This document shows, piece after piece, positions 1-64,000 of a stretch of DNA of 64,000 nt. Position 1 is the stretch's first letter. Every line of letters starts with the position of its first letter. Position numbers and translations under genes: made by a program. The stretch comes from Pseudomonadota bacterium (lineage in GTDB: Bacteria; Pseudomonadota; Alphaproteobacteria; UBA8366), in NCBI GenBank assembly GCA_036339585.1, contig JAYZAS010000010.1, positions 1-64,000 on the forward strand, written 5' to 3'. The notes under the pieces are model-generated. The model was not told where the DNA came from. It ran no database searches and worked only from the letters and a program-made list of their open reading frames with translations.

Positions 1-162
1 GCTCAACGCTTCAATAAGAAGTTCATTAGCCGTCTTTGTAGCCCAGAACCAATCAACCCAGTAGAACACGAAGAGACTTATCACACCATGACTACTGACG
101 ATTTCAAGGAAGGAATAAATGCCTTCCTGTCCAAGCGGCGTCCTGTTTTTAAAGGTCGCTGA
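1..162 (+). CDS. enoyl-CoA hydratase/isomerase family protein, C-terminal end (partial)
   Basis: Frame 1 is open from the window edge to a TGA at 160-162 and encodes the last 53 residues of a protein. The tail, with TTDDFKEGINAFLSKRRPVF followed by KGR, is the typical C-terminus of crotonase-superfamily enoyl-CoA hydratases, where a DxxEG...AFxEKRxPxFxG pattern closes the oligomerisation helix. Members hydrate trans-2-enoyl-CoA thioesters in fatty-acid or amino-acid breakdown. The active-site region lies outside the window, so the substrate cannot be judged. It precedes the FAH-family gene by about 125 bases on the same strand. Confidence 0.7.
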   Translation, partial: AQRFNKKFISRLCSPEPINPVEHEETYHTMTTDDFKEGINAFLSKRRPVFKGR

Positions 163-286
163 TGATTGTGGACAGCTTGATCTGGTGTTTTAATGCACCC
201 CTCGTTACTGCGAATTAATTGGAAGGCAATAGGGTTTTCTATGACTTCCTGCGGGCAACATTCTCTTCAATAGGAGATTAATAAGC

Positions 287-1147
287 ATGCGACTTCTGGC
301 ATATGACAAAAATGGCAAGCCGACTATTGGGCTTCGACGTGGTGAAGATCTGGTGGATATATCTGAGGCAGCCCCGGATTTACCTTCGGATATGTGTGCA
401 CTACTTGCGGCACCGCTTGAAGGCCGCTTGCAACATATTCTTAATAATCCTCCGCCGCATTCTGTTCACCCTCTTTCAGGAATAAAGTATTTTCCACCGG
501 TCTGGAACCCTGGCAAAATTATTTGCGTTGGGCTCAACTATGAGGATCATGCGGCGGAAACTAAACTGGAGAAACCTGAGTACCCTATACTTTTCCCGCG
601 GTTTAAATCAACGTTGGTGGCCCATGAACAGCCCCTTATCGCACCTAATGCATCCACAGAATTTGATTACGAGGCAGAGTTGGTGGTCGTGATAGGCAAA
701 AAAGGGCGTAACATCGAAAGGGCAAAGGCAATTAACATGGTGTCAGCATATTCGATTTTTAATGAAGGTTCGGTGCGTGACTTTCAATTTAAAAGTCCAA
801 CGTGGACATCTGGCAAAAACTTTGACGCCTCTGGAGGCTTTGGTCCTGAGTTGGTGACCATCGATGAGCTGCCGCCTGGCGCTCAAGGGCTTGGAATCCA
901 AACCTGTCTTAATAATGAGTTACTTCAGGATGGCAATACCGCAGATATGATGTTCGATGTTTCCGAGCTAATACATGAAATTACCAAGGTCATGACGCTA
1001 GAGGCTGGCGACCTGATTGTTTCTGGCACACCTCCTGGTGTCGGATTTGTTCGGACTCCTCCAATTTTTATGACACCAGGCGACATCTGTGAAATTTCAA
1101 TAGAGGGCATTGGCACCCTTCGCAACCCAATAAGCGCCGAGGTTTGA
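287..1147 (+). CDS. fumarylacetoacetate hydrolase (FAH) family protein
   Basis: A 286-residue cytosolic enzyme of the FAH superfamily, whose members hydrolyse, isomerise or decarboxylate C-C bonds in acylpyruvates and related 2-oxo acids using Mg2+ or Mn2+. The core starts with KIICVGLNYEDHA at residues 77-89. The metal-binding acidic triplet DYEAE is at 127-131, and the lysine/aspartate pair of KNFDASGGFGPE lies near 177-188. The late SGTPPGVG loop is also present. A purine-rich AGGAGA nine bases before the ATG supports the start. The neighbouring genes handle hydroxyacids, so a role in aromatic or sugar-acid catabolism is plausible, but the substrate is not determined by sequence. Confidence 0.88.
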   Translation: MRLLAYDKNGKPTIGLRRGEDLVDISEAAPDLPSDMCALLAAPLEGRLQHILNNPPPHSVHPLSGIKYFPPVWNPGKIICVGLNYEDHAAETKLEKPEYPILFPRFKSTLVAHEQPLIAPNASTEFDYEAELVVVIGKKGRNIERAKAINMVSAYSIFNEGSVRDFQFKSPTWTSGKNFDASGGFGPELVTIDELPPGAQGLGIQTCLNNELLQDGNTADMMFDVSELIHEITKVMTLEAGDLIVSGTPPGVGFVRTPPIFMTPGDICEISIEGIGTLRNPISAEV

Positions 1148-1261
1148 GTACAAGGAAAAATCAGAATTGTTGCACTTTTAGGCAGCACATGCATAAAGAG
1201 CAGAAAAATTAAATTGAGTTGTGGCCCTTGTCAGTGTCAGGGCATGGTTGCATTTTCGAGT

Positions 1262-2203
1262 TTATTTTCCTCGGGCACGACCTAGGACTCTGCGAACATT
1301 AGCGACAGTCACTGAGCCAGTTCTTATATTTGCTTCCTCAGTTGCCCATGCGACGTGGGGTGTAATCAAAAGGTTCGGCACCTCACGAAATTCAGCTCCT
1401 GACTTTTGGTCAAGCGGCTCATATTCAAAGACATCTAATGCCGCTCCGCCAAGCTTCTTAGACTTCAATCCGGCCATTATTGCTTTTTCATCAACAACAC
1501 CACCTCTTGAGGCGTTGATCACAATCGTGCCTTTACGCATCCGCGCAATAGCGGTTTCATCAATCACATGGTACGTCTCGTTATTGAGCGGAACATGACA
1601 GCTTATGACATCGTTTGTCGTGATAATCTCATCGAGTGTGGCTTTCTTAGCGATGTCCCAACCTGTGTCATCTTCATTTATGAAAGGGTCGAAAGCCGTT
1701 ACCTGCATGCCTAGAGCATGTGCACGTGTAGCCACCTCTCGAGAAATAGCTCCATATCCAATGAGCCCGAAACTTCGTCCCGCAGCTTCCAGACCCATTA
1801 GTTCAGTGCGAGGCCATTCACCTGCTATAACCCGTTCACTCACATCAAAAATACCACGTTTTAGGAGTATTAGCATTGCAGCTATTGAGTATTCAGCAAC
1901 TGAGATGGAATTAGCTCCGACGGCAGGGCAAACTTCGATACCTTGCTCCTGACATGCTTCGGTATCAATGTTGTCGAGACCTACTCCGAGGCGCCCAATA
2001 ACCTCAATGTTGGGCCCAGACTTCAATAATTTGGAGGTGACCTGTGTGCGATTTCGCACAATTAACGCGCGGCAATCTTGAAGCAAAATTGGCAAGTTTT
2101 GTTGGTGGTCTACAAGTGTTGGATCAAAGTGCACTTGGTAATCTTGAGACAAGTTCTGAACTGTTGCATCATCGACAAATTCTGTGATCACAATTTCTGC
2201 CAT
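1262..2203 (-). CDS. D-isomer-specific 2-hydroxyacid dehydrogenase family protein
   Basis: A 313-residue NAD(P)-dependent oxidoreductase of the phosphoglycerate dehydrogenase type, interconverting 2-hydroxy and 2-oxo acids. The catalytic arginine is in NASRGGVVDE, the glutamate in LDVFEYEP and the histidine in ITPHVAWA. The dinucleotide motif reads GYGAIS, so the third glycine of GxGxxG is serine here. The N-terminal substrate domain (IVITEFVDD, then RNRTQV and GRLGVGLDNID) recalls (S)-sulfolactate dehydrogenase-like members, a weak resemblance from memory. The start has a strong AAGGGGGGT Shine-Dalgarno sequence that overlaps the stop of the preceding dehydratase gene, so the two are translationally close and probably one operon. 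The likely job is oxidation or reduction of an acid related to the dehydratase product. Confidence 0.85.
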   Translation of the reverse strand: MAEIVITEFVDDATVQNLSQDYQVHFDPTLVDHQQNLPILLQDCRALIVRNRTQVTSKLLKSGPNIEVIGRLGVGLDNIDTEACQEQGIEVCPAVGANSISVAEYSIAAMLILLKRGIFDVSERVIAGEWPRTELMGLEAAGRSFGLIGYGAISREVATRAHALGMQVTAFDPFINEDDTGWDIAKKATLDEIITTNDVISCHVPLNNETYHVIDETAIARMRKGTIVINASRGGVVDEKAIMAGLKSKKLGGAALDVFEYEPLDQKSGAEFREVPNLLITPHVAWATEEANIRTGSVTVANVRRVLGRARGK

Positions 2204-2207
2204 AAGC

Positions 2208-3380
2208 TTACCCCCCTTGTGTTAGGCGACGAAATAGACTGAATAATTCTGACTTTAACTCGATACCTATTCCAGGCACTTCAGGTACTTTGGTCAAGCC
2301 ATGTTCAATTAATGCGTTATCAGCGAATCCTCCGAAGGGTTTGAATACGAGTGGATAAGATTCTGTGCCCCCTAATTGCAGGCCGGCCGCTACACTGAGG
2401 CCTAGTTGATGTCCTCCGTGCGGCACATGGTGTTTTTTTGTCCAGCCTAGTGGTTTTAATATATTGATCGTATGAAGGTATTCAGTGAGGCCATACCCTA
2501 GTGCTGGGTCCATCTGAATCCAGTCAGAATTTGGACGCAAGCCGCCGTATAGAGCAAAATTGACCACGTCTTGATGAGAAAGAGAGTTCTCCCCAATCGC
2601 GATAGGACCATCATATTGGGATATTAGCGCTCTATGCAGTTCGTAATCTAAAGGATCCCCAGGCTCTTCATACCATGCAAGGCCTAGTGGCTCCATTTCT
2701 TTTGCATATTCAAGCGCTTCAGCAAGTCCAAATTTACCGTTAGCGTCTACTGCTAAATTTTCCCCTTTATCCCCTAATATTTTGAGAACGGCCTCGATAC
2801 GTGCCATGTCTTTTGAAAGGCTGGCACCTCCGATTTTCATCTTCACTATTCGGTATCCCAAGTCCAGATAGCGTTGCATTTCCTCACAGAGGCCATCAAT
2901 TTCGCGACCGTCATAATAATATCCACCACCAGGATAAACCAAGACTTCCTCGTCAAATTTTCCGTTATTAAACTTTTCGGAAAGCAGCCTCCAAAGCGGT
3001 TTTTCTTCAATTTTCGCAACGGCGTCCCAAACGGCCATGTCAATTACTGCTGCTGCAACTGCACGATCTCCATGACCGCCGGGCTTTTCATTTGCCAGCA
3101 TTGTTGAATGTATTTTCAGGGGATCGAGAATTTCTCGATCATCCAATAAGTCTTTTGGTGGCGTTTCTAGTATGCGAGGGATGAGACGTTCGCGAAGGAT
3201 ACCTCCTTGAGCATACCGTCCATTGGAGCCGAAGCCATAGCCAATAACTTTTTCTCCATTTCGGACCTGATCCGTCACCAAAGCTACAATGCTAGTGGTC
3301 ATTTTTGAAAAATCGATAACGGCATTCCGCATCGAGGAATGTATTCTTTCGCTGCTTTCAAATATATTGAGGATTTGCAT
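2208..3380 (-). CDS. tarD: D-tartrate dehydratase-like enolase-superfamily enzyme
   Basis: A 390-residue member of the mandelate racemase/enolase superfamily, close to the length (about 389) of the D-tartrate dehydratase of Bradyrhizobium as I remember it. The resemblance runs through the capping domain (RNAVIDFSKMTTSIVALVTD, then GYGFGSNGRYAQGG). The barrel carries the KMKIGG lysine motif near residue 183, Mg2+ ligands in LAVDANG, WYEEPGDPLDY and IGENSLSHQD, and the acid/base histidine in HHVPHGGHQ. These would dehydrate D-tartrate to oxaloacetate. It is the first gene of a two-gene minus-strand unit with the hydroxyacid dehydrogenase. No Shine-Dalgarno sequence is visible before the ATG; the start is chosen by alignment with the family. 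A related acid-sugar substrate is possible. Confidence 0.82.
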   Translation of the reverse strand: MQILNIFESSERIHSSMRNAVIDFSKMTTSIVALVTDQVRNGEKVIGYGFGSNGRYAQGGILRERLIPRILETPPKDLLDDREILDPLKIHSTMLANEKPGGHGDRAVAAAVIDMAVWDAVAKIEEKPLWRLLSEKFNNGKFDEEVLVYPGGGYYYDGREIDGLCEEMQRYLDLGYRIVKMKIGGASLSKDMARIEAVLKILGDKGENLAVDANGKFGLAEALEYAKEMEPLGLAWYEEPGDPLDYELHRALISQYDGPIAIGENSLSHQDVVNFALYGGLRPNSDWIQMDPALGYGLTEYLHTINILKPLGWTKKHHVPHGGHQLGLSVAAGLQLGGTESYPLVFKPFGGFADNALIEHGLTKVPEVPGIGIELKSELFSLFRRLTQGG

Positions 3381-3877
3381 TTTAATTTTTAGGTTTTTTT
3401 AACCACTCTCTTTAAAGTTATACAAGTTCACTTATCAGCGCGTCGACCTATCATGCGTGGTCTTTTTCCGGTGGTATCTCCATATCACTTTCAAGAATCC
3501 GGAGTTAGATAAGATAGGCATATTCTGCACTAAATGTGAATAATATTGCCTATTATTTAAAAATACGATCATATTGACAGAAAAAATATGGAATAACCGT
3601 ATCATAAAAAATTTTATTAAATCGTCTATTATTATAAATATATTCAAAAATATACAATATTTATTAATTTTTTACTTTAAATATAAAAAATACTTTAATT
3701 TTAGCTTTAATACATACTTATATGGAATAATTTTTTGTGGTTGGCATTTTTGTCCCGCATCTTGCATAGCAATTCTCGAATGGTAGGGACTATGTTGTGT
3801 TCTTCTCTGCTCGGTAATGGAATAATTTTGAGAATTGCAAGCATGATTTTTTTTCTTGGTTTGTATCTAATCCGTTA
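3381..3877. other. AT-rich intergenic region
   Basis: About 500 bases separate the tartrate dehydratase-like gene from the TolC-like gene. Positions 3540-3740 are extremely AT-rich, with runs such as ATTATTATAAATATATTC. Short open frames here (3435-3647 minus, 3574-3786 plus) have low-complexity Phe/Ile/Asn/Lys composition and no recognisable motif, so I do not call them genes. Both flanking genes are read away from this region, so it should hold their promoters, but the AT bias makes individual -10 boxes meaningless. H-NS-like binding or a remnant of foreign DNA are possible readings. Confidence 0.5.
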
Positions 3878-3898
3878 GTGGGGTGGCGTAGGTACCTC

Positions 3899-5266
3899 AT
3901 GAATAAATATCTTCTTTCTTTGCTGGTTATTTGTGCAATTTGTAACAAAAGCGAGTGGCAATTTATCCAGCCAGCAGAGGCTATCACTCTGCCTGCCGCT
4001 GTAAAAATGGCCGTAAAGGCAAGCATTGGAATAGAGGACCTTCCTATTGAAGAGGATGCATCCTTCTTATCCGCTTCAAATAATATAACAGCGACAAATA
4101 AATTGCCCCACGTCCAAATCGGGCGCGCCTTTGGTTTTGCTCCGCATAGGTCAGCAAAGGTTGTCGCGAACAATAACCTTGACACCTATACCTATATAAC
4201 ATTGCGGGCTGTTGCCGTTTACCTTTACGCGTTGCTTCAACGAGAGCTTGTGGCGCTCGCGGGTGAATACGTCGAGAAGCAAAGAAATCATCTGACTGTC
4301 GCGCAACAAAGGGAAGGGCCGCAAAAACTAACCGCAGCAGGTATAAATCGCATTCAAGAATCGTTAGGGTCGGCACAAATCATATTTTCACAGGCATTAA
4401 CCAAGTTGTCTGACGCAGATGACACATTCTCTCATATAATAAAAACGTCACCGAAATATTTAGTTCGGCCAAGCATGCCTGAAGCTCGCTTCATGCAGAA
4501 ATTAGTGCCGTTGCTTATAGCGGTAACATGTTTAACTCGAAATGACGCGTCATCTGATAGAGAGACTAGAAGCTCAGAAGCCGAGCCAGATAGTCAGGCA
4601 TTGCCAAAATTCCCGACTTTCGGAGATATTCCATCACGACGTAATAACATGCGTGATAAACCTGCTGTATCTTCCAAAAAACAATTCACGGCCTGCATGA
4701 AAAATCCTTCTGGATTACTAGTTTTTCAAAATCTCGGACGGGGGACGAAAACAGACCATTACTGGCGCGCCCTTCAAAACGAAAGAATGCGCCTGAAGGT
4801 TTTCCGGAATGACGTCGGAATAAATTATAGAGTGAGAAGTGTTTTTCGGCGTCAGTTTGATCGCAGGCAGCGAACTTTTTCTGAACTTCTTGATGCAGAG
4901 AGGGAGCTTTTTGACTCTAAAGTTAGGCAGGTAAAGTCGGAATTCGTAGAATTTTTTGGAATATATAAAATCCTGGCCGTGGCTGGGTTATTACCTGTTG
5001 CGTTTCGGTTAGACCGCCAAGGAGATCAAATCATAGATGACACACGGCACTTGATGAAATCATATATCGGATGTTCGAAACTCAAAGCAGGGGTAATTCA
5101 TCAGAGCAGGCTAGAAATACCATTCAAAAAGAGTTTCGGTAAAGATTTTGTAGTGCATGAAGGGTTTGAAAAGGAAGTATCCAAACCATTTGGATTTCCC
5201 ATCACACTAAATGGAAAGTTGTGCGAAGCGAATATATTTTCGAGAGTTTCTTTAGCTATTCGATAG
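3899..5266 (+). CDS. divergent, apparently eroded TolC-family outer membrane protein
   Basis: A 455-residue exported protein. From the ATG at 3899 (MNKYLLSLLVICAICN) it has a signal-like N-terminus. Residues after that resemble the TolC family: an LPAAVKMAVKAS helix start, then a segment with LQRELVALAGEYVEKQRNH, a Q-rich coil, and SPKYLVRPSMPE, matching the usual repeat-1 end. A later segment, YRVRSVFRRQFDRRQRTFSE then LLDAERELFDSKVRQVKSEF, matches the conserved end of repeat 2. Between them (roughly residues 210-295) the expected start of repeat 2 is absent and replaced by low-complexity, Arg/Ser/Lys-rich sequence, and the last 80 residues match nothing I know. TolC proteins form export channels with type I secretion or RND pumps. 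No pump genes are adjacent. Function is doubtful; it may be decaying. An upstream in-frame start exists at 3878. Confidence 0.55.
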   Translation: MNKYLLSLLVICAICNKSEWQFIQPAEAITLPAAVKMAVKASIGIEDLPIEEDASFLSASNNITATNKLPHVQIGRAFGFAPHRSAKVVANNNLDTYTYITLRAVAVYLYALLQRELVALAGEYVEKQRNHLTVAQQREGPQKLTAAGINRIQESLGSAQIIFSQALTKLSDADDTFSHIIKTSPKYLVRPSMPEARFMQKLVPLLIAVTCLTRNDASSDRETRSSEAEPDSQALPKFPTFGDIPSRRNNMRDKPAVSSKKQFTACMKNPSGLLVFQNLGRGTKTDHYWRALQNERMRLKVFRNDVGINYRVRSVFRRQFDRRQRTFSELLDAERELFDSKVRQVKSEFVEFFGIYKILAVAGLLPVAFRLDRQGDQIIDDTRHLMKSYIGCSKLKAGVIHQSRLEIPFKKSFGKDFVVHEGFEKEVSKPFGFPITLNGKLCEANIFSRVSLAIR

Positions 5267-5385
5267 CAGATTTAGGCCGATACCCCTGTCTGGGCTGTTT
5301 CAACAGGGTACCCAAATTCGAAAACACAAACATCATTTTTCCTTTGTTAGATGAATGTTTTTAATTGTATTTAAGACGTGCACTT

Positions 5386-5414
5386 TTGATGTTAGTTCGC
5401 AACTCTGGCATAAT
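5386..5414 (+). promoter_or_regulatory. candidate sigma-70 promoter for the creatininase-family gene
   Basis: TTGATG at 5386-5391 and CATAAT at 5409-5414 are separated by 17 bases, four and five matches to the -35 and -10 consensus. They lie 75 bases before the start at 5489. No operator-like repeat is evident. Confidence 0.45.
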
Positions 5415-5488
5415 AATAAAAAGTGTAGCTATGTCCTAACCTTTAGGCACATCATGGCAAACATGATTATCTATTTAAGGTGAAAGCT

Positions 5489-6274
5489 ATGATTAATGGC
5501 ATAAGGCGCTGGTCTAGTATCACCACCGAGGATTTCGTTGACATGGCTGGCAGTATCGCATTGCTCCCCGTGTCGGCAGTGGAACAGCATGGGCCACATC
5601 TTCCACTCGGGGTGGATGCACTTATTAATGAAGCAATCGTCACCAAGGTGATGACCTTTGCTCCTGAGGGCCTTTCGGTTATGGTACTGCCGCAGCAAGT
5701 TATTGGGTACAGTGAGGAACATCAGTCTTTTCCAGGAACTTTGAGTTTCAGTATAGAAACATTGCTTTCAACTTGGCGCGAAATAGGAGAAAGCGTTGCC
5801 AAAGCGGGTTTGCGGAAACTCGTTATTTTTAATAGTCATGGTGGGCAGAATGAACTAATGACGCTAGCGGCGAGACAGTTGCGTATTTCCACTGATCTTT
5901 TTGTTGCGGCAGCAAGTTGGACCCACCTTATCGATTTGGAGGATTTGGTTACACCACATGAGCGGCGCTTTGGCATTCATGGCGGAGCCATTGAAACAGC
6001 ATTAATGCTTCACATTGCGCCAGAAGAGGTCAAAATGGAGCGAATAGATAACTTTATATCAAAAGGCCAAGCAGTAGCCGACGTATCTACACATTTGCAG
6101 CCTACCGGCAGGAATACCTATGCCTGGATGACTGAGGATTTGAACAAAACGGGTGCTGTGGGTGATGCAAGCCAAGCCACGTCATCAATGGGAAAGGAGA
6201 TCCTCGATCGAGCTGTGAAAGGACTCATAGAATTTCTTTATGATGTAAATCGAATAACGCCTCATTCGTCATAA
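5489..6274 (+). CDS. creatininase family amidohydrolase
   Basis: A roughly 261-residue metal-dependent amidohydrolase of the creatininase superfamily, which includes creatinine amidohydrolase, riboflavin-precursor formamide hydrolases and MftE peptidase. The family's metal ligands are visible: [12 protein letters not shown] near the N-terminus, NSHGGQNE in the middle and HGGAIETAL towards the C-terminus. ATG at 5489 is preferred over GTG at 5480 because TAAGG at 5476-5480 lies eight bases before it and overlaps the GTG. It ends tail to tail with apt, overlapping by 13 bases, so the two are not co-transcribed. The substrate cannot be read from the sequence; hydrolysis of a cyclic amide or formamide is the family expectation. 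Confidence 0.85.
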
Positions 6275-6777
6275 GCGACAATCGAGTGGACTGGGAAGTC
6301 CATTTTTTTTCTTCCTGCAAGAAAATTGAGCTCGATAATGAAAACAGCTGCCAAAATATTTGCCCCTGCTTGCCGCAGAAGATGTGCCGTTGCTGATGCT
6401 GTTCCGCCTGTCGCCAACAGATCATCTAAAATGATGATTTTTTGTCCTGTTTTTACAGCGTCAGCCTGAATTTCTATTATATCAGTCCCGTATTCTAGAT
6501 CATATTCATGTGAGATTGTATTTCCAGGCAACTTGCCCTTTTTACGTATCATGGCAAAGCCAACGCCAAGTTCTAACGCCAAGGGTGCAGCGGTTAAAAA
6601 TCCACGTGACTCAATGCCAACCAATAGATCGGGTTTCTGTGGCGCAATGATATGGGCTAATTTTTCAATACACGCACTCCAAGCCTCTGGGTGCGCAAGG
6701 AGGGTGGAGATATCGTAAAAAAATATCCCTGGTTTCGGAAAATTAGGTATGCCACGGATATGTTCTTTAAGGTTCAT
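6262..6777 (-). CDS. apt: adenine phosphoribosyltransferase
   Basis: A 171-residue purine salvage enzyme that converts adenine and PRPP to AMP in the cytosol. It has the short N-terminal hood [18 protein letters not shown], the GIESRGFL loop, the RKKGKLPG flexible loop and the PRPP-binding signature [14 protein letters not shown]. Length equals the family norm. ATG at 6777 is chosen: AAGGA lies ten bases upstream, whereas a TTG at 6786 would have no room for ribosome binding. The last 13 bases overlap the end of the convergent creatininase-family gene. Confidence 0.96.
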
Positions 6778-6955
6778 GTTCCTCAAGTCCTTATTGGTAG
6801 CCGACGCTTTTATTGTGTCGGATTTGTTATAATGTGACGGCGTGTATCAATCAAATACACAAACAAATGGCATGCTTTCAGCCAGTCAAGTGCTGTGTTA
6901 TTCATATTAAAATTAAAAAGGCAGTATCATACTGGATCAGAGCGGGGAGTAATGC

Positions 6956-8092
6956 GTGTCCAAATCCGCAGCATGGCTTGATTATCAAGTTCAAGCTGGT
7001 ACGCCGGTGTTGCGTGCTGGTGGCGAGTGGAATGTGCGTCAATTAGCAGATTTGGCTGATCAGCTGGAAAAATTTGAATTTGGTAAATATACCTATCCGG
7101 TGATTGATCTGTCAGAGATCACAGAGCTTGATACCTCTGGCGCTTGGTTCCTAAAAAATATTGTAGATAAGTCCCATCGCGCTGGCGTTGAAACCAAAAT
7201 GGTTGGCATTAGCGCAAAGCACGAACCATTAATAACGCTAGTGCAACAGGCGGCGAGTAGCTCAGTAAAAAAAGAAATACCGCAGCGACGAATGTGGCTC
7301 GTTAATGTCGAGAACATAGGGCAGGCGGCTTTTGAGGTAGCGAGGCAATGCAAAGCCTTAATAAACTTCTTTGGCATTACTGTTATTGCTTTGGGGCGTA
7401 GTTTGAGGCATCCGCGCCGCATTAGGATAAATTCGCTTGTTCATCAAGTTGAGAAGACAGCATTGGATGCTGTGCCCATCGTCTGTCTTTTGTCCTTTCT
7501 CATAGGTGTAGTGCTTGCTTTTCAGGGGGCGGATCAATTGCGTCGCTTTGGTGCAGAAATTTTTACTGTTAATTTATTAACGCTCTCGGTTTTGCGCGAG
7601 ATTGGGGTTCTCATGACCGCAATTATGCTAGCTGGCAGATCCGGTTCAGCATTTACGGCTCAGATTGGAACAATGCAGGTCAACGAAGAAGTCGATGCCC
7701 TGCGTACATTAGGATTGGATCCAGTCGAAGTGCTCGTAATACCACGTATACTTGCACTTTTAATATCACTGCCGATATTGACTTTTCTATCTGATGTCAT
7801 GGGTATTCTTGGCGGTGCATTAATGGCCGTTGCAGTGCTTGACCTGACACTCAGTCAATTTTTAAGACAATTAGAAGAGGCTATCACGCTCACGCACTTT
7901 CTAGTTGGAATGGTAAAAGCACCTTTTTTTGCCTACATCATTGGGATTGTAGGGTGCTATGAAGGCTTAAGGGTCTCAGGGAGCGCAGAGAGTGTCGGTA
8001 GGATGACGACAAAATCAGTTGTCGAATCCATTTTTCTCGTCATCATAGCCGACGCGCTGTTTTCTATTTTATTTTCAGTGCTTAAAATATAG
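6956..8092 (+). CDS. mlaE: MlaE-family lipid ABC transporter permease with N-terminal STAS domain
   Basis: A 378-residue inner-membrane permease of the Mla/MCE lipid-trafficking system. Residues about 10-100 form a STAS domain (IDLSEITELDTSG near its phosphorylation-loop position), in E. coli a separate protein, MlaB. Residues about 120-378 are MlaE, with hydrophobic helices and the conserved stretches LREIGVLMTAIMLAGRSGSA and MQVNEEVDALRTLGLDP. Fusion of the two is common in Alphaproteobacteria. The start is GTG at 6956, preceded by GGGGAG. It heads a four-gene operon with the ATPase, MCE protein and lipoprotein. The system moves phospholipids between outer and inner membranes. Confidence 0.93.
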   Translation: MSKSAAWLDYQVQAGTPVLRAGGEWNVRQLADLADQLEKFEFGKYTYPVIDLSEITELDTSGAWFLKNIVDKSHRAGVETKMVGISAKHEPLITLVQQAASSSVKKEIPQRRMWLVNVENIGQAAFEVARQCKALINFFGITVIALGRSLRHPRRIRINSLVHQVEKTALDAVPIVCLLSFLIGVVLAFQGADQLRRFGAEIFTVNLLTLSVLREIGVLMTAIMLAGRSGSAFTAQIGTMQVNEEVDALRTLGLDPVEVLVIPRILALLISLPILTFLSDVMGILGGALMAVAVLDLTLSQFLRQLEEAITLTHFLVGMVKAPFFAYIIGIVGCYEGLRVSGSAESVGRMTTKSVVESIFLVIIADALFSILFSVLKI

Positions 8093-8106
8093 AGGGTGGT
8101 GACGGA

Positions 8107-8880
8107 GTGTCTGGCGAAGTTGTTATCCGTGTTCAGGGGCTTAAAACACAATTTGGATCTCAGGTTATTCATGATGGGCTTCATATTGAGGTTCCTAAGG
8201 GCGAAGTTCTTGGTGTGGTTGGTGGTTCTGGTACGGGCAAATCGGTATTGCTGCGAACTATTATTGGACTAATAACGCCCCGCCGCGGCAGTGTAGAAGT
8301 GTTAGGGCTTGATTGGAGGGGAGCCAGTTCGCTAGCACGGCGGAAGTTACAATCGCGATACGGAGTTTTATTTCAGGATGGTGCGCTGTTTTCGTCACTA
8401 ACTGTCCTGGAAAACATTCAGGTGCCAATGCGTGAGCACTTAGACCTTTCAAAGGTTTTTTTAGATGAGTTAGCAGCGTTGAAAATAGCAATGGTCGGAT
8501 TACCCACTGAGGCCGCCAATAAATACCCATCAGAGCTGTCTGGTGGTATGCGCAAAAGAGCTGGGTTGGCGCGCGCACTTGCGCTTGATCCTGAGATATT
8601 ATTTTTGGACGAGCCAACAGCTGGCCTTGATCCTATTGGAGCCGCAGCATTTGACTCTCTCATTTCAGATTTACAAAAAAGTCTCGGTTTAACCGTGTTC
8701 ATGGTCACTCACGACCTTGACAGTCTGGCGGCTATCTGCGACCGAATTGCGGTATTGGTCGAAAGGAAAGTTAGGCTGGGTACAATGGCTGAGCACATGG
8801 AGGATGATCATCCCTGGATCCACGATTATTTTCATGGGCCCAGGGCTCGTGCTGCAGGCATGAAGTTTGGGGATGAATAG
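8107..8880 (+). CDS. mlaF: MlaF-family ABC transporter ATP-binding protein
   Basis: A 257-residue ATPase that powers MlaE. It has Walker A GGSGTGKS near residue 39, the Q-loop region FQDGALFSSLTV, the ABC signature LSGGMRKRAGLARAL and Walker B ILFLDEPTAGLD, with the switch histidine in MVTHD. The LFQDGALF and SGGMRKR wording is characteristic of MlaF rather than of other importers. It starts with GTG 14 bases after the permease stop and runs eight bases short of the MCE gene, so the order permease-ATPase-MCE is one transcript. Confidence 0.94.
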   Translation: MSGEVVIRVQGLKTQFGSQVIHDGLHIEVPKGEVLGVVGGSGTGKSVLLRTIIGLITPRRGSVEVLGLDWRGASSLARRKLQSRYGVLFQDGALFSSLTVLENIQVPMREHLDLSKVFLDELAALKIAMVGLPTEAANKYPSELSGGMRKRAGLARALALDPEILFLDEPTAGLDPIGAAAFDSLISDLQKSLGLTVFMVTHDLDSLAAICDRIAVLVERKVRLGTMAEHMEDDHPWIHDYFHGPRARAAGMKFGDE

Positions 8881-8888
8881 GTACTATA

Positions 8889-9938
8889 ATGGAAACTAGG
8901 GCTAATTACATTGTTGTCGGTGCCTTCACTCTGCTGATAATGATCGGTTCGGTTGTCGCGATAATCTGGATGGCTGGGGTGAATATCGATGAGGAATTCG
9001 CTTATTACGATATTTATTTCGAAGGTTCGGTTACTGGTTTGAAGCCCGGAAACCCTGTGAGGTACCGTGGAATTCCGGTTGGGGTTATATCAGAAATACG
9101 AATTGACTCAAAAAATGTAGAACGAGTGCGGGTAACAATAGAGATACCGGAGACAACGCCCATAAAAAGTGATACTTTCGCATCAATGGAATTTCAAGGA
9201 ATTACCGGGGTAGGATACGTCCAAATTTCGGGTGGCACAAATTCCGCCCCGCGGCTAAAAAAAAGACCCGACGAACCTAGGCCGGAAATTCCCGCGAAAG
9301 CGTCTCAATTACAAGAACTTTTCGAGTCTGCGCCAGAATTGATCACACGTGTTACAGCACTGGTGGACCGTTTTAATTTGCTTTTTAATACCCGGAATCG
9401 TGAAAATTTTGGAAGCACTTTGGAAAATATAGAGAAGGTTACACGCACGATCGCCAACCGCTCAGATGAAATAGATAAAGTTCTAACCAGTGCCTCGGGC
9501 ACAATGAGTGAATTGCGTGCAGCTGCCGCCGATGCGCGAGAGACTATGGCAGAGTTGAAGAGGGGTGTTGATGCAATAATGCCTCAGACAAGCACTCTAA
9601 TAACAAACGTAAATGAACTCACAGTTGAAGCGAAAGACCTTAGCGGCAGAATCGGAAATGAAATAGATGGTGTCGGCGCAGAAGCGAAGATTGCCTTAGC
9701 TGAAGTGCGAGGGGTTCTAAAAGACTTTGGGCAAGCGGCACGAACTTTAAGTGAGCTTGTCGAGGCTAATAGAGAACCCGTTGATGCTTTTGCTTCTTCT
9801 GGGTTGTATGAATTGACGCAAATGTTGACCGAGGCACGAGTATTGATGGGCGCTTTAACAAGAATAGCTGCGCAAATTGAACGTGATCCTGCTCGTTTCC
9901 TTTTCGGTCAGACTAAGCCAGGGGTTGAAGTTAAATGA
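8889..9938 (+). CDS. mlaD: MlaD/MCE domain protein
   Basis: A 349-residue periplasmic lipid-binding subunit anchored by one N-terminal membrane helix (residues about 8-30, VVGAFTLLIMIGSVVAIIWM). The MCE domain follows, with FEGSVTGLKPGNPVRYRGIP and the FQGITGVGYVQISGG strand. Residues about 160-330 form a long helical tail rich in Ala, Glu and Arg, as in longer MCE proteins where it builds a channel across the periplasm. It is longer than E. coli MlaD (about 180) and closer to proteobacterial forms paired with a DUF330-type lipoprotein, as here. It overlaps the next gene by four bases (ATGA). Confidence 0.92.
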   Translation: METRANYIVVGAFTLLIMIGSVVAIIWMAGVNIDEEFAYYDIYFEGSVTGLKPGNPVRYRGIPVGVISEIRIDSKNVERVRVTIEIPETTPIKSDTFASMEFQGITGVGYVQISGGTNSAPRLKKRPDEPRPEIPAKASQLQELFESAPELITRVTALVDRFNLLFNTRNRENFGSTLENIEKVTRTIANRSDEIDKVLTSASGTMSELRAAAADARETMAELKRGVDAIMPQTSTLITNVNELTVEAKDLSGRIGNEIDGVGAEAKIALAEVRGVLKDFGQAARTLSELVEANREPVDAFASSGLYELTQMLTEARVLMGALTRIAAQIERDPARFLFGQTKPGVEVK

Positions 9939-10663
9939 TAGTAAAATATTCCAAGATAAACAGATATTTTTGCGGTTTAGTCTTAATGGTAACGTTTATG
10001 TGCGCAGGATGCTCGATACCATTGCCAGGGCAGGGTGCGCCACCACGCCTTTATGTCTTGACTCCGAAGAGTACCTTCCCTGATGATGTACCAACGGTAA
10101 ACTGGCAATTATTGGTCGATACGCCGATATCACCGGCGGGTCTGAGCACTGCTAGAATTGCAATGAACGATAGCCCAATTGAACTTCGTTATTTCGAACG
10201 GGCAAACTGGACCGATTTTGCACCAAAGATGGTTCAAACACTAATGATCGAATCATTTGAAAATTCCGGAAAAATTATTGGTGTCGGCCGCGAACAAATA
10301 GGCTTGAGATCAGATTTCTTACTTAAGACAGATTTGCGTGAATTTCAGGCAGAATATTCTGATGCATTGCCACAAGGTATAAAAATAATGGACCAAGGCG
10401 TTTCACCGCCGGTAGCGCGCGTCCGTATAAACGTAAAACTTGTTAGAATGCCTAGACGTGAGATAGTTGCTACTAAGACATTTGAGCGACGCGTTCGTGC
10501 AAACGATAATACGATGAAAGAAATAATAGGTTCTTTTGATCAGGCGTTGGGTAAGGCCCTGAAAGCAATCGTCTCTTGGACACTTAGGACGGGGCAAAAC
10601 GTAAAGCAGAGGCAAGGTAACCGTACTAAGAAAAGCAGTGCACGATCCGATGCATTTTCTTAG
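9935..10663 (+). CDS. ABC-type transport auxiliary lipoprotein (PqiC/DUF330-like)
   Basis: A 242-residue outer-membrane lipoprotein candidate. The signal peptide ends in FMCAGCS at about residue 26, giving a lipidation cysteine after the CAG tripeptide. The mature part resembles the ABC-type transport auxiliary lipoprotein family, with ARIAMNDSPIELRYFERANW and then DFAPKMVQTLMIESFE. Family members such as PqiC join MCE transporters to the outer membrane. It ends the Mla operon and is translationally coupled to the MCE gene. The last 30 residues are basic and Ser/Lys-rich and probably disordered. Confidence 0.85.
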   Translation: MIVKYSKINRYFCGLVLMVTFMCAGCSIPLPGQGAPPRLYVLTPKSTFPDDVPTVNWQLLVDTPISPAGLSTARIAMNDSPIELRYFERANWTDFAPKMVQTLMIESFENSGKIIGVGREQIGLRSDFLLKTDLREFQAEYSDALPQGIKIMDQGVSPPVARVRINVKLVRMPRREIVATKTFERRVRANDNTMKEIIGSFDQALGKALKAIVSWTLRTGQNVKQRQGNRTKKSSARSDAFS

Positions 10664-10809
10664 GGTTTATGCTGGTCATGATTTTCTATTGGTCTCGTGC
10701 CTGATTAAATCTTGATACAGACCGATCTGCCTAGATGATAGATCAATACTCAGTCGAAAATAGTGTGCGATTGCTTTATATACAACGGGTCCTGTAAGGT
10801 GTTCTGTGT

Positions 10810-10886
10810 CGGGGAGTAGCTCAGCCTGGTAGAGCACTACGTTCGGGACGTAGGGGCCGGAGGTTCGAATCCTCTCTCCCCGACCA
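10810..10886 (+). tRNA. tRNA-Pro (anticodon CGG)
   Basis: A 77-base cloverleaf. The acceptor stem CGGGGAG pairs with CTCCCCG, the D arm is GCTCAGCCTGGTAGAGC, the anticodon arm CTACG-TTCGGGA-CGTAG carries CGG, and the T arm contains TTCGAAT. The CCA end is encoded. The sequence fits the bacterial proline tRNA reading CCG. Confidence 0.95.
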
Positions 10887-10995
10887 GTTAAATTTCAGTG
10901 GGATGGTCAGGACATTAGGTATTAAAACTTCTATGTTTTGGCCCGTCTTAATAATCGAGGACCTTGCGCCCTCTTATTTTCGATTTTTGAAGGGC

Positions 10996-11044
10996 TTGAC
11001 TAAGTTGTGACGGTACTGTTAACCTGTTAGCGAACAGTTTAACA
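10996..11044 (+). promoter_or_regulatory. promoter overlapped by a 28-base dyad, probable autoregulatory operator
   Basis: TTGACT at 10996-11001 is a near-consensus -35 box; TAACCT at 11020-11025, 18 bases on, could be the -10. Over the -10 lies an imperfect inverted repeat: TGTTAACCTGTT (11017-11028), AGCG, AACAGTTTAACA (11033-11044). Eleven of twelve positions pair. It begins 88 bases before the XRE-fusion gene at 11105. XRE proteins usually bind such dyads, so self-repression is the simple reading; that step is inference. Confidence 0.6.
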
Positions 11045-11104
11045 CGTAAGCCCTTTAAAGGACACAATACCGCGTATCAGAGAACATGGTGTGAGCAGAA
11101 AAGA

Positions 11105-12223
11105 ATGGCGGAGATACCTAACAAACACTCATTTGGTGGGTACATTAGAGATTTGCGAATTGGAAGGTGCCTCGGTCAACGTGAGTTAGCACGGACCGTT
11201 GGCGTATCTGCTTCCTACCTAAACGATATTGAAAAAAATAAACGACCGGCACCGCGCATAGAAATAGTTAAGGCCTTAGCTCAAACACTTGACGCTGATT
11301 CTGAAATAATAAATGACCTTGCGGGTATCTCGAAGGATGTTTTGCCGCCAGATGTTGAAGAGTTTATTGGGGATAAACGCGAGCTCATATCGTTATTACG
11401 CTTAATTAAGGCTTACAATCTTTCTGGAGACGACATTCTTGAACTGGGGAAATTTATGACATCTTCAAATGCCAAAGCAATCGTGATTGCTGCTGGATTA
11501 GGTAGTCGCCTTAAAGGTTACACAGAGGAGCTGCCGAAATGCATGCTTAAATTTGGTGAAAAGACATTGCTTGAGAGGCAGGTGGATACTTACCGAGAGT
11601 GTGGAATAAAGAATATTTCGGTGATACGCGGCTACAAAAAGGAGAAAATTAATTATCCGGATTTACGTTACTATGAGAATTCTGATTTTGAAAATAATAA
11701 TATTTTAAATTCGCTTTTTTATGCTGAGGAAGAACTGTGCGGGAATGTAGTGGTAGCGTATTCAGATATCATGTTTGACGCCGCAGTCGTGCGACGATTG
11801 CTTGAAGCACAAGCTGATATTTCAATTGTGGTCGATATAGATTGGCAGGGTTATTACGTCGGTCGCAATGATCATCCGATCGAGGAAGCAGAAAATGTCA
11901 TTTTTAATGCCAATAATGAGGTGGTTAAGATTGGTAAAATCTTAACCGAAAAAGACGATGTTCATGGCGAATTCATTGGCATGTTGAAACTATCACCACG
12001 TGGTGCTGAGATTCTAAAACGCCACTTTCACCGAGCCAAAAAAATGTTTTGGGACAAGCCGTATCAACGGGCAAAAGTATTTCAAAAAGCCTACATAACA
12101 GACATTATTCAGGATATGGTCGATCTTGGTGTGCCAGTTCACTGCGTTATTATAGAGCGCGGTTGGCGAGAGATTGATACGGTTGAGGATTACGAAAAAG
12201 CTCTAAAAGAATTTGAGGCCTAG
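11105..12223 (+). CDS. XRE-family HTH domain fused to a LicC/PntC-like cytidylyltransferase
   Basis: A 372-residue fusion. Residues about 10-65 are an XRE/Cro helix-turn-helix (RELARTVGVSASYLNDIEKN). After a helical linker, residues 124-372 form a nucleotidyltransferase: GLGSR at 131-135 and P144-K145 for nucleotide binding, metal aspartates D221 (AYSDIMF) and D358 (WREIDTVEDY), and the FENNNILNSLF and GEFIGM features typical of choline-phosphate and 2-aminoethylphosphonate cytidylyltransferases (LicC, PntC). All key catalytic residues seem intact. A phosphonate-type ABC transporter follows on the same strand after 70 bases. It could activate an imported phosphonate or phosphocholine-like headgroup with CMP while controlling its own expression. 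I know no characterised protein of this architecture. The exact substrate is unknown. Confidence 0.85.
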   Translation: MAEIPNKHSFGGYIRDLRIGRCLGQRELARTVGVSASYLNDIEKNKRPAPRIEIVKALAQTLDADSEIINDLAGISKDVLPPDVEEFIGDKRELISLLRLIKAYNLSGDDILELGKFMTSSNAKAIVIAAGLGSRLKGYTEELPKCMLKFGEKTLLERQVDTYRECGIKNISVIRGYKKEKINYPDLRYYENSDFENNNILNSLFYAEEELCGNVVVAYSDIMFDAAVVRRLLEAQADISIVVDIDWQGYYVGRNDHPIEEAENVIFNANNEVVKIGKILTEKDDVHGEFIGMLKLSPRGAEILKRHFHRAKKMFWDKPYQRAKVFQKAYITDIIQDMVDLGVPVHCVIIERGWREIDTVEDYEKALKEFEA

Positions 12224-12293
12224 TCTTATGCAATTAGGCACAATGCGCCGTTGGTAGGGTAAGCCAACCGACTTAACTTGAAAATTTGGGATC

Positions 12294-13175
12294 ATGGCGA
12301 TGCAAGTACATCTAAGAACAACCTTTCTCACTACAATTACTGCTTTTTCATTCTTCATAATGTCCCATCATGTGGCGGCGGAAGACGTCAAAATTAACAT
12401 GGTTTTTGTGCCTGCCAGTGAAAAGGGGGATGACAACGACTATGTCAAGCTTATCAAAATTATTGAAAAACTGGCGCAAGTGGAAATCAAACCAATTAGA
12501 GTTACTGACTACAATGCTGCCGTGGAATCAATGCGTGCTGGTCGTGCGCAGATTGCCTGGTATGGTGGCAAAACCTACATTCAAGCAGCAAAGATCGCTT
12601 ACGCTGAAGCGTTTGCTGCGGGAGTGCGCAAGGGCGATACCACAGCGGGGTATTACACATATTTTGTAGTCAGGGCAGATAGCTCAATCAAGACCCTAAA
12701 TGATACGAAAGGTAAAACACTAGCATTGAATTCCATAGGTTCAACCAGCGGTGATTTGATACCGCAAGTTGAATTACGAAAGGTAGGACTTTCGACGAAA
12801 AATAAAAAACATTTCAAAAGGGTGGTTTATGCAGGCAGCCACGATGCCTGTTTGTTAGCTGTTATAAACAGGCATGCTGACGTGTGTGGGATGAGCTCAA
12901 GGAACTTTGACGCCCGCATTGCCGATGGCACGGTAAAACGTCAGCAAATAAGAATTGTGCATAAATCCGATTTGGTACCACCCCCACCATTAGCATATTC
13001 AAAAAAACTACCGCTAAAACTGCGCCAGAAGATTAAAAAAGCGACTTTAGAGGCACACAAATACGGTCGCATTGGTGGATATGGTGGTGAGATGTCACAT
13101 TATATCGAAGTAAAGGACACAGATTATGATCCCCTGCGTGAAATTGACAGGGTATTATCCGAGACCAAAAAATAA
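12294..13175 (+). CDS. phnD: PhnD-family phosphonate/phosphate-type substrate-binding protein
   Basis: A 293-residue periplasmic binding protein for an ABC importer. A signal peptide covers about residues 1-29 (TTITAFSFFIMSHHVAAED). The mature domain has PhnD hallmarks: AVESMRAGRAQIAWYGGKTY, then GKTLALNSIGSTSGDLIPQ, SHDACLLAVINRHADVCGMS, and PLAYSKKLP near the end. Family ligands include 2-aminoethylphosphonate, methylphosphonate and phosphite. A second in-frame ATG lies at 12300. It heads a set with the ATPase and the permease fusion. Ligand choice cannot be decided from sequence. Confidence 0.88.
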   Translation: MAMQVHLRTTFLTTITAFSFFIMSHHVAAEDVKINMVFVPASEKGDDNDYVKLIKIIEKLAQVEIKPIRVTDYNAAVESMRAGRAQIAWYGGKTYIQAAKIAYAEAFAAGVRKGDTTAGYYTYFVVRADSSIKTLNDTKGKTLALNSIGSTSGDLIPQVELRKVGLSTKNKKHFKRVVYAGSHDACLLAVINRHADVCGMSSRNFDARIADGTVKRQQIRIVHKSDLVPPPPLAYSKKLPLKLRQKIKKATLEAHKYGRIGGYGGEMSHYIEVKDTDYDPLREIDRVLSETKK

Positions 13176-13216
13176 ACAAAACTCAGCATTTTGACATATT
13201 GGAGCTTACGTAAGAA

Positions 13217-13987
13217 ATGGTACTTGAGATTGCTGGATTGCAAAAGACCTTTGGAAACGGCACCCTTGCCTTACGTGGTGTGAACTTGTCGGTGCAGGCG
13301 GGTGATTTTGTTGTCGTCCTTGGTCCTAGCGGTTCAGGAAAGACAACATTATTGCGAAGCATTAATGGTCTTGTAACAGCTGACACCGGAACCATAAAAT
13401 TCCGTAATCAACCCCTCACAGCAGTAAATCTACCAAAATTGCGACAGCACATTGGAATGGTTTTTCAGGACTTCAACCTAGTTGAAAACCTTTCAGTTAT
13501 TAACAATGTGTTGACTGGGTTGCTGGGTACAAGCAACAAATTTTTGTCGATGCTATATCTTTTTAGTCGTGAACAGAAGCTTAAGGCGCTTGATTGCCTT
13601 GAGCGAGTGGGATTGCTGGATAAGGCTTATTTTAGGGTCGACCAACTTTCTGGAGGTCAAAAACAAAGGGTAGGTATAGCTAGATCCATTATTAAAAAAC
13701 CGGTTCTTTTATTAGCAGATGAACCAGTTGCGAGCCTCGATCCCATGATTTCAACGTCAATCATGATGCTGCTTCGTGATATTGCTAGGGAAAACTCTAT
13801 AACGGTGATTTGTAATCTTCACCAAGTCGAGTTGGCGCTTACATACTCTGACCGCATTATTGGTTTATCTGGTGGTCGTGTTGTTCTAGACAAAGCAACT
13901 GCCGATATCGATCAGGCTTATATAAGAAATATATATCGCGGGCATGATCGTGGCCTTTTTTTCGAACATGCTAGCGATAAAAAATAG
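13217..13987 (+). CDS. phnC: PhnC-family ABC transporter ATP-binding protein
   Basis: A 256-residue ATPase of the phosphonate importer family. It has Walker A GPSGSGKT near residues 36-43, FQDFNLVENLSV as Q-loop region, the signature LSGGQKQRVGIARSI, Walker B LLADEPVASLD and the H-loop NLHQVELA. The wording VASLDP and NLHQVELA is characteristic of PhnC. Its stop codon shares one base with the GTG start of the permease gene, so translation is probably coupled. Confidence 0.92.
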   Translation: MVLEIAGLQKTFGNGTLALRGVNLSVQAGDFVVVLGPSGSGKTTLLRSINGLVTADTGTIKFRNQPLTAVNLPKLRQHIGMVFQDFNLVENLSVINNVLTGLLGTSNKFLSMLYLFSREQKLKALDCLERVGLLDKAYFRVDQLSGGQKQRVGIARSIIKKPVLLLADEPVASLDPMISTSIMMLLRDIARENSITVICNLHQVELALTYSDRIIGLSGGRVVLDKATADIDQAYIRNIYRGHDRGLFFEHASDKK

Positions 13988-15558
13988 TGATTAAAGTGAA
14001 TAAATGCGTTCAAGACTCAGGCACAACATTGACTTTGGCAATTGCTCCTGCCAGTGACCATCCCGGTGGTCTCGATCTTGGAACGTTGGTTGATTATTTG
14101 TCTAAAGAAACTGGGGTTTCCATCCTTTTAAAACGGTGTAGTGATTATGCGGAAGCGATCGAAATGCTTTGCAATGGATCCGCACAGATAGGCTGGCTAG
14201 GTCCCTATGCATTAAGGGAAGCTGCGGGTCGTGATGGTACGGTAGAGGCATTTGCCGTGGGCATACCCAAGGGTAAAAATAGCCCGAATTATCATTCACT
14301 CTTTATTGTAAAATCGACCAGTAAAATGCACATGCTCGCTGATGTAAGAAATTCCATTATTGGAGTCGGAGATGAATTTTCCACAAGTGGTCGAGAGGTG
14401 CCCCGTCGCGAACTTGCTGAAATTGGTATCGATCTTGGTAATGAGAGCGCCTTTGCCAAGGTCGTCACAATGGACAATCACGATACCGCAATCCGAGCCG
14501 TTATGGACGGAGAGGTCGATGTTGCGGCAGTGAGTTCTATTAATCTTGAGGCGATGGTAGTTGATGGTTCAGTAAGTCCCAGTGAGTTTCGAATAATCCA
14601 CCAGTCTACAAATATACCTGGTGCTCCACTGGTTTATACCAGCAAGCTGCCTTCCCATTTGAAACAAAGACTCAAAGAATTAGTCCTTGATGCTCATAAC
14701 CATTTTCAAGTAGGTGGGTACGGAGGGCTTATCGACCGTTACGTTGATCCCGTTGAAAGTCATCGAAATCACCTCAAAAAACGCTTACGACCTCAGTGGG
14801 GGTGGCGCACAATTGTGGGGATTTTTGCATTCATATCAGTCTATGCTCTGGTTTTTATAGATTTGGAGGTCGATCTTGCTCAGTTAATTAGTCAATCAAT
14901 TATGTATATTTCTGACGTCTTAGGCAGAATGTTACCGCCTGATTTCTCAAACTTTAGAGAGCTCATGAGCGCAATGGTTGAAACTGTCGAGATAGCAATG
15001 CTCGGGACGCTACTGGCCATAATACTCTCTATTCCCATAGGCTTATTGTCTGCCCGCAATATTGCACCGAACTATTTCCTATACTTCGTTGCGCGCACTG
15101 TAACGGTTTTTTTTCGTGCCATACCTGAATTTATTATGGCAATGATACTGGTTATTGCAATTGGTTTCGGTGCAATGCCAGGAGTAATAGCCCTCGGTTT
15201 CCATACAATGGGGTTTCTAGCCAAATTTTACGCTGAGGCTATCGAACATATAGATGAAAATCCTATACAAGCACTTGACTCAATGGGAGCATCGAAGGGC
15301 CAAGTCCTTGCTTTTGCTGTCGCTCCCCAAGTTATGCCGGCGTTCATTGGTCATAATCTCTATATCCTTGATCGTAATATCCGTATGGCAACGATGCTTG
15401 GGATAGTTGGTGCGGGGGGTATTGGATATGAATTACAGTCTGCGTTTCGCATGTTTGAATACGATCGTGTCTCCGCAATAATAATTGTAATTTTCGCGAC
15501 AATATTCTTAATAGATATGATTTCGTCTCACGTCCGCGCAAAAATTATGCAGGTTTAA
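13987..15558 (+). CDS. PhnD-like binding domain fused to PhnE-type permease
   Basis: A 523-residue fusion. Residues about 14-252 are a second PhnD-like domain (AIEMLCNGSAQIGWLGPYAL, then HDTAIRAVMDGEVDVAAVSS, then PLVYTSKLP). Residues about 272-523 are a PhnE permease with several hydrophobic helices and the coupling-helix region ALDSMGASKGQVL, ending GIVGAGGIGYEL. No signal peptide precedes the binding domain, and none can: an in-frame TAA lies at 13978-13980, three codons before the GTG start. A basic cluster (HLKKRLR) sits just before the first membrane helix near residue 273, favouring a cytoplasmic N-terminus. A cytoplasmic binding domain on an importer would suggest internal substrate sensing. 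Whether this is true or a topology error of mine needs experiment. Confidence 0.88.
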   Translation: MIKVNKCVQDSGTTLTLAIAPASDHPGGLDLGTLVDYLSKETGVSILLKRCSDYAEAIEMLCNGSAQIGWLGPYALREAAGRDGTVEAFAVGIPKGKNSPNYHSLFIVKSTSKMHMLADVRNSIIGVGDEFSTSGREVPRRELAEIGIDLGNESAFAKVVTMDNHDTAIRAVMDGEVDVAAVSSINLEAMVVDGSVSPSEFRIIHQSTNIPGAPLVYTSKLPSHLKQRLKELVLDAHNHFQVGGYGGLIDRYVDPVESHRNHLKKRLRPQWGWRTIVGIFAFISVYALVFIDLEVDLAQLISQSIMYISDVLGRMLPPDFSNFRELMSAMVETVEIAMLGTLLAIILSIPIGLLSARNIAPNYFLYFVARTVTVFFRAIPEFIMAMILVIAIGFGAMPGVIALGFHTMGFLAKFYAEAIEHIDENPIQALDSMGASKGQVLAFAVAPQVMPAFIGHNLYILDRNIRMATMLGIVGAGGIGYELQSAFRMFEYDRVSAIIIVIFATIFLIDMISSHVRAKIMQV

Positions 15559-15590
15559 AAGACATTATTACGTTGTGGTGTTGAGTTAGT

Positions 15591-16523
15591 ATGAAAGGAA
15601 AATTTACCAAACATGGTCGCACCGCAATGCCTGTTTTATCGTCCCAGCTGCGAGGAATCTCATTCTTAGTGATATCAGGAGCGATACTATCTTTTACCGA
15701 TGGATTGGCAAAACTTTTGGCTGGCACATTGGTGATTGGCGAAATAATTTTTTTCAGAGCCTGTTTTGTTTTCGTCCCAATTTTAATTATTATCGGTTGG
15801 CGCGGCGGTTTCTCCACTCTCCGGGTTTATAGTTGGAGATCTCAGTTATGTCGTGCAGCGTGTGTAATTGTGACGACCTATCTATTTCTGGCTGCTACCC
15901 GCCATTTGCCACTTGCTGATGCGATAGCAATTCTTTTTGCTTCTCCTATTTTTATAACCGCCATGGCGCCCTTCGCACTTGGTGAGGATGTCGGCTGGCG
16001 GCGATGGTCTGCAGTTTTTGTGGGGTTTATAGGCGTATTATTAATGGTTCGTCCCGGTAGTAATCCATTTGCTGTTTCGGCTTTGTTAGCACTAGGTGCA
16101 ACTTTTTGTTTATCTGTACGCGATATAATTACTCGTGCGATGTCGGGGCGCGAATCAACTAGTGCTATCATGCTAGTCTCGACTGGATGCATACTTTTGA
16201 GTGGTTTGGCAAGCTGGCCCATCGGCTATCTAATCCCCGGCATTGGTGAATGGCGTATGCCGACGACACGAGAGTTTTGGCTTCTTGCAATGACGGGAAT
16301 TCTGCAGGGGGTCGGGCAGTATTTTATGGTCACGGCTTTCCTATTAGCTGAGGCTGTTGTGGTTGTGCCTTTTCGATATTTCTCACTGATTTTCGCAACG
16401 CTGTTCGGTTATTTGATATTCGGAGACATACCCAGCCTCACTATGCTTGCTGGTGCCATTGTAGTCGTGGGAAGCGGGCTCTATATATTTCAGAGAGAGG
16501 TTAGGTTTATGAAGAAAACCTAA
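15591..16523 (+). CDS. EamA/DMT-family transporter
   Basis: A 310-residue inner-membrane protein with about ten hydrophobic helices arranged as two EamA repeats (about residues 18-150 and 163-300), the drug/metabolite transporter layout. Characteristic pieces are LSFTDGLAKLLAG in helix 1 and FALGEDVGWRRWSAVFVGFI then GVLLMVRPG at the end of the first repeat. Such proteins export or import small metabolites. It follows the phosphonate-type permease by 32 bases on the same strand and could belong to that transcript. The substrate is unknown. An alternative in-frame start is at 15627. Confidence 0.85.
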   Translation: MKGKFTKHGRTAMPVLSSQLRGISFLVISGAILSFTDGLAKLLAGTLVIGEIIFFRACFVFVPILIIIGWRGGFSTLRVYSWRSQLCRAACVIVTTYLFLAATRHLPLADAIAILFASPIFITAMAPFALGEDVGWRRWSAVFVGFIGVLLMVRPGSNPFAVSALLALGATFCLSVRDIITRAMSGRESTSAIMLVSTGCILLSGLASWPIGYLIPGIGEWRMPTTREFWLLAMTGILQGVGQYFMVTAFLLAEAVVVVPFRYFSLIFATLFGYLIFGDIPSLTMLAGAIVVVGSGLYIFQREVRFMKKT

Positions 16524-16529
16524 AACTAT

Positions 16530-17555
16530 TCAATTCAGACGATGTACCGCGAAGTTGACCATTTCTAATAACGCATCCTTTATCGGACAATCGTGAAAAA
16601 TTCCAAGAGAATCACGAGCAATAGCACCGTAGTGGCGCGCACGGTCAACAGTGTCCAGCAGTGAATTATGCTTATTCATAAGTGTTTTTGCATATGTTAG
16701 GTCTTGTTCTGTCTGATTTAGCTCTTCCAATGTGCGCTGCCAAAATAAACGTTCCTCAACATTTCCTCGTCGCCAAGCCAGAATAACTGGTAGCGTAATT
16801 TTCCCCTCACGAAAGTCGTCGCCAATTGTTTTTCCAAGGTCGTCTTCTTCTGCAGCATAATCAAGGACGTCATCTATAAGTTGAAATGCAATACCTAAAT
16901 TCATTCCAAAGCTCTCTAAAGCCTGCTCCTCCGCCGTAGGACGTTCGGCTACAACGGCACCAACACTTGCTGCCGCAGCGAAAAGGGTTGCCGTTTTTGC
17001 TCGGATCACTCTGAGGTAAGCCTCTTCACTGGTTTCAGTGTCATTGGTGGTCATTAGCTGCATGACCTCCCCCTCAGCAATAACCGCAGAAGCGTTAGAA
17101 AGTATTTTCAATACTCTCAAAGACCCATCACTAACCATTATCTGGAATGCACGCGAAAAAAGAAAATCCCCAACAAGCACGGAAGATTGATTGCCCCAAA
17201 CGGCATTAGCGCTGTCTTTTCCTCTCCTCAACCGAGACTCATCTACGACATCATCATGTAGTAATGTTGCGGTGTGAATAAACTCAACACATGTTGCAAG
17301 TCCGATGTGGCGATCTCCCTGATAACCGCATAGATTTGCCGCCGCAAGGGTTAAAAGTGGCCTTAGGCGCTTACCACCTGATGCAACAATGTGTCCAGCA
17401 AGCTGGGGAATGAGAGAGACGGGGCTGTGCATGCTTTCAACTATCAATTGATTGACACGATGTAAGTCATCACCCAAAAGAGCAAGAATGGACTCGAGAG
17501 ATGGAGTGTCCGACAACGGTTTTCGCGTGATGCCGAGGTTTATGATATTTCCCAA
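16530..17555 (-). CDS. ispB: polyprenyl diphosphate synthase (octaprenyl/decaprenyl type)
   Basis: A 341-residue trans-prenyltransferase that elongates farnesyl diphosphate with isopentenyl diphosphate to make the ubiquinone side chain. Both aspartate-rich motifs are present: LLHDDVVDES with the RLRRG arginines, and FQLIDDVLDYAAEEDDLGK. The GGKRLRPLL motif for isopentenyl diphosphate binding is near residue 60. The start is TTG at 17555 with AAAGG nine bases upstream. Chain length is set by residues I cannot assess, so the octaprenyl or decaprenyl choice is open. It lies convergent with the DMT transporter gene, six bases apart. Confidence 0.92.
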   Translation of the reverse strand: MGNIINLGITRKPLSDTPSLESILALLGDDLHRVNQLIVESMHSPVSLIPQLAGHIVASGGKRLRPLLTLAAANLCGYQGDRHIGLATCVEFIHTATLLHDDVVDESRLRRGKDSANAVWGNQSSVLVGDFLFSRAFQIMVSDGSLRVLKILSNASAVIAEGEVMQLMTTNDTETSEEAYLRVIRAKTATLFAAAASVGAVVAERPTAEEQALESFGMNLGIAFQLIDDVLDYAAEEDDLGKTIGDDFREGKITLPVILAWRRGNVEERLFWQRTLEELNQTEQDLTYAKTLMNKHNSLLDTVDRARHYGAIARDSLGIFHDCPIKDALLEMVNFAVHRLN

Positions 17556-17677
17556 CTAATCTTGCCTTTCACTAGAAGCATATTGTCTAAGTGTAAAGCA
17601 CACCAACATAGAGTACCTTTCCTCACGGTCAAGCTAGACGAATTGTCTCACTAAATGCTTGTAAAGGAGCAAAACAC

Positions 17678-18631
17678 ATGCGGGAAATATTGCGCACCAA
17701 TGATGTTGTTTACATCTCATGGGTTACCAGAATTCTCGCGGATTCCGGGATTAAGCTTTTCACCTTAGACGAACATATGAGCGTCTTAGAGGGATCTGCG
17801 GGTGCGATCTCAAGGAGATTGATGGTAGCCGACAGTGAATTTAGACAAGCCCGGGAATTGATTGAGATGGCTGAGCGAGAACGGGCATCTGAACCGATAC
17901 CGGATTATATTTTAGGCGGCCGTCTCTTGCTTTGCCAGCCGAAAGAAGGTTTTCGCGCAGGCATTGAACCCATTATACTGGCCGCTGCTGTTCCAAGTAG
18001 TGCATCGGGGCAGGTGCTCGAATTGGGATGTGGTGTGGGGACTGCCACGTTATGTTACGCATCTCGGGTTGCAGACAGTTCAGTGACAGCGGTTGAAAAG
18101 CAATCGGAATTGGCAAGATTGGCTTCAGACAACGTTGCCAAAAATCACTTTACCGGACGAATCAGAATTATCAACGAGGATATAATACTTCTTCATAAGA
18201 CATTGACACCTTGTAGTTTTTACCATGTGATGGCTAATCCACCCTTTGTTGAGGAGGAGCGGGCTGATCCAAAAATGCATCCGATGAGGTGGGGTAGCCA
18301 TGTCGAGGGCAGCGCGAAATTAGCGGATTGGGTATCCGTTGCTCGTAAGTTGCTTAAACCGAAGGGTACTTTCAACGTCATTTACGATGCAGGCCGGATA
18401 GACGATTTAATCGCTTTATTGAAGGTTGGGTTTGGCGGTATAACGATATTTCCATTATGGCCTTCAGTACAAGAGAAAGGCCAAGACGCTAAGCGTGTTT
18501 TGGTGCAGGCGCGCAAAGGCGTAAAGAGCCCTGCACGTATTGCCCGCGGTTTGGTTTTACATGATATTAATGGTTCCTTCACGGTGGCGGCAGCAAATAT
18601 ACTTGAACGCGGGTCTGCGTTGGCTTTGTAG
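17678..18631 (+). CDS. DUF2007 domain fused to a TrmN6-like methyltransferase
   Basis: A 317-residue protein. Residues about 1-68 match the DUF2007 type (REILRTNDVVYISWVTRILA then SGIKLFTLDEH), a small ferredoxin-like domain usually encoded alone. Residues about 78-310 form an AdoMet-dependent methyltransferase with motif I VLELGCGVGTATL and motif IV ANPPF, the latter marking N6-adenine or amide methylation. The overall pattern resembles tRNA1(Val) A37 N6-methyltransferase. In related bacteria the two are often adjacent genes; here they are one. AAAGGAG nine bases before the ATG gives a strong start. It is divergent from the polyprenyl synthase gene, as commonly seen in Alphaproteobacteria. 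The target RNA is inferred from family only. Confidence 0.85.
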   Translation: MREILRTNDVVYISWVTRILADSGIKLFTLDEHMSVLEGSAGAISRRLMVADSEFRQARELIEMAERERASEPIPDYILGGRLLLCQPKEGFRAGIEPIILAAAVPSSASGQVLELGCGVGTATLCYASRVADSSVTAVEKQSELARLASDNVAKNHFTGRIRIINEDIILLHKTLTPCSFYHVMANPPFVEEERADPKMHPMRWGSHVEGSAKLADWVSVARKLLKPKGTFNVIYDAGRIDDLIALLKVGFGGITIFPLWPSVQEKGQDAKRVLVQARKGVKSPARIARGLVLHDINGSFTVAAANILERGSALAL

Positions 18632-18709
18632 AGATTCCCTGCAACTTAATTCTGGGTTTATTCTTTGGGGCACTTGCCGAAGGATTTTAATAGCATTAGG
18701 TGGATCGAT

Positions 18710-19588
18710 ATGGAAAAAAAACAAAAAGCTATGAGAAAAAAATCGAAAAGAAAGTCAGTTGGTAGGTCCTTTTTTGATTACTTCAGGCGTTGTCCACAGA
18801 TTGCGGTATTACGTCTTTCAGGGATTATAGGTGAGGGTGGTGTGGGTCGCAGGAATGGCCTAACTTTGGCTGACCTTGAAAGCACAATTGAAGCAGCTTT
18901 TGAGGTGCCGAGGCTCCGAGCTGTTGCACTTATTATAAATTCCCCAGGCGGATCTCCGGTCCAATCAGCGTTAATTGCAGAATATGTTCAAGCCTTAGCA
19001 AAACAAAAGAAGGTAAAGGTGTACGCTTTCTGTGACGATGTTGCGGCATCCGGAGGATATTGGCTCGCTTGTGCAGCTGATGAGATATATGCAAATGGTG
19101 CTTCGGTAGTCGGGTCTATTGGTGTTATCACAGCCAGCTTTGGATTTGATAAATTTATTAAACGCATAGGTATTGAGCGACGCGTTTATACGGCCGGAAA
19201 AAACAAGCGTCGGCTCGATCCTTTCCTTCCGGAGAATGAGAATGACGTGAAATATTTGCGAGTGCTGCAAAAAGATCTGCATGAACAATTTAAGGAATAT
19301 GTGCGCCAGCGTCGTGGCAAAAGACTCAAGGGTACGTCACGTGTCATATTCAACGGCGATTTTTGGAGTGGTTTAAAGGCCGTCGAACTTGGTTTAATAG
19401 ACGGTGTTGGCGAAATGCGAAGTATACTCAAAAAGAAATATGGAGAAGATGTTCGTTTTAGTTTAATTGAGGAGAAAAAAAGCTTCCTAGCAAAGCGCTT
19501 TGGCATTAGGAAAAATGCTACGGGGTGGGCAGACGAATTGCTGCTGGCGCTCGAAGAGCGGGCGCTGTGGAGTAGATATGGTCTCTAG
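18710..19588 (+). CDS. S49 family serine peptidase (SppA-like)
   Basis: A 292-residue member of the S49 signal-peptide peptidase family, serine-lysine proteases that degrade cleaved signal peptides or process membrane proteins. The catalytic-serine region reads DDVAASGGYWLACAADEIYA, and the lysine lies in the GVITASFGFDKFIKRIGI segment that follows. SPGGSPVQSALI is the preceding oxyanion strand. ATG at 18710 is chosen because AGGTGG lies six bases before it; a TTG at 18665 is in frame but lacks support. The N-terminus is basic and not a signal peptide, so it may act from the cytosolic face. Confidence 0.88.
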   Translation: MEKKQKAMRKKSKRKSVGRSFFDYFRRCPQIAVLRLSGIIGEGGVGRRNGLTLADLESTIEAAFEVPRLRAVALIINSPGGSPVQSALIAEYVQALAKQKKVKVYAFCDDVAASGGYWLACAADEIYANGASVVGSIGVITASFGFDKFIKRIGIERRVYTAGKNKRRLDPFLPENENDVKYLRVLQKDLHEQFKEYVRQRRGKRLKGTSRVIFNGDFWSGLKAVELGLIDGVGEMRSILKKKYGEDVRFSLIEEKKSFLAKRFGIRKNATGWADELLLALEERALWSRYGL

Positions 19589-19869
19589 TTGTTTATTGTT
19601 TTAAGCGATAGTTAGCTTCGTGAGGCTTGGCCGAAAAAAAAAGCATATGGTAAATACTAGAAATCAAACAATAGCAAGTTGCGTTATCCTAGAAAGATAA
19701 AAAATGTTGGGTTTGGGCTGGGTTCGTATGCATGCTAGCTTTAATGATATCATTGTGATTGATATGGCACTCATTGGTCAATGCTGTATTTACCCTTAAT
19801 TTTTGGGGGTCTAAATTGGGTTACCAAATGCCTTGCCACAAGGTAATTCTCTAGAGTATGGCTTTATAA
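19589..19869. other. intergenic region before glyQ
   Basis: About 280 bases between the S49 peptidase gene and glyQ. I see no gene or tRNA. I looked for a leader structure that might control glyQS and found no convincing T-box, glycine-riboswitch tandem or terminator. Confidence 0.4.
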
Positions 19870-20742
19870 ATGTCCCAGGAAAATTCTTTTCAAACTCTTA
19901 TCCTTAAACTCCATGAATTTTGGGCATCCAAGGGTTGTGTAATTTTGCAGCCTTACGATATGGAAGTTGGGGCAGGCACATTTCATCCTGCGACGACACT
20001 GCGTGCATTAGGACCAGAGCCTTGGAAAGTAGTTTATGTTCAGCCTTCCCGCCGGCCAACCGACGGCCGATATGGAGACAATCCCAACCGGTTGCAGCAC
20101 TATTACCAGTATCAAGTGATACTGAAACCCTCGCCGATTGAAAGTCAGGAGCTATATTTAGAAAGTCTATCGGCAATTGGCATCGATATAAATCAACACG
20201 ATATTCGGTTTGTTGAGGACGACTGGGAGAGTCCAACGCTGGGTGCATGGGGTCTTGGATGGGAAATATGGTGTGATGGAATGGAGGTGAGCCAATTTAC
20301 TTATTTCCAGCAGGTAGGCGGTTTTGACTGTAAGCCTGTTTGTACAGAAATCACATATGGGCTTGAACGATTGGCTATGCACGTTCAAGGGATTGAGAAT
20401 GTATATAGTCTTGATTTCAACGGAGAGGGGGTGCGTTATGGAGATATTTTTCGGACGGCGGAAAAGCAATATTCCACTTATAATTTTGAGTGTGCGAACA
20501 CTGAAATATTATTGCAGCATTTCTGTGACGCCGAAAAAGAATGTAAAAGTTTGACTGCACGAGAATTACCACTGCCTGCTTACGATCATTGTTTAAAGGC
20601 AAGCCATACATTCAATTTGCTCGATGCTCGCGGTGTGATTAGCGTTACAGAGAGGCAATCTTATATTTTGCGAGTGCGTTCGCTCGCAAAAGCGTGTTGT
20701 AGAAGCTGGTTGATTGACCAGGGGCACCTGGTCGATGGCTGA
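19870..20742 (+). CDS. glyQ: glycyl-tRNA synthetase alpha subunit
   Basis: A 290-residue catalytic subunit of the heterotetrameric bacterial glycyl-tRNA synthetase, class II. The start [18 protein letters not shown], then [34 protein letters not shown] and [14 protein letters not shown] are near-invariant in the family. [10 protein letters not shown] is class II motif 3. The last eight bases overlap the beta-subunit gene, the usual glyQ-glyS arrangement. Length equals the family norm. Confidence 0.98.
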
Positions 20743-22813
20743 ACTGCTTCTGGAAATTCTTTGCCAAGAAATACCGTCTAGGATGCAGAGCAAAGCTTGT
20801 GAAGATTTGAAGCAGTCAATCTGCCGTGGTCTTAAAGACCATGGTTTAGAGTTTACTTGTATTGAGGCTTACGTAACACCTCGGCGCCTAACTGTTATGG
20901 TAGATGGCATGCTCGAAACCCAGCCGGATATTCGTGAAGAACGACGCGGGCCACGCATTGATGCACCAAAACGGGCTATTGATGGTTTTCTCAGTAGCAA
21001 TGGTATTCAAACTGTTGAAGAATGCGAACAGCGTGAAACGGAAAAAGGTACATTTTTGTTCGCCATCTTGGAACAAGGAGGCCTTCCTACAATTGATATT
21101 TTGCCAAAATTAATAACTGATTCGATAGAGCGTATTACATGGCCGAAGTCAATGCGATGGGGTGAAAATTTATTCCGTTGGGTTCGCCCTATTCATTCAT
21201 TAATGGCTTTATTTAATGGAATCCCAGTCAAAGGTGCACTTGATTTGCAGGGGGAGAAAATACCTTTTGGAACGGTCACCTCCGGCCATCGTTTTATGGC
21301 TCCTAATTCTTTTGAGGTAAAAGGCTTTGACGATTACTGCGAAAAACTTAAAGATGGATTCGTTATCCTCGATCCTGACGAACGCAAAAGGAAGATAAAA
21401 AAACAATTATCCGAGCTTGCTAGAAAAGCTGGTTTGCATGTCAAAGAGGACAATCAACTCCTGTCGGAGGTTGCTGGCCTTGTGGAATGGCCTGTTCCAC
21501 TAATCGGTGATATTGATACTGCATTTATGTCTTTGCCGCCTGAAGTTCTCACAACAGCTATCAGAACACACCTAAAGTATTTTCTTTTTGAGACATCTTC
21601 AGGTGACCTTGCACCCCATTTTGCTACGGTTGCCAATATCATGACCAAAGATCAAGGACGCGGAATAATTACAGGTAATGAGCGTGTTCTAAGGGCTAGA
21701 CTGTCAGATGCATGTTTTTTTTGGGACAAGGACCGGGAAAACACACTTGCTAGTCGCGTCCCAGCACTTAGTGAGATTACTTTTCATGATAAGCTTGGGT
21801 CATTGACTGAAAAAGTTGAACGCATGCAACATCTTGCAGACGTATTGGCACTACATTTCGGTGCAGCAAACGCTTCAGATATAAAAAATGCCATACGTCT
21901 TTGTAAAACCGATCTTGTTACTCAAATGGTCGGTGAATTTCCGGAATTGCAAGGAAAAATGGGTCGATACTATGCGCTTAATGACGGGGAAAGCGATCAA
22001 GTCGCTGAAGCCATAGCCAATCACTATCGTCCACAGGGGCGTGGTGACACTTGTCCTTCGGCGCCGGTCTCTATCACTGTAGGCTTAGCAGATAGACTTG
22101 ATACTTTAGCGGGTTTCTGGGCCATTGATGACAAGCCCACTGGATCGAAGGACCCATATGCACTCCGACGAGCTGCGCTCGGAACCATTCGACTCATCGT
22201 TGAAAATGAATTGAGGATACCATTACGTCCAGTTTTTGTTGCAGCGCTCAAAGCGCAAAATATAAATTGTGAGATATTCACTGTAGCACATGATTTACTG
22301 AGTTTTTTCGTAGATCGATTGAAGGTGCACCTGCGGGAGGAAGGCGTCCGCCACGATCTCATCTCAGCCATTTTTGCACTCGGGGACGAAGACGATTTGG
22401 TCCGATTACTTAGACGAGTTGATGCACTTGCTGAATTCGTTAATAGTGATGATGGAGAAAATTTGTTGGTCGCTTTTAATAGAGCCGCTAATATTCTCAC
22501 AATCGAGGAAAAACGAGATGGTAGAGAATTTAGTGCGGACATAGATGCAACGGCTTTCGTGCAAGACGAGGAAAAAGAACTCGCAGCGGCCCTAGTAAAG
22601 GCGAGAGATGACACCGACGCTGCACTATCTAAAGAAGACTATGTTTCGGCTATGCGCGCGATGGCAGCATTGCGCACACCTGTTGATAATTTTTTCAATA
22701 ATGTCACAGTCAATACGAATGACACAGCATTACGTATCAATCGCTTAAAGTTGCTTTCAGGGATTCGTCAAACTACGCGTGCTGTTGCTGATTTCAAACA
22801 AATTGGGGGGTAA
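20735..22813 (+). CDS. glyS: glycyl-tRNA synthetase beta subunit
   Basis: A 692-residue beta subunit needed for tRNA binding and for assembly of the alpha2beta2 enzyme. It begins [18 protein letters not shown], with [18 protein letters not shown] near residue 140, [11 protein letters not shown] in the middle, and the DALR-like anticodon-binding region at the C-terminus ([18 protein letters not shown]). ATG at 20735 is preferred over an upstream start at 20714, as it matches the family N-terminus. It is followed by ppdK after five bases, which suggests co-transcription. Confidence 0.97.
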
Positions 22814-22818
22814 TTTGG

Positions 22819-25482
22819 ATGAATAGATGGGTTTACAGTTTCGGTGCAAGTGAAACTGCGGGCGATGCTAGTATGCGTGATTTACTTGGCGGTAAAGGAG
22901 CGAACTTGGCTGAGATGTCCAAGCTTGGATTGCCGGTACCTCCAGGATTTTCGATTACCACAGAAGTTTGCACACATTTTTATTTGAATGATAATGCCTA
23001 TCCAGACACTTTGAAGCAGCAGGTTAATGAAGCATTATGCTTGATTGAATCCGAGGTGGGCTGCAAATTTGGTGACCCACAAAACCCATTACTGGTATCG
23101 GTAAGATCAGGTGCCCGGGTCTCGATGCCAGGCATGATGGATACCGTGTTAAATCTCGGCCTTAATAAAATTACTGTAGAGGGCCTGGCTCAGAAAAGTG
23201 ATGATGCTCGATTTGCCTACGATAGTTATCGCCGATTTATTCAAATGTATGGTGATGTCGTCCTCGGCATTGACCATTACAATTTTGAAGAGATTTTGGA
23301 TTTAAAAAAAGATGAGGCCGGAGTAACCCTCGATACAGAATTGTCGTCAGATGATTTGAAGTCTTTAATAGAGGCATATGAAGAAAAAGTTTCTAGTGTG
23401 ACTGGCAAACCTTTTCCTCAAGATCCAGTGGAACAGCTTTGGGGCGCGATTGGAGCTGTTTTTTCAAGCTGGATGGTTCCACGTGCGGTCACATACCGAA
23501 AACTCAATGATATTCCCGAGGATTGGGGCACTGCGGTTAATATTCAGGCTATGGTTTTCGGTAATATGGGGGAAAATTGTGCAACTGGTGTCGCCTTTAC
23601 TCGCGATCCGTCAACGGGCGAAAATATATTTTACGGTGAATATCTTGTTAACGCTCAGGGAGAGGATGTTGTTGCCGGCATTCGTACACCACAGCATTTG
23701 ACAAAAGAGGGTAGGGAATCAAATGAGTCCGGCTTGCCAAGCATGGAAGAGGTCATGCCAAAAGTTTTTGACCAACTCAAAGGTATTCGTAGAACTCTTG
23801 AACAACATTATACTGACATGCAGGACATAGAATTTACGGTGCAGCAAGGGAAGCTGTATATGCTCCAAACTCGGGCTGGTAAAAGGACAACGGCTGCCGC
23901 TTTGAAAATAGCTGTTGATATGGTGGATGAAGGGTTAATCAGTAGTCAGACAGCTGTATCGCGAATCGAGCCATCATCACTAGACCAACTCTTACATCCC
24001 ACTCTTGATCCAGATGCAAATAGAGAAATAGTTGCACGTGGCCTTCCGGCATCACCGGGCGCGGCATCTGGTAAGGTCGTTTTCGATGCTGATGAGGCTG
24101 AACGGATATCGGCAAGAGGCGAGCAAGTTATTCTTGTGCGAATTGAAACAAGTCCGGAGGATATCCACGGTATGCATGCCGCTGTTGGTATCTTAACAAC
24201 TCGGGGGGGTATGACAAGTCACGCGGCTGTTGTTGCGCGTGGGATGGGGAGGCCCTGTGTGGCTGGCGCGGGTGAACTGCGAGTTGATTATAAAGCTAAA
24301 ACTATTACCGCCCGTGATGTTGTGATTGAGGAAGGTGAAGAGATTACGTTGGATGGAGCTAGTGGTGACGTGATGGTTGGACGCGTTGCTACAATCCAAC
24401 CAGAAATGTCTGATAATTTTCAACGCCTTATGAAATGGGCTGACGATATTCGCTGTCTCAAAGTCAGAACCAATGCGGAAACACCTACAGAGTGTCGTAT
24501 AGCTCGCGAATTTGGAGCGGAAGGTGTTGGCCTTTGCAGAACTGAGCACATGTTCTTTGAATCAGATCGTATAATTGCTATGCGTGAGATGATAGTCAGC
24601 AATAATCTTGAGCAACGTCGTGCTGCTCTTGGTAAACTACTTCCTATGCAAAAGGCAGATTTTCAAGATATTTTTCGTATTATGAAAGGCCTGCCCATAA
24701 CAATCCGGCTGCTTGATCCCCCGTTGCATGAGTTTTTACCTAAAACCGATGAAGAGATTAGAGAAGTTGCAGAGGCTGCAGGTGTTGCGGCCGATGACGT
24801 TCGCCGTCGAGCCGCTCAGTTAGAAGAAGCTAATCCTATGTTGGGGCATCGAGGGTGTCGTTTAGGGGTCACCTATCCTGAAATTTCAGAGATGCAAGCG
24901 CGTGCAATTTTTGAAGCCGCTTTAAGTGTTAAAGATGAGCTTGGCGAAGTAGTGCAATTAGAAATTATGGTGCCGCTAGTGGCAACCGGTAGAGAAATTG
25001 AGATTATCAAAAAAGTGATAGATAGGGTTGCTAATGATATTGAGGAAGAAACAGGTGATACTCTTAAATATATGGTCGGAACGATGATTGAATTACCTCG
25101 AGCAGCATTATGTGCGTCTGAAATAGCTAAGAATGCGAGTTTTTTCAGCTTTGGAACCAATGATTTGACACAAACGGCGTTTGGTCTCAGTCGTGATGAT
25201 GCTGGCTCATTTAGCCAGGAGTACGAGGAGCAGGGTGTGTTCTCAGTTGATCCATTTGTAACTTTGGATACAGAGGGTGTTGGGGAATTAGTGCGCATGG
25301 CTGCTGAACGGGGAAGGTCTGTTAGGCCTGATATAAAGCTTGGTATATGCGGTGAACACGGAGGAGACCCTTCATCAATACAGTTTTGCGCAGAGATTGG
25401 TCTAGATTACGTATCTTGTTCACCTTTCAGGGTTCCCATAGCACGGCTGGCTTCGGCCCAAGCTGCTATTTTGCAGAAGTAG
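22819..25482 (+). CDS. ppdK: pyruvate, phosphate dikinase
   Basis: An 887-residue enzyme interconverting pyruvate, ATP and phosphate with PEP, AMP and pyrophosphate. Domains in order: ATP-grasp nucleotide-binding domain (LLGGKGANLAEMSKLGLPVP then PGFSITTE at the start), the phosphohistidine swivelling domain with TRGGMTSHAAVVARGMGRP, and the TIM-barrel PEP/pyruvate domain with GLCRTEHMFF, SFGTNDLTQ and the catalytic cysteine in GICGEHGGDP. All key motifs are intact. A GGGGGT sequence formed at the end of glyS serves as ribosome binding site. It commonly follows glyS in Alphaproteobacteria. Confidence 0.98.
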   Translation: MNRWVYSFGASETAGDASMRDLLGGKGANLAEMSKLGLPVPPGFSITTEVCTHFYLNDNAYPDTLKQQVNEALCLIESEVGCKFGDPQNPLLVSVRSGARVSMPGMMDTVLNLGLNKITVEGLAQKSDDARFAYDSYRRFIQMYGDVVLGIDHYNFEEILDLKKDEAGVTLDTELSSDDLKSLIEAYEEKVSSVTGKPFPQDPVEQLWGAIGAVFSSWMVPRAVTYRKLNDIPEDWGTAVNIQAMVFGNMGENCATGVAFTRDPSTGENIFYGEYLVNAQGEDVVAGIRTPQHLTKEGRESNESGLPSMEEVMPKVFDQLKGIRRTLEQHYTDMQDIEFTVQQGKLYMLQTRAGKRTTAAALKIAVDMVDEGLISSQTAVSRIEPSSLDQLLHPTLDPDANREIVARGLPASPGAASGKVVFDADEAERISARGEQVILVRIETSPEDIHGMHAAVGILTTRGGMTSHAAVVARGMGRPCVAGAGELRVDYKAKTITARDVVIEEGEEITLDGASGDVMVGRVATIQPEMSDNFQRLMKWADDIRCLKVRTNAETPTECRIAREFGAEGVGLCRTEHMFFESDRIIAMREMIVSNNLEQRRAALGKLLPMQKADFQDIFRIMKGLPITIRLLDPPLHEFLPKTDEEIREVAEAAGVAADDVRRRAAQLEEANPMLGHRGCRLGVTYPEISEMQARAIFEAALSVKDELGEVVQLEIMVPLVATGREIEIIKKVIDRVANDIEEETGDTLKYMVGTMIELPRAALCASEIAKNASFFSFGTNDLTQTAFGLSRDDAGSFSQEYEEQGVFSVDPFVTLDTEGVGELVRMAAERGRSVRPDIKLGICGEHGGDPSSIQFCAEIGLDYVSCSPFRVPIARLASAQAAILQK

Positions 25483-25554
25483 AAAATGAACAAGATTTGT
25501 CCCAGCTATAATCAGAGAAGAGTTCCATAAATACGGCATAATAGTTGTATTGAA

Positions 25555-27324
25555 TCATAGCTGGGTATTTGCAGAGAGTACTTCGAATACATCCCCATCA
25601 GGCCTTAAGCCCTCCACGTGCCGCCTATGCCAGAGTGCATAGAATAAAAGCGTCCAAGCTGCAAAACCTGCATGTTTATCATTGGACTTAAATATGCGTA
25701 TGACTTCGGTTGGATTGCAGATTTGCTGAATTGCAGGCAGTCTTGCTACAAGCGGCCCAAGTGTTTCACCGCGTGAGCTTATCCAATAAGCTACGGGTAC
25801 GGTGAAACCCCTTTTACGTGAAAATGGTTCGGCCTTGGGTAAAATTTTGCTTAACCATTGGCGCAAAATCCACTTCCCCCTCCCATTTGAGATCTTCAAT
25901 GAGTCTTTGAGTAAGAAAACCATCGCTGCCACTTTTTGGTCGAGAAATGGCGTACGTCCCTCCAGTCCATGCGACATCAAGCAACGATCAAGTTTTGTAA
26001 GGAGATCATTGGGCAGCCAATCGCGACAGTCTGTGGCCTGTGCAATTTGAAGTTTGCTGCGGGGGCTTGTTGATCCACTTGCTTCCATAGACGCTATGGA
26101 GTCTCTCCACGCATGAGGCGCCTTTCTAAGAACTTTAAGTCTATCAAAAGTACCGCGCTCACGAATTGTTCGCCCGCCACGCCACCAAGGTCGCAGCAGT
26201 CGGCGATAGCGCCCATAACCCGCAAATAGTTCATCGCCTCCCTCTCCGGATAGAACCACCTTTAATTCTTGGGAAGCGACACTTGCTAATTTCCAAGTAG
26301 GTAAAATTGCATAGTCTGCTGCCGGGTCATCCATAGCAGCTGCTATCGTTGGAAGACTTCTCCAAAAATCTGCCTCGCTAAAAGCAACTTCAGTGTGGAT
26401 CGAACCAACTGAGTCAGCAAGCTCACGCGCGTGTTCACGTTCATCCGAAACTCCAGAGAATGTAAAGCCAATGGTGAATGTCTGCACCGGTTTTTCATTA
26501 AGTTTGGCCATAAGAGCGAGAATTGCAGAGGAATCAATTCCCCCCGACAAGAATAAGCCGTACGGTACATCAGAGCGTTGGTGAACAGAAACGCTTTCCT
26601 CTAGGACCGCATCAAGCGCCTCAATAGCGGCTCCTATCGGCTGATCGGTGGTGGGCCCATCAGGTAGGGGTGGAAGATAAGTGCGCTCTATTATTCTACC
26701 TCTCCGAATGACAAGTGTCTCTCCCGGTTTAACTCTCTCAACACCCTTATAAATAGTAGAATCACCGCAGGTAAACTGCATTTGGAGTAATTCATCCAAA
26801 CGGTTTTCATCAATTTCAGGGGTAAGTAATCCTGCAGCAAAAAAAGCTTGTGGTTCTGACGCAAAAGCAAACCCCTTTTTTGTCTCGGCATAATAAAGCG
26901 GTTTAATTCCAAATGGATCGCGCGTTAAAACTAATTTCTCTTGCGCAGGGTCGTGAAGGGCTATCGAATACATGCCACGTAAATTGCGCGCAAAATCTAT
27001 TCCATCGCGATGGTAAAGTAATAATGGTGGTTCACAATCGGAACGCGTTTTAAAAACCTTTGGACCGAACTCTTTCCGTAGTTCAAGATAATTATATACT
27101 TCACCATTTGCGATAAGAGCTGTGCCAGCAGAGTCGTAAAGTGGCTGATCACCTGTTTCTAGGTCGATGATAGCAAGCCGCCGTTGCACCATACCAACAT
27201 TGCCTACGACATGGCGGCCTTCGCCGTCAGGGCCTCGATGGGCAAGTGCTGACGCAAACGCATCCAATACCGATTTGGCTGGGGGTTTGCCATTGAATGT
27301 CATCAAGCCAGCAATTCCACACAT
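25555..27324 (-). CDS. asnB: asparagine synthase (glutamine-hydrolysing)
   Basis: A 589-residue two-domain amidotransferase. Residues 1-190 are the class II glutaminase domain with the N-terminal cysteine (MCGIAGLM) and NGEVYNYLELR. Residues about 225-560 form the ATP-pyrophosphatase synthetase domain with LSGGIDSSAI and LSGEGGDELFAGYGRY. The canonical reaction makes asparagine from aspartate and glutamine. Here it is the last gene of a glycosyltransferase operon, sharing a base with the upstream stop codon (TAATG), and similar enzymes in surface-polysaccharide loci amidate sugar carboxylates. Either role is possible. Confidence 0.92.
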   Translation of the reverse strand: MCGIAGLMTFNGKPPAKSVLDAFASALAHRGPDGEGRHVVGNVGMVQRRLAIIDLETGDQPLYDSAGTALIANGEVYNYLELRKEFGPKVFKTRSDCEPPLLLYHRDGIDFARNLRGMYSIALHDPAQEKLVLTRDPFGIKPLYYAETKKGFAFASEPQAFFAAGLLTPEIDENRLDELLQMQFTCGDSTIYKGVERVKPGETLVIRRGRIIERTYLPPLPDGPTTDQPIGAAIEALDAVLEESVSVHQRSDVPYGLFLSGGIDSSAILALMAKLNEKPVQTFTIGFTFSGVSDEREHARELADSVGSIHTEVAFSEADFWRSLPTIAAAMDDPAADYAILPTWKLASVASQELKVVLSGEGGDELFAGYGRYRRLLRPWWRGGRTIRERGTFDRLKVLRKAPHAWRDSIASMEASGSTSPRSKLQIAQATDCRDWLPNDLLTKLDRCLMSHGLEGRTPFLDQKVAAMVFLLKDSLKISNGRGKWILRQWLSKILPKAEPFSRKRGFTVPVAYWISSRGETLGPLVARLPAIQQICNPTEVIRIFKSNDKHAGFAAWTLLFYALWHRRHVEGLRPDGDVFEVLSANTQL

Positions 27325-28349
27325 TATCTTGTAACCAATGTAAAAAAGTTGCGGTAGAGCGAGGTAACTCGCTCTTCAGTAAAATTTTTATCATATGTTC
27401 GGAAACCTTGTTCAGCCAGCTCCGTCGCGTGATCCTCTGAGGAAAGCACCGACTGAATCGAAGTAGATAGCGCAGATGCGTTATTGATGGGGCTCAAGAG
27501 CCCATTAAGCCCTGTTTGTATGAGAGCCTTGGGGCCAGTCGCCTCGGTGGCTACGACTGGTTTTTTCTGAGCCCATGCCTCCAGCACAACATTGCCGAGA
27601 GGCTCAACGCGCGATGAGCAGACTAGCAAATCACAACTAGCAAGTAAGTTATTTGTATCAGAACGCCAGCCAAGAAATTTTACGCGATCAGAAATGCCCA
27701 ACTGTTTAGCCAAGGTCTTTAGTGCTTGTTGTTCTGGTCCCTCTCCAGCAATCCATAAATAAGCACGAGGCACCGAGACCAAAGCTTCCAATAATACATC
27801 GAAGGCTTTATTTGAGTGCAACCGCCCCAGAGCGAGTAGCAGTGGTACATCGGATGGCGTATTCAACATTGATCGATCGATGGCTTCTCCAGGGGTCCCG
27901 TCAACAAAATTTGGCAAATAATGAATCTGGCTTTCTGGCCAACCCAAACCTGCAATATATTGACAGATATGTTCAGTGTTGGCGACTAAGTGATCACACT
28001 TGTTATAATATTTGAGGTCATAGTAGCCTCCGAGGCGGCCAATAATTAAATATTTTCCCGGAGTACAAAAATTAGCGGCACGGCTCATCCACGCAAAAAT
28101 GACATCCGGTGCATATTCGTCGGCCTGTCGCTTGAGCCGCCTTCTTGTTGTCCGATCAAAAATGCTTCCAAAGCGATAAATTTCGAACGGTATTCCTGCG
28201 TCATTTAGAATTCTTTCACGTTTGCCATTGGTTCTAATGGCAGCTGTTTGACTCACTCCAGTTTGAGCCAATGCTGGCAGTAGTCGTGAGAAAAACTCTT
28301 CCGCACCACCAACGCGGGCCCCTGCCATAGCGTGCAGAATGCGTATCAA
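27324..28349 (-). CDS. glycosyltransferase family 4 protein
   Basis: A roughly 341-residue cytoplasmic GT-B glycosyltransferase. The N-terminal domain opens with RILHAMAGARVGGAEEFF; the donor domain contains LLALGRLHSNKAFDVLLEAL, EGPEQQALKTLAKQLGI and the EPLGNVVLEAWAQKKPVVAT motif with the glutamates typical of GT4. The reading frame is open to 28466, but that would overlap the upstream gene by 120 bases. TTG at 28349 places the start just before the conserved N-terminus and in a TTGA overlap with the preceding stop, an equivalent of the usual ATGA coupling. A downstream ATG at 28328 is an alternative. Probable role: sugar transfer in lipopolysaccharide core or O-chain assembly. Confidence 0.85.
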   Translation of the reverse strand: MIRILHAMAGARVGGAEEFFSRLLPALAQTGVSQTAAIRTNGKRERILNDAGIPFEIYRFGSIFDRTTRRRLKRQADEYAPDVIFAWMSRAANFCTPGKYLIIGRLGGYYDLKYYNKCDHLVANTEHICQYIAGLGWPESQIHYLPNFVDGTPGEAIDRSMLNTPSDVPLLLALGRLHSNKAFDVLLEALVSVPRAYLWIAGEGPEQQALKTLAKQLGISDRVKFLGWRSDTNNLLASCDLLVCSSRVEPLGNVVLEAWAQKKPVVATEATGPKALIQTGLNGLLSPINNASALSTSIQSVLSSEDHATELAEQGFRTYDKNFTEERVTSLYRNFFTLVTR

Positions 28350-29110
28350 CTCTTTTCCAATCGTGCTTTTAAGTACGAGAGTACTGGATAGAGGCCTGCG
28401 AATAAAGCGTTGAGGAAACCGTAGGGGCCTTCTTTGTAGCCTTGTCGGCTTACGTAGCATTTCCAAAACCTGGAAAACATACGTCTGATGTTATGGCCGA
28501 ATGATCCTATGTTACAGGATGATCGAAGATCTGCCGCTCTAGCTGTGGTGTAACGGTCAAGCCGTTGGATCATGTCTGAAATATTTTTATCTACGAAATG
28601 GATCATACGATTTTCAAGTTCCTTTTTAGGGCCTTTTAATTCAAGTGAGGGGTGGATGCGCTGGGATCCCCAACGCTTGTGCCCTTTTCGAAACAACCTC
28701 GGTGCAGCGCTGACACCCCATGAAGCTCCCCAGCCATAGCGAACCCTCGTCTCACCTATATAATTGTCAAATGGAATGAGGAAATATCCTGCTTCCGTGT
28801 GTTCAATTGCCTCCTTTATCTCATCAGCAAGTAGGGTAGAGACTCTTTCATCGCTATCAACCTCCAGAATCCAATCACTATCGCAGGCTTGAATTCCCGC
28901 GTTTCTTCTATCACCTTCCAAGTCCCAGTTACCCTCAATAAGGTGCTCTGTGAAACTGGATGCGATAAGTTTGGAATCGTCGGTGCACTTATCAAGTACA
29001 ACCACCAGCTGATCCGCGAATGATAGTCGTTTGAGGCATTCAGCAAGCTGTGTTTCTTCATTGTGAGCAACAACCAAAGCAGAGATGCTTTTTTGCTTAG
29101 CATTATCCAT
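28346..29110 (-). CDS. glycosyltransferase family 2 protein (LPS core type)
   Basis: A 254-residue GT-A transferase resembling the WaaE/KdtX group, which adds a sugar to the inner core of lipopolysaccharide. Visible features are ALVVAHNEETQLAECLKRL at the start, DKCTDDS, GDRRNAGIQACDSDWILEVD with the DSDE metal-binding site, and the W-rich GWGASWGVSAAPRLFRKG segment. It overlaps the heptosyltransferase gene upstream by eight bases and the GT4 gene downstream by four, so the minus-strand set is a tightly packed operon. No membrane helix is obvious. The sugar donor is unknown. Confidence 0.87.
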   Translation of the reverse strand: MDNAKQKSISALVVAHNEETQLAECLKRLSFADQLVVVLDKCTDDSKLIASSFTEHLIEGNWDLEGDRRNAGIQACDSDWILEVDSDERVSTLLADEIKEAIEHTEAGYFLIPFDNYIGETRVRYGWGASWGVSAAPRLFRKGHKRWGSQRIHPSLELKGPKKELENRMIHFVDKNISDMIQRLDRYTTARAADLRSSCNIGSFGHNIRRMFSRFWKCYVSRQGYKEGPYGFLNALFAGLYPVLSYLKARLEKS

Positions 29111-30071
29111 CTTGCATCCCTTTCACTTGATTCCATAATTTCACAAGAGCATCTTCAACCACTTTTACATGCAATCCATCCATTAAAGTATCTGTTGTGC
29201 GATGATTGTAACCAGAAGTGCCGGTAAGTTCCTCAAAACTCTGTGGGGTTCTGACCCATCTACAGTGACTGCCCCAAGGGCCATAGAGCGTTTCGCGACT
29301 AGGTCCAAAAAGTCCGAGAGTTGGTATTCCAGTCGCAGCCGCCATATGCATTAATCCGGAGTCATTTCCTACAAAAAGCGAACATCGTTCCAGACATGCC
29401 GCTAAAGTCAACAAGCTGGTGGTCCCAACTAGATCGATGCGCTGGTCAGATGGGAGTGCTGCCAGAACTGGGTCTGCCTGTTGACGTTCATCTGCCGAAC
29501 CTAAAACTGCTACCGCTGCCCTAGGAAGTAAACCGTCCTGTGCAATAATTCGGGATACCAAGGCTGCGAAGTTTTCTGCACGCCATTGCTTGCCACGCCA
29601 GTTTGCTGCTGGTGCAACCGCGAGGATTGGGCCACAATCTGGTAGTAATGTTACAGCTTTTGTGCGCTCCTGGGAAGTGATCCAAATTCGTGGTGCCGGC
29701 GGTTTTTCTTCAAGTTCTACGATACGGGCTATGAATTTCACCCGGTGGCATTGGTCATCTGGTTTCGGAATCAAATGATGTTTTCTGTTCATTAGAAAAT
29801 AACCCAGCGCCGATCGTCGTAAATCTACTATGATATCCCAACGAGTTGTAAAAACCTGCCTCCAAAGTGTGAGCCAATGGGAAGAAAGAGGCTTTTTCTC
29901 CATAATGATGCACCGCTCTAAGCCAGGAGCGCGGGAGAATATTGGCGCAGGGATTGGCCCCGTAGCCACTGTGATAGCTGCTTTCGGATACGTGTTAGCG
30001 AAGTGACCTAGCAAACCCGTGGATAATATGGCATCGCCAAGTCTATTTGCGGTTATGAATAGAATACGCAT
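29103..30071 (-). CDS. glycosyltransferase family 9 (heptosyltransferase-like)
   Basis: A 322-residue GT9 enzyme of the ADP-heptose:LPS heptosyltransferase type. It starts RILFITANRLGDAILSTGLL, has the AVAPAANWRGKQW segment that binds the nucleotide, and ends the fold with FVGNDSGLMHMAAATGIP and TLGLFGPSRE. These features match WaaF/WaaC-like proteins that build the inner core on the cytoplasmic face of the inner membrane. It is the first gene of the four-gene minus-strand operon with GT2, GT4 and asnB. Confidence 0.9.
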   Translation of the reverse strand: MRILFITANRLGDAILSTGLLGHFANTYPKAAITVATGPIPAPIFSRAPGLERCIIMEKKPLSSHWLTLWRQVFTTRWDIIVDLRRSALGYFLMNRKHHLIPKPDDQCHRVKFIARIVELEEKPPAPRIWITSQERTKAVTLLPDCGPILAVAPAANWRGKQWRAENFAALVSRIIAQDGLLPRAAVAVLGSADERQQADPVLAALPSDQRIDLVGTTSLLTLAACLERCSLFVGNDSGLMHMAAATGIPTLGLFGPSRETLYGPWGSHCRWVRTPQSFEELTGTSGYNHRTTDTLMDGLHVKVVEDALVKLWNQVKGMQDG

Positions 30072-30157
30072 TGCAGATGATTATAGTAGGGAATACCCTC
30101 GTGTTATAGTTTGATCAATTGTTAAATGCCCCTGTGTGAAATGGCTAGGACGAAATA

Positions 30158-31048
30158 ATGGTTTCATTCAGTATACTTCAAGATAGAGGTTTGCTTACTG
30201 TTGGTGGTGCAGATCGTTCAAGTTTTTTACAGGGACTAATTTCAAACGATATTAATAGGGTAACTCCAGATTGCGCTATCTGGTCTGCATTACTCACTCC
30301 TCAAGGTAAGTACTTGTATGACTTTTTCATAACAGAATTTGAAGGGCGGTATTTGCTAGATTGCGAAGCATCACGTTTGATGGATCTTGGGCGGCGATTG
30401 AGCAAATATAAATTGCGAGCTTCGGTAGATCTAGGTAAAGAGGAAGGCATGGTGGTTCTTGCTGTCTATGGCACCGGAGTTTGTGAATGTTTTGGTTTAA
30501 CTGAAAATCCTGGAGAGGTCGCAGCATTTCGCGATGGCATCGCCTTTGTTGATCCGCGGCTCGCTGATATGGGTGTGAGAACTTTTTTAGGGAAAAAATC
30601 CGCTAAGGCAGCACTAGGATCAATAGATTTGGAAGAAGTATCGGCTGAGAACTACGATACATTCAGGCTCGGCCTTGGTATCCCAGATGGTAGCCGAGAT
30701 ATGATTGTCGAAAAATCTATTTTGCTTGAGAGCAACTTTGAAGAACTTAATGGGGTTGATTGGGAAAAGGGTTGCTATATGGGCCAGGAATTAACTGCTC
30801 GGACAAAATACCGTGGGTTATTAAAGAAACGTATGGTGCCTGTAGATATTGAAGGTCATGAGCCTTCACTTGGGGCAGCTATTTTTTGCGATAAACGGCA
30901 GGTTGGAGAGATGCGCAGTGCCCGCTCAGGACTCGGAATTGCCCTGATGAGATTAGAATACTTGGAACGAGCAATAACAGGAGAGATTAAGCTTGTTTCC
31001 GAGGGCTCAATTATTACTCCGCGAAAACCGAAGTGGGCTAATTTTTAG
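30158..31048 (+). CDS. ygfZ: YgfZ/GcvT-domain folate-binding iron-sulfur cluster protein
   Basis: A 296-residue tetrahydrofolate-binding protein of the COG0354 group, which supports maintenance or assembly of certain Fe-S enzymes. The defining motif KGCYMGQELTARTKYRG (K-G-C-x-x-G-Q-E) is near residue 204. The N-terminal half begins with VGGADRSSFLQGLISNDINR and LTPQGKYLYDFFI, typical of the family. It is divergent from the heptosyltransferase operon with an 86-base gap. Confidence 0.93.
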   Translation: MVSFSILQDRGLLTVGGADRSSFLQGLISNDINRVTPDCAIWSALLTPQGKYLYDFFITEFEGRYLLDCEASRLMDLGRRLSKYKLRASVDLGKEEGMVVLAVYGTGVCECFGLTENPGEVAAFRDGIAFVDPRLADMGVRTFLGKKSAKAALGSIDLEEVSAENYDTFRLGLGIPDGSRDMIVEKSILLESNFEELNGVDWEKGCYMGQELTARTKYRGLLKKRMVPVDIEGHEPSLGAAIFCDKRQVGEMRSARSGLGIALMRLEYLERAITGEIKLVSEGSIITPRKPKWANF

Positions 31049-31217
31049 GTGTAACAGATCGTAACCGACTCTTGTTCAGAGTTCTTCTCGGTAAGTGGCG
31101 TTTGGCGTAAAATATAGAGATTGATACTCTCAATGACCCGATAAACTGAGATTAGATACCTGACGAAATATAAATTTTTATTTTGCTTTTGATGTGGTGG
31201 GCAAAATAAGTTTTTTG

Positions 31218-32324
31218 TCATCCGCAAATTGTTCGTAACGCGTCCCATTCTGCGCTGCTTAAAGCTGGGTTATAACGTGGCACGGATTTTGGCCGGATTG
31301 CGTCAATTCGATCTTGCAAATTTGGGTGAGAAGCAAAGTACTTAAAGATCCCAGTATTTTTTTTCATTCCCTCTGATTTTAACTTTTCAAAAAAAGTTAC
31401 AAAACCAGCATTATCAATACCCGCCTTCGTTAACATGCTGGTAGCTCGGGAGTCTGCATCTGCTTCGTTCTTTCGTGAATACGACGAGGTTGCCAGTTGG
31501 AGTGCGATGCCAGATGCAAGATCTCCAGTGGCACCAGAAAATCCAGTGAGCGCACTTATAAGAATTGACCATCCATGAGCATGTATTAGGGCTTTTGTTG
31601 GGTGGCGCTCTATTACATGTCCTATCTCATGGGCCAGCACACCGGCAACTTCTTCTGGAGTGTCGGCTTTTGTTATGAGCCCACTCAGTAATACCACGTT
31701 ACCGCCAGGAGCGGCAAAAGCATTGACAGTGTCGCTTTTCAATACTCGGACTTTAAGGCTGTATGGCGTTTCAATAGTCTTCTCCAGACGATATTTGAGC
31801 TTTCTAAGGGCGGCAATACCTTTCGGATTAGTACAATAATCAGCCTCTGGCCCGAGTATATCGGTCACTATGCTTATTACTTGGTCTCCAAGTCCCTCTT
31901 CCCAATGCATTGGGATCATATCTGCCAAAGGACCAGCAAGCCGGGGAAGTCCGTAGGTTGCAAAACCTATTGTACAAGTGAGCAAAATTCCGACTGAGAT
32001 CAAAAGTATCTTGGTCTTGATGGGGTGTGGCGGACGTGTCAGGTTCCGTGCATTTTTGCGCAAAACTTCGCCGGCCGCTGGGTCGTCAATGGTGAGCCTT
32101 GCTCCTAGTATAGATCGATTAAGGATACGAATAGGACGATTATGAGCAATTTCTTCTGCTAACCCGATGTCACGCCACGCCCATTCTGCAGTTGGAAAAG
32201 AACCCTTACCCTCAATTTGAATCCCGAACCCCGTCAAAATAATTTCAGCGGGATATGCGGCGGCTGTAACACCATCGTTATATTGGGCTTTGAACTGTGT
32301 CTTTTCAGTTATCTTAGAAAGCAT
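31218..32324 (-). CDS. M48 family metallopeptidase
   Basis: A 368-residue zinc peptidase. One membrane helix (about residues 103-125, ILLISVGILLTCTIGFATYG) places the catalytic part in the periplasm. The zinc site is VLAHEIGHVIERH, with the third ligand in KNEADADSRATSML; a preceding NAFAAPGGNVVLLSGLI strand is typical of the family. A region before the helix (residues 1-90) resembles a short membrane-associated domain of YjgN-linked peptidases. It overlaps the upstream DUF898 gene by 11 bases, a recurrent pairing suggesting a joint membrane role. Substrate unknown. Confidence 0.9.
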   Translation of the reverse strand: MLSKITEKTQFKAQYNDGVTAAAYPAEIILTGFGIQIEGKGSFPTAEWAWRDIGLAEEIAHNRPIRILNRSILGARLTIDDPAAGEVLRKNARNLTRPPHPIKTKILLISVGILLTCTIGFATYGLPRLAGPLADMIPMHWEEGLGDQVISIVTDILGPEADYCTNPKGIAALRKLKYRLEKTIETPYSLKVRVLKSDTVNAFAAPGGNVVLLSGLITKADTPEEVAGVLAHEIGHVIERHPTKALIHAHGWSILISALTGFSGATGDLASGIALQLATSSYSRKNEADADSRATSMLTKAGIDNAGFVTFFEKLKSEGMKKNTGIFKYFASHPNLQDRIDAIRPKSVPRYNPALSSAEWDALRTICG

Positions 32325-33504
32325 CTATATTGAGCGCGTCTGCAAGGCCTTCGCCCGACTTTGGTTTATCCTGCTGGCTTTGGAACAGTTTCTCAGGTGA
32401 AAAAGAGCCAGAAAGGCTTAGGCTGTTAAATATTTTAGTTAGGTGTCTATGCATTAGAATTATCGGCATAAAGAGATAAAAAGCAGTAAAGATTATTATC
32501 GCATACGCTTGGCCTGCCAGCTCATTACTCATAAAAATAGCAACCATGAGTAAGACCAAACTGCCAAAAATCATATAGAAAAATAAAGGAAGATAGATTT
32601 GAATAATATTCCACGTTGTTAGGTTCGATTGAGCGGACATCCCTTCAAATTTTATTGAACTGCAGAAATGGCGAATTGAGACTGCTTTATACCAAACTGT
32701 TGTGATAGGCAGCAAACAAAAGAAGATGAGCGGCATTAACAGGTAACGCAGAAATTCCAACGAGTGAATATGCTGCACATCTTGAGAAAGGGATGCAACC
32801 ACTGCTGAAACGTGTGGCTCTACCGCGGTGTATATAAGCAGCGCCAAAATAATTGTGGTGCTTAAACAAATTACCCAAGCACGTAGTAGAGTACGCACGT
32901 TTGCGCCGAATTCGAAACTAACCCCGCCAAAGGCGGCATTCTCTATTCGATATTTAAGCAGCTTCACTTGCATATAGGGGTAGGCTAAACCCAACGATAT
33001 AAACATCAAAAACGTGCAGAGTATCGCTTGATTTGCGTATGTCACAGAGGAACCCTTCAATTCGGAGCAAATACCCCGCCAGCTGGTTCGGCTTAATCGA
33101 TAGCGTTGGGCACGATAGACTGCGATGTGTGAAAGATAAAAAAATAAAAGCCCAAGGACACCTTGTGCCAATGCAGGTCCGAATGTAATCCCATAGCCTA
33201 AGAGAATTATCGGCAATAAAAAACTGCAAAATCCGATCGGAACCAAGATACAAACTATGATAAGAAAGCCGACGAATAACTCCATGCCCGTGCCGCTGTA
33301 TTCCAATGGTTGTCCCAAAAGAGACATGCGGCTCCATAAATAGCGCCGTATGTTTGTTTTGCCCCAAAATCTATAAATGCCAAATGTGATTAGTGAGAGC
33401 ATTGAATTAAGTAGAACGAGTGGCAAGAGCTCCCGAAGTCTTCCCTCATAGAAAAGGGCAAGATTTTGATGCGATTCGTCTAGCCGGCTTGCTTCTTTTT
33501 TCAT
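32314..33504 (-). CDS. DUF898 (YjgN-like) integral membrane protein
   Basis: A roughly 396-residue membrane protein of the YjgN/DUF898 family. It opens with FYEGRLRELLPLVLLNSMLS and LITFGIYRFWGKTNIRRYLW, both diagnostic, and contains about eight to ten hydrophobic helices; a later FEFGANVRTLLRAW region repeats the pattern. ATG at 33504 is chosen as nearest the family N-terminus; an upstream GTG at 33558 is in frame, and neither has a strong Shine-Dalgarno sequence. The function of the family is unknown. Coupling with the M48 peptidase suggests that the two proteins work together in the envelope. Confidence 0.85.
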   Translation of the reverse strand: MKKEASRLDESHQNLALFYEGRLRELLPLVLLNSMLSLITFGIYRFWGKTNIRRYLWSRMSLLGQPLEYSGTGMELFVGFLIIVCILVPIGFCSFLLPIILLGYGITFGPALAQGVLGLLFFYLSHIAVYRAQRYRLSRTSWRGICSELKGSSVTYANQAILCTFLMFISLGLAYPYMQVKLLKYRIENAAFGGVSFEFGANVRTLLRAWVICLSTTIILALLIYTAVEPHVSAVVASLSQDVQHIHSLEFLRYLLMPLIFFCLLPITTVWYKAVSIRHFCSSIKFEGMSAQSNLTTWNIIQIYLPLFFYMIFGSLVLLMVAIFMSNELAGQAYAIIIFTAFYLFMPIILMHRHLTKIFNSLSLSGSFSPEKLFQSQQDKPKSGEGLADALNIDAF

Positions 33505-33687
33505 TTTTCTGACTTTTCTGTGACTTTCGTGGAACCAACAAAACTTCTTATCTGGCACGCATTTTCAACTCACGGTTATACACTGATCTTTTGACATTAG
33601 AAATTTGCATGAGACGTTTCCCATGGTTCCGAAAATATATTTTCTAGAGTACTTTTACTTAACCTTTAGCTTATAGGAGCTACCAAT

Positions 33688-34686
33688 ATGTCCAAGGAAA
33701 CATTTCCAGCACTGTTATTGAAAGAGAAAAATGGTGAAGTTGTTAATGAAATAACTGATCTATGTTTAAACGACCTGCCAGAGGGCGAGGTTACGATTAA
33801 AGTTGAGTATTCTACTGTTAACTACAAAGATGGTATGGTGGTGAATGGTCTTGGCCGCTTGGTCCGGAATTATCCGCATGTGCCCGGTATTGACCTTGCT
33901 GGCATTGTCGAAATCTCAAATGACGACCGTTATAAGGCTGGAGACAAAGTTATTCTGACTGGCTGGCATGTTGGAGAGCGTTATTGGGGGGGATATTCTG
34001 CGAAAGTCAAGGTTCAAGGAGACTGGCTTGTCCCTCTACCAAAAAAATTATCAACAAAACATGCAATGGCAATCGGTACTGCCGGCTTCACCTCGATGTT
34101 GTGTATTTCGGCCCTAGAGAAGCAGGGCCTCAAGATGGGTAACGGACCTGTTTTGGTAACCGGTGCGTCAGGTGGTGTTGGCTCAATTGCGATCGCTATA
34201 CTCTCTAATCTTGGTTATGAGGTTTGCGCCTCCACAGGTAAAATTGATGAACATGAGTTCTTAGAATCCATAGGAGCCGCAGAGATATTACCGAGAGAAG
34301 AATTGGCTGGTGACGCTAAAGCGCCACTAAACAGTGAACGTTGGGCGGGTGTTGTGGATACTGTTGGCGCCAATACACTGGCTAATGTACTGTCTCAAAT
34401 AAAATATGGCTGTTCTGTTGCTGCCTGTGGTCTTGCAGGTGGTTCCAAATTGGATACGACGGTCATTCCATTTTTGTTGCGAGGTGTTAACCTTTTAGGG
34501 ATTGACTCTGTGGTACAGCCATACGATGTGCGCTGCGCTACGTGGAAGCGTATTGCTAGTGACCTTCCTTTGGAGAGGCTCGATACTTTGACACAGATCA
34601 TTTCGCTAAGTGATGTGCCCAAAGCGGCCACAGATATCTTAAATGGCAGTGTGAAGGGACGATTGCTTGTTGATTTTTCGATCTAA
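33688..34686 (+). CDS. acuI: AcuI/YhdH-type acrylyl-CoA reductase (MDR superfamily)
   Basis: A 332-residue NADPH-dependent reductase of the medium-chain MDR superfamily. The N-terminus YSTVNYKDGMVVNGLGRLVR, then HVPGIDLAGIV and GWHVGERYWGGYSA are hallmark sequences of the AcuI/YhdH family. The nucleotide-binding motif is VTGASGGVGSIAI. No zinc-binding cysteine cluster is present, as expected. AcuI reduces acrylyl-CoA to propionyl-CoA; in marine bacteria it detoxifies acrylate made from DMSP. No DMSP lyase gene lies in the window, so a DMSP link is only suggestive. It overlaps the convergent hydroxyacid dehydrogenase gene by four bases. Confidence 0.9.
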   Translation: MSKETFPALLLKEKNGEVVNEITDLCLNDLPEGEVTIKVEYSTVNYKDGMVVNGLGRLVRNYPHVPGIDLAGIVEISNDDRYKAGDKVILTGWHVGERYWGGYSAKVKVQGDWLVPLPKKLSTKHAMAIGTAGFTSMLCISALEKQGLKMGNGPVLVTGASGGVGSIAIAILSNLGYEVCASTGKIDEHEFLESIGAAEILPREELAGDAKAPLNSERWAGVVDTVGANTLANVLSQIKYGCSVAACGLAGGSKLDTTVIPFLLRGVNLLGIDSVVQPYDVRCATWKRIASDLPLERLDTLTQIISLSDVPKAATDILNGSVKGRLLVDFSI

Positions 34687-35639
34687 TCCGGTGCTGCTAA
34701 AACCCTGATTGGTTCGTCATCAAGAAACTGCATAATATTTTCGACAACGTCCGCATAATGCTTTTCATGATTTTCAGTTGTAACGTAGCCGATGTGAGGG
34801 GTGAGAATAACATTCGCAAGCTTTCTAAACCTATCTGTGGCTGCGAGCGGCTCGGACATGTAAACATCCAGTCCGGCTCCTGCGATTTGATTGGTCTCAA
34901 GTGCTATATACAAAGCATCTTGGTCAATGATTGGGGCGCGTGAGGTATTTACTATGTAAGCACTCTTTTTCATCGCCGCTAGCTCTTTCGCGCCGATCAT
35001 GCCGCGGCTACGTTCACTCATGCCGTAATGTATGGTAATAATATCGGCCTGAGCAAATAGTTGCTCTTTAGAAACTTTTACAACGCCGATCTCATGCGCA
35101 CGTTCGTCAGTTAAATTTTGGCTCCACGCCTCTACATACATGTCAAAGGCAATTCCAACTTTTGCCATCCGCGCACCTAAATTTCCTAGACCCACGATAC
35201 CCAGTGTTTTATTAGCAAGATTAAAACCTGGTTTAGTCTGCCATCCACCCGTCCGCATAGATTCGAGCTGCCCGGGAATATCTCGCATCAAACTTATAAT
35301 AAGCCCCCAAGCAAGTTCTGATGTTGGGGATCCAACTCCCCCTGTACAACATACGGTAATACCGTATTCTGCAGCGGCCTCTAGATCGAAAGATTTATTT
35401 CGGCCTCCTGTGGTAATTAATAGTTGAAGATTTGGAAGTTGTTTTAGTGTTGAGCGCGGAAAAGGAGTCCGCTCACGCATCCCAACAATAATTTCAAAAT
35501 CATGAAGAGCTTCTATTATATTTTGCTCATTTTTTAGGTGTTCGTTAAAGACAGAAATTTCTGCTCTTTTATTGACTTGTGACCAATCCGCAAATTCTAA
35601 AGCTTTATTAAAGTAATCGTCGAGGATAGCTACGCGCAT
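34683..35639 (-). CDS. D-2-hydroxyacid dehydrogenase family protein (second copy)
   Basis: A 318-residue NAD(P)-dependent dehydrogenase of the D-isomer 2-hydroxyacid family, distinct from the one near position 1300. Its Rossmann motif GIVGLGNLGARMA is canonical. Catalytic residues are the arginine in VNTSRAPIIDQ, glutamate in LDVYMSEP and histidine in ILTPHIGYVT. The N-terminal substrate lid (RVAILDDYFNKALEFADW) matches the subgroup often annotated only as D-2-hydroxyacid dehydrogenase. The substrate cannot be told from neighbours; acuI is convergent and an orphan gene follows upstream. Confidence 0.9.
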   Translation of the reverse strand: MRVAILDDYFNKALEFADWSQVNKRAEISVFNEHLKNEQNIIEALHDFEIIVGMRERTPFPRSTLKQLPNLQLLITTGGRNKSFDLEAAAEYGITVCCTGGVGSPTSELAWGLIISLMRDIPGQLESMRTGGWQTKPGFNLANKTLGIVGLGNLGARMAKVGIAFDMYVEAWSQNLTDERAHEIGVVKVSKEQLFAQADIITIHYGMSERSRGMIGAKELAAMKKSAYIVNTSRAPIIDQDALYIALETNQIAGAGLDVYMSEPLAATDRFRKLANVILTPHIGYVTTENHEKHYADVVENIMQFLDDEPIRVLAAPD

Positions 35640-35737
35640 AACATTTTTTACCTTAAAAAATTAATGTAAAAGCATTGGGCAGGGTATGGGCCGTGAAGGC
35701 ATGCCTACAAATGCCATCAATTAAAAATTGACTTTGA

Positions 35738-36295
35738 CTAAGCGATTATATCTAAAACTGACCCGCGTGGTGGCGCCCCAGAATTACCCGCGATGGTTTT
35801 GCCATCGGGCGAAGTAATCTCAGCGTTCCCATTAGAGCTGTTATTGTTACTGCTAAAGTGTAAGTTAGATTGATTGCCGACTGTATTAATTTCAGCGGTG
35901 CCCAGCGATAAATCTTGTCTACTACTATCTGAGGCTTCTGTGACTTGGACTGAACCGGATCCACCATTTGCAATTTCGGGATTATTCTGTTGATCTTGGC
36001 CAACTTCTTGAAGCGACATAAGAGCTTCTGCTGCTGCCCTCCTCGACTGCATTGCGACTAATGCTTCAGTATCGGCTGTTTCGACTGCACGTCGCTCCTC
36101 GCCCTTGACCATGCGAAGCCCGTTATCTCTGTCCGGATCACTGTATTTCGCAGTAACCCGGATGCCATCGTAGGTTTGACGGTCGGGTGCGCCGTTTATC
36201 TGACCTCTGGTACGTTGATTGTTACTATCGCGGAAAGCAGAATTAACCCCGTTAACGGAATTTGATGCAATCTGCATTGAGCCTATGTCTGCCAT
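35738..36295 (-). CDS. Ser/Asn/Gln-rich hypothetical protein
   Basis: A 185-residue protein that I do not recognise. It has no signal peptide, membrane helix or cysteine. Residues 1-75 are polar with several Arg/Asp pairs, 76-100 may form an amphipathic helix (EALVAMQSRRAAAEALMSL), and 100-170 are low-complexity, rich in Ser, Asn and Gly. The last residues PPRGSVLDIIA look like a deliberate terminal motif; short R-G-S-x-x-D-I tails occur on other alphaproteobacterial orphans, as I remember. Codon use does not stand out and the start ATG is followed by a plausible N-terminus. It may be a disordered cytoplasmic protein or a secreted one lacking a classical signal. Confidence 0.55.
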   Translation of the reverse strand: MADIGSMQIASNSVNGVNSAFRDSNNQRTRGQINGAPDRQTYDGIRVTAKYSDPDRDNGLRMVKGEERRAVETADTEALVAMQSRRAAAEALMSLQEVGQDQQNNPEIANGGSGSVQVTEASDSSRQDLSLGTAEINTVGNQSNLHFSSNNNSSNGNAEITSPDGKTIAGNSGAPPRGSVLDIIA

Positions 36296-36505
36296 AAGAT
36301 TAAAGTGGGGTATTTTGGGAAAATTTTCAAGCTTCTTTATTTCTATTTAAAAAGTTTTAATAAATAACTTTGTAGTTTCGTGTAGTAAAAAACATTTATT
36401 ATGAAATTAAAGATAAAAATATATACATAATATTTTATTTTACTTATATAAATACAAGTATTGTATAAAAATAATTTGTCTATACACAATATATCGGCAA
36501 AAAAA
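36296..36505. other. AT-rich intergenic region
   Basis: Strongly AT-rich, especially 36350-36500, with runs such as ATATATACATAATATTTTAT. No credible gene. It separates the Ser/Asn-rich orphan from the 3' end of the DMT permease gene, so it must contain the orphan's promoter if that gene is real. Confidence 0.45.
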
Positions 36506-37372
36506 TTAAATATTATCGCTTTTTTTTGCGACTGCCACGTATGTGGCGCTAGCACATATCATCGTTGCGCCGAACCACACGAATGCATCAGGCACTTCGT
36601 TAAACATCACGTAACCGAGAATTGCAGTCCAGATCAACCGCATAAAGTCCAATGGCATTACCGTCTGTGCATCTGATCTTCCAAGCGCTTCGGTAAGTGA
36701 GTACTGACCTAAGGTTCCTAAAGCAGCAATGATAAAAAGATAGGCGAACTGGGAGATGGTTGGGGTTTGCCAAAAAATTAGTGCTGTTGGAAATGACATA
36801 ATCGCTAACAACAGGGCCATATAAGCAGTTATAGTCATACTGCTTTCAGTCCGCGCTAATAACTTAATTATGACTAATGTGCCCCCCCATATAAGTGCCG
36901 AAATTATTATCCATAATGCACCCACGTCAGTAAAACCAAAGCCAGGCCTGAGTATAATCAAAGCGCCTAGGAAGCCGATGCACATGGCTAAGAGCTTTGT
37001 GAAGCTAACGCGTTCTTTGAGAAATAAAATTGCCAGCATAACAGCGAATAAGGGGGCAGTGAACGCCAGAGCTGTAGCTTCGGCGAGCGGTGTGAGGCTC
37101 AAGCCAACATAAAAAAAGGCCATTGCCATTACATTTAATCCAGCGCGTATACCATGAAGACCGAGGCGAGCAGTGCGGAAAGTGTTAATTCCATTTTTTA
37201 ACAAGAACGGTGAGATCACTAGCAATCCAAAGGCATTACGAAAGAAAACAACCACCATTGGCTCAAGCTCTTGGGTTATGTCACGTATGCTGGCATTCAT
37301 AATAGCAAAGCTAATAGTCGAGACCAGCATAAGAAAGGCGGCATGAGATTTAAAGTCGGGGCGACGAGCCAT
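36506..37372 (-). CDS. EamA/DMT-family transporter (second copy)
   Basis: A 288-residue membrane protein with two EamA repeats and about ten helices. The N-terminal ISFAIMNASIRDITQELEPM and VVFFRNAFGLLVI segment, PLAEATALAFTAPLFAVMLA, and FLGALIILRPGF at the end of repeat 1 are typical of the RhaT/RarD-like DMT group. The closest named relatives in memory export amino acids or S-adenosylmethionine, but the substrate cannot be assigned. The gene lies divergent from the TauD-like gene. Confidence 0.87.
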   Translation of the reverse strand: MARRPDFKSHAAFLMLVSTISFAIMNASIRDITQELEPMVVVFFRNAFGLLVISPFLLKNGINTFRTARLGLHGIRAGLNVMAMAFFYVGLSLTPLAEATALAFTAPLFAVMLAILFLKERVSFTKLLAMCIGFLGALIILRPGFGFTDVGALWIIISALIWGGTLVIIKLLARTESSMTITAYMALLLAIMSFPTALIFWQTPTISQFAYLFIIAALGTLGQYSLTEALGRSDAQTVMPLDFMRLIWTAILGYVMFNEVPDAFVWFGATMICASATYVAVAKKSDNI

Positions 37373-37681
37373 GAGTTTCTGTACGAGTGAATTTTGAGAG
37401 GGCTGATTTTTTTAAATTCCATCCTTCACATAGTGGCATGCCAGAATTAAAAATAAAAAATCGGAGTGATTGACCTTATGCCAGTTGTGTTGGATATTTT
37501 ATGGTATGCCGTTGAGTAAAGTTGCAGAAAATTTGGGTTTTGATTGACATAAAAATTAATTTTGGTGAAAAATTGCTATTTTCGGCCAAGAGACTTTTGT
37601 CTTGCTGGGAATAGCATATCTAATCGTCAATGTAGAGCCGATTCATCCAAGCTAACTATAAAGTTTTAAAGGAATATATAA
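37373..37681. other. divergent intergenic region
   Basis: About 310 bases between the divergent DMT permease and dioxygenase genes. A perfect -35 box TTGACA is at 37544-37549 on the plus strand, but no good -10 follows at 16-18 bases. No gene or strong dyad is seen. A purine-rich AAAGGA lies just before the dioxygenase start. Confidence 0.4.
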
Positions 37682-38530
37682 ATGGTCGCAGTAAAAACCA
37701 ATGATTATAAAAAAATTATTGCTAAGCCATTTGCCCCTAACTTAGGTGCGGAAATCTACAAAGTTGACCTAAGTAAGCCGATTTCTGACGAGCAATTTGA
37801 AGAAATCCACCATGCGTTCTTACGTTATCAGGTGTTATTTTTTAAAGACCAAAAAGTTATACCGCCAGAAATACATGTCGAGTTTGGCAAAAGATTTGGT
37901 GAGCTCCATACACATCCTGCAGCGCCTACAATGGATGGACATCCGGAAGTTTTTGAGATTCATGCAACAAAGAACTCAAAAATTGCTAACGGTGAATTCT
38001 GGCACTCGGACGTATCTTGCGATGAGGAGCCTCCTTTAGGCACGATGTTGCAGATTCATATTTTACCCGAGTGTGGCGGTGACACCATGTTTAACAATAT
38101 GTATTCGGCGTACGAGGCGTTATCCCAGCCAATAAAAACTATGATAGATAATCTAACAGCATTACACAGCTCAGAACATATTTATAAGGGACGATATGCC
38201 GATAGAGGCCAAAAAGATGCCGATATAGACTGCCCGGAAGCTATTCATCCAATTGTAAGAACTCATCCCGAAACCGGGAAAAAGGGGCTCTTTGTTAATC
38301 GGACCTTTACAACTCGAATCAATGAACTGTCTGACGACGAGAGCAATGTTTTATTAGAGCTGTTATTTCAGCAAGGCGAACACATTAATCATCAAATAAG
38401 ATTTCGATGGTCAAAAAATGATATGGCTTTCTGGGATAATCGCTGTTGCATGCATCGCGCTATTTGGGACTACTGGCCTGAAGAAAGGAAAGGTCGAAGG
38501 GTTACAATAAAAGGCGACAAACCAGCATAA
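37682..38530 (+). CDS. TauD/TfdA-family Fe(II)/2-oxoglutarate-dependent dioxygenase
   Basis: A 282-residue dioxygenase of the taurine dioxygenase family. The iron triad is H108-x-D110 (EFWHSDVSC) and H258 (CCMHRAIWDY), with the 2-oxoglutarate arginine at R272 or R273. The N-terminal PFAPNLGAEIYKVDLSKPIS and VLFFKDQ are family hallmarks. Members oxidise taurine, alkylsulfonates, 2,4-D or similar acids, releasing sulfite or other groups. No sulfonate transporter is adjacent, so the substrate is open. The start has AAAGGA at the right distance. Confidence 0.9.
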   Translation: MVAVKTNDYKKIIAKPFAPNLGAEIYKVDLSKPISDEQFEEIHHAFLRYQVLFFKDQKVIPPEIHVEFGKRFGELHTHPAAPTMDGHPEVFEIHATKNSKIANGEFWHSDVSCDEEPPLGTMLQIHILPECGGDTMFNNMYSAYEALSQPIKTMIDNLTALHSSEHIYKGRYADRGQKDADIDCPEAIHPIVRTHPETGKKGLFVNRTFTTRINELSDDESNVLLELLFQQGEHINHQIRFRWSKNDMAFWDNRCCMHRAIWDYWPEERKGRRVTIKGDKPA

Positions 38531-38641
38531 AATTACCAGTGCACATACCCCCCCCAATTTAAGCACACGATGGCTGAGTATGATCGGATTACGTGCTGAT
38601 CCTTTTATATGGTATATCCTATCTTCGGAAAAATCGCCCAG

Positions 38642-38674
38642 AAAAAAGGAAGCTGCGTTAACGTCGCAGCCTCC
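38642..38674 (-). terminator. Rho-independent terminator of the TorF-porin gene
   Basis: Read on the minus strand, GGAGGCTGCG, a seven-base loop and CGCAGCTTCC form a ten-pair stem (one G-U), followed by six T. It lies 37 bases beyond the porin stop codon, and is the clearest terminator in the window. Confidence 0.85.
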
Positions 38675-38710
38675 TATCATCCAGTCAGCGAAGCAAAAAC
38701 TTTGTCCAAG

Positions 38711-39493
38711 TTAGAATGATTTTGATATCGAGAAAATACCGCGTGTATCGCAGTTACCAACGCCACCGCAATCATCGGTATCGTTCATATCGTTTGCAAC
38801 ATATTTTCCTGAGAGTGTGAATCCGCGGATGTCGCGACTAAGCGCGATGGACCAGTCGGTGAAATCAACCCCAGCCTCTCGTTCAAAACTTCCTGTCCCG
38901 ACTGTACCATCCAAAGTAAATTTGTAAGGTAGCGGTACGCTAACACTTGCGCCGAAATAATGGAATTCCCCCGCATTCACTGTGTAATCAGGAGAATATG
39001 TGTATGATATGCCAAGAGACGCAAAGCCAAAATCATACCCTAGACCGCCAGCGTACTCCACATAATCATTACCGGACCCACTCGTGTCGGGGTAGATATA
39101 CCAAATTGTATAGAAATCAATAGAAACGCCATTTATTTCGGTGTTGATACCCGGCGTCAAATTCATTTCGATCTGAGAATCATCAGTGCTGCCGAAATTC
39201 ACGTTGGAACCCCAAACACTCGTGTACAAATTAATTGGAATGGGCGATTTAAATTGGTCTTGCAATCCAAGCGAGTAGCCAAACGAACCTTGAATGGCAG
39301 GGCTGGCTCCTGTCTGTGAAACTCCCCGGAATGCATAATCGCTGGCTAAAGATACATCTGATGAGAATTCCCCAGGAATTTGGTTAAAAAAAGCGTCTAT
39401 CGGATCTGAGTCTTTTTTGTGGCCACCGGCAAAGGCAATGCTACTCAAAGCTACCAATCCGGATGCGAGTACTGCTAAAATTTTAGTGCGCAT
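38711..39493 (-). CDS. TorF-family putative outer membrane porin
   Basis: A 260-residue outer-membrane beta-barrel candidate of the TorF/Gcw_chp family. The signal peptide ends at AFAGG near residue 24. The mature start SSDVSLASDYAFRGVSQTG and PAIQGSFGYSLG is diagnostic, and the rest alternates polar and hydrophobic residues, ending in phenylalanine (SISKSF) as required for barrel insertion. The family is widespread in aquatic proteobacteria; function is presumed to be passive diffusion of small solutes. It is the only gene in its transcript, judged by the terminator. Confidence 0.9.
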   Translation of the reverse strand: MRTKILAVLASGLVALSSIAFAGGHKKDSDPIDAFFNQIPGEFSSDVSLASDYAFRGVSQTGASPAIQGSFGYSLGLQDQFKSPIPINLYTSVWGSNVNFGSTDDSQIEMNLTPGINTEINGVSIDFYTIWYIYPDTSGSGNDYVEYAGGLGYDFGFASLGISYTYSPDYTVNAGEFHYFGASVSVPLPYKFTLDGTVGTGSFEREAGVDFTDWSIALSRDIRGFTLSGKYVANDMNDTDDCGGVGNCDTRGIFSISKSF

Positions 39494-39877
39494 GTCCTAC
39501 GTCCTTGCGTGAATTTATGTTTCGCTAACAATTTTTATTGGATTTTATTGATAACCCTAAACTAGTATTCTGCCAAAACATAAAAAGCATCCAAAACGGT
39601 GATTTGGAACGATTTTTAAAGGTGTGGTAAATCTGCAATAGTGCTCAAATTTGCTCAATTTCTTGGCATTTTGACTAAAAAATATGCTATACTATGTTTG
39701 GCGGTATTGTACACATCCAGCATTTAAGCGCCCGCACCCAATGGCCGGTGATTTTGCAATAATATTGATCAACATGATTTTTTTTTAGGCAAATATTTTG
39801 CCTAGGATTATAATTCTCTGTTTCTTTGCTTATGGTTAGTTTGAACACTACAATAGGTTTAGACCATAAAGGAAATT
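39494..39877. other. divergent intergenic region, porin/selA
   Basis: About 385 bases between the divergent porin and selA genes. The selA-proximal end holds a palindrome and promoter, listed separately. The remainder is AT-rich with no open frame of note; a TTGACT near 39671 lacks a well-spaced -10 box. Confidence 0.4.
39786..39814 (+). promoter_or_regulatory. selA promoter with a perfect palindrome over the -35 box
   Basis: A perfect TATAAT lies at 39809-39814. Seventeen bases upstream, TAGGCA (39786-39791) is a four-of-six -35 match, and it starts a perfect dyad TAGGCAAA-TAT-TTTGCCTA at 39786-39804. The overlap suggests that a regulator binds there. Poly-T precedes the dyad, so it is not a plus-strand terminator. 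Confidence 0.5.
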
Positions 39878-39880
39878 GTG

Positions 39881-41299
39881 ATGGGTCGAAATAAAGATAC
39901 CGAACAGCTGCGACCGCCGTCTGTAGATAAAATACTCAAGACTCCGGAAATGGAGATGGCGTGCGAGGCTTATGGGCGCTATTTGGTAGCGGACGCCATT
40001 CGCGAAGAATTAGGATCACTCCGTTCTTCAATAGTATCGGGCATTGTGACTCCAGCAATGATGGATTCACAAAATATTTTTGTAGCGGTTAATAAACGCT
40101 TGTCCAGTTGGCTGCGCCCATCACTCCAGCGAGTTTTTAACCTTACGGGGACAGTTTTACACACTAATTTAGGCAGGGCATCTATACCGATTGAAGCGAT
40201 AGACGCAGTGACTATGGTCGCTACCGGGGCCTCGAATTTGGAATATGACCTAGGTAAGGGCTGCCGTGGTGACCGAGATGATCATATCGAACCTTTAATC
40301 TGTAAATTGACAGGAGCAGAGGCAGCTACGGTGGTTAATAATAATGCTGCGGCAGTATTACTATTGTTAAATACAATTGCTAACAAAAAGGAAGTGTTAG
40401 TATCGCGAGGTCAACTAGTTGAGATAGGTGGATCTTTCCGTATTCCTGACATCATGAAGCGCGCAGGCTGCAAGTTACGTGAGGTGGGGACAACTAATCG
40501 CACACATAAAGAGGATTATGCCGAGGTAATTGAAAAAAAGACCGCACTACTAATGTCAGTCCATACTAGTAATTACGTTGTGACTGGCTTTACTGCAGAG
40601 GTGTCACAATCTGATCTGGCGACGATCGCTCATAAACATAGTTTACCTTATGCGGTAGACCTTGGCAGTGGTATGCTGATTGACATGACGCAGTTTGGTT
40701 TACCTCATGAGCCAACACCCCAAGATGCAATCACAAATGGTGCCGACCTCGTTACATTTAGCAGCGACAAGTTGCTCGGAGGTCCTCAGGCCGGGATAAT
40801 CGCAGGGCGCGCCGCACTAATTAAAAAGATTAAAAAAAATCCATTAAAACGGGCACTGAGGCTTGATAAGATGACGATTGCTGCGTTGGAGGCTGTGCTA
40901 AGGCTCTATTTGAACCCAGATTGTCTAGTTGAACGCTTGCCTTCGTTGAGGGCGCTGGCCAAGCCTAAGATAAATATAATGAATGAGGCAACGGAGATAG
41001 CTGCCGCTGTTAGCGAAGCATTAAAAAAAAACGCGACCGTAGACGTTGTTGAAATGAAAAGTCAGGTAGGAAGTGGTTCGCAACCGACAAGCCTATTGCC
41101 AAGTGGTGGGCTTGCGATTGTGCCAGTTGGAGGGAAGAAAGGTCGTGGTTCGAAATTGAAAACACTCGCCGCTGCCTTTCGAAATTTACCGATACCAGTA
41201 ATAGGCCGTGTTACTGAGGATAAATTTTTGCTTGATTTTCGTTGCCTTGACAATCGCGTCGAGTTTGAGGCGCAGTTAGATCATCTTAAGTACTCCTAA
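39881..41299 (+). CDS. selA: L-seryl-tRNA(Sec) selenium transferase
   Basis: A 472-residue PLP enzyme that converts seryl-tRNA(Sec) to selenocysteyl-tRNA(Sec) using selenophosphate. It has the N-terminal domain typical of bacterial SelA, then LTGTVLHTNLGRASIP, NNNAAAVLLLLNTIA, and the PLP lysine in SSDKLLGGPQAGII. ATG at 39881 is favoured over GTG at 39878 because AGGAA lies six bases upstream of it. selB follows after three bases, and the tRNA lies just beyond, so the full decoding set except selD is here. Confidence 0.97.
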   Translation: MGRNKDTEQLRPPSVDKILKTPEMEMACEAYGRYLVADAIREELGSLRSSIVSGIVTPAMMDSQNIFVAVNKRLSSWLRPSLQRVFNLTGTVLHTNLGRASIPIEAIDAVTMVATGASNLEYDLGKGCRGDRDDHIEPLICKLTGAEAATVVNNNAAAVLLLLNTIANKKEVLVSRGQLVEIGGSFRIPDIMKRAGCKLREVGTTNRTHKEDYAEVIEKKTALLMSVHTSNYVVTGFTAEVSQSDLATIAHKHSLPYAVDLGSGMLIDMTQFGLPHEPTPQDAITNGADLVTFSSDKLLGGPQAGIIAGRAALIKKIKKNPLKRALRLDKMTIAALEAVLRLYLNPDCLVERLPSLRALAKPKINIMNEATEIAAAVSEALKKNATVDVVEMKSQVGSGSQPTSLLPSGGLAIVPVGGKKGRGSKLKTLAAAFRNLPIPVIGRVTEDKFLLDFRCLDNRVEFEAQLDHLKYS

Positions 41300-41302
41300 T
41301 CC

Positions 41303-43246
41303 ATGATAGTGGCAACGGCAGGACATATAGACCATGGGAAAACCGTGTTAGTGCATGCGCTAACCGGAGTGAATACGGATAGGCTACCGGAAGAAAAATC
41401 ACGCGGTCTTTCGATCGACTTGGGCTTTGCATATCGTTCGTTCGATCAGAATCATACTATTGGATTTGTTGATGTGCCGGGGCATGAGAAATTCATTAGA
41501 AATATGTTGGCTGGCGTGACTGGGATCGATTTCGCTCTATTGGTAATTGCTGCTGACGACGGTCCTATGCCTCAGACCAGAGAGCACTTGGCAATTATAA
41601 ATCTTCTTGGCGTCGAAAATGGTGCGATTGCATTAACTAAAATAGATCGGATCGATCAAGAACGGCGAGTTGAAGTACAAAAAGAAATTGCATCACTAGT
41701 TGCTGAAACAGTCATGGAGAACAAACCTATATTTCCATGCTCTAGCCAGACAGGTGAGGGTATTATTGAGCTGAGTGAACATCTCAAAGAAAAGGCCCTG
41801 GAAAATACTTCAAGAGCAAAAACAGGAAGATTTCGAATGGCAATCGATCGGGTCTTCACGCTCGCCGGCGCAGGATTAGTAGTTACTGGAACTGTTTTCT
41901 CAGGAAAGACTGTATTAGGCGACCGGCTTTTAGTTTCGCCGCAAGGCCTAAATGTGCGGATCCGTTCAATCCATGCCCAAAATTCTGAGAGTGAACTTGG
42001 GTATGCAGGTCAGCGATGTGCCCTAAATCTTACAGGAAGTGGTATTGATAGGGCGACAGTCTCGCGTGGAGATTGGGTACTAGATGGCGAACTGCATCGG
42101 CCAACAACACGTATTGATGCCGCCATTACTGTTCTCAAGTCAGAAAGAAGGTCTCTCATGCACTGGACGTCAGTTCATATTCACATCGGAGCTAAAGATG
42201 TTACTGGCCGGGTGGCAGTGTTAGAGCAGCAGACCATAGCTCCCGGGAAACATGGCTTGGTTCAGCTTATAACAGATGAGGAATTAGGGTGTCTGCACGG
42301 TGATCGATTAGTTATTCGTGATCAGTCAGCACGTCGCACTATCGCAGGAGGTATGGTGCTTGATCCATTTGCTTCTGAAAGAGGAAGACGAAAACCAGAC
42401 CGTTTCAAGACTTTAAGAGCATTGGAATGTTCCGATCCGGGAAAAGCGCTAGGTAGCTTACTAGAGTGCCAACGAAACGGCGTTAACTTGAGCCGCTTTA
42501 AGATTCTTTGGAATATATGCGACAAAGAAGCTGAGATATTATGGCAGAACTCAAACATGATCTGTATCAAGTCTGCTGACAAGGCAACTGGTATCTCTCT
42601 AAATTACTGGGCTCTTTTAAAATCGAAATGTATTCATAGTCTTGAGGCATGGCATCAACGTTGGCCAGACAGGCCAGGCCCTGAGAAAGAGCGATTACGG
42701 CGTTCGATGGTATCACCAGTTGATGAGCCAATTTTTTCAGCAGTAATAAGTGAGCTCATCCGGACTGGTTCAATTATTGCGAATGGTGCGTTTTTGTGTT
42801 TGCCGGGATATAGGCCCAAATTTGAAGGAAAGACAGCTTCTCTTTGGGAGCAAGTAGCAAAGTTACTAGTTAATGATAGCTTGCGTCCACCTCGTACCCG
42901 CGAGATAGCGGCTGAAGTTAATATAGATCTCAAGAAAGTTGAAGAGCTACTAACCCGCGCAACTTCTATGGGGCTTGTCTATCGAATCTCGGATAACCGG
43001 TATTTCCTCTCTGAGACTGTGCAAACATTAGCAGCAATAGCAGAGCGAATAGCTAGTGAGGCCGATGATGGTATGTTTACTGCTAAGTTGTACCGAGACA
43101 ACACTACTATAGGCCGCAATTTGGCAATTGAAGTGTTAGAGTTCTTCGATAGAAAAAAATTTACCAAGCGGATTAACGATAAGAGAATAATAGAATGTTC
43201 ACACCAAGAAATTTTTGGTTCTACACTCGATAAATCGAATGTGTAG
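41303..43246 (+). CDS. selB: selenocysteine-specific elongation factor
   Basis: A 647-residue GTPase that brings Sec-tRNA(Sec) to UGA codons next to a SECIS hairpin. The G domain starts at once: GHIDHGKT, DVPGHEKFIRNML and LTKIDRID. Domains II and III follow to about residue 370, then the C-terminal winged-helix repeats that bind the mRNA hairpin, somewhat longer than E. coli SelB (614). The start lies three bases after the selA stop, so the genes are co-translated. Confidence 0.97.
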   Translation: MIVATAGHIDHGKTVLVHALTGVNTDRLPEEKSRGLSIDLGFAYRSFDQNHTIGFVDVPGHEKFIRNMLAGVTGIDFALLVIAADDGPMPQTREHLAIINLLGVENGAIALTKIDRIDQERRVEVQKEIASLVAETVMENKPIFPCSSQTGEGIIELSEHLKEKALENTSRAKTGRFRMAIDRVFTLAGAGLVVTGTVFSGKTVLGDRLLVSPQGLNVRIRSIHAQNSESELGYAGQRCALNLTGSGIDRATVSRGDWVLDGELHRPTTRIDAAITVLKSERRSLMHWTSVHIHIGAKDVTGRVAVLEQQTIAPGKHGLVQLITDEELGCLHGDRLVIRDQSARRTIAGGMVLDPFASERGRRKPDRFKTLRALECSDPGKALGSLLECQRNGVNLSRFKILWNICDKEAEILWQNSNMICIKSADKATGISLNYWALLKSKCIHSLEAWHQRWPDRPGPEKERLRRSMVSPVDEPIFSAVISELIRTGSIIANGAFLCLPGYRPKFEGKTASLWEQVAKLLVNDSLRPPRTREIAAEVNIDLKKVEELLTRATSMGLVYRISDNRYFLSETVQTLAAIAERIASEADDGMFTAKLYRDNTTIGRNLAIEVLEFFDRKKFTKRINDKRIIECSHQEIFGSTLDKSNV

Positions 43247-43427
43247 GGCCGGGAAAAGAACATTTTTGGAGAGCAAAGTTCTGGCCTTTGTGAGGTTTTA
43301 CTATCTGATATCTTATGATCTTAGATCTTGTAGAAAATGTTTTTAGACGCGTAGTATTCGTTGGCTCAGTCTTGCTATAATTTATAGTCGCTTGATCACT
43401 TGCTCGTCGCAGCATAATCTCTCGATT
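43247..43427. other. spacer between selB and tRNA-Sec
   Basis: About 180 bases with no gene. A weak promoter for the tRNA could lie here, but I see no well-spaced pair of boxes. Confidence 0.35.
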
Positions 43428-43524
43428 GGAGGCGTCACGTTGCCCGGTGGTGCGCCCGGTCTTCAAAACCGGAGAGGGGTGTTTTGATGCTCCTGGTGGG
43501 TTCGACTCCCACACGCTTCCGCCA
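43428..43524 (+). tRNA. selC: tRNA-Sec (anticodon TCA)
   Basis: A 97-base tRNA with an eight-pair acceptor stem (GGAGGCGT with ACGCTTCC, one G-U), an anticodon arm CCGGT-CTTCAAA-ACCGG carrying TCA, a long variable arm (GAGGGGTGTTTTGATGCTCC) and the T loop TTCGACT, ending GCCA. Eight acceptor pairs, long extra arm and UCA anticodon are diagnostic of bacterial selenocysteine tRNA. Confidence 0.96.
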
Positions 43525-43565
43525 ACCAACATAATTGTAAGGTTTTTATTATATAGGATCGATAA

Positions 43566-44117
43566 ATGGCACGGATTGAGTATCCAGACCTTTCACAACT
43601 TTCAGAGGACGTTCAGAAACTGGCGGCGCGTATAAACCCAATGCTGAACGTTTTTCGAATGCTTGCTCATGCTGAGTCTGCATACTATGGCTTCATGAAG
43701 TTCGGAAATGCTCTTCTAATGAGGTCTGAACTTGATCCGATTTTGAGGGAAATTATCATACTCCGGGTTGGTCATCTGTCGAAGTCATCCTACGAGATTT
43801 ATCAACACGAGAAAATTGCCCGCCATGTTGGTGTGTCATGGGACAAAATCAAGGCAGTGAGTTCGGGGGAGAATGAGGATATTTTCGATTATATCGAGAA
43901 TATCGTTATCCGGTTTACTGACGAAGTTGTACACTCGATTAAGGCAAAGGAAAATACCTTTGATACCATTTCCACATATCTTAACCCTCGTCAATTGAAT
44001 GAGGCAATTTTAATTATTGGATTTTACATGATGGTCTGTCGTTACCTTGAGAATCTTGAGATTGATATTGAAGAAGAGGGCGATGTGGACCCAACACTAA
44101 ATTTTGTGCCAGACTGA
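43566..44117 (+). CDS. carboxymuconolactone decarboxylase (AhpD-fold) family protein
   Basis: A 183-residue all-alpha protein of the CMD/AhpD family. The core REIIILRVGHLSKSSYEIYQ then HEKIARHVGVS matches the fold, including the histidine of the YxxxQH motif. The redox CxxC of AhpD is replaced by SKSS, so peroxidase-reductase activity is unlikely; the protein has only one cysteine, near the C-terminus (MMVCRYL). Functions in such members range from decarboxylation to unknown. It lies 41 bases after tRNA-Sec with AGGA before the ATG, and precedes an unrecognised gene and a selenoprotein gene on the same strand, so it may act with them. Confidence 0.85.
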   Translation: MARIEYPDLSQLSEDVQKLAARINPMLNVFRMLAHAESAYYGFMKFGNALLMRSELDPILREIIILRVGHLSKSSYEIYQHEKIARHVGVSWDKIKAVSSGENEDIFDYIENIVIRFTDEVVHSIKAKENTFDTISTYLNPRQLNEAILIIGFYMMVCRYLENLEIDIEEEGDVDPTLNFVPD

Positions 44118-44176
44118 CTTATAAATTGATTTAGAAACACTGATTAAAAGATTTGTCACATTAGGTGGGGGAGGAT

Positions 44177-45295
44177 ATGGCTCCAATCGTCAAAAAGCAA
44201 ATAGCCTTACAGAGTACAGTGCCCTCCAATATTGATCTTGTGGAGTGGTATTACGAACAAGGGTTCTCTGATGGATTACCAGTGGTTCCTCCTACTCCGG
44301 GGAAAATTGATGCGATGTTAGAGGAGCTGGGCGGTGTAACAGGGAGTGCTGTGTGCAGAGTGCCACCTCGTTGGGGCACATTAACTACCGAGGTGCTTGC
44401 GATCAACTTGGTCATGGCTGGGTGCAAACCAGAATATGCGAGAGTAGTGCGTGCGGCATTAGTAGCTTTGACTGATAATGCCTTTAATCTGAATGGTGTG
44501 CAGGCAACAACTCATATGGCTTCTCCACTTTTAGTAGTGAATGGACCTGTGAGAGGTGAGATCGGGATGAACTCTGGTTATAATACATTTGGGTCAGGTA
44601 ATCGTGCCAATGCGACAATAGGCCGTGCTGTTCGTATGGTCTTGCTAAATGTAGGCGGAGCATGGCCTGGGGATCTTGATAAATCGACATTGGGGTCTCC
44701 AGCAAAATACGCATACTGTATCGCTGAAAATGAAGAAGAAAGTCCCTTTGTTCCTTATCACGTGGACAAAGGGTATGATGCTTCTGAGTCAACGGTCTTT
44801 GTTATGGCTGCAGAACCTCCCCACTCAGTCACCAACCATGTTGCTGATGACCCTGAGGGGGTGCTAGAGTCTGTGTCCTCTGCGATGAGCACTTTTGCCA
44901 ATAATAATGCAGTATCAGGTGGTCACTGCGCCATTGTCTTGGGGCCAGAACACGCAAAAACCATAAGTAGTAAAGGATGGAGCCGTAGCGACATAAGGAA
45001 CTTTCTTTGGATGCACTCCGGGAACAGATTCGGTGATATAGCTTTTAATCATCGTTATGGTAAAATTTACAATCGTAACCTTCCTAAATGGTATAAACGC
45101 GGTATTGAAGACCGAATCCCTATTGTGTCTTCACCCGATCATATCCATCTCTTCGTTGCCGGTGGAGAGGCAGGGCGGTTCTCTGCCTTTATTCCCGGGT
45201 GGGGCCATATGACCAATCCAGTATTACGCTCTGTTTCGGGATTGCCGGCTACAACAACAGCTACACTGTGTAATGATGAAGCTTGTCAGTATTAA
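44177..45295 (+). CDS. conserved-looking protein of unknown function next to the UGSC selenoprotein gene
   Basis: A 372-residue protein whose family I cannot name with confidence. It is soluble, with no signal peptide or membrane helix. Possible functional residues are WYYEQGFSDGLPVVPPTPGK at the start, CRVPPRWGTLTTEVLAINL, a Gly/Asn-rich stretch (VNGPVRGEIGMNSGYNTFG), GHCAIVLGPEHAKTI, and a C-terminal CNDEACQY with two cysteines. ATG at 44177 is chosen, with AGGTGG eight bases before it; GTG at 44165 is in frame. It is followed by the selenoprotein gene after 18 bases, so the two are almost certainly one operon. Its high share of Gly and motif-like blocks suggests an enzyme rather than a binding protein. 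Function is unknown; it may be the partner or substrate-processing subunit of the selenoprotein. Confidence 0.8.
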   Translation: MAPIVKKQIALQSTVPSNIDLVEWYYEQGFSDGLPVVPPTPGKIDAMLEELGGVTGSAVCRVPPRWGTLTTEVLAINLVMAGCKPEYARVVRAALVALTDNAFNLNGVQATTHMASPLLVVNGPVRGEIGMNSGYNTFGSGNRANATIGRAVRMVLLNVGGAWPGDLDKSTLGSPAKYAYCIAENEEESPFVPYHVDKGYDASESTVFVMAAEPPHSVTNHVADDPEGVLESVSSAMSTFANNNAVSGGHCAIVLGPEHAKTISSKGWSRSDIRNFLWMHSGNRFGDIAFNHRYGKIYNRNLPKWYKRGIEDRIPIVSSPDHIHLFVAGGEAGRFSAFIPGWGHMTNPVLRSVSGLPATTTATLCNDEACQY

Positions 45296-45313
45296 AATCT
45301 TGGGAGAGGAAAT

Positions 45314-45862
45314 ATGATTTCAGGAGAAACCGCTCAACAGCAGGCTGTCTATGATCCACGCGGCAGCGCCGAGGTCGATTTGGTCCCACTGTCTATACGA
45401 CCAAAATCACTTCTGCATTTGAGACTTGCAGTACTTGATAATACGAAATGGAATGCAGGAAAACTTCTGCGCAAAACCATGTCAAAGCTCGACGAAGAAT
45501 TTAGTTTCGAGAGTATAAATTATTACAAAAAGGAGAGTTTTTCGAAGGTTGCTTCTGCTCCGTTACTAGCGGAGATTGCCGAACATAATGATATAGCAAT
45601 TACTGCTATTGGGGATTGAGGCTCATGCACATCGTGCTGTATGCATGATGGCTTTGCGCTTGAAAAGTATCAAATTCCTACGGCAGTAATCTGTACGACC
45701 ACATTTCTGCATGAAGCGCATCAACAGCGTACCGCATTAGGTATGAGGGATCTCGAACCAGTGGCTATAACACATCCTCTCAGCACTATCTCTGATGAGG
45801 AAATAGAAATGCGCGTGGATGAGGCTACTTTGCAAATCCGTAGGGTCTTAATGGGAAAATAA
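45314..45862 (+). CDS. UGSC-motif selenoprotein (TGA 45617-45619 read as selenocysteine)
   Basis: A 182-residue protein if the in-frame TGA at 45617-45619 is decoded as selenocysteine (residue 102). Upstream and downstream frames are identical and make sense together: AITAIGD-U-GSCTSCCMHDGF. Known families contain a Sec-Gly-Ser-Cys (UGSC) motif, and U-x-x-C-x-x-C also occurs in glycine reductase selenoprotein B, whose following KYQIPTAVICT-type strand and late AITHPL resemble this protein; that similarity is from memory. selA, selB and tRNA-Sec lie just upstream. GGAGAGG precedes the ATG. A hairpin starts three bases after the TGA. Function is unknown; a redox enzyme acting on a thiol or C-heteroatom bond is likely. 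Ordinary gene callers would split it into two pieces. Confidence 0.9.
45620..45652 (+). promoter_or_regulatory. candidate bacterial SECIS hairpin
   Basis: Directly after the Sec TGA, TCATGCA (45623-45629) pairs with TGCATGA (45642-45648), enclosing a 12-base loop CATCGTGCTGTA; GC pairs may extend the base across a small bulge. Bacterial SECIS elements occupy this position and are bound by SelB. An alternative inner stem GCAC-ATC-GTGC is possible. Not tested by folding. Confidence 0.6.
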
Positions 45863-45890
45863 TTGATTTTTTTAAGCGAGCATAGGCCTC

Positions 45891-46559
45891 TCAACAGTCT
45901 ACATTGTTTTTAGCACTTTGCTGAAGGGAGCCTGCTCTATAATGGCGGTTAGTTTTTTGTGCGTGTTGTTTGCCAATTAGAAGCCCGCGTGCTTGCGCTC
46001 CACCTTTTGCTGGCACACCAACTGCGTCCATATTGTTTTTTTTGAAGGCAAGTCCCGCAATACCCCAAGTTGTGGTCCGACCCGGAGTTGAATATCTTAC
46101 TTTCCCGGGATTGGCCTTGACATGATCGACTAATCATTTAGCGGTTCTAAATCTACTACCATGGTGAACGAATAAGGCAGGTAAGAGGCGGCCGACCATG
46201 CATACAATTTTGAAATCCTTGAATGGATCAACTGGTGCCTTGCGAAACTGCGTGGAAAAATAAAATGAACCGCCAGAAGCAAGACAAAGGGTATGGCCGC
46301 CCGGTGTAGAATCAGCAACATATTTTGTTGCAGGGATGGTTGATCCACCGGGGTTATTGACCATAATGATTGGCTGGTTATTGATAAAGATAGGAGCAAC
46401 AGAAGTGAGAGCACGAGCATACGAGTCTGTTCCACCGCCTGCACCAAACCCGACAACAAGAGTTATAGGTTTATAGGGGAATACTGAGAAAGCTGGCACA
46501 GCGACAGAAGCTAAAGCAAAAGTGCTAGCTGCGAAAAATATTTTGAAATTCGAAATCAA
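45891..46559 (-). pseudogene. broken TctC-family substrate-binding protein gene
   Basis: The first 141 codons encode a signal peptide (FFAASTFALASVAVPAFS) and the N-terminal lobe of a tripartite tricarboxylate transporter binding protein (PYKPITLVVGFGAGGGTDSY, then NNPGGS). A TGA at 46134-46136 interrupts the frame. The same frame continues after it with clear TctC sequence (LVDHVKANPGKVRYSTPG, then GVPAKGGAQARGLL), so a single codon separates two homologous parts. Homology ends about 60 codons on, and the frame stops at 45891, giving about 220 codons instead of the usual 320. Truncation plus the stop indicates a pseudogene. No TctA or TctB gene is adjacent. TctC proteins bind carboxylates in the periplasm. 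Confidence 0.8.
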
Positions 46560-46756
46560 ATCCCTGTACGATGCGAGTATTTTCTACATTATTATTGTTT
46601 TAGTATTGTTATTTTCATTACTTTTCATCATAGCACGACCAACTGCGATGTTTCTAGTAAGGGCCTCTGCTGTGATAAATCTTATAATAACAGTATGATG
46701 TATACTGCCCGAGCTATTATCCATTCAACAAATAGCAAGCCATGAAAGGATTGGCC

Positions 46757-47659
46757 ATGACAATAGAAACAGTAGCAGTTTTAAGCCCCGGTGATATGGG
46801 ACACAATTATGGCATTGCGCTCGGCAGGGCGGGCTTTCGAATCATCACCTGCCTCGATGGGCGCAGTGAACGCACCAAGGAGTTGGCACTGAAGGCCAAT
46901 TTTGAGGATATGGGTAATATTGATGATGTTGTTCTCGAGGGAGATTTGATTTTATCCATAATGCCTCCAGCTAATTCAGTAGGCATTGCGAAAGAAATAG
47001 CTAAAGCAATGAAAAGAACAGGGTCCAAACCTCACTTTGCAGATTGCAATGCTATATCGCCGAGCACCTCTAAGGTTGTTGGCACGCACATTGTCGGCGC
47101 TGGAGCTAATTACATTGATGCTGGAATTGTTGGTCCCGGGCCTGGAACTCGCGAACGGCCTACTAGCATGTATGTCAGTGGCCCCGATACCAAGGCAGTG
47201 ATGGAAATTAACGGCCCACACATTGAAGTTATAGATCTTGGTACTGAGATTGGTAAAGCCTCAGCTGCAAAGATGTGCTACGCTGCTATTACGAAAGGAA
47301 GTTGGACACTATATACGACAGCACTTGTAACCGCGGAGGCACTCGGAGTTTCAGAACATCTTCATAGCGCGCTCGAAGAGAGCCGTCCGGCTATCTGGGC
47401 CGACATCAACAAGATGTTACCTCGATTGCCGCTCGATGCGGGCCGTTGGATTGGTGAAATGGAAGAAATAGCTGAGACTATGGGAGCAGCTGGGGCTTCA
47501 TCACACTTCCACCGAGGTGCAGCCGAAACAATGGAACTTCTTGATTCTACACCAATCGCTCAAGAAACAAGGGAAAATTATGATAAAGATCGAACTTTGC
47601 AGCAATGTATTGAAATTTTTGCAAAACATTTGCCAGTAAAAAGTGCGAAGAAAAACTAA
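46757..47659 (+). CDS. NAD(P)-binding 6-phosphogluconate dehydrogenase-like protein (DUF1932)
   Basis: A 300-residue beta-hydroxyacid dehydrogenase superfamily member. The N-terminal Rossmann domain opens VAVLSPGDMGHNYGIALGRA, a variant of the GxGxxG fingerprint, and the C-terminal helical domain has SAAKMCYAAITKGSWTLYTT as in the DUF1932 group. The catalytic lysine of the superfamily is plausibly that in SAAKMCYAA or ITKG. ATG at 46757 is preferred over 46742, since AAAGGA at 46745-46750 lies six bases before it. The substrate is unknown. It begins the plus-strand catabolic stretch before the four hydrolases. Confidence 0.85.
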   Translation: MTIETVAVLSPGDMGHNYGIALGRAGFRIITCLDGRSERTKELALKANFEDMGNIDDVVLEGDLILSIMPPANSVGIAKEIAKAMKRTGSKPHFADCNAISPSTSKVVGTHIVGAGANYIDAGIVGPGPGTRERPTSMYVSGPDTKAVMEINGPHIEVIDLGTEIGKASAAKMCYAAITKGSWTLYTTALVTAEALGVSEHLHSALEESRPAIWADINKMLPRLPLDAGRWIGEMEEIAETMGAAGASSHFHRGAAETMELLDSTPIAQETRENYDKDRTLQQCIEIFAKHLPVKSAKKN

Positions 47660-47754
47660 GAAATATATTTGTCCGCAAAGTATCGACATCAATTTAGCAA
47701 CTTGGCCTGTTTCAGAGGGTCTCCTATCTCACCAATTATAATAGAGGGTGTCGC

Positions 47755-48669
47755 ATGTGTAGCTGGGAAGAGGCACGGGCATTAGAGGAAGAATTATTGA
47801 GCGGCTGCGAGGTTCGGAAAACGGCTTGCGGAGATGGACACATGGTTTGGCGCATTTGGGGTAGTGGGCCTCCCCTAGTAATGCTTCACGGAGGGGCTGG
47901 TTCGTGGCGGCATTGGGCACTGAACATTCGCAGTTTGGCGAGGCACTTTACGCTCTTTATTGCAGACTTGCCTGGTTTAGGAGACTCCGCTGAGCCGCCA
48001 ATACCTTTCGATAATAATAATTTTCGTTTCTCTGTAGGGCATTTAGCTAATATAATTTGTGACGGCATTAATGCATTGATCGGAGAAAAGGCGCATTTCA
48101 AAATTTTGGCTTTTTCCTTTGGCGCTATAAATAGCGGATATGTAGCATTGCGTATGGGATCACGCGTTCAGCACCTGACCCTTGTTGGTGCAGGGGCGAT
48201 GGGGTGCCCTTGGAGTGGTTTGCCTGCTGAGCCGAAATCACTGAGGGGCACAAAGACAGAGAAAGAGCGGCGTGAAGTGCACCGTCATAATCTAGGTATA
48301 TTAATGATTGGAAATCCAAATAATATCGATGACAGAGCAGTTTACCTTCAGTCAGAAAACATTTCCCGAGCAAGGCTACGCAGTTACCGCATAGCGGGAA
48401 CTGACACCCTTCGTTGGGCACTTGAGCAGGTCAACATTCCCATAAGTGGTATTTGGGGGCGGGGCGATGTCTACGCTATGCCAGATCTGGAAGAGCGGAT
48501 CGATGTTATAAAAGGGATCTTTAGCAGTGCTGACTGCAGGATCATTGAGGGGGCTGGCCATTGGGTTATGTATGAGGCGTCTGATACTTTTAATCAGATA
48601 GGGTTAGAACAATTAGGCGCAATTGCTCATAAAGGCGAGGATGAGGTTGGGCAAGCAAATGCACGCTGA
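47755..48669 (+). CDS. alpha/beta hydrolase, tandem copy 1
   Basis: A 304-residue alpha/beta hydrolase. The oxyanion-hole loop is LHGGAGSWRHW (about residues 43-53); the nucleophile elbow is AFSFGA, with alanine in place of the first glycine of GxSxG; the acid is the aspartate in WGRGDVY and the base histidine is in GAGHWVMYEA. It is cytosolic, like meta-cleavage product hydrolases and related C-C or ester hydrolases, with a helical cap at about residues 150-220. The first of four tandem paralogues, it is the least similar in its N-terminal region and overlaps copy 2 by 29 bases. Confidence 0.87.
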   Translation: MCSWEEARALEEELLSGCEVRKTACGDGHMVWRIWGSGPPLVMLHGGAGSWRHWALNIRSLARHFTLFIADLPGLGDSAEPPIPFDNNNFRFSVGHLANIICDGINALIGEKAHFKILAFSFGAINSGYVALRMGSRVQHLTLVGAGAMGCPWSGLPAEPKSLRGTKTEKERREVHRHNLGILMIGNPNNIDDRAVYLQSENISRARLRSYRIAGTDTLRWALEQVNIPISGIWGRGDVYAMPDLEERIDVIKGIFSSADCRIIEGAGHWVMYEASDTFNQIGLEQLGAIAHKGEDEVGQANAR

Positions 48670-49492
48670 CGAATATATCGCGAAAATAGAATCATTGTCG
48701 GATGTAAAGACTTCGCGTTGCGGTGGAGGGGAAATGGTCTGGCATGTTTGGGGTGAAGGCGAGCCTTTGATATTATTTCATGGCGGGTTCGGAAGCTGGA
48801 CCCATTGGATCAAAAATATCGAATTCTTTGCTCGTCATTTTCAGGTATTCTGTCCTGATATTCCATGTCATGGGGATTCCTCCATGGCCCCTCAGCCGCA
48901 CGACGCACCGAACATAAGCAAGATCATCTCTGATGGCATAGATCAGGTACTGCCAAATTTTACAAAATTGCGAATGTGCGGGTTTTCATTTGGGGGAATT
49001 ATGGCCGGCAATACAGCAGTATGGCAGGGCGAACGCGTACACAAATTGCTAATAGTGGGGTCGAATGGTCTTGACTGCAGAAAAGGACCCATTTCCGGTT
49101 TACAGGATTGGCGTAAATCAAATACTTCAAAAGAACGACTTGTTTGCCATCAACGTAATCTCGAGATCATTATGTTCGGAAATCCACAAAATGTCGACGA
49201 TCTGGCAATCTGTATCCAAGATAGGAATACTCGGCGATCCCGAATGAAGTCTCGTCATATTGCGAGCACACCGGCGCTGCTCAATGCGTTGCCGAAGTTG
49301 AAGGGCAGTTTATATGGCATCTGGGGCGAAAAGGATGTCTACGCTCGGGATTACATGTATGAACGTCGTAACGTGTTTGAACGGATACAACCTTGTTGTG
49401 AATTTGAAGTCATTCCTGAGGCTGGTCATTGGGTGCCTTATGAAGCAGCTGCACAATTTAATTTGTTAGCATTGGAAATGTTAAGGGATTGA
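48641..49492 (+). CDS. alpha/beta hydrolase, tandem copy 2
   Basis: A 283-residue alpha/beta hydrolase. Motifs: FHGGFGSWTHWIKN for the oxyanion hole, CGFSFGG as nucleophile elbow, WGEKDVY for the acid and EAGHWVPYEA for the base. ATG at 48641 has AAAGG five bases upstream; ATG at 48659 is an alternative giving a length nearer to copy 1. A TTG at 48623 is open but unsupported. Two cysteines in the N-terminal region (CGGGEMVW) align with the CGDGHMVW of its siblings. It begins within the end of copy 1. Confidence 0.87.
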   Translation: MRLGKQMHADEYIAKIESLSDVKTSRCGGGEMVWHVWGEGEPLILFHGGFGSWTHWIKNIEFFARHFQVFCPDIPCHGDSSMAPQPHDAPNISKIISDGIDQVLPNFTKLRMCGFSFGGIMAGNTAVWQGERVHKLLIVGSNGLDCRKGPISGLQDWRKSNTSKERLVCHQRNLEIIMFGNPQNVDDLAICIQDRNTRRSRMKSRHIASTPALLNALPKLKGSLYGIWGEKDVYARDYMYERRNVFERIQPCCEFEVIPEAGHWVPYEAAAQFNLLALEMLRD

Positions 49493-49498
49493 GCTTGC

Positions 49499-50395
49499 AT
49501 GCTACTGGAAAAACAACGAGAGGCTCTTAAAGGAGGTGTTCCGCGGCATGGGGAAACACCGGCAGATTGTGTTGCTCGGTTTGATAGTTCAGCAAAGATC
49601 TTAAATACCCCTTGCGGTGATGGAAGTATGGTGTGGAGAAAATGGGGTGATGGTGATCCAGTGCTTTTTTTTCATGGCAATCACGGCTCCTGGACCCACT
49701 GGATCCGGAATATCAGTGTTGTAGCTGAGAGATACGCCGTTTTTTGCGCAGATTCTCCGGGGCTTGGAGACTCCTCCCTGCCTCCATCTCCTTACAGCTT
49801 GGAGTGTATCATAGATGCATTCGAAATTGGGATTAAGGATTTAATTTCCGAAAAAGTACCGATTCATTTTATAGGGTTTTCCTATGGAAGCGCTATTGCT
49901 GCTAATACAGCGCTTCGCCTCAAAGAGCGTGTGAAATCATTGACGATGTGCGCATCTGCACGATTGACAGCAACTTCAGAAATTCCGCGCGTCATGAAAA
50001 GCTGGCGCCGCGCATCAACAGATGAAGATAGGTGGGAGGCACACAGACACAATCTCGCTGAGATGATGATCGCAAAGCCGGAGTGTATCGACGATCTAGC
50101 TGTTTACCTGCAAAGTCAAAATGCGCCACGTGCACGCATACGTACGAAGGAATTTATTCCCCGCGATAGCTTGATAAACGCTCTTATTGGGTTGAGAGGT
50201 GTACCTATGCTAAATATCTGGGGAACCGAAGACGGTTTCTTTAGGGCATTTCTTGAAAGCAAAACAGAACTTATTGACGGAAACAATATCGAGCTTGATG
50301 TAAAGACCATAGCCAATGTGTCCCACTGGTCACCCTATGAGGCATACACAACTGTCAACGAATGGTTAATGGAGTGGTTTCAGGCACATGATTAG
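49499..50395 (+). CDS. alpha/beta hydrolase, tandem copy 3
   Basis: A 298-residue alpha/beta hydrolase with the same plan: FFHGNHGSWTHWIRN, nucleophile elbow IGFSYGSAI, WGTEDGFF and VSHWSPYEA. The glycine-rich loop uses HGNHG rather than HGGxG. The N-terminal GVPRHGETPADCVARF is shared with copy 4 (GGFPRIDETPEECVARF), so these two are the closest pair. It starts six bases after copy 2 with only a weak AAGGG ribosome site, consistent with coupling. Confidence 0.87.
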   Translation: MLLEKQREALKGGVPRHGETPADCVARFDSSAKILNTPCGDGSMVWRKWGDGDPVLFFHGNHGSWTHWIRNISVVAERYAVFCADSPGLGDSSLPPSPYSLECIIDAFEIGIKDLISEKVPIHFIGFSYGSAIAANTALRLKERVKSLTMCASARLTATSEIPRVMKSWRRASTDEDRWEAHRHNLAEMMIAKPECIDDLAVYLQSQNAPRARIRTKEFIPRDSLINALIGLRGVPMLNIWGTEDGFFRAFLESKTELIDGNNIELDVKTIANVSHWSPYEAYTTVNEWLMEWFQAHD

Positions 50396-50409
50396 ATTTA
50401 GTAATACCA

Positions 50410-51291
50410 ATGGAAAATGATGGTCTGGTTGGCGGCTTTCCGCGCATCGATGAAACACCAGAGGAGTGTGTGGCTCGTTTTGAGAATGCAGCCGAGATTG
50501 CTTATACACCATGTGGTGATGGCCATGTGATATGGCATATTTGGGGAGATGGTGATCCTTTACTGCTATTGCATGGCAATCATGGAAGCTGGACTCACTG
50601 GATCAAAAATATACCATTTCTTTCCGAACAATATCGTGTCCTTGTTCCAGATGCTCCAGGGTTGGGGGATTCCTCGGTACCTCCGGAACCTCATTCCATG
50701 GATGGGATAGCTTCTATTATGAACTCGGGTCTGGACAACTTAATAGGGTCCAAAACTCGATGTCATATGGCGGGTTTCTCCTATGGCAGTACACTGGGTG
50801 GTTACATGGCAATGGGCTTAGGGGCACGTCTCAAGACATTCGCTATGATAGGAGCGGCTCGGTTGACTGGCCAACGCACTATGGTAGAGGGCTTGATCAA
50901 CTGGAAACGCTTGAAAGATCCAGAAGAGATCGTTGAGGCGCATCGACACAACCTAGGTCAAGTTATGTTTAGCGGACCGAGAGCAGTTGACGATCTTGCT
51001 CTTTATACCCAGGTCAAAAATGCGCCGCGAGCCAGAGTGAAGGCCCACCATTTCGCTCGTCGTCTAACCCTGCCAGATGCATTGGTTGGATCGGCGGCAC
51101 AAATTTGTACTTATTGGGGCACAGCAGATCAGTATTACCCCCATTATATTCAATCATACGACGAGCAGATTTCTGCGCGAGGTCTTAAAATAAAAACTGA
51201 AATCATAGAGGGTGCTGGTCATTGGACAATTTATGAGGCACCAAACGAAATGAACGAAAAATTGCTCACATTTATGAAATCGCATGATTGA
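50410..51291 (+). CDS. alpha/beta hydrolase, tandem copy 4
   Basis: A 293-residue alpha/beta hydrolase. It has LLHGNHGSWTHWIKN, AGFSYGSTLGG, WGTADQYY and GAGHWTIYEA, so the triad Ser-Asp-His is complete. It is the nearest relative of copy 3, sharing the N-terminal ETPEECVARFENA pattern, and probably arose by a recent duplication. The start has no clear Shine-Dalgarno sequence and lies 14 bases after copy 3. The double ABC exporter begins 28 bases later on the same strand. Confidence 0.87.
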   Translation: MENDGLVGGFPRIDETPEECVARFENAAEIAYTPCGDGHVIWHIWGDGDPLLLLHGNHGSWTHWIKNIPFLSEQYRVLVPDAPGLGDSSVPPEPHSMDGIASIMNSGLDNLIGSKTRCHMAGFSYGSTLGGYMAMGLGARLKTFAMIGAARLTGQRTMVEGLINWKRLKDPEEIVEAHRHNLGQVMFSGPRAVDDLALYTQVKNAPRARVKAHHFARRLTLPDALVGSAAQICTYWGTADQYYPHYIQSYDEQISARGLKIKTEIIEGAGHWTIYEAPNEMNEKLLTFMKSHD

Positions 51292-51319
51292 AGCTATTTT
51301 AAAACTGTAATTGTAGCCA

Positions 51320-54300
51320 ATGTATTTCGACTCCAGATTGTGGCCATATACTAAAGGTGTGCGCTTACGCATTTTAGCAGCAGTCCTTGTTGGACTGCTA
51401 GCAGCCTCATTCGGTGTAGGACGTTTGGCTTTGCTTGGCTGGTTATTGGGGCAGGTCTGGGAGGGCACGCCACTAACTCAATTATTGGTGCCAATATCAG
51501 TTATTGCGGTCGTAATGTTATGCCGAGGTTGGCTTGAATATTGGCGCAACATGATCGCGCACAAGACAGCAGCTAAGGTTCAGTTGCATATCCGCAAAAT
51601 ATTGTACAAACAGGTAGTCGCACTCGGACCATCTTATTTTGGGAACGAAAGAACAGGTTCAGTAATAGCTGCTATGATTGACGGTGTTGAGCAGTTAGAA
51701 ATTTATTTTGGCCAATACATACCACAGCTTTGCATCGCCACTATAACGCCGCTTGCAATTTTCGTGGGTGTTGCATTTTTGGATACTCCCGTCGCGCTAG
51801 TAATGCTTGGGGCAGCTTTAGTTACACTGGTTGGGCCGCAGATTTTTCATAAAATGGAAGCAAAAAATTCGCGGCAACGCTCAATTGCATTCAAAGCCTT
51901 TGCTGCAGAATTTCTAGACGCGGTTCAGGGGCTTGGCACACTGAAGGCATTTGGACAAGCGAAGAGACGTGCATTATATCTAGCGCTGAAAGCGAGGGAA
52001 TTACTGCGTTCAACCATGTGGGTCCTCGCTACGAATCAGATTGCGCGTGGTCTAACAGATGCTGGTATTGCGGTGGGTGTTGCGGCGACCCTAACATTGG
52101 GAGCCTACCGGTTGGTCGAAGGAGAAATTTCGCTTACTGCTTTATTGATTATCCTTATGATGGGTACCGAGGCTTACCGTCCACTTCGCGATATGCGGTC
52201 ATTGCTTCACGCTGGCATGACCGGAAGGTCGGCAGCAGATATGATGCTAGGGCTTTTAGGTTCGAGACCCGAAATTCAAGAGTGCGTCGACGCTCAACCA
52301 ACTCCCGATTTATCCCCAACAATTTCATTCGAAAACGTAAAATTTTCGTACCCCAATTCCCGACGCAAGGCTCATAGAGGGTTGAGCTTTGAATTAGCAC
52401 AAGGGGAGAGGGTCGGCATAGTTGGTCCATCTGGTTGTGGTAAGTCGACGATTGTCAAGTTGTTACTCCGACAATATGATCCGAGTGAGGGTGAGATTCT
52501 ACTTGGTGGAATTAAGTTACGTGATTTGCGATTGGAGGATCTCCGCAAACAAATGGCAGTCGTAAATCAAGATACCTATCTTTTCCATGGAACGGTCGAA
52601 GATAATATCCGCCTAGGAAAGCCAGACGCCACAGAAGATGAAATAAAGGCCGCAGCAATTTCGGCCAATGCACATGAGTTTATAAAACAATTGCCACAGA
52701 TGTATGAAACTACCATCGGCGAACGTGGCATTAGACTTTCGGGCGGCCAGCGTCAGCGTATCGCTATCGCAAGAGCCTTGTTACGCGATGCGCCGATATT
52801 AGTGCTTGATGAAGCCTTGTCGTCCGTAGATGCTGAAAATGAAGCGATCATTCAAGAAGCGCTTGACCGATTAATGCAAGGCCGAACGGTGTTAATTTTT
52901 GCTCACCGGCTTTCTAGTGTTATAGGTGCTAACAGAATATTGGTCTTGGAAAATGGAAGAGTTTGTGAGCAAGGAGATCATGAGGAGTTGCTTGCTGCTG
53001 GCGGAATTTATCACAAACTAATGGCTGCACAGGCAGCTCAAGTAGGAGAATATCAGGTTTCATATTTCGGTACAGACGACACCACACCAAACCAAACGAA
53101 GAAAACGAATGATATTGGTTATCTTGCTGAGGCTGAAGCACAAAGTGAGCCCACTGATGCCATACTCAGAGCAAATGGAATGGGCTGGTTAGATGTATTC
53201 CGTGAATTATTGAGTTTCGCCGGACCTTGGCGTATTCAGTTGTTGACGACTTTCATGCTGGGTGTGGCGCGAGTTTGCGCATTTATTGGTGTGGGCGTGA
53301 TGGGTGCGTTAGCAGTAAGTGCAATTAAGCTAAACGGACCATTCGAAGTGTATTTAATATGGCTCGGTATTCTCGCTCCCACGGCAGGTGTCCTTCATTG
53401 GCTCGAAAGCTGGCTTGCCCACGATTTTGCTTATCGGATGCTTGCAGAGATGCGGATCCAATTGTTTGAAAAACTTGAGGCTTTGGCACCATCTTATTTG
53501 CTTAGAAGACGTACTGGTGATCTCGTAAGCATGGCGACACAGGATGTTGAGACAATCGAGTATTTTTTTGCACACACTATTGCACCGGCATTTGTCGCGG
53601 TTTTGGTTCCATTTGTTGTTTTTACAGTATTGATAGTAGAAGGGTGGCAACTTGCGTTAGCGCTCGCTCCGTTCTTAGCGTGGGTTGCTTTAAGTCCCTT
53701 TCTTATGCGTAAGCGTATTGACCGGTTAGCATCGCGTGCGCGGGAAGTACTAGGGAACTTAAATGCTCATGCTGTAGATACGGTCCAGGGGCTAGTAGAA
53801 ATTACAGCATTTCAGGCGGAACGACGTCGCGAGATTGAGTTTATTCAGAAGGTGCGGGAACACCATCAAGTTCGTCTTCCTTTCTTCTCAGATATGACTG
53901 CACAGGCGGCCATGTTAGAAACCGCTATCGGCCTCGGTGGTCTTGCCGTCATCACAACTGGTGCTCACCTTGTCACAGTTGGGTCATTTGAACCTGCTAA
54001 TTTACCCCTTTTGACCATTCTTGCGATGGCCGCGTTTTTACCGATTTCAGAAATTGCTCATATTGGTCGACATCTTGCTGACACACTCGGATCGACACGC
54101 AGGGTTTACGCAGTTCATGGCGAGCCGGTTGATGTAACCGATGGGCCGGGCGCTTCAATGCCAAAAAATGTGGGTGGGGCAGAGCTGGCTCTAGAAAAAG
54201 TATCGTTTCGTTATTTTGGGCGCAAGCAAGATGCTCTGCATAAGATTGAATTCACCATTCCTGCCGGTAAAACCGTGGCACTAGTGGGCCCATCGGGTTC

Positions 54301-54925
54301 AGGCAAAAGTACCACTGCACACCTCTTAATGCGATTTTGGGACCCAAATAACGGCCGGGTGACGATGGATGGCTGTGATCTTCGCGAATTTGCGCTTGAT
54401 GACCTGCGTCGGCAAATAGCACTCGTGGCTCAGGATACCTATCTTTTCAACGACACCTTAAAGAACAATATATTAATGGCCAAGCCAGACGCTAGTGATG
54501 CTGAGGTTAATAAGGCTGTACAAAGAGCTGCGCTTGGAGATTTCGTTTCAACCGTGCCAGGTGGATTGGATTCCTCGGTTGGCGAACGTGGCATGCATCT
54601 TTCTGGAGGGCAGCGTCAACGAGTTGCGATTGCGCGTGCATTCCTAAAAGACGCACCCGTGCTTATTTTGGACGAAGCAACCAGTCATCTCGACGCTGTA
54701 AGTGAGGCATCTGTGCGAGACGCCTTGAAAGAATTAATGGCAAATCGCACCACGCTCGTTATTGCGCATCGATTATCGACAATTCGTGAAGCGGATTTAA
54801 TCGTAACGCTTGAAAATGGTTCTATTTCCGAAGTTGGGTCGCATGACGAATTGCTTTCAAATAACGGATTATATGCAAAATTAGTTTCGCGTCAGATGGT
54901 TGGGTCGGCACAGAGCATTGCCTAA
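51320..54925 (+). CDS. fused double ABC exporter (CydDC-like)
   Basis: A 1201-residue protein with two complete exporter halves in one chain. Half 1 (about 1-575): membrane domain, then Walker A GPSGCGKST, signature LSGGQRQRIAIARAL and Walker B ILVLDEALSSVD. Half 2 (about 625-1195): membrane domain, GPSGSGKST, LSGGQRQRVAIARAF and LILDEATSHLD. Half 1 contains the GVEQLEIYFGQYIPQL pattern of CydD-like proteins; half 2 resembles CydC, though less clearly. CydDC exports glutathione and cysteine and is needed for cytochrome bd. No cydAB lies here, so another substrate (for example a product of the hydrolases) is possible. Note that half 1 has Glu-Ala rather than the usual Glu-Ala-Thr after the Walker B aspartate. 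Confidence 0.85.
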   Translation: MYFDSRLWPYTKGVRLRILAAVLVGLLAASFGVGRLALLGWLLGQVWEGTPLTQLLVPISVIAVVMLCRGWLEYWRNMIAHKTAAKVQLHIRKILYKQVVALGPSYFGNERTGSVIAAMIDGVEQLEIYFGQYIPQLCIATITPLAIFVGVAFLDTPVALVMLGAALVTLVGPQIFHKMEAKNSRQRSIAFKAFAAEFLDAVQGLGTLKAFGQAKRRALYLALKARELLRSTMWVLATNQIARGLTDAGIAVGVAATLTLGAYRLVEGEISLTALLIILMMGTEAYRPLRDMRSLLHAGMTGRSAADMMLGLLGSRPEIQECVDAQPTPDLSPTISFENVKFSYPNSRRKAHRGLSFELAQGERVGIVGPSGCGKSTIVKLLLRQYDPSEGEILLGGIKLRDLRLEDLRKQMAVVNQDTYLFHGTVEDNIRLGKPDATEDEIKAAAISANAHEFIKQLPQMYETTIGERGIRLSGGQRQRIAIARALLRDAPILVLDEALSSVDAENEAIIQEALDRLMQGRTVLIFAHRLSSVIGANRILVLENGRVCEQGDHEELLAAGGIYHKLMAAQAAQVGEYQVSYFGTDDTTPNQTKKTNDIGYLAEAEAQSEPTDAILRANGMGWLDVFRELLSFAGPWRIQLLTTFMLGVARVCAFIGVGVMGALAVSAIKLNGPFEVYLIWLGILAPTAGVLHWLESWLAHDFAYRMLAEMRIQLFEKLEALAPSYLLRRRTGDLVSMATQDVETIEYFFAHTIAPAFVAVLVPFVVFTVLIVEGWQLALALAPFLAWVALSPFLMRKRIDRLASRAREVLGNLNAHAVDTVQGLVEITAFQAERRREIEFIQKVREHHQVRLPFFSDMTAQAAMLETAIGLGGLAVITTGAHLVTVGSFEPANLPLLTILAMAAFLPISEIAHIGRHLADTLGSTRRVYAVHGEPVDVTDGPGASMPKNVGGAELALEKVSFRYFGRKQDALHKIEFTIPAGKTVALVGPSGSGKSTTAHLLMRFWDPNNGRVTMDGCDLREFALDDLRRQIALVAQDTYLFNDTLKNNILMAKPDASDAEVNKAVQRAALGDFVSTVPGGLDSSVGERGMHLSGGQRQRVAIARAFLKDAPVLILDEATSHLDAVSEASVRDALKELMANRTTLVIAHRLSTIREADLIVTLENGSISEVGSHDELLSNNGLYAKLVSRQMVGSAQSIA

Positions 54926-54930
54926 AAAAA

Positions 54931-54951
54931 CCCCAGCCCCTTGCGCTGGAG
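54931..54951 (-). terminator. possible minus-strand terminator after the exporter gene
   Basis: Read on the minus strand, CCAGC-loop-GCTGG is followed by GG and seven T. It would stop antisense transcripts running into the exporter gene; on the plus strand no T tract follows. Stem is only five perfect pairs. Confidence 0.35.
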
Positions 54952-55010
54952 GCCAATACCGGCTGTAATTGAGGTGTATAGAAATACAAGCAGAAATATA
55001 GGAGGTACTG

Positions 55011-56498
55011 ATGGCAGCTCTGAAGCGCTATCAGCATTACATTAATGGTAAGTGGATAGACCCATCCAACGATGATTGGATAGAAAGTTACAACCCTTAT
55101 TCGGGAAAACCGTGGGCCGAAGTTCCTCGCGGAGATGCTGCGGATGCTGATCGTGCTGTTTCGGCTGCATTCAAAGCTTACTCATCTGGTGTTTGGCCTA
55201 ATTTGGGAGCTACAGAGCGCGGTAGCCTGATGCGTAAGTTGGGGGACCTCGTTGCTACCAATTCCCAAAAGCTTGCAGCCATTGAAGTTCAAGACAATGG
55301 CAAGCTCATGGCAGAAATGGGTGCACAGCTAGGCTATATTCCCCAATGGTATTATTATTTTGGTGGATTAGCTGACAAGATTGAGGGATCAGTCTTGCCG
55401 ATTGATAAGCCCGACACATTTAATTTTACTGTTCATGAGCCACTAGGGGTGTGCGTTGCAATAACGCCATGGAATTCCCCGTTATTGATCACTGCTTGGA
55501 AACTTGCTCCAGCTTTGGCAGCTGGCAATACGGTAGTGATAAAGCCATCAGAATACACTTCTGCATCTACTTTTGAGTTTGTAAAATTAGTTGAGGAGGC
55601 AGGCATTCCACCGGGTGTTATAAACGTTGTTTCCGGCTATGGTAAAGAAATAGGTGAGGCGCTTGTTGCGCATGAAAAAGTTGCAAAGGTTTCTTTTACC
55701 GGCGGCACGGGTAGTGGAACTCGGGTTTACGAAAATGCTGCTAGCGGTCTTAAAAAGGTTAGTCTTGAGCTTGGGGGTAAATCACCGAACATTGTGTTTG
55801 ATGACTGCGAGATCGAGAATGCAGTTAAAGGTGTGATATCGGGGATATTTGCAGCTACTGGGCAAACATGCATAGCTGGATCTCGCCTCTTGGTTCAAGA
55901 AAGCATTCATGATGAGTTTGTGGATAGGCTAATTATATTAGCTAAAACCGCGAAAATGGGCGATCCTATGTCAATAGAAACACAGGTTGGCCCCGTAACG
56001 ACACCGCCGCAGTTTCAAAAAATTCTTGGTTATTTTGATATAGCGAAAGAAGATGGAGCAGAGTGTGTGCTGGGTGGTAGTAAATCCGAAGACCCAGCCC
56101 TTGAGAATGGTTGGTTTGTCCAGCCGACAATCTACACGGGTGTAAAAAACTCAATGCGCATTGCTCAGGAAGAAATATTTGGACCGGTATTGTCAGTAAT
56201 TCCATTTAAAGATGACGACCACGCGGTCGAAATCGCTAATGATGTCGTTTATGGTCTTGCTTCAGGTGTATGGACACAGAGTATTCGTCGCGCCCTTGAA
56301 ATTTCTAAACGTATTCAAGCAGGCACAGTTTGGGTCAATACTTATCGAGCAGTCAGTTTTGTCTCGCCCTTTGGGGGGTTTAAACGTTCAGGATTAGGTA
56401 AAGAAAGTGGCCAGCAAGCGATACGCGAGTACATGCAAACAAAAAGTATCTGGATAAGCACAGCAGAAGAGGTGCCGAATCCATTCATTATTCGATAA
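55011..56498 (+). CDS. aldehyde dehydrogenase family protein
   Basis: A 495-residue NAD(P)-dependent aldehyde dehydrogenase. It has the NAD-binding segments PWNSPLLITAWKLAPALAAG and VIKPSEYT, the FTGGTGSGTRV turn, the general-base glutamate in LELGGKSPN (about residue 259) and the catalytic cysteine in TGQTCIAGSR (about 293). The C-terminal GGFKRSGLGKESG tail is standard. AGGAGG at 55000-55005 precedes the ATG. The subgroup resembles enzymes acting on aldehydes from ring or side-chain cleavage. It is 85 bases after the exporter gene and may belong to the same pathway. Confidence 0.95.
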   Translation: MAALKRYQHYINGKWIDPSNDDWIESYNPYSGKPWAEVPRGDAADADRAVSAAFKAYSSGVWPNLGATERGSLMRKLGDLVATNSQKLAAIEVQDNGKLMAEMGAQLGYIPQWYYYFGGLADKIEGSVLPIDKPDTFNFTVHEPLGVCVAITPWNSPLLITAWKLAPALAAGNTVVIKPSEYTSASTFEFVKLVEEAGIPPGVINVVSGYGKEIGEALVAHEKVAKVSFTGGTGSGTRVYENAASGLKKVSLELGGKSPNIVFDDCEIENAVKGVISGIFAATGQTCIAGSRLLVQESIHDEFVDRLIILAKTAKMGDPMSIETQVGPVTTPPQFQKILGYFDIAKEDGAECVLGGSKSEDPALENGWFVQPTIYTGVKNSMRIAQEEIFGPVLSVIPFKDDDHAVEIANDVVYGLASGVWTQSIRRALEISKRIQAGTVWVNTYRAVSFVSPFGGFKRSGLGKESGQQAIREYMQTKSIWISTAEEVPNPFIIR

Positions 56499-56526
56499 TA
56501 GTTTTCTTAATGGGAGGAATTAACGT

Positions 56527-57912
56527 ATGGCGCAAATTGCTTTTGATCAACCAGAAGCCAAGGGGCTAACAGCTAAGTTGGCAAACCACGCTGCAGACCT
56601 GTCATTCGACGAATTGCCAGATGATATTGTATCAATTGCAAAGTGCTGTTTTCTTGATTGGTTAGCTGTAACCCTGGCTGCGCAAGATGATCCCATAACA
56701 AAGATGCTTATTTCTGAGGCCAAAGAACAAGGAGGTAATCCACAAGCAACAATCATTGGCGATGGACTCAAAACTTCGGTTTCGCAAGCGGCTCTCATTA
56801 ATGGGACCGTTAGCCACGCTTTGGATTATGATGATGTAAATCTGTTAATGATTGGTCATCCATCTGTCATTACTTTTGCGGCTATGATGGGGCCGGCCGA
56901 GCGTGATGGCACAAGCGGTAGGGATTTCATTACTGCTTTTGTTGCTGGAACCGAGATTGGTTGCCGCATAGGCAAACAGCTGATGGGAGAGTCCCATTAC
57001 CAAAAAGGCTGGCATATGACTGGGACTGCGGGCACTTTTGCTGCTGCTGCCGCTGCTGGGAAGATTCTTGGTCTCAAACCAGACACTATGTCTGTTGCAT
57101 TTGGAATTGCGGCCAGCCAGGCGGCTGGGCTAAAAGCGAATTTTGGTACCATGTGTAAGCCGATGCATGCAGGGAAGGCATGTCAAAACGGTCTTTTTGC
57201 GGCTTCGATGGCTAAACGCGGTTGGACTAGTAATAGGGAGATACTCGAATGTGTCCAAGGGTTTGGCGATACACAAACAAATGCATTCACGCCGGATCTC
57301 GCGACTGATGGGTTGGGTGAAAGGTTTCTGACGCGTGGAATGTTATTTAAATATCATGCAGCTTGTTATGGGACTCACGCTGCAATCGAAGCAGCTAGGG
57401 TTGTGCGTTCTACTCATGGCGTCACACCCGACGAGATAGAAAATGTCGAACTCCACGTACCATCAGGTTACTTTAAAATGTGTAATATCCACGAGCCCCG
57501 CACGGGCCTTGAGGGTAAATTTAGTCTTCGTTTCACGACAGCGATGGGACTTTTAGGCGAAGACACGAGCAGTATGGACAGCTATTCAGTTGAGAAATGC
57601 ACGCACCCAGCGGTCATTGCGATGAGAGATCGAATAAAAGTTGTAGCCAATGACGATTTAGAAAACGATCATGCAGTTGCGGATATTATATTAACGAAGA
57701 AGAATGGTAGCGTGGTTCGCCAAAGTGGAGCCGTCTACGAACCAGAAACCGATCAATCGAGGCAGTGGGCGCGGTTGACTGAGAAGTTCATTAGTCTTGC
57801 TTTGCCGGTTATTGGTGCTGACAAAGCGGGTCAGATTGTAGATAAGGTCGGGGCATTACAGTCATTGGATGATCTTCAATTTATTTCCAAACTCGCGGTG
57901 AAAGAGGGTTAG
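56527..57912 (+). CDS. MmgE/PrpD family protein
   Basis: A 461-residue member of the MmgE/PrpD superfamily, which includes 2-methylcitrate dehydratase, cis-aconitate decarboxylase and several unexplored dehydratases. The N-terminal helices (PDDIVSIAKCCFLDWLAVTL) and ALINGTVSHALDYDD, then HPSVITFAAM, are hallmark sequences; the central KPMHAGKACQNGLFAA segment carries conserved Lys and His. The substrate is undetermined. GGGAGG precedes the ATG, and the next gene starts two bases after the stop, so the pair is one transcript. Confidence 0.9.
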   Translation: MAQIAFDQPEAKGLTAKLANHAADLSFDELPDDIVSIAKCCFLDWLAVTLAAQDDPITKMLISEAKEQGGNPQATIIGDGLKTSVSQAALINGTVSHALDYDDVNLLMIGHPSVITFAAMMGPAERDGTSGRDFITAFVAGTEIGCRIGKQLMGESHYQKGWHMTGTAGTFAAAAAAGKILGLKPDTMSVAFGIAASQAAGLKANFGTMCKPMHAGKACQNGLFAASMAKRGWTSNREILECVQGFGDTQTNAFTPDLATDGLGERFLTRGMLFKYHAACYGTHAAIEAARVVRSTHGVTPDEIENVELHVPSGYFKMCNIHEPRTGLEGKFSLRFTTAMGLLGEDTSSMDSYSVEKCTHPAVIAMRDRIKVVANDDLENDHAVADIILTKKNGSVVRQSGAVYEPETDQSRQWARLTEKFISLALPVIGADKAGQIVDKVGALQSLDDLQFISKLAVKEG

Positions 57913-57914
57913 AT

Positions 57915-59639
57915 ATGCCTGCGCCACATCGTGCTCGCGCGTTATCAAACCGTCACATGGTTGCAGCCGGGAATTATCATGCGGCGCTAGTTGGGATGAA
58001 TATTCTCGAAGCCGGCGGAAATGCAATCGATGCTGGTGTGGCAGCGGGTATAGCCTTAGGGGTTACAAATTGTGATCAGGTCAACTTTGGTGGCGTTGCA
58101 CCTATCATGATACGCATGGCCGAAACGGCAAAAGTAATGACGATCTCAGGTCTTGGATGGTGGCCTAAAGCCGCCAACATTAAATATTTTATCAATGAAC
58201 ATAAAGGTAAGATGCCACCAGGCATAAGACGTACTGTTATTCCAGCAGCACCCGATGCATGGATAACAGCGCTTGAACTTTACGGCACTATGACATTTGG
58301 TGAAGTTGTTGAGGGTGCGAGACGGCTAGCAATTAATGGATATCCTGCAACAACACTGAACGCGGAGTTGATTTCAGCTAATAAGGAGGCTCTTCTCAAA
58401 TGGCCTGCTAACAGAGAAGTGTTTTTGCCAAACGGCAATCCGCCTAAAGCAGGAGAAAATTTTTTCCAGACTGACCTAGCGGCTACAATGCAATATATGG
58501 TCGATGAGGAAATGGCGGCAAAGGGTGGACGTGAGGAGGGTTTGAGGGCGGCTAGAGATGCGTTTTATAAAGGTGACATAGCTAAGAAGATTGCTGCCTA
58601 CAATAGTGCAAACGGCGGCTGGATCACGCGCGAAGATTTAGCTGAGTATAGGTCAGGTCATGAAGAGCCTTATTCCATTAAATTTATGGATTACACGGTA
58701 TTTGGTTGTGGGCCCTGGTGTCAGGGGCCTATAATTCTTGAAACATTAAATATTCTAAGAGGTATTGACCTCAAATCGATGGGGCATAACTCGCCCGAGT
58801 ACCTTCACACCATACTGGAAGCACTCAATCTCTCCTATGCTGACCGACATTTCTATCAGGGCGATCCCCGTTTTGTTGATGTGCCGATGGGTGAGCTTTT
58901 AAGCGATGACTATGGGGCGTTGCGTAGGGATATGATCGACCCTAGCAAAGCATTCGGAGAAATGCCACCGCCGGGCGATGCAGAACAGCTCGGGATCACA
59001 CCTAGAAAGAATGTGGAGGTTGGTAAAAAGACTTTAGGCTTTAAAGAGATGGCTGTAGACACAGCGTATACCTGTGTTATCGATAAATACGGTAATGCAT
59101 TTTCGGCTACACCAAGTGATGGCCAACATTCATCTCCAATGATCCCAGGGCTTGGTTTCGTGCCGTCGAATAGAGGTTCCCAATCATGGACCGATCCCAA
59201 TAACCCGGCCTGTATGGCTGCTGGCAAGCGGCCAAGATTGACCCCAAATCCAGCACTTGCAATTAAGGAAAACGAGTGGATCATGCCCTTCGGATCCCCA
59301 GGTAACGATGTGCAGCCACAAGCTATGATTCAAGTATTGCTTAATCAACATCTTTGGGGAATGCGGCCGCTGGAGGCGGTAGAAGCACCACGGGTGGCAT
59401 CAACTAATTTTCCAAGGTCGTCTGAACCGCATGATTATTTTGCCGGTCGCATTAATGTTGAAGGGCGGATCAATCAAAAAACATGCAAAAAACTTTCAGC
59501 ACTTGGGCACGATGTCGTTATGTGGCCAGATTGGGAGTGGAGGGCTGGCGCAGTGTGTCTGATCAGAGCAGATTTGAAAACGGGTGTTATGGAGGGTGCT
59601 GCTGATCCTAGGAGACCCGGCCTAGCATTAGGAGCATAA
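57915..59639 (+). CDS. gamma-glutamyltransferase family protein
   Basis: A 574-residue Ntn-hydrolase of the gamma-glutamyltransferase family. The N-terminal half opens with HMVAAGNYHAALVGMNILEA GGN..., and the presumed autocleavage threonine lies in MAVDTAYTCVID (about residue 378), where classical enzymes have TTHxS. After it come DGQHSSPMIPGLGFVPSNRG and FGSPGNDVQPQAM, with the family's glycine pairs. No signal peptide is seen, unlike the periplasmic glutathione-cleaving type, so it may be a cytosolic acyl- or cephalosporin-acylase-like hydrolase. It follows the MmgE/PrpD gene by two bases. Confidence 0.87.
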   Translation: MPAPHRARALSNRHMVAAGNYHAALVGMNILEAGGNAIDAGVAAGIALGVTNCDQVNFGGVAPIMIRMAETAKVMTISGLGWWPKAANIKYFINEHKGKMPPGIRRTVIPAAPDAWITALELYGTMTFGEVVEGARRLAINGYPATTLNAELISANKEALLKWPANREVFLPNGNPPKAGENFFQTDLAATMQYMVDEEMAAKGGREEGLRAARDAFYKGDIAKKIAAYNSANGGWITREDLAEYRSGHEEPYSIKFMDYTVFGCGPWCQGPIILETLNILRGIDLKSMGHNSPEYLHTILEALNLSYADRHFYQGDPRFVDVPMGELLSDDYGALRRDMIDPSKAFGEMPPPGDAEQLGITPRKNVEVGKKTLGFKEMAVDTAYTCVIDKYGNAFSATPSDGQHSSPMIPGLGFVPSNRGSQSWTDPNNPACMAAGKRPRLTPNPALAIKENEWIMPFGSPGNDVQPQAMIQVLLNQHLWGMRPLEAVEAPRVASTNFPRSSEPHDYFAGRINVEGRINQKTCKKLSALGHDVVMWPDWEWRAGAVCLIRADLKTGVMEGAADPRRPGLALGA

Positions 59640-59852
59640 GCTCTGAGAAAATATACCGCTATAAGTTATCGCTGAAGATAGATCTCGAACCTGTTAAGAA
59701 GAAAGACTCTATTAAACTTATGAAGTGGGCTTAAGGTAGTTGTGACGGGAATGTTTTATTTTTGGACTGTAGTTCAGGGTCCAGAATCATTTCGTATATC
59801 GATCTAATGAGGTAATGTATTATAATAATTTACTGAGAGGGAGAATTATAAA

Positions 59853-60377
59853 ATGAGCCATACCATAGAAAGCTTTAGTGCCTCCTGCAAACAATTGCTG
59901 AAAGATGAACCGGGGCCAGCTGGACGTGAAAGAGTGCGAGCACTCCTAAGTGATGTTCTCATGGATGACGAATTTATTTCTACACATTTTGGCCCTGATA
60001 ATGTTGACCCTCGAAAATGTCTATATGAGGATGCCGATTTAGGGTTTTGTATTTTTGCCCATGTACATACTGGATCCAAGGAGAGCCCGCCGCATGACCA
60101 TGGGCCGCAATGGGCAATTTATGGCCAGGCAGATGGCATCACTGACATGAGTGAGTGGGATCTAATTACTGCACCGGTTGGCGAAAGACCTGGCAAGGTA
60201 AAATTAAACAAGACCTATAGAATGAAGCGTGGAGACGTTTATCTCTACAATGAGAAGCAGCTTCATTCTCCCCGTCGCGATGGTCCGACAAAGTTGATAC
60301 GCATAGAGGGCTCAAATCTTGATTTTGTGAAGCGTCAACGGTTTGAGCCGATCGACGAGGTGGCAGCAGCTGAATAA
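59853..60377 (+). CDS. cupin-fold protein, cysteine dioxygenase-like
   Basis: A 174-residue small beta-barrel candidate. PPHDHGPQWAIYG (about residues 77-89) and LYNEKQLHSPRR (about 131-142) provide the histidines that bind iron in cupins and in cysteine/3-mercaptopropionate dioxygenases. I do not recognise the exact family. A purine-rich GAGAGGGAGA precedes the start. It follows the gamma-glutamyltransferase-family gene by about 210 bases on the same strand and may be separately expressed. Substrate unknown. Confidence 0.75.
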   Translation: MSHTIESFSASCKQLLKDEPGPAGRERVRALLSDVLMDDEFISTHFGPDNVDPRKCLYEDADLGFCIFAHVHTGSKESPPHDHGPQWAIYGQADGITDMSEWDLITAPVGERPGKVKLNKTYRMKRGDVYLYNEKQLHSPRRDGPTKLIRIEGSNLDFVKRQRFEPIDEVAAAE

Positions 60378-60461
60378 GTTCTAAAAATGTCCTCAACATC
60401 AGTAAACTTGATCTTTTGGGGCAAATATTGACCAGTTACCCTTCACAAAAGCTAAGATTGA

Positions 60462-62300
60462 TCATTGGTGTTGCTTATTAGGTCCTGCAGAAGTGGAATT
60501 AATAACCCTAAGAAACAAATCAGCGAAAAGCTTTAATTTGGCTTTACCAACACCATTCACTTCCGCGAATTCTGACTCGGTGCGTGGCATTTTTTTAGCC
60601 ATTTGCGTTAGGGTTCGGTCTGTAAATATTAGGTAGGCCGGAACTCTACGTTGGCATGCAAGCTTAAGCCTCAGGTGTTTTAGGTTAGCGAGTAATCTTG
60701 TTTGTGGTTGTGTTAAGGTAGCGTCTGTTTCAGGCGACGGTAGCATATTAGGTTTTTTTATTGCTGGCTTAAATGGGGTTAATCGATATCGAAAAGTCTC
60801 CAGGCCAGTTTCTAGTGCCCTGCCCTTTTGAGTTATTTTAAGCCCTCCGTAATTCTCGATATCTGTATTGAGAAATCCTGCGGCCACTAGTTGTCGAATT
60901 ATGGAGCGCCACTCCTGTACTTTGTGGCTTTTGCCACTGCAGAAGGTTTCAAGGTCCTGATGGCCGGCTTTCAGAATCTTTTCTGTGTTTGTGCCTCGGA
61001 GTACATCTATCAAATGAGCAACTCCATAGATCATTCCGGTTTGGCGAATAACTCTCATCAGTAACTTAGCGTCTTCAGTCCCATCAATCCGAGCAGTTGG
61101 ATTTAGGCAAAGGTCGCAATTACCGCAGGCAGTGCTTTGCTCGCCGAAATAGCCGAGCAATGTCTTTCTGCGACATTCCGGCGCTTCGCAGAACCCTAGC
61201 AGAGCATCGAGTTTTTGATGTTCGCGACGCTTGCGATCATTACTACTATCCTCTTGGTCTATGAACAAACGGCGCATTCGTATATCTTGAAGTCCATAAA
61301 GCATATGCGCCTCAGCGGGCTCTCTATCACGTCCGGCACGGCCAATCTCCTGATAATAGGACTCGAGTGTACTGGGGAGGTCGGTATGGAAAACATACCG
61401 CACATCGGCTTTATCAATGCCCATTCCGAAAGCGATGGTCGCGACAATAACAACTCCGGGTTCTGTCATGAATATATTCTGATGTTGATCACGTATTTCT
61501 GCTGATAAACCAGCATGATAGGGTAGCGCTGGAATACTTTCCTTACAAAGAAGAGCCGCCGCCTCTTCCGTTTTTTTTCGTGAAAGACAATAAATTATCC
61601 CACTCTGCCCCTTTCTAATTTTCGTAAAAGCTACCATTTGGGATTTCCAGTTATTCTTCATTTCGACCGAGATTGTTATATTCGGTCGATCAAAACCAAG
61701 AACGATAGTCCTAGCGTTCCCATTAAAGAGTTTATCTAAAATGTCTGTTTGCGTTGTGGGATCGGCCGTCGCCGTAAGAGCGGCTATGGGCGCTTTTGGG
61801 AAGTGGTCCCGAAGGGTTCCTAAAAGCTCGTACTCTGGTCTAAAGCTTGGCCCCCATTGCGATATGCAGTGAGCCTCATCTATGGCAATTAAACCAACTT
61901 CAAGCTTGGTGAGCGCATCGAGCATACGGTTCGTCATTACACGTTCCGGTGCGAGATAGATTATCTTAATCTGCCCCGCCGCAACTTGGCGCCATGCAGC
62001 AACATTTTCTGCTCGGCTTTGTGAAGAATTAATGCTGACAGCAGCCACGCCAAGAAGCTTCAAGGCGGTTACTTGATCTTGCATAAGTGCAACTAACGGA
62101 GATATTACTACCGTAAGTCCGGGCCTTATCAATGCTGGAACCTGAAAACAAAAGCTTTTGCCAGAGCCCGTTGGCATAACAGCGAGTGCATTGTGACCAG
62201 ACAAAAGCGTATCAATCACTTCCTCTTGCCCTGGCCTGAATTTGTCGAAGCCAAAAGTCTCCCGTAGGATCTTGTATTTATCAGACAATGAATTATTCAT
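60462..62300 (-). CDS. recQ: ATP-dependent DNA helicase RecQ
   Basis: A 612-residue 3'-5' helicase for recombination and fork repair. Domains in order: helicase core with Walker A MPTGSGKS and LIAIDEAHCISQWG, TDLPSTLESYYQEIGRAGRD motif VI, then the zinc-binding RQC segment with the CRRKTLLGYF...ACGNCDLC cysteines, and an HRDC-like tail (about residues 530-605). Length and motifs match the family. It is a single minus-strand gene. Confidence 0.96.
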   Translation of the reverse strand: MNNSLSDKYKILRETFGFDKFRPGQEEVIDTLLSGHNALAVMPTGSGKSFCFQVPALIRPGLTVVISPLVALMQDQVTALKLLGVAAVSINSSQSRAENVAAWRQVAAGQIKIIYLAPERVMTNRMLDALTKLEVGLIAIDEAHCISQWGPSFRPEYELLGTLRDHFPKAPIAALTATADPTTQTDILDKLFNGNARTIVLGFDRPNITISVEMKNNWKSQMVAFTKIRKGQSGIIYCLSRKKTEEAAALLCKESIPALPYHAGLSAEIRDQHQNIFMTEPGVVIVATIAFGMGIDKADVRYVFHTDLPSTLESYYQEIGRAGRDREPAEAHMLYGLQDIRMRRLFIDQEDSSNDRKRREHQKLDALLGFCEAPECRRKTLLGYFGEQSTACGNCDLCLNPTARIDGTEDAKLLMRVIRQTGMIYGVAHLIDVLRGTNTEKILKAGHQDLETFCSGKSHKVQEWRSIIRQLVAAGFLNTDIENYGGLKITQKGRALETGLETFRYRLTPFKPAIKKPNMLPSPETDATLTQPQTRLLANLKHLRLKLACQRRVPAYLIFTDRTLTQMAKKMPRTESEFAEVNGVGKAKLKLFADLFLRVINSTSAGPNKQHQ

Positions 62301-62457
62301 TTAACTTAGGTCGTGTTTATAATACCGTGAACATAACCTTTCTAAATAAATGTGTGACGTCGGAATAGTTATTTAAATCATTTCCTTGTGGACGAAATTG
62401 GGGATGTTTGAGTAGTGATTTCCTCGCGATTAATATACAAACAGGGAGCATCCTAAG

Positions 62458-62838
62458 ATGGAAGCAGCCAAATTTGCAGCCAATTGGGTAGATGTTGTTA
62501 ATAAAAAATCCGTGACCCAGATACTTGCTCTTTACTCCGGAAGAGCCACTTTGCTGCCAACTTTTTCATCTATACCAGCCAAAGGGCACAATCAGATTGA
62601 AGCTTATTTTAGGCGATTGTTGTCTCGGGATGCTGTCGCTGTGGAGCTTGATGACGAATCAGTCGGCGTAGATGATATATCAGCGAATACAAAGTCTACT
62701 TATGGGACATATACTTTTTTGTACAACGTACGGGGAGTGAGAAAAAGTTTTCCGGCGCGATTCACCTTCGTTCTTGATACGGATAATATTGCACCCATAA
62801 TACATCACCATTCATCACTAATTCCTCCTTCTTCATAA
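62458..62838 (+). CDS. NTF2-like (SgcJ/EcaC-type) protein
   Basis: A 126-residue small alpha+beta protein. AAKFAANWVDVVNKKSVTQI and LALYSGRATLLPTFS at the start, and the final RFTFVLDTDNI... IIHHHSS strand, match the NTF2-like/DUF4440 cone fold. Such proteins can be enzymes, ligand-binding proteins or unknown. GGGAG precedes the ATG. It lies next to tRNA-Thr on the opposite strand. Function is not predictable. Confidence 0.75.
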   Translation: MEAAKFAANWVDVVNKKSVTQILALYSGRATLLPTFSSIPAKGHNQIEAYFRRLLSRDAVAVELDDESVGVDDISANTKSTYGTYTFLYNVRGVRKSFPARFTFVLDTDNIAPIIHHHSSLIPPSS

Positions 62839-62847
62839 TTTGGAGGC

Positions 62848-62922
62848 TGGTGCCGCCGAGTGGAATTGAACCACTGGCCTCGCCCTTACCAAGGGCGCGC
62901 TCTACCCCTGAGCTACGGCGGC
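62848..62922 (-). tRNA. tRNA-Thr (anticodon GGT)
   Basis: A 75-base cloverleaf on the minus strand: acceptor GCCGCCG with CGGCGGC, D arm AGCTCAGGGGTAGAGC, anticodon arm CGCCC-TTGGTAA-GGGCG carrying GGT, T loop TTCAATT, and an encoded CCA. Confidence 0.95.
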
Positions 62923-63054
62923 ACAACTGCTGAATGCCCGGTATATGCCATAGTGAACTTTGTCCGGCAAGCTGTTGAATTATTATCGTAACTGGTTTTT
63001 TTCGTTCGGTAGGTTTATTTATGAACGAACCTGTTAAACCGAATCACTTGGCAA

Positions 63055-63204
63055 ATGAATAAAAAAACCGCGAAACCGGAAACATCTAAAAATCTCAATG
63101 CGAGCGAAAAACGATCTAGCCGAAAAGCGCGACAGGGTGAAGCGTTGCGAGAGAACTTATTGAAAAGAAAGGCACAAAGAAGGCAGCGGCTAGAAAAGAA
63201 TTAA
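63055..63204 (+). CDS. small basic protein, conserved upstream of dcd/murA
   Basis: A 49-residue open frame too short for routine calling. It starts ATG and reads MNKKTAKPETSKNLNASEKR, then a basic helix (EALRENLLKRKAQRRQRLEK). Alphaproteobacteria commonly encode a short protein with an R-x-x-x-L-x-E-N-L-x-R-R-K-x-Q pattern near murA, as I recall, and the pattern here fits. No function is known to me; an RNA- or membrane-associated role is possible. Confidence 0.6.
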   Translation: MNKKTAKPETSKNLNASEKRSSRKARQGEALRENLLKRKAQRRQRLEKN

Positions 63205-63312
63205 AAAAATAGGTGTTTTTCTTCCAAGACAAAAATTCAGAACTGAGCCTCGTCTTGTGAACCCGACCTTCATCGTTTAGTCATCAAATACAACAAAAAA
63301 AGTGGGGATAAC

Positions 63313-63867
63313 ATGACAATCATGCCAGATAGTTGGATTCGCGAGAAAGCCCATAAAGATGGCATGATTGATCCTTTTATTGATGCACAGAACCGTGATG
63401 GGACCATTTCGTTTGGTGTTTCATCATATGGATATGATGCGAGAGTAAGCAGAGAATTTAAGATTTTTACGAACGTGGATAATGCGATCGTTGATCCGAA
63501 GGCATTTTCGGACCAAAGTTTTGTCGAACGTGATACAGATGTCTGCATCATCCCACCAAATTCTTTTGCTCTTGCCTCTACGGTGGAATATTTCCGTATC
63601 CCTCGGAATGTTTTGGTTATTTGCCTTGGTAAGTCAACGTATGCTCGTTGCGGAATAATTGTGAATGTTACGCCGTTGGAGCCTGAGTGGGAAGGACATG
63701 TAACACTCGAATTTTCAAATACCACGCCATTGCCAGCGAAAATATATGCCGAAGAGGGAGCGTGCCAATTTTTGTTTCTCAAGGGTGATGGTGAGCCGGA
63801 TATATCATATGCCGACCGGAAGGGAAAATATATGGGGCAACGAGGGGTAACTCTGCCTAGGTTGTAA
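63313..63867 (+). CDS. dcd: dCTP deaminase
   Basis: A 184-residue trimeric enzyme that deaminates dCTP to dUTP for dTMP synthesis. Hallmarks are PDSWIREKA at the start, [10 protein letters not shown], and the catalytic region [20 protein letters not shown] then [14 protein letters not shown] with the general-base glutamate; the C-terminal GACQFLFL strand completes the fold. GGGGATAAC precedes the ATG. It lies 83 bases before murA. Confidence 0.97.
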
Positions 63868-63950
63868 AAAATTAGTTCTACATGGGTACTGAGTAATTCA
63901 GCTTCGACTGAATGGTATCTACTTTCCCAGCGGTGAAATTGAAGAGTGCT

Positions 63951-64000
63951 ATGGATCGCGTAAGAATCAAAGGCGGACACAGAATTGAGGGAATAATTCC
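63951..64000 (+). CDS. murA: UDP-N-acetylglucosamine 1-carboxyvinyltransferase, N-terminal start (partial)
   Basis: Seventeen residues before the window edge, MDRVRIKGGHRIEGIIP, match the start of alphaproteobacterial MurA (MDRIRIxGG...L.G.IP). MurA makes the first committed step of peptidoglycan synthesis. The call depends on this short stretch only, aided by the neighbouring small gene and dcd. Confidence 0.7.
   Translation, partial: MDRVRIKGGHRIEGII

Follow-up and report, generated by a model that had tools for sequence, protein, structure and literature searches.

A UGSC family selenoprotein and its recurrent partner in an alphaproteobacterial genome, a candidate thioredoxin-dependent selenoenzyme with distant kinship to glycine reductase component B

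UGSC is a major family of selenocysteine (Sec)-containing proteins of aquatic bacteria, ranked among the commonest selenoproteins of the ocean and of fresh water in a 2008 ocean survey (PMC2398784), which also describes its fusion to a conserved domain named Unknown_1. What these proteins do is left open in the reviews found (PMC13188914). For selenoproteins of the GrdB type, including a fluoroacetate reductase, an attack of Sec on the substrate has been proposed (PMC10838667). Here, we describe a UGSC gene and its surroundings in a window of 64,000 nucleotides, the whole stretch of alphaproteobacterial DNA that was analyzed.

According to our analysis, positions 45314 to 45862 of the forward strand encode a UGSC family selenoprotein (P0001) in a single frame, which is closed by a TAA and interrupted only by the TGA at 45617 to 45619; with this codon counted as Sec (Sec102) the protein has 182 residues, and the peptide across it reads GD-U-GSCTSCC. 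The first-pass annotation had described two same-phase frames, 45314 to 45619 and 45641 to 45862, joined by one TGA and six sense codons; the common phase and the single TGA hold, but the TGA is followed by seven sense codons, not six, before the ATG at 45641. The joined protein scores 174.1 bits against the Pfam family PF24696 (UGSC; curated cut-off, 25) and 150 bits against the NCBIfam family NF041046 (UGSC_fam; curated cut-off, 125), and the joined frame is therefore far from a chance match. Together with the Cys homologues and the conserved codons after the TGA reported below, these scores uphold its initial reading as a UGSC selenoprotein. We thus deem it an additional member of an already named family, from which nothing sets this copy apart. 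In the family alignment U102, G103, C105, and F131 are invariant, and the U-x-x-C motif is invariant throughout the family proper. Ordinary gene calling halts at 45619, and the expectation that such genes are annotated as two fragments is matched by a public example from Paracoccus ferrooxidans (WGR63593.1 and WGR63594.1).

Evidence on the decoding of the TGA comes from the homologues. Of the 70 unique homologous UGSC domains taken from loci, 69 contain a single in-frame TGA and one has Cys, and in every domain where the motif pattern matched the TGA is the first codon of U-G-S-C, as it is here. The source genome holds four UGSC domains with one TGA apiece; among 60 relatives, 24 carry UGSC, nearly all full-length copies having exactly one internal TGA. 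When we looked for Cys at the TGA column, as had been proposed, it was found in the relative G201, whose genome lacks selA, and in further lineages, namely, in plasmid copies from the haloarchaea Natrinema and Halalkalicoccus and from Arthrobacter, Roseovarius, and Variovorax; another relative (G821) has copies of both types in its genome, one with TGA and one with Cys. The Cys copies of Arthrobacter and Roseovarius bypass the need for Sec expression. The first-pass annotation had also named findings that would speak against Sec: homologues ending at the TGA, homologues lacking Cys or Sec there, and codons after it that are not conserved. Homologues extend past the TGA, and Sec or Cys occupies the column in the family proper, although remote fusion proteins from Vibrio and Sporomusa have Met. 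As for the codons, comparison with the sister species gave 18 synonymous and 5 nonsynonymous differences in the 80 codons after the TGA, against 21 and 10 in the 101 codons before it, indicating purifying selection after the TGA much as before it. Two loci deserve separate mention. A Cys-type UGSC gene with a TGA at another column (L089; G335:C6:12789-13246), in a genome without selA, is probably decayed, and the UGSC gene on a contig titled as a Bordetella parapertussis metagenome-assembled genome (L043) lies near environmental betaproteobacterial ones, so that the species label looks doubtful.

The genes for Sec incorporation lie just upstream on the forward strand, as initially noted. Profile matches identified selA, encoding the L-seryl-tRNA(Sec) selenium transferase (39878 to 41299), and selB, encoding the Sec-specific elongation factor (41303 to 43246); a tRNA-Sec (UCA) follows at 43428 to 43520, and selD, found elsewhere in the source genome, completes the set. 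With short gaps, the gene order is selA, selB, tRNA-Sec, a gene for a carboxymuconolactone decarboxylase family (AhpD superfamily) protein devoid of CxxC (43566 to 44117, forward strand, same operon), the partner gene described below, and UGSC. Across the relatives, selA is present in 22 of the 24 genomes bearing UGSC, the two exceptions being 64% and 77% complete, and just 2 of the 36 relatives that lack UGSC gave a full-strength selA match. These data bear on a reading in which TGA is a sense codon, such as Trp, throughout the genome and UGSC is nothing special; it would explain the in-frame TGA, but the homologues have Cys rather than Trp at that column, the window yielded no TGA-reading tRNA other than tRNA-Sec, and selA, selB, and selD are all present. 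We regard it as having a negligible probability.

The palindromic hairpin reported after the TGA is real. It is a SECIS-like stem-loop at 45630 to 45650 (forward strand), in which 45630 to 45637 pair with 45643 to 45650 in an 8-bp stem around the apical loop UGUAU (45638 to 45642), with a z of about -3.5 against dinucleotide shuffles. It lies close after the UGA and has a small apical loop containing G, as described for bacterial SECIS elements (PMC1088965); at the gathering threshold, Rfam placed no SECIS family on it. The hairpin is kept in 45 sequences, with the G and U of the loop invariant, and its stem shows 11 two-sided changes compared with 2.0 in shuffles. In six sequences a C-G pair is swapped for G-C, turning a Cys codon into Trp; the stem therefore persists while the residue changes. 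Since related sequences can inflate the shuffle control, this covariation supports rather than proves the hairpin. On this comparative evidence, SelB and tRNA-Sec would read the UGA as Sec, aided by the hairpin that follows it. Were the TGA instead a true stop, the gene would be truncated to 101 amino acids or decayed, which agrees with the end point of standard gene calling. Yet the frame is conserved with a purifying pattern past the TGA, the UGSC family match spans it, Cys homologues exist, the hairpin covaries, and the Sec machinery stands 2 kb upstream; a true stop is thus very improbable. Both an alternative code and a nonsense mutation were rejected. We conclude that there is a strong case, built on sequence comparison, for reading this TGA as Sec.

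The gene preceding UGSC (44165 to 45295, forward strand) encodes a 376-amino-acid protein with the motif GLPVVPPT (P0002), here called the partner, which is adjacent or fused to UGSC almost everywhere: of the 70 UGSC domains, 66 have such a protein of about 350 residues before or after them, either fused or encoded on the same strand at a distance of up to 300 bp. The source genome has four partner-UGSC pairs, of which two are tandem fusions. The partner matched no Pfam family even at an E value of 10 and no NCBIfam family, and searching the sequences of the PDB with profiles of UGSC and of the partner returned chance matches or none. Its invariant residues include D36, G37, P39, P43, R154, and E188. 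The model of the partner (pLDDT, 86) gave only weak, fumarase-like matches, which were set aside, their TM scores of 0.27 or less being judged meaningless; an alignment of fused UGSC-partner proteins was discarded on account of badly aligned domain ends.

Downstream of UGSC, a remnant of tctC, from a tripartite tricarboxylate transporter, lies on the reverse strand at 45966 to 46547; it covers residues 3 to 197 of 323 and is 86% identical to the sister species, in which intact tctA, tctB, and tctC follow UGSC (L038 and L050). Apart from this remnant, these genes are gone here. Further downstream of the UGSC operon, 47755 to 51291 encode four tandem paralogous alpha/beta hydrolases beside a DUF1932 dehydrogenase, an array that is conserved in the sister species over the portion covered by its contig.

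The partner-UGSC pair recurs with genes for thioredoxin reductase and thioredoxin or with a fused thioredoxin-like domain. An Arthrobacter plasmid carries trxB, trxA, partner, and UGSC in that order; Roseovarius has partner, UGSC, and then trxB; and the UGSC cluster of Variovorax contains trxB. Thioredoxin reductase-like genes were found in nine of the flanking loci, a minority, at distances from UGSC of up to about 6 kb; the 64,000-nucleotide window yielded none. In the source genome and many relatives, the partner is fused to an N-terminal domain that contains CPTC or CETC as well as a cis-proline segment, VPTLI; since the Pfam match is weak, its thioredoxin-like assignment rests mainly on this motif and the conservation thereof.

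One explanation gives the partner the leading role, as the real enzyme, for example an organic-acid lyase or hydratase, with UGSC structural or metal binding and its Sec not redox active. The plasmids of Vibrio europaeus (L127) and Sporomusa termitida (L128) encode fused UGSC-like and partner domains in which Met-Gly-Thr-Ser replaces UGSC, and these fusions adjoin genes for aconitase X and DUF126; with 18 to 21 bits against the UGSC profile built here, they are borderline family members at most. Since they carry Met at the Sec position, the partner may have a chemistry that works without Sec or Cys, and the invariant D36, R154, and E188 of the partner are in keeping with this explanation. Against this stand the U-x-x-C motif, invariant in the family proper, the associated thioredoxin domains and thioredoxin reductases, and the retention of costly Sec, which favors redox use or nucleophilic catalysis. 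We consider this explanation improbable.

The AlphaFold2 model of UGSC (pLDDT, 93) is built of five alternating beta-alpha units, and Sec opens the third helix. As modeled, the fold is Rossmann-like and not that of thioredoxin, contrary to the guess made in the 2008 survey (PMC2398784); a PDB fold search gave no close match (best TM score, 0.52) and no thioredoxin in the top 50. This has consequences for the idea that UGSC is a thioredoxin-type general thiol-disulfide or peroxide reductase whose partner is a client or regulator. A U-x-x-C motif as in many redox selenoproteins and the links to TrxB and TrxA are in its favor, but the modeled fold speaks against it, and a general redox protein does not usually come with a near-obligate partner. 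Moreover, UGSC paralogues, as many as ten in one genome, have varied catabolic neighbors (TauD, CaiB, SDR, TctC, UbiD, and FAA hydrolase, several of them labeled by eye), and this would suit substrate-specific enzymes better. A general reductase is, in our view, rather unlikely.

The hint at GrdB in the first-pass annotation was borne out as distant homology. In hhalign profile comparisons, UGSC scored 93.7% against GrdB and 91% against PrdB, with Sec aligned on Sec, and 95.3% (2e-8) against a combined GrdB and PrdB profile, whereas reversed and shuffled controls reached at most about 2 to 3%. Values of 91 to 95% are obtained with enough sequences, an earlier and shallower PrdB-like profile having given 47%. 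Masking the motif lowered the value to 53%, which means that the motif accounts for some of the signal, and the homology is limited to the Sec half, about 60 to 80 columns. At an E value of up to 10, a Pfam scan of the UGSC protein retrieved only UGSC and a chance match to Astacin, and not PF07355; a sequence search found no solved GrdB structure. Given the profile comparisons and their controls, UGSC is best regarded as distantly related to the Sec domain of GrdB and PrdB. For the partner, instead, profile comparison with GrdE and GrdB detected no relationship (0.1 to 0.3%), and the pyruvoyl proprotein PF09338 (GrdE/PrdA) is absent from the source genome; GrdB substrate chemistry therefore cannot be transferred directly. 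No match to PF09338/GrdE was found in 385 genomes drawn from the class. A relative from the same order (G029, contig C421; L093, L113, and L115) encodes a full GrdB (445 bits) and GrdE (483 bits), which is unusual for the group. The source genome itself carries two tandem PrdB-like selenoprotein genes (C4:339197-340826; L096 and L112) with the motif V-U-PNCTRAVG, each truncated at the TGA by ordinary gene calling, and similar genes are found in many relatives.

From these comparisons we propose, at roughly even chance, that UGSC is the Sec half of a two-subunit, thioredoxin-powered reductase, distant kin of glycine reductase. Judging from adjacency and fusion, the small Sec subunit and the large subunit encoded at 44165 to 45295 would form one enzyme. 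On the model of component B of glycine or betaine reductase, or of D-proline reductase, the large subunit would bind an organic substrate, which the selenolate at the start of the U-x-x-C helix would attack while the partner holds it. Cys105 would then resolve the selenenyl sulfide, and electrons passing from NADPH through thioredoxin reductase to thioredoxin would re-reduce the Sec center. Where a genome has several paralogues, these would act on different substrates within catabolic pathways. The catabolic neighbors suggest a role in the degradation of carbon compounds; since they vary and were collected without a background comparison, we claim no particular substrate. The fuller proposal is tentative and, in our estimate, somewhat short of an even chance: UGSC and its partner would be a previously unrecognized class of thioredoxin-dependent selenoenzyme, like component B but with a nonpyruvoyl substrate subunit, forming a substrate-specific catabolic module spread through marine bacteria, with a Cys form in haloarchaea and actinobacteria. 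The partner, the thioredoxin link, and the relationship to GrdB are absent from the literature passages found on UGSC, whose coverage is incomplete. Taken together, a near-obligatory partner, a thioredoxin link, and kinship with GrdB turn the label "function unknown" into a testable question.

Compared with known systems, this copy shares with the UGSC family (PF24696/NF041046) scores above the cut-offs, the UGSC motif, and Sec with Cys homologues, while the partner subunit, the thioredoxin links, and the fold go beyond the published descriptions found in the available passages. Unknown_1 (PMC2398784) is like the partner a conserved domain fused to UGSC and is probably the same domain as P0002. 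With GrdB and PrdB (PF07355), of the glycine, sarcosine, betaine, and D-proline reductases, UGSC shares U-x-x-C (UGTCTRC in GrdB and UGSCTSC in the present protein), a motif placed between a beta strand and the helix that follows, as well as profile similarity in the Sec half and a two-subunit organization. It differs from them in being shorter, in lacking PF07355, and in having a large subunit unrelated to the pyruvoyl GrdE/PrdA. The hosts differ as well, UGSC being found here in alphaproteobacteria and on haloarchaeal plasmids and GrdB/PrdB in anaerobic amino acid fermenters. A further likeness is that the glycine reductase system is reduced by thioredoxin and occurs in several substrate-specific copies (PMC10838667 and PMC13188914).
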